Assembly (NCBI GenBank): GCA_937859855.1
Contig: CALMAR010000481.1
Coordinates: 5,049-12,342 of the forward strand
Source of the DNA: an uncultured Kineosporia sp.
Lineage (GTDB): Bacteria; Actinomycetota; Actinomycetes; Actinomycetales; Kineosporiaceae
Length of the DNA stretch: 7,294 nucleotides
Direction: 5' to 3'
Of the stretch, positions 1 to 7,294 are shown piece after piece. Made by a program: the position numbers and the translations under genes. Below the pieces are notes generated by a model, which made no database searches, had not been told where the DNA came from, and saw only the letters and a list, made by a program, of their open reading frames with translations. Every line of letters starts with the position of its first letter. Within the stretch, counting starts at the first letter, position 1.

Positions 1-874
1 GGTCCACGTCGGCCTCGGCCCGCACCCCGGTCAGGGTGATGGGGGAGACGTAGCGCAGGATCTCCTCGATACAGGGGTCCCAGCCCGTCGGGTCGTCCAG
101 GAGCCGGGCCACGACTGCGGGACGGGGCACCAGCAGGTCCAGCCCGGCGCAGAGGAGGGTAGTCGTGGTGGCGTGGCCGGCCAGGATGAAGAAGAGACAG
201 TTGGCGATCAGGTCCTGTCGCTGTTCGGGGTCGTCGTTCCCGGCGGCCAGGGTCGAGGCGAGGTCGTCGTGGGGGTCGTCGGCGCGCTGCCGGAGCAGGT
301 CGTCGAAGTAGGTGAGCATGTCGGCTGCGGCTTCGTTGGCCGCTACGACCGGTGGTCGGGTCCGCTGCCCCGCGAAGCCGCGGCCCAGGGTGGCCATTGA
401 GCGCCTGAGCCAGTCCTGCCGCCCCGGCTCGACGCCGAGCACATTCGCGATCACGGCGAACGGCAGCGGCTCGGCGAACTCGGCCGCCAGGTCACCACTG
501 TTCCGCTGCTCCAACCCGGTCAGCAGTTCGTCGCAGCGGGCGCTGATCACCGGCTCGTACGAGGTGACCCGGCGCGCGCTGAACAGTCCCGAGAAGCGCC
601 GACGCACCGCCGCATGACGCTCGGGTGGCAGCCGGGGCATGAACCGCGCAAGCAGTCGGATGATCAGATCGGCAGAGTCCGGCACCGTGGGCGCGGCAAG
701 CCGCCGGTCGTGCAGGGCCGCCTGCACGAACTCGTAGCCGACGCCGGGGATCGTCGCGTCCTTCAGCACCGCCTGGGGGTCGACCCGCCCCACCGGACCG
801 AACAGCCCGTCCATCACCTCTTGCTCGGCCTGGGCCGCCCTGTGCTCGATCGCCGCCGGTTCGTGATCCGTCAC
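1..874 (-). CDS. Cytochrome P450, N-terminal 291 residues (C-terminus off left edge); candidate peptide-crosslinking P450
   Basis: This is a soluble, actinobacterial-type cytochrome P450, a haem monooxygenase or oxidative coupling enzyme. Reading from the GTG at 874, the C-helix region near residues 78-103 (FMPRLPPERHAAVRRRF, then SGLFSARRV) matches the usual PPeHtrlRr..aFtprrv block. The I-helix is at about 225-245 with AGHATTTT at 232-239, and the K-helix ExxR is E271-I-L-R274. The Cys haem-ligand loop lies beyond the window. The I-helix normally reads A-G-x-D/E-T, but here the acidic position is Ala235, so the acid-alcohol pair is incomplete. There is no membrane anchor, and the N-terminus before the C-helix is short. 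The start overlaps the stop of the upstream 22-codon gene as GTGA (874-871); a GTG at 877 is in frame and equally usable. The tight coupling suggests the peptide is its substrate, by inference. An ordinary small-molecule P450 remains possible. Confidence 0.93.
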   Translation of the reverse strand, partial: MTDHEPAAIEHRAAQAEQEVMDGLFGPVGRVDPQAVLKDATIPGVGYEFVQAALHDRRLAAPTVPDSADLIIRLLARFMPRLPPERHAAVRRRFSGLFSARRVTSYEPVISARCDELLTGLEQRNSGDLAAEFAEPLPFAVIANVLGVEPGRQDWLRRSMATLGRGFAGQRTRPPVVAANEAAADMLTYFDDLLRQRADDPHDDLASTLAAGNDDPEQRQDLIANCLFFILAGHATTTTLLCAGLDLLVPRPAVVARLLDDPTGWDPCIEEILRYVSPITLTGVRAEADVD

Positions 875-939
875 CACGCCAGTGTCCACTCCTCCTGCAG
901 GGCACGCCGCAAGTCTCGGGTCGTGAACTGGTAGCGCAT
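871..939 (-). CDS. 22-residue peptide, putative P450-modified RiPP precursor
   Basis: This short reading frame starts at ATG 939 and stops with TGA at 873-871. A GGGAG Shine-Dalgarno site lies 7 bases before the ATG, which is why I accept so short a gene. Residues 1-17 are MRYQFTTRDLRRALQEE, a charged segment that could form an amphipathic helix and act as a leader. The last five residues are WTLAW, ending on Trp directly before the stop. Its stop overlaps the start of the P450 gene by four bases. Known P450-modified RiPPs (biarylitides, cittilins, tryptorubin-type peptides) have very short precursors with C-terminal aromatic residues beside a single P450; the assignment here is inference from that architecture. 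The frame stays open upstream, and an in-frame ATG at 1032 would give 53 residues, but I see no good ribosome binding site there. The alternative is a translational coupling leader with no product role. Confidence 0.66.
   Translation of the reverse strand: MRYQFTTRDLRRALQEEWTLAW
889..895 (-). promoter_or_regulatory. Ribosome binding site of the P450, inside the peptide gene
   Basis: GGAGGAG on the minus strand lies within the Gln-Glu-Glu codons just before the WTLAW codons of the peptide gene. It is 11 bases from GTG 877 and 14 from GTG 874. The spacing is long, so re-initiation after the overlapping stop probably contributes to P450 translation. Confidence 0.5.
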
Positions 940-946
940 CGATCCA

Positions 947-951
947 CTCCC
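947..951 (-). promoter_or_regulatory. Ribosome binding site of the 22-residue peptide gene
   Basis: GGGAG read on the minus strand, 7 bases before ATG 939. It is the main reason to choose ATG 939 over longer in-frame alternatives. Confidence 0.65.
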
Positions 952-1158
952 GCCGTCCGTTGCACAAGCGCCGCTCTCGCCGTCCTCGGCGGCCTCGGCG
1001 GCTCCGAACTGGCGAACCGGGCGCTGGAGCATGCCTGGCTGTCGGCGCCGCTGCTGGCGCAGCCGGCAGTCGCTGGCCGAGCCGTCGGCGACGACCGGGT
1101 GGTGGCCCGACCAAGCGGAACCCGCCGAGGAACTGGTCGCGGGCAGCGCCGGATGCAG

Positions 1159-1189
1159 ACGGGGGATGACATCAGCTATCGTCCCCCGT
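1159..1189. repeat. Strong inverted repeat (hairpin or operator) in the divergent spacer
   Basis: ACGGGGGA at 1159-1166 is a perfect inverted copy of TCCCCCGT at 1182-1189. The stem extends inward by a G-T pair and two further pairs to 11, leaving a 9-base loop. Only two further T residues follow the stem on the plus strand and no T tract follows on the minus strand, so it is a poor intrinsic terminator. Its place between two divergent genes also suits an operator. Confidence 0.6.
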
Positions 1190-1222
1190 TTCACCCACGG
1201 AGGAGCCCGGGGAAGCCTGAGC

Positions 1223-1250
1223 CCGGGAACCCGGGACCGGCCGTTCCCGG
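1223..1250. repeat. Inverted repeat in the probable 5' leader of the deacetylase gene
   Basis: CCGGGAAC at 1223-1230 and GTTCCCGG at 1243-1250 form a perfect 8-base inverted repeat around a 12-base GC-rich centre. It lies about 60 bases before the deacetylase ATG. It could be leader RNA structure or a protein-binding site; the local richness in CCCGGG makes chance a real possibility. Confidence 0.4.
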
Positions 1251-1309
1251 TTGGCCCTTCGTGGTGGGGCCGGCAGGGCCGATCGAACGGCTGAGGGAGT
1301 GGACGGCGG

Positions 1310-2137
1310 ATGAGTGGCCACCGGTTGACGCTGATGGCGGTGCACGCGCACCCGGACGACGAGGCCACCGGTACCGGAGGGGTGCTCGCCCGCTACGCCG
1401 CGGACGGCGTGCGCACGGTGCTGGTCACGTGCACGGACGGCCGGTGCGGCGACGGCCCGGGTGGGGTGAAGCCGGGCGAGCCCGGCCACGACCCGGATGC
1501 CGTGGTCGCGCTACGCCGGGCCGAGCTGGAGGCCAGTTGTGCGGTGCTGAAGGTCGAGAACCTGGAACTGCTGGGATACCAGGACTCCGGGATGATGGGC
1601 TGGTCGCAGAACGACGCACCTGGTGCCTTCTGGAGGACGCCGGTGCCCGAGGCGGCCGCCCGCCTGGCCGAGTTGATCGGCCGGTACCGGCCTGACGTGC
1701 TCGTCACCTACGACGAGAACGGCTTCTACGGACACCCCGATCACATCCAGGCCCATCGCATCACCATGGCCGCCGTCGAGGCGACCGGCACGGACGCCAA
1801 GGTCTACTGGACGACCTTCCCACGCTCGGCCATGGACCGGTTCATGCAGGTGATGGCGGAGCTCGGCGAGGAGCCGGATCGGGGGCAGGAGGGGGACGCC
1901 GAGTTCCCGGAGATCGGGCTTCCGGACGACGAGGTCACGACCTGGGTCGACGTGCGGGCCTTCAGCAACCAGAAGTTCGAGTCCCTCGCCGCCCACGCCA
2001 GTCAGGAGGAGAACATCGTCTTCCTGCGGATGGGGCGGGAACGGTTCGCGGACCTGATGGGCGTCGAGACCTTCGTCCGGGTCGACCCGAAGTCCACCGG
2101 CGAGCGTGAGGACGACCTGTTCGACACCCTCCGGTAG
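1310..2137 (+). CDS. PIG-L/LmbE-family zinc-dependent deacetylase (MshB/Mca-like)
   Basis: This 275-residue protein belongs to the LmbE/PIG-L family of metal-dependent amidases, which includes the mycothiol enzymes MshB (GlcNAc-inositol deacetylase) and Mca (mycothiol S-conjugate amidase). The signature AHPDDE is at residues 13-18, giving metal ligands His14 and Asp17 and the catalytic base Asp16. The second signature YDENGFYGHPDHIQAH is at about 134-149, with His145 as the third ligand and His142 as a likely catalytic residue. A typical ELLGYQDSGM segment is at about 86-95, and LAAHASQ near the C-terminus matches the family. It has no signal peptide, so it is cytoplasmic. A GAGGGAG site ends 10 bases before ATG 1310. 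The exact substrate cannot be told from sequence; a mycothiol-related or other N-acetyl-sugar substrate is likely. The kinase-like gene follows after 28 bases, so the two are probably co-transcribed. Confidence 0.93.
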   Translation: MSGHRLTLMAVHAHPDDEATGTGGVLARYAADGVRTVLVTCTDGRCGDGPGGVKPGEPGHDPDAVVALRRAELEASCAVLKVENLELLGYQDSGMMGWSQNDAPGAFWRTPVPEAAARLAELIGRYRPDVLVTYDENGFYGHPDHIQAHRITMAAVEATGTDAKVYWTTFPRSAMDRFMQVMAELGEEPDRGQEGDAEFPEIGLPDDEVTTWVDVRAFSNQKFESLAAHASQEENIVFLRMGRERFADLMGVETFVRVDPKSTGEREDDLFDTLR

Positions 2138-2155
2138 CCGGGTGGTGGCCGGCCC

Positions 2156-2163
2156 GGAGGTGA
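2156..2163 (+). promoter_or_regulatory. Ribosome binding site of the P-loop kinase-like gene
   Basis: GGAGGTGA is a full match to the anti-Shine-Dalgarno sequence. The GGAGG core ends 5 bases before ATG 2166 and only 2 before ATG 2163, which favours 2166 and rules out starts further upstream inside the deacetylase gene. Confidence 0.75.
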
Positions 2164-2165
2164 TG

Positions 2166-2702
2166 ATGAGTCGACCCACGCTGTTCCTGACGGTGGGACT
2201 TCCGGGCACCGGGAAGACAACCGCCGCGCGGCTCATCGAGGTCGAGCACAAGGCCCTTCGGCTCACGAAGGACGAATGGGTCAAAGCCCTCTATGGGCCT
2301 GACAATCCAGCATCGGCCCAGGACGTGATCGAAGGGCGGCTCATCCAGATCGGGCTGCGTGGGCTGGAACTCGGCAACAACGTCGTGATCGACTACGGCC
2401 TCTGGAGCCGAGACGAGCGTTCCGCCCTGCGGCAGGCGGCGGCCGACCTCGGCGCGACGGCGGAGATTCGCTACTTCGAACTCACCCCCGCCGAACAGCG
2501 AAGGCGTCTCGATCGGCGCCAGGCCGAAGCACCGCACACGACGTGGCCGATGTCGGAGCCGGAACTTCTCGGGTGGGCTGCCACCATCGACATCCCCACG
2601 CCGGGCGAAGTCGACGGCAGCGAACCCATCGACGACCCACCGGCCGGGTACGCGACCTGGGGCCAGTGGCGCCGGCGACGCTGGCCGCTGTCGGTCTCCT
2701 GA
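2166..2702 (+). CDS. Small P-loop NTPase, AAA_33/zeta-like kinase family
   Basis: This 178-residue soluble protein has a Walker A motif GLPGTGKTT at residues 11-19 right after the first beta strand. It is followed by RLTKDEW (32-38), with Asp36 where this kinase group often has an acidic substrate-binding residue. The segment NNVVIDYGLWSRDERSALRQ (71-90) and the following FELTPAEQRRRLDRRQ (104-119) are typical of AAA_33-type small-molecule or nucleic-acid kinases, which relate to polynucleotide kinase and chloramphenicol phosphotransferase folds. The arginine-rich lid is about 112-118. The protein transfers a phosphate from ATP or GTP to an unknown acceptor, by family knowledge. It sits 28 bases after the deacetylase with a very strong ribosome binding site, so the two are likely one operon. 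No partner antitoxin gene is seen, so I do not call it a toxin. Confidence 0.87.
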   Translation: MSRPTLFLTVGLPGTGKTTAARLIEVEHKALRLTKDEWVKALYGPDNPASAQDVIEGRLIQIGLRGLELGNNVVIDYGLWSRDERSALRQAAADLGATAEIRYFELTPAEQRRRLDRRQAEAPHTTWPMSEPELLGWAATIDIPTPGEVDGSEPIDDPPAGYATWGQWRRRRWPLSVS

Positions 2703-2800
2703 AAGGATCATCGTCCCGCCGGCGGTCGCGGCGACTTCCTCCACCTCGGCTCGGGTCGATCGGGAGCCCGGCGGGTGACATCAGGGGCAGACTGGCAGGC

Positions 2801-4201
2801 ATGCTCCTACCGGTCCGCGTCGCTGCCCTGCTGGCGGTCGTGCTGCCCGTCGCTCTGGCCGGGTGCACCGGTCCGTCGCCGGCCGACCCGCAGACCACGC
2901 CGCCCACGTCTCGTACCGCTTCCGCGAATCCCGGACCCGGCGTGACCGGTGCGTCCGGTGCAGTGGACTGGCCGATGTACCACGGCACTGCGGATCACGC
3001 CGGCCGGTCGACGACGATGCCGGCGGTGGTGGGCGGGCCGAAGCTGGCCGAGTCGCTGAGGCTGGACGGGGCGGTCTACGCCTCGCCGATCGTGGTCGAC
3101 GGGCTGAGCGTGGTGGCTACCGAGAACGACACCGTGTACGCGTTCGACCGGGCGTACCACCAGGTCTGGTCACGGCACCTGGGCGAACCGTCGCCGGATG
3201 AGCAGCGGCAGTGCGGTGACATCGACCCGTTGGGGATCACCGGCACGCCCATCTACGACAACGGCACGGTCTACCTCGTCGCCGAGATGGGCGGCGCGGT
3301 CCGCCACCAGCTCTTCGCGCTCGACCTCGCCACCGGCGCCACCCGGTGGACCCGGGGCGTCGACCTGCCCGGCGTGAGCGCACGAGACATGCAGCAGCGG
3401 GGTGCGCTCGCCATCACCGGCGGCCGGGTCTGGGTGCCCTACGGCGCGCAGGCCGGCGACTGCGGCGAGTACAAGGGGCGCGTCGTCGGTGTTCCGCTGT
3501 CCGGGACCGGCAGCCTTGTTGCGTACACCCCGCCGACGAAACGCGGGGGAGGGATGTGGAACCCGGCCGGGCCGACCGTGGATCGCAGCGGTGACCTGTA
3601 CGTGGTGTCCGCGAACGGGGCCGCCTTCCCAGGGGCCGCGTACGACCGCACGAACTCGGTGCTGAGGTTGGACGGGAACGCGAAGTTGCTCGACTCGTTC
3701 GCACCGAGCGACTGGGCGCAGAACAACCAGGCCGACGTCGGTCTGGGCTCGCAGGGCGTGGCCCTGGTCGGCACTCGATGGGCGGTGCTCGGCGGCAAGT
3801 CCGGCCCGGTCTACGTGCTGGACCGCGCCCACCTCGGCGGCATCGCCGGCCAGGTTTCCGTGCAGAATGTCTGCCGCTCGTTCGGCGGCGCCGCGGTGGA
3901 CGGCGACACCGTGTACCTGCCGTGCGTGGACGGCGTCCGCGCGGTGCGGGTGGACTCTGCCGGCCGGCTGCACGTGCGGTGGCATGCGGCGGCTTCAACG
4001 AACGGGTCGCCGGTGGTCGGGGGTGGCCGCGTCTGGGCGCTCGACCCGGCCGCCGGCGTGCTGCACGCGCTCGACCCGGCCACCGGGCGCAGCACCGGTG
4101 AGGTGCGGGTCGGCGTGGCCAACCGGTTCGCCACCCCGGCCCTGTACGGCTCGACCGTGATCGTGCCGACGCTGTCGGGCATCGCCGTCGTCGACAGCTG
4201 A
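2801..4201 (+). CDS. Secreted lipoprotein with PQQ-type beta-propeller
   Basis: This 466-residue protein begins with a lipoprotein signal peptide: a hydrophobic stretch at 8-20 followed by the lipobox L19-A20-G21-C22, so Cys22 would be lipidated and the protein anchored outside the membrane. A Pro/Thr/Ser-rich linker spans about 23-54. From VDWPMYHG (55-62) on, WD-like PQQ propeller blades follow, for example VYASPIVVDG (92-101), TGTPIYDNGTVYLV (147-160), LFALDLATGATRWTR (171-185), GGAAVDGDTVYLP (362-374) and GSPVVGGGRVWALD (402-415). Four cysteines after the lipobox (138, 221, 358, 375) could form two disulfides outside the cell. I see no enzyme active site, so a scaffolding, binding or PQQ-dehydrogenase-like role is open. 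The ATG at 2801 gives the signal peptide directly, although the ribosome binding site is weak; the upstream open frame overlapping the kinase gene is not used. The 98-base gap after the kinase gene leaves operon membership uncertain. Confidence 0.9.
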   Translation: MLLPVRVAALLAVVLPVALAGCTGPSPADPQTTPPTSRTASANPGPGVTGASGAVDWPMYHGTADHAGRSTTMPAVVGGPKLAESLRLDGAVYASPIVVDGLSVVATENDTVYAFDRAYHQVWSRHLGEPSPDEQRQCGDIDPLGITGTPIYDNGTVYLVAEMGGAVRHQLFALDLATGATRWTRGVDLPGVSARDMQQRGALAITGGRVWVPYGAQAGDCGEYKGRVVGVPLSGTGSLVAYTPPTKRGGGMWNPAGPTVDRSGDLYVVSANGAAFPGAAYDRTNSVLRLDGNAKLLDSFAPSDWAQNNQADVGLGSQGVALVGTRWAVLGGKSGPVYVLDRAHLGGIAGQVSVQNVCRSFGGAAVDGDTVYLPCVDGVRAVRVDSAGRLHVRWHAAASTNGSPVVGGGRVWALDPAAGVLHALDPATGRSTGEVRVGVANRFATPALYGSTVIVPTLSGIAVVDS

Positions 4202-4350
4202 ACGCTCTCCTCGGTATGAGGATGCCGTTCGTCGTGCAGGTCGTGGACACGCGACGGCCGACGTACCTGGCACCGGAAGAAACAGCCGCCCGCGACCGGA
4301 GCAGGCCGGGGCGTGCTTCAGGTCCCCTCTCGGAGAAGGCAGGAGTGCTG
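4202..4350. other. Convergent intergenic gap
   Basis: The lipoprotein gene and the GGDEF-EAL gene end towards each other here. A two-way terminator would be expected, but I see only a 5-base hairpin at 4208-4222 (TCCTC/GAGGA) without a T tract, which is too weak to call. Confidence 0.5.
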
Positions 4351-6690
4351 TCAGGACTGTCTCTGGGCGGGCAGCAGGTGCTGCGTCGTCTGGTGGGTGC
4401 TGAGCCAGTGGTCGAGTTCGGCGGGCGGAACGGGTCTTGACAGGTAGTAACCCTGCGCCTGGTCGCAGCCGTGGCGGGCCAGTTCGTTCAGGGCGACCTG
4501 GGTTTCGACGCCCTCGGCGACCATGCGCAGTCCCAGGCTGTGCGCCAGGCCGATGGTGGAGTGGACCAGTGCTGCAGCTCGGGCGTCGTCGGCCATCGGG
4601 AAGATGAACGAGCGGTCGAGTTTCAGCTCGTCGATGGGCAGTTCGCGCAGGTAGGCCAGGGAGCTGTATCCGGTGCCGAAGTCGTCGATGGAGATCTGGA
4701 CGCCGTAGGCACGCAGCCGGGTGAGGATGTCGCGGGCGCGTACTCGGTCGTCCATCAGGATTTCCTCGGTGATCTCCAACTGCAGGAGAGCGGCGTCCAG
4801 GTTGCGGACGCGAAGCAGACCGGCGACGTATTCAGGCAGCTCGGTATCGAGCAGGGAGCTGGCGGACAGGTTGACCGCGACGGTCAACGGGCGGCCTCCT
4901 CTCTGCCAGGACGCGGCCTGATCAAGGGCCTGCTGGAGGACGGTCTGGGTCAGAGCAGGCATCATCCCGCTCTCCTCCACCAGGTCCAGGAAGCTGTCTG
5001 GGTAGAGCAGTCCTCGGGTGGGATGGTCCCACCGCACGAGTGCTTCCACCCCGTGCACTTCGCCGCTGCGGAGGTCGACCTTCGGCTGGTAGTGAAGGGT
5101 CAGCTGATCATGGCTTAGCGCGGCACGTAGCTGTTGCAGGGTCCGCAGTCGCCCTTCACCGTCGGCGTCGTCACTGCCGATGTAGACGCAGGGCCCGGTG
5201 CCTGCCCTCTTGGAGCGGTACATGGACACGTCTGCCCGACGCAGCAGGAGGCTGATGTCCTGACCATGTTCGGGATGCAGGGACAGCCCGATGCTGGCAT
5301 CGACCCCCACCCCGATGCCCTCCAGGTTGAACGGTTCGCTGAGAGTGGCACGCATCTTGACGGCCACGGCCAGGGCTTCGGCCTGGTCGACGTCGCTGAG
5401 CAGGACAGCGAACTCGTCACCACCGAGGCGGGCCAGCAGATCACCGTCGCGCAGCACGTGAGCCAGTCGGACGCTGACCTGGGTCAGCAGTCGATCACCG
5501 ACGTGGTGGCCCAGGCTGTCGTTGACCTCCTTGAACCGGTCGAGGTCGAGCAGCAGCAGCGCGCCGGGCCTGTGCCCGCCCTCCGCCGCCAGCCGGGAAG
5601 TCGCATGGGAGTAGAACGCGCGCCGGTTGGGCAGTCCGGTCAGATCGTCGGTGGTGGCCTGCCGCTGTAGCTCCGCCACGCGCAGCAGCTGCCGGAACGC
5701 CAGATGGGTTCGACCCGCCGTGGCCGCCAGCGTCAGCGTCGCCAGGCCGATGGGCAGGACGGAGACAGGCGTTCGGGTGGCGCTGACCAGCACGCTCAGG
5801 CCGGCCAAGGAGGCCAACGCGGGGACGGCCAATGGCACGGGTCGCTCGACGCCTGCCGCCTCGGCGGGTGCGGGGCTGGTGGCCCATACGCTGATCAACG
5901 TCGCGCCGACCGCCCACACGCCGTCCAGAGGGCTGCCCGAGACGTAACTGTCGTGCGCGATGCGCAGTGCGTAGATGATGTCCCCGCTGGCGAAGACTGC
6001 CGTACCGACCAACAGCGGAAGCCAGTGACGTCGTACCCGCAGGCCCTGGACTGCCCCGATCCCGACCACTGTGGCGACCAGTAGAAGGTCGAACAGCGGG
6101 TAGGCGACCAACAGGGTTACCTGCAACGGGCTCCCGGATGCGTGCGCCAGCACCGGGCCCAGCAACACGGCCAGTACAGTCGTGGCGCCCAGCGCGCCCA
6201 ACGCGCTGTCGAACCAGACCCCCCAGGATTGACTGTGCAGCTCCCGTCGCGCGGCCAGGACGACTGCGGTCATGATCGCGATGTAGAAGCAAACGGTCCC
6301 GAGATCAGTGAAGGATGGGAATGGGAGAACGGTGCCGCCGATCGTTGCGATCACGTAGTAGATCGAGCCCAGCGCCCAGGCGCTCATTCCTACGGCTGCG
6401 GCGATGACCTCGGCCCTGCGCGGACCGGCTCTGCGCACCGCCCAGCAGCACGCCACGGCCGGCGTGACCTGGGTCAGCAGGCCCACTCCGTAGACGAGCG
6501 ACGGGTGGAAGTCCCTGCCGGGAACCGCCAGGCCGCCGAGGAAACCAACGACCCACACCCACCTGACCAGCCCTACGCGCCGCCAGGCTCCGCGCGCCGA
6601 TGGCGTGGCCCCCCTTCTGGAGTCGCCACTGACCACCGCGGTCGCATCACCCGCCACCATGCGTCCTCTCGACAAGCGTTCTACCGACAT
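4351..6690 (-). CDS. Membrane-bound GGDEF-EAL protein (c-di-GMP synthase/phosphodiesterase)
   Basis: This 779-residue protein makes and/or degrades the second messenger c-di-GMP at the membrane. Residues 1-36 are cytoplasmic and basic. About 37-330 hold roughly nine or ten hydrophobic segments that form an unnamed polytopic sensor region, and a short helix at 331-345 leads into the GGDEF domain. That domain begins with TTDDLTGLPNRRAF (346-359), has DLDRFKEVND at 382-391, the product-inhibition I-site R414-x-x-D417, and an intact GGDEF at 423-427. The EAL domain begins near 515, with EALVRW at 549-554, Asn607, Glu639, DDFGTG at 669-674, Lys690 and Glu726, so all usual catalytic and metal residues are present. 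Both activities are therefore possible. ATG 6690 has no clear ribosome binding site; ATG 6660 (Met11) has AGAGGA just before it and may be the true start. It is a single gene with no partner on its strand. Confidence 0.95.
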   Translation of the reverse strand: MSVERLSRGRMVAGDATAVVSGDSRRGATPSARGAWRRVGLVRWVWVVGFLGGLAVPGRDFHPSLVYGVGLLTQVTPAVACCWAVRRAGPRRAEVIAAAVGMSAWALGSIYYVIATIGGTVLPFPSFTDLGTVCFYIAIMTAVVLAARRELHSQSWGVWFDSALGALGATTVLAVLLGPVLAHASGSPLQVTLLVAYPLFDLLLVATVVGIGAVQGLRVRRHWLPLLVGTAVFASGDIIYALRIAHDSYVSGSPLDGVWAVGATLISVWATSPAPAEAAGVERPVPLAVPALASLAGLSVLVSATRTPVSVLPIGLATLTLAATAGRTHLAFRQLLRVAELQRQATTDDLTGLPNRRAFYSHATSRLAAEGGHRPGALLLLDLDRFKEVNDSLGHHVGDRLLTQVSVRLAHVLRDGDLLARLGGDEFAVLLSDVDQAEALAVAVKMRATLSEPFNLEGIGVGVDASIGLSLHPEHGQDISLLLRRADVSMYRSKRAGTGPCVYIGSDDADGEGRLRTLQQLRAALSHDQLTLHYQPKVDLRSGEVHGVEALVRWDHPTRGLLYPDSFLDLVEESGMMPALTQTVLQQALDQAASWQRGGRPLTVAVNLSASSLLDTELPEYVAGLLRVRNLDAALLQLEITEEILMDDRVRARDILTRLRAYGVQISIDDFGTGYSSLAYLRELPIDELKLDRSFIFPMADDARAAALVHSTIGLAHSLGLRMVAEGVETQVALNELARHGCDQAQGYYLSRPVPPAELDHWLSTHQTTQHLLPAQRQS

Positions 6691-6721
6691 GTCGGGCCGG
6701 CCATTGATCCACTTGACGCTG

Positions 6722-6738
6722 CAGCCTCGATCAGGCTG
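6722..6738. repeat. Short perfect hairpin upstream of the GGDEF-EAL gene
   Basis: CAGCCT and AGGCTG, separated by CGATC, form a 6-base stem starting 32 bases before ATG 6690. There is no T tract, so it is not a terminator; a role as an operator or leader structure is only a possibility. Confidence 0.3.
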
Positions 6739-7054
6739 AAAGACTCGCCGCGGACCGCTTGATCAGGAGCACCGGCGGTCTGGCCTGAACCCGATCCGCG
6801 GATTTTCGGCAGGAATGGGTAGGCATCCGGCACGCGGTCCGGTAGCTGCCCCACGAGCCGCCGAGCGGGGGGACCACCGTCGCGTCCGGAGCCGGTTCTG
6901 GATCTTCGTCGTCCGGTCTTGTGTCCGTCCCAACCGCTACGACGGCAGACCGGCAGGTCGACTCGGACCGCCTGAAGGCGACGCCGCGCCGAGGAAGGCG
7001 TCTACTTCGACACCGGACGTTTGCACCGCGTCGACGGACCTGAGCACGACCACT

Positions 7055-7060
7055 GGGAGG
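7055..7060 (+). promoter_or_regulatory. Ribosome binding site of the SGNH hydrolase gene
   Basis: GGGAGG lies 8 bases before ATG 7069 and fixes that codon as the start, rather than the in-frame GTG at 7060 or TTG at 7021. Confidence 0.7.
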
Positions 7061-7068
7061 TGCAGTAC

Positions 7069-7294
7069 ATGTCGATCGAGCGCATGGTCGCCCTGGGGAG
7101 TTCGTTCGCGGCCGGCCCCGGCATCAAACCGGTGGCCGACACCGCGGCGATGCGCTCGGAGCGCAATTACGCCCATCTGGTCGCGGCGGCGCTCGGCGCT
7201 TCCCTGGTCGACGCGACCGTGTCCGGAGCCACCACGGACACGATCCTGCGCACTCCACAGCGGTCCCTGGGCCGTCGCTTCCCACCGCAGATCG
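7069..7294 (+). CDS. SGNH/GDSL-type hydrolase, N-terminal 75 residues (C-terminus off right edge)
   Basis: The visible part begins with MVALGSSFAAGPG (6-18), the block I nucleophile motif of SGNH hydrolases in the GSS form common in actinobacterial members; Ser12 is the expected nucleophile. ERNYAHLVAAALGA (31-44) follows, and then VSGATTDTIL (51-60), where Gly53 matches the oxyanion-hole Gly of block II. These enzymes are esterases or lipases acting on acyl esters, including lipids and acetylated sugars. No signal peptide is visible, so this member appears to be cytoplasmic. The Asn of block III and the catalytic Asp/His lie beyond the window, so activity cannot be confirmed here. Confidence 0.88.
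   Translation, partial: MSIERMVALGSSFAAGPGIKPVADTAAMRSERNYAHLVAAALGASLVDATVSGATTDTILRTPQRSLGRRFPPQI

What the first reader, a model, noticed from the sequence alone, without database searches (positions are those of the whole stretch)
1..939. Candidate minimal P450-modified RiPP locus: 22-residue Trp-ended peptide overlapping a P450
Seen in sequence: a 22-codon frame with a GGGAG site 7 bases before its ATG, ending WTLAW-stop, and sharing GTGA with the start of a P450. Established knowledge: biarylitide, cittilin and tryptorubin/atropopeptide loci pair a very short precursor with one P450 that crosslinks aromatic side chains. Inference: the peptide is the P450 substrate, and Trp18 and Trp22 (W-x-x-x-W) are the likely crosslink sites, with residues 1-17 as leader. 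Genes this short are usually missed by annotation, so this family may be undescribed.
Basis: partly seen in the sequence, partly recalled or inferred. Interest (0 to 1): 0.85.

Follow-up and report, generated by a model that had tools for sequence, protein, structure and literature searches.

The report
Possible Trp-ended peptide beside a P450
A 22-residue peptide gene that ends in tryptophan sits just before, and overlaps, a rare bacterial P450 gene; it looks translated and could be the enzyme's substrate, but none of the relatives that could be examined carries the same peptide.

Summary
On the minus strand, 939..871 encodes MRYQFTTRDLRRALQEEWTLAW, with GGGAG 7 bases before the ATG and a GTGA overlap with a P450 cut off by the window edge. 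Composition supports translation: it is the only one of six frames in 939..874 with a positive coding score, and the signal passes to the P450 frame near 874. An ATG frame with a ribosome-binding motif ending at that junction occurs in 1.5% of shuffles (8.2% if GTG and TTG starts count).

The interpretation (P450-modified RiPP) is possible but unproven. The P450 belongs to a rare family (80 proteins here); 73 of 75 readable members lack the usual I-helix acid. The C-terminal EWTLAW fits the atropopeptide core pattern xWxxxx, but there is no KSLK-type leader motif.

Against it: 3 of 3 relatives with DNA (40-51% identity) have no comparable short frame. In 9 of 9 homologues whose upstream codons could be inferred far enough, Trp at both equivalent positions is impossible. 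The closest relatives (64-77%) could not be read as DNA. The peptide has no credible hits. It remains a candidate new variant, confined at most to a narrow clade.

The parts
871..939 (-). 22-codon frame MRYQFTTRDLRRALQEEWTLAW*, candidate precursor peptide gene
947..951 (-). GGGAG, ribosome-binding-like site, 7 bases before the ATG
874..891 (-). C-terminal EWTLAW (Trp18, Trp22), the candidate core if this is a RiPP precursor
   Evidence: sequence; pattern xWxxxx from PMC11450843 passages
895..918 (-). basic stretch RDLRRALQ of the putative leader; not one of the accepted KSLK-type motifs
   Evidence: sequence; motif list
2..874 (-). cytochrome P450, start GTG at 874, C-terminal part beyond the window edge; I-helix AGHATTTT without the usual acid
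940..1032 (-). in-frame upstream extension from ATG 1032 (53-residue alternative form), no ribosome-binding motif; less likely

Best explanation
The 22-codon frame is probably a real small gene, translated from its own ribosome-binding site and coupled to the P450 through the GTGA overlap (supported by composition; inferred). Its most likely role is as a short precursor whose C-terminal EWTLAW enters the P450 active site. There the P450 would join Trp18 to Trp22 (loss of 2 Da), with the basic residues 1-16 as recognition leader and a housekeeping protease releasing a small cyclic peptide (all inferred by analogy with atropopeptides). If so, it arose within a narrow clade of this P450 family, because the more distant members that could be tested do not carry the peptide.
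For: Ribosome-binding-like site, ATG and overlap. Only positive coding frame of six, handing over to the P450 frame near 874; score per codon 0.28, within the 0.22-0.40 of five neighbouring genes. Shuffle rate 1.5% for the ATG frame with a ribosome-binding motif and 0.9% for two Trp in the last five codons. P450 start supported by homologues that begin VTEQEP, MTQQEG and MSDQET. C-terminal xWxxxx core and 10-40 residue length match the published atropopeptide pattern (PMC11450843: passages; section 8), and so does the two-gene layout. The P450 family has an unusual I-helix: acid missing in 73 of 75 readable members, against D or E in 27 of 34 readable generic P450 hits, which suggests non-standard oxidation chemistry.
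Against: No comparable short frame at L001, L002 or L003: the nearest thing is a 20-residue ATG frame in L001 ending QTTW 265 bases before the P450 start, without a ribosome-binding motif and lying inside a longer frame. No frame with such a motif and two aromatics in its last six residues within about 1.5 kb (375 bases upstream for L003). Codon inference excludes Trp at both equivalent positions in 9 of 9 homologues where both can be seen. No credible relative of the peptide: one hit in 394 genomes, E 0.04, inside a 1025-residue frame; the 53-residue form shares three 5-residue words with no candidate protein; plasmids, phages and PDB give none. With GTG and TTG starts allowed, a frame with a ribosome-binding motif ends at the junction in 8.2% of shuffles. 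No KSLK-type motif. By eye, the frames around the P450 in L001-L003 share nothing with the window or each other (not run against family libraries).
Confidence: 0.33

Rival explanations
1. The short frame is translated, but only as a leader that brings ribosomes to the GTG start of the P450 by termination-reinitiation; its product is not a substrate and is degraded. The P450 acts on some other small molecule.
For: GTGA overlap and a good ribosome-binding-like site ahead of a GTG start; coding-like composition; more distant members of the P450 family that could be tested lack the peptide, and their surroundings differ; the best sequence-related solved P450 of the homologue P0003 is 3ejb, a biotin-biosynthesis P450-like enzyme.
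Against: Two Trp at the very C-terminus and the basic leader-like stretch are not needed for coupling. Coding-like codon usage suggests selection on the peptide rather than only on translation.
Confidence: 0.3
2. The frame is a chance open frame in GC-rich intergenic DNA and is not translated to any purpose.
For: The frame is open for 145 codons upstream; the GTGA junction is forced by the GTG-Thr start; ATG frames of 10-40 codons end at this junction in 14% of shuffles without, and frames with any common start in 8.2% with, a ribosome-binding motif; no credible homologues of the peptide.
Against: With ATG and a ribosome-binding motif the rate is 1.5%; only one of six frames scores as coding, and the signal passes to the P450 frame near 874.
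Confidence: 0.29
3. The peptide is a longer (about 53-residue) precursor starting at ATG 1032, with the same C-terminal core.
For: Frame open; mildly positive coding score in most steps back to about 1045.
Against: No ribosome-binding motif before 1032; Gly/Ser/Ala-rich composition; the 22-codon start has the better site.
Confidence: 0.08

Closest known systems
Atropopeptides / bitryptides (tryptorubin, scabrirubin; P450s such as ScaB)
   Same: Two-gene layout, precursor of 10-40 residues, core at the very C-terminus with Trp at position 2 of the last six (EWTLAW); Trp-Trp crosslinks known for WxxW cores (PMC11450843 passages and section 8; PMC12352619 passages)
   Different: No KSLK-type leader motif at residues 17-20; Trp spacing is W-x-x-x-W, not W-x-x-W; no two consecutive aromatics; the P450 was not shown to be of the class-defining group
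Biarylitides (P450Blt, RufO; precursors MRYxH)
   Same: One short gene next to one P450; peptide begins MRYQF with aromatics at positions 3 and 5
   Different: 22 residues rather than 5-8; no stop after residue 5; P450Blt has E238 and Ser239 in the I-helix (PMC10929621 passages), whereas this family mostly has Ala or Gln followed by Thr at what looks like the same place (not aligned)
ApyO (aminopyruvatide P450, NCBIfam NF050147)
   Same: RiPP P450, weak general P450 similarity
   Different: 61.5 bits for P0003 against a cut-off of 525
BioI-like P450s (PDB 3ejb; the name BioI is recalled)
   Same: Best sequence match of the homologue P0003 among solved structures; JGI names many members pimeloyl-[acyl-carrier protein] synthase
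   Different: No biotin gene among the six window proteins scanned; I-helix acid missing in this family

Membership tests
Atropopeptides | Precursor of 10-40 residues with the core at the C-terminus next to the P450 gene | tested here: met
   22 residues, overlapping the P450 start
Atropopeptides | Trp at position 2 of the six-residue core (xWxxxx) | tested here: met
   EWTLAW; definition from PMC11450843 passages
Atropopeptides | KSLK or listed variant (RSLK, ESLK, KSRK, KPLK, PSLK) in the leader | tested here: not met
   Peptide has RDLR (8-11) and RALQ (12-15) only (list)
Atropopeptides | Class-defining P450 | not testable with these tools
   I had no sequence of a reference atropopeptide P450 to compare with
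Biarylitides | Precursor of 5-8 residues with aromatics at positions 3 and 5 | tested here: not met
   Y3 and F5 are present but the frame has 22 residues (criterion in PMC13417212 section 8)
Biarylitides | P450 with Glu-Ser (E238, Ser239 of P450Blt) in the I-helix | tested here: inconclusive
   Window AGHATT; 73 of 75 readable members have no acid there; equivalence of position inferred from PMC10929621 passages, not aligned; that this defines the family is my reading
Aminopyruvatide P450 ApyO (NF050147) | Score above NCBIfam cut-off 525 bits | tested here: not met
   61.5 bits for P0003, a 77%-identical full-length proxy; not among the window piece's matches at E up to 0.001
P450-crosslinked RiPPs in general | Precursor conserved with its P450 across relatives | tested here: not met
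   Absent in 3 of 3 DNA loci at 40-51% identity; Trp pair impossible in 9 of 9 inferable homologues at 63% or less; closer relatives not testable. Hence not filed as a member, only as something that may work like one
P450-crosslinked RiPPs in general | Peptide crosslinked by the P450 (loss of 2 Da per link) | not testable with these tools
   Needs expression and mass spectrometry
Cytochrome P450 (PF00067) | P450 motifs: I-helix Thr, ExxR, haem Cys | tested here: met
   Window: AGHATT and EEILR; haem Cys lies outside the window but is present in P0003 and other full-length homologues; the truncated window piece scores 21.5 bits, just under Pfam's 22.8

The most novel reading that the evidence does not exclude
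A clade-restricted RiPP family in which a P450 lineage lacking the I-helix acid, not tied to peptides in the relatives examined, has acquired an overlapping 22-codon precursor. The enzyme would close a five-residue W-x-x-x-W ring (Trp18-Trp22) without a KSLK leader.
Probability: 0.25. Interest if true: 0.75.

Novelty: new variant of a known kind. Interest (0 to 1): 0.4.

Why it matters
If true, it would add a P450-peptide pair that fits neither the biarylitide nor the atropopeptide definition, with a new Trp-to-Trp ring size. It would also show a P450 lineage picking up a peptide substrate within one clade. The 80-protein P450 family with a missing I-helix acid is itself worth biochemical study.

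Tried and rejected
Genome of the window: none held. P450 relatives in named genomes: the one genome-contig scan, which needs exact matches to two short peptide patterns, gave 3 relatives among 110 matching stretches; one viral-contig scan gave none. Plasmids hold only P450s under 60% identity; the ten rows listed lie at 29-36%. Whole genomes searched with the P450 alignment, matches at E up to 1e-110 or 1e-100 (the rest): 1 of 394, 0 of 149, 0 of 150, 0 of 5, 0 of 3, 0 of 5 (the same five), 0 of 3 (the same three), 2 of 186. The hits are the two genomes already known; only part of the first-look candidates was scored, and the tool warns that the empty answers (32, 33, 36-39) had no positive control. 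Placing the window by its GGDEF-EAL protein and PQQ-repeat protein did not lead to a genome with this P450. Family models for the peptide: none at E up to 10 in NCBIfam or Pfam, within HMMER's filters. Promoter and terminator scan of 840..1340: nothing.

Considered and rejected: membership of biarylitides (length) and of ApyO (score). For one search I chose 13 homologues by eye from the N-termini of the 80 family proteins printed. P0018, P0020 and P0022 have extensions but were left out because their likely start codons give no TGA junction. 4 of the 13 (P0029, P0054, P0062, P0063) show only three upstream residues and cannot test position -5. P0048 and P0056 give TGG, not a stop, at the junction. 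The 9 homologues written with V at their first residue (P0004, P0014, P0023, P0024, P0029, P0054, P0061, P0063, P0072) all come from JGI; other sources may write GTG starts as M, so the start codon of P0003 is not known.

Full report
WHAT IS THERE. On the minus strand, bases 939..871 read MRYQFTTRDLRRALQEEWTLAW-stop. GGGAG lies at 951..947, 7 bases before the ATG. The stop overlaps the GTG start of a P450 at 874 by GTGA; the P450 runs off the window at base 2 after 291 residues, before the haem-binding Cys. The window piece scores 21.5 bits against Pfam PF00067 (cut-off 22.8), but the protein search leaves no doubt: 119 hits, the best 77% identical over the whole piece (P0003, 398 residues; only the 7994 candidates sharing most words were scored). 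The P450 start is supported by close homologues beginning VTEQEP (P0004), MTQQEG (P0005) and MSDQET (P0003) against VTDHEP here. Divergently transcribed upstream is a PIG-L family deacetylase, nearest to MshB and Mca but under both NCBIfam cut-offs (1310-2137). What follows the P450 is outside the window.

IS THE SHORT FRAME MORE THAN CHANCE? The GTGA overlap means little alone, since GTG followed by a Thr codon always gives GTGA, and TGG-TGA arises from GTG GTG AC. The frame is open for 145 codons upstream, so openness means little too. In 20,000 dinucleotide shuffles of the 435 intergenic bases, an ATG frame of 10-40 codons ending at the junction appears in 14%, with a ribosome-binding motif in 1.5%, and with GTG and TTG starts also allowed plus the motif in 8.2%; two Trp in the last five codons in 0.9% (the Trp criterion was set after seeing the sequence). 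Codon usage is stronger evidence. Scored against five neighbouring genes, the peptide frame over 939..874 gives +6.4 and the other five frames are all negative; the signal moves to the P450 frame near 874. Per codon it scores 0.28, within the 0.22-0.40 of the five genes, and 2.5% of 870 off-frame stretches reach it. The same frame scores mildly positive in most steps back to about 1045, so a 53-residue form from ATG 1032 is not excluded, but it has no ribosome-binding motif. I read this as a probably translated small gene.

THE P450. I treated 80 proteins (the window piece P0002 and hits P0003-P0081, cut where scores fall from 135 to 91 bits) as the family; some are fragments. Of the 40 remaining hits, 37 match as generic P450s at 24-37% identity, one is a short piece (P0104), and two (P0087, P0088) carry a piece of this P450 at 77% over 21% of the query. 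The acid of the I-helix acid-alcohol pair is replaced (A 33, Q 32, S 2, L 2, V 2, T 1, M 1; E 2) in 73 of 75 readable members; 5 were unreadable. Among 38 other hits (P0087 and P0088 left out), 34 readable, 27 have D or E. The I-helix Thr and haem Cys are kept in most, and ExxR (as E[EDM]xLR) in 74 of 80. The nearest solved relative by sequence, with P0003 as query, is 3ejb, a biotin-biosynthesis P450-like enzyme. The family is rare in held genomes: 3 loci in the genome-contig scan (Phycicoccus 51%, Terracoccus 49%, an actinomycetote MAG 40%) and no new genome in the whole-genome searches listed under Tried and rejected (for example 1 of 394 in the class, and 2 of 186 in the family of G001).

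DO RELATIVES HAVE THE PEPTIDE? At L001, L002 and L003 no frame like it ends at the P450 start. The one Trp-ended frame listed there is a 20-residue ATG frame in L001, 265 bases upstream, ending QTTW, with no ribosome-binding motif; it lies inside a longer frame (4028-4738) that itself overlaps the P450 start. No frame of 5-60 codons with a ribosome-binding motif and two aromatics in its last six residues lies within about 1.5 kb on either strand (for L003 only 375 bases upstream are held), and the peptide aligns to these stretches no better than shuffled peptides do (33, 19 and 41 of 60 shuffles reach the score). For homologues known only as proteins, some records extend upstream of the likely start, so the possible codons of the overlapping +1 frame can be listed. 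I did this for 13 of the 80. Positions -1 and -5 are both visible in 9. Trp at -5 is possible in 0 of 9, Trp at -1 in 1 of 9 (P0025), and both in 0 of 9; of the 4 with only three upstream residues, 1 (P0029) allows Trp at -1. So the Trp pair at this place is not a family feature, though a precursor placed elsewhere is not tested by this. The closest relatives, P0003-P0009 (64-77%), have no usable extension and I could not get their DNA. The peptide itself has no credible relatives: one hit in 394 genomes at E 0.04, inside a 1025-residue frame; no candidate sharing three 5-residue words with the 53-residue form in the protein database (the 22-residue form was not searched there); none in plasmids, phages or PDB at E up to 10, or in NCBIfam or Pfam. 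A 22-residue query has little power in all of these.

HOW IT MOST LIKELY WORKS. Shown: sequence, frame, ribosome-like site, overlap, coding-like composition, P450 family. Inferred: translation, coupling, substrate role. If it is a substrate, the C-terminal EWTLAW is the natural core, as in atropopeptides. PMC11450843 (passages; section 8) defines those by a KSLK-type leader motif, Trp at position 2 of the core and a class-defining P450; PMC12352619 (passages; abstract) reports Trp-Trp C-N links in WxxW cores and a 28-residue precursor ScaA. Here Trp sits at position 2 of the last six residues, but the motif is missing (RDLR and RALQ only) and the spacing is W-x-x-x-W. The first five residues MRYQF resemble the biarylitide precursor MRYxH, for which the mining rule is 5-8 residues with aromatics at 3 and 5 (PMC13417212: outline, sections 5 and 8); 17 further residues exclude membership. 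P450Blt has E238 and Ser239 in its I-helix (PMC10929621 passages), unlike this family, although I did not align them. For RufO, passages of PMC12186263 report an active site distinct from canonical P450s and a missing I-helix kink, so an odd I-helix does not speak against a peptide substrate. [quoted passage not shown]

VERDICT. A real and probably translated overlapping short gene; a RiPP substrate role is the leading single reading at about one in three, closely followed by a leader used only for translational coupling and by chance. The absence of the peptide in the relatives that could be tested (3 by DNA, 9 by codon inference, all at 63% identity or less) lowers the claim but does not exclude a precursor confined to the window's own clade. 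In the five paper searches I ran (open-licence PubMed Central only; listings, and the passages and sections named above) I saw no description of this pair. That is no proof that it is unpublished.

Noticed in passing
window 2-874 and family P0002-P0081: P450 family with the I-helix acid replaced by a non-acid residue, mostly Ala or Gln, in 73 of 75 readable members, and FSAG (not FGxG) before the haem Cys in at least 50 of 80; function unknown.
   Followed up: partly
L001 about 4712-4726; L002 about 5011-5025: Phycicoccus and Terracoccus share GTTCCACnATCGGAG just before the P450 start, perhaps a promoter or operator; several members of the MSTPP group show a TVHL-like reading at the same place.
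   Followed up: no
P0037 and P0088 (longest contig 1,359,809 bases in both), P0087: What looks like a broken copy of the same P450: an N-terminal piece read in one frame behind a YceI domain (P0087, P0088) and a later piece (P0037).
   Followed up: no
window 2121-2702: Small P-loop kinase-like protein (AAA_33, sub-threshold Zeta_toxin similarity) that may overlap the end of the PIG-L deacetylase gene, depending on its start.
   Followed up: no
window 4351-6690, minus strand: 779-residue GGDEF-EAL protein; its N-terminal 330 residues have 46 hits, the window's own included, the best other one 78% identical.
   Followed up: partly
window 939-925, minus strand: Peptide starts MRYQF, with aromatics at positions 3 and 5 as in biarylitide precursors, but the frame continues.
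   Followed up: partly
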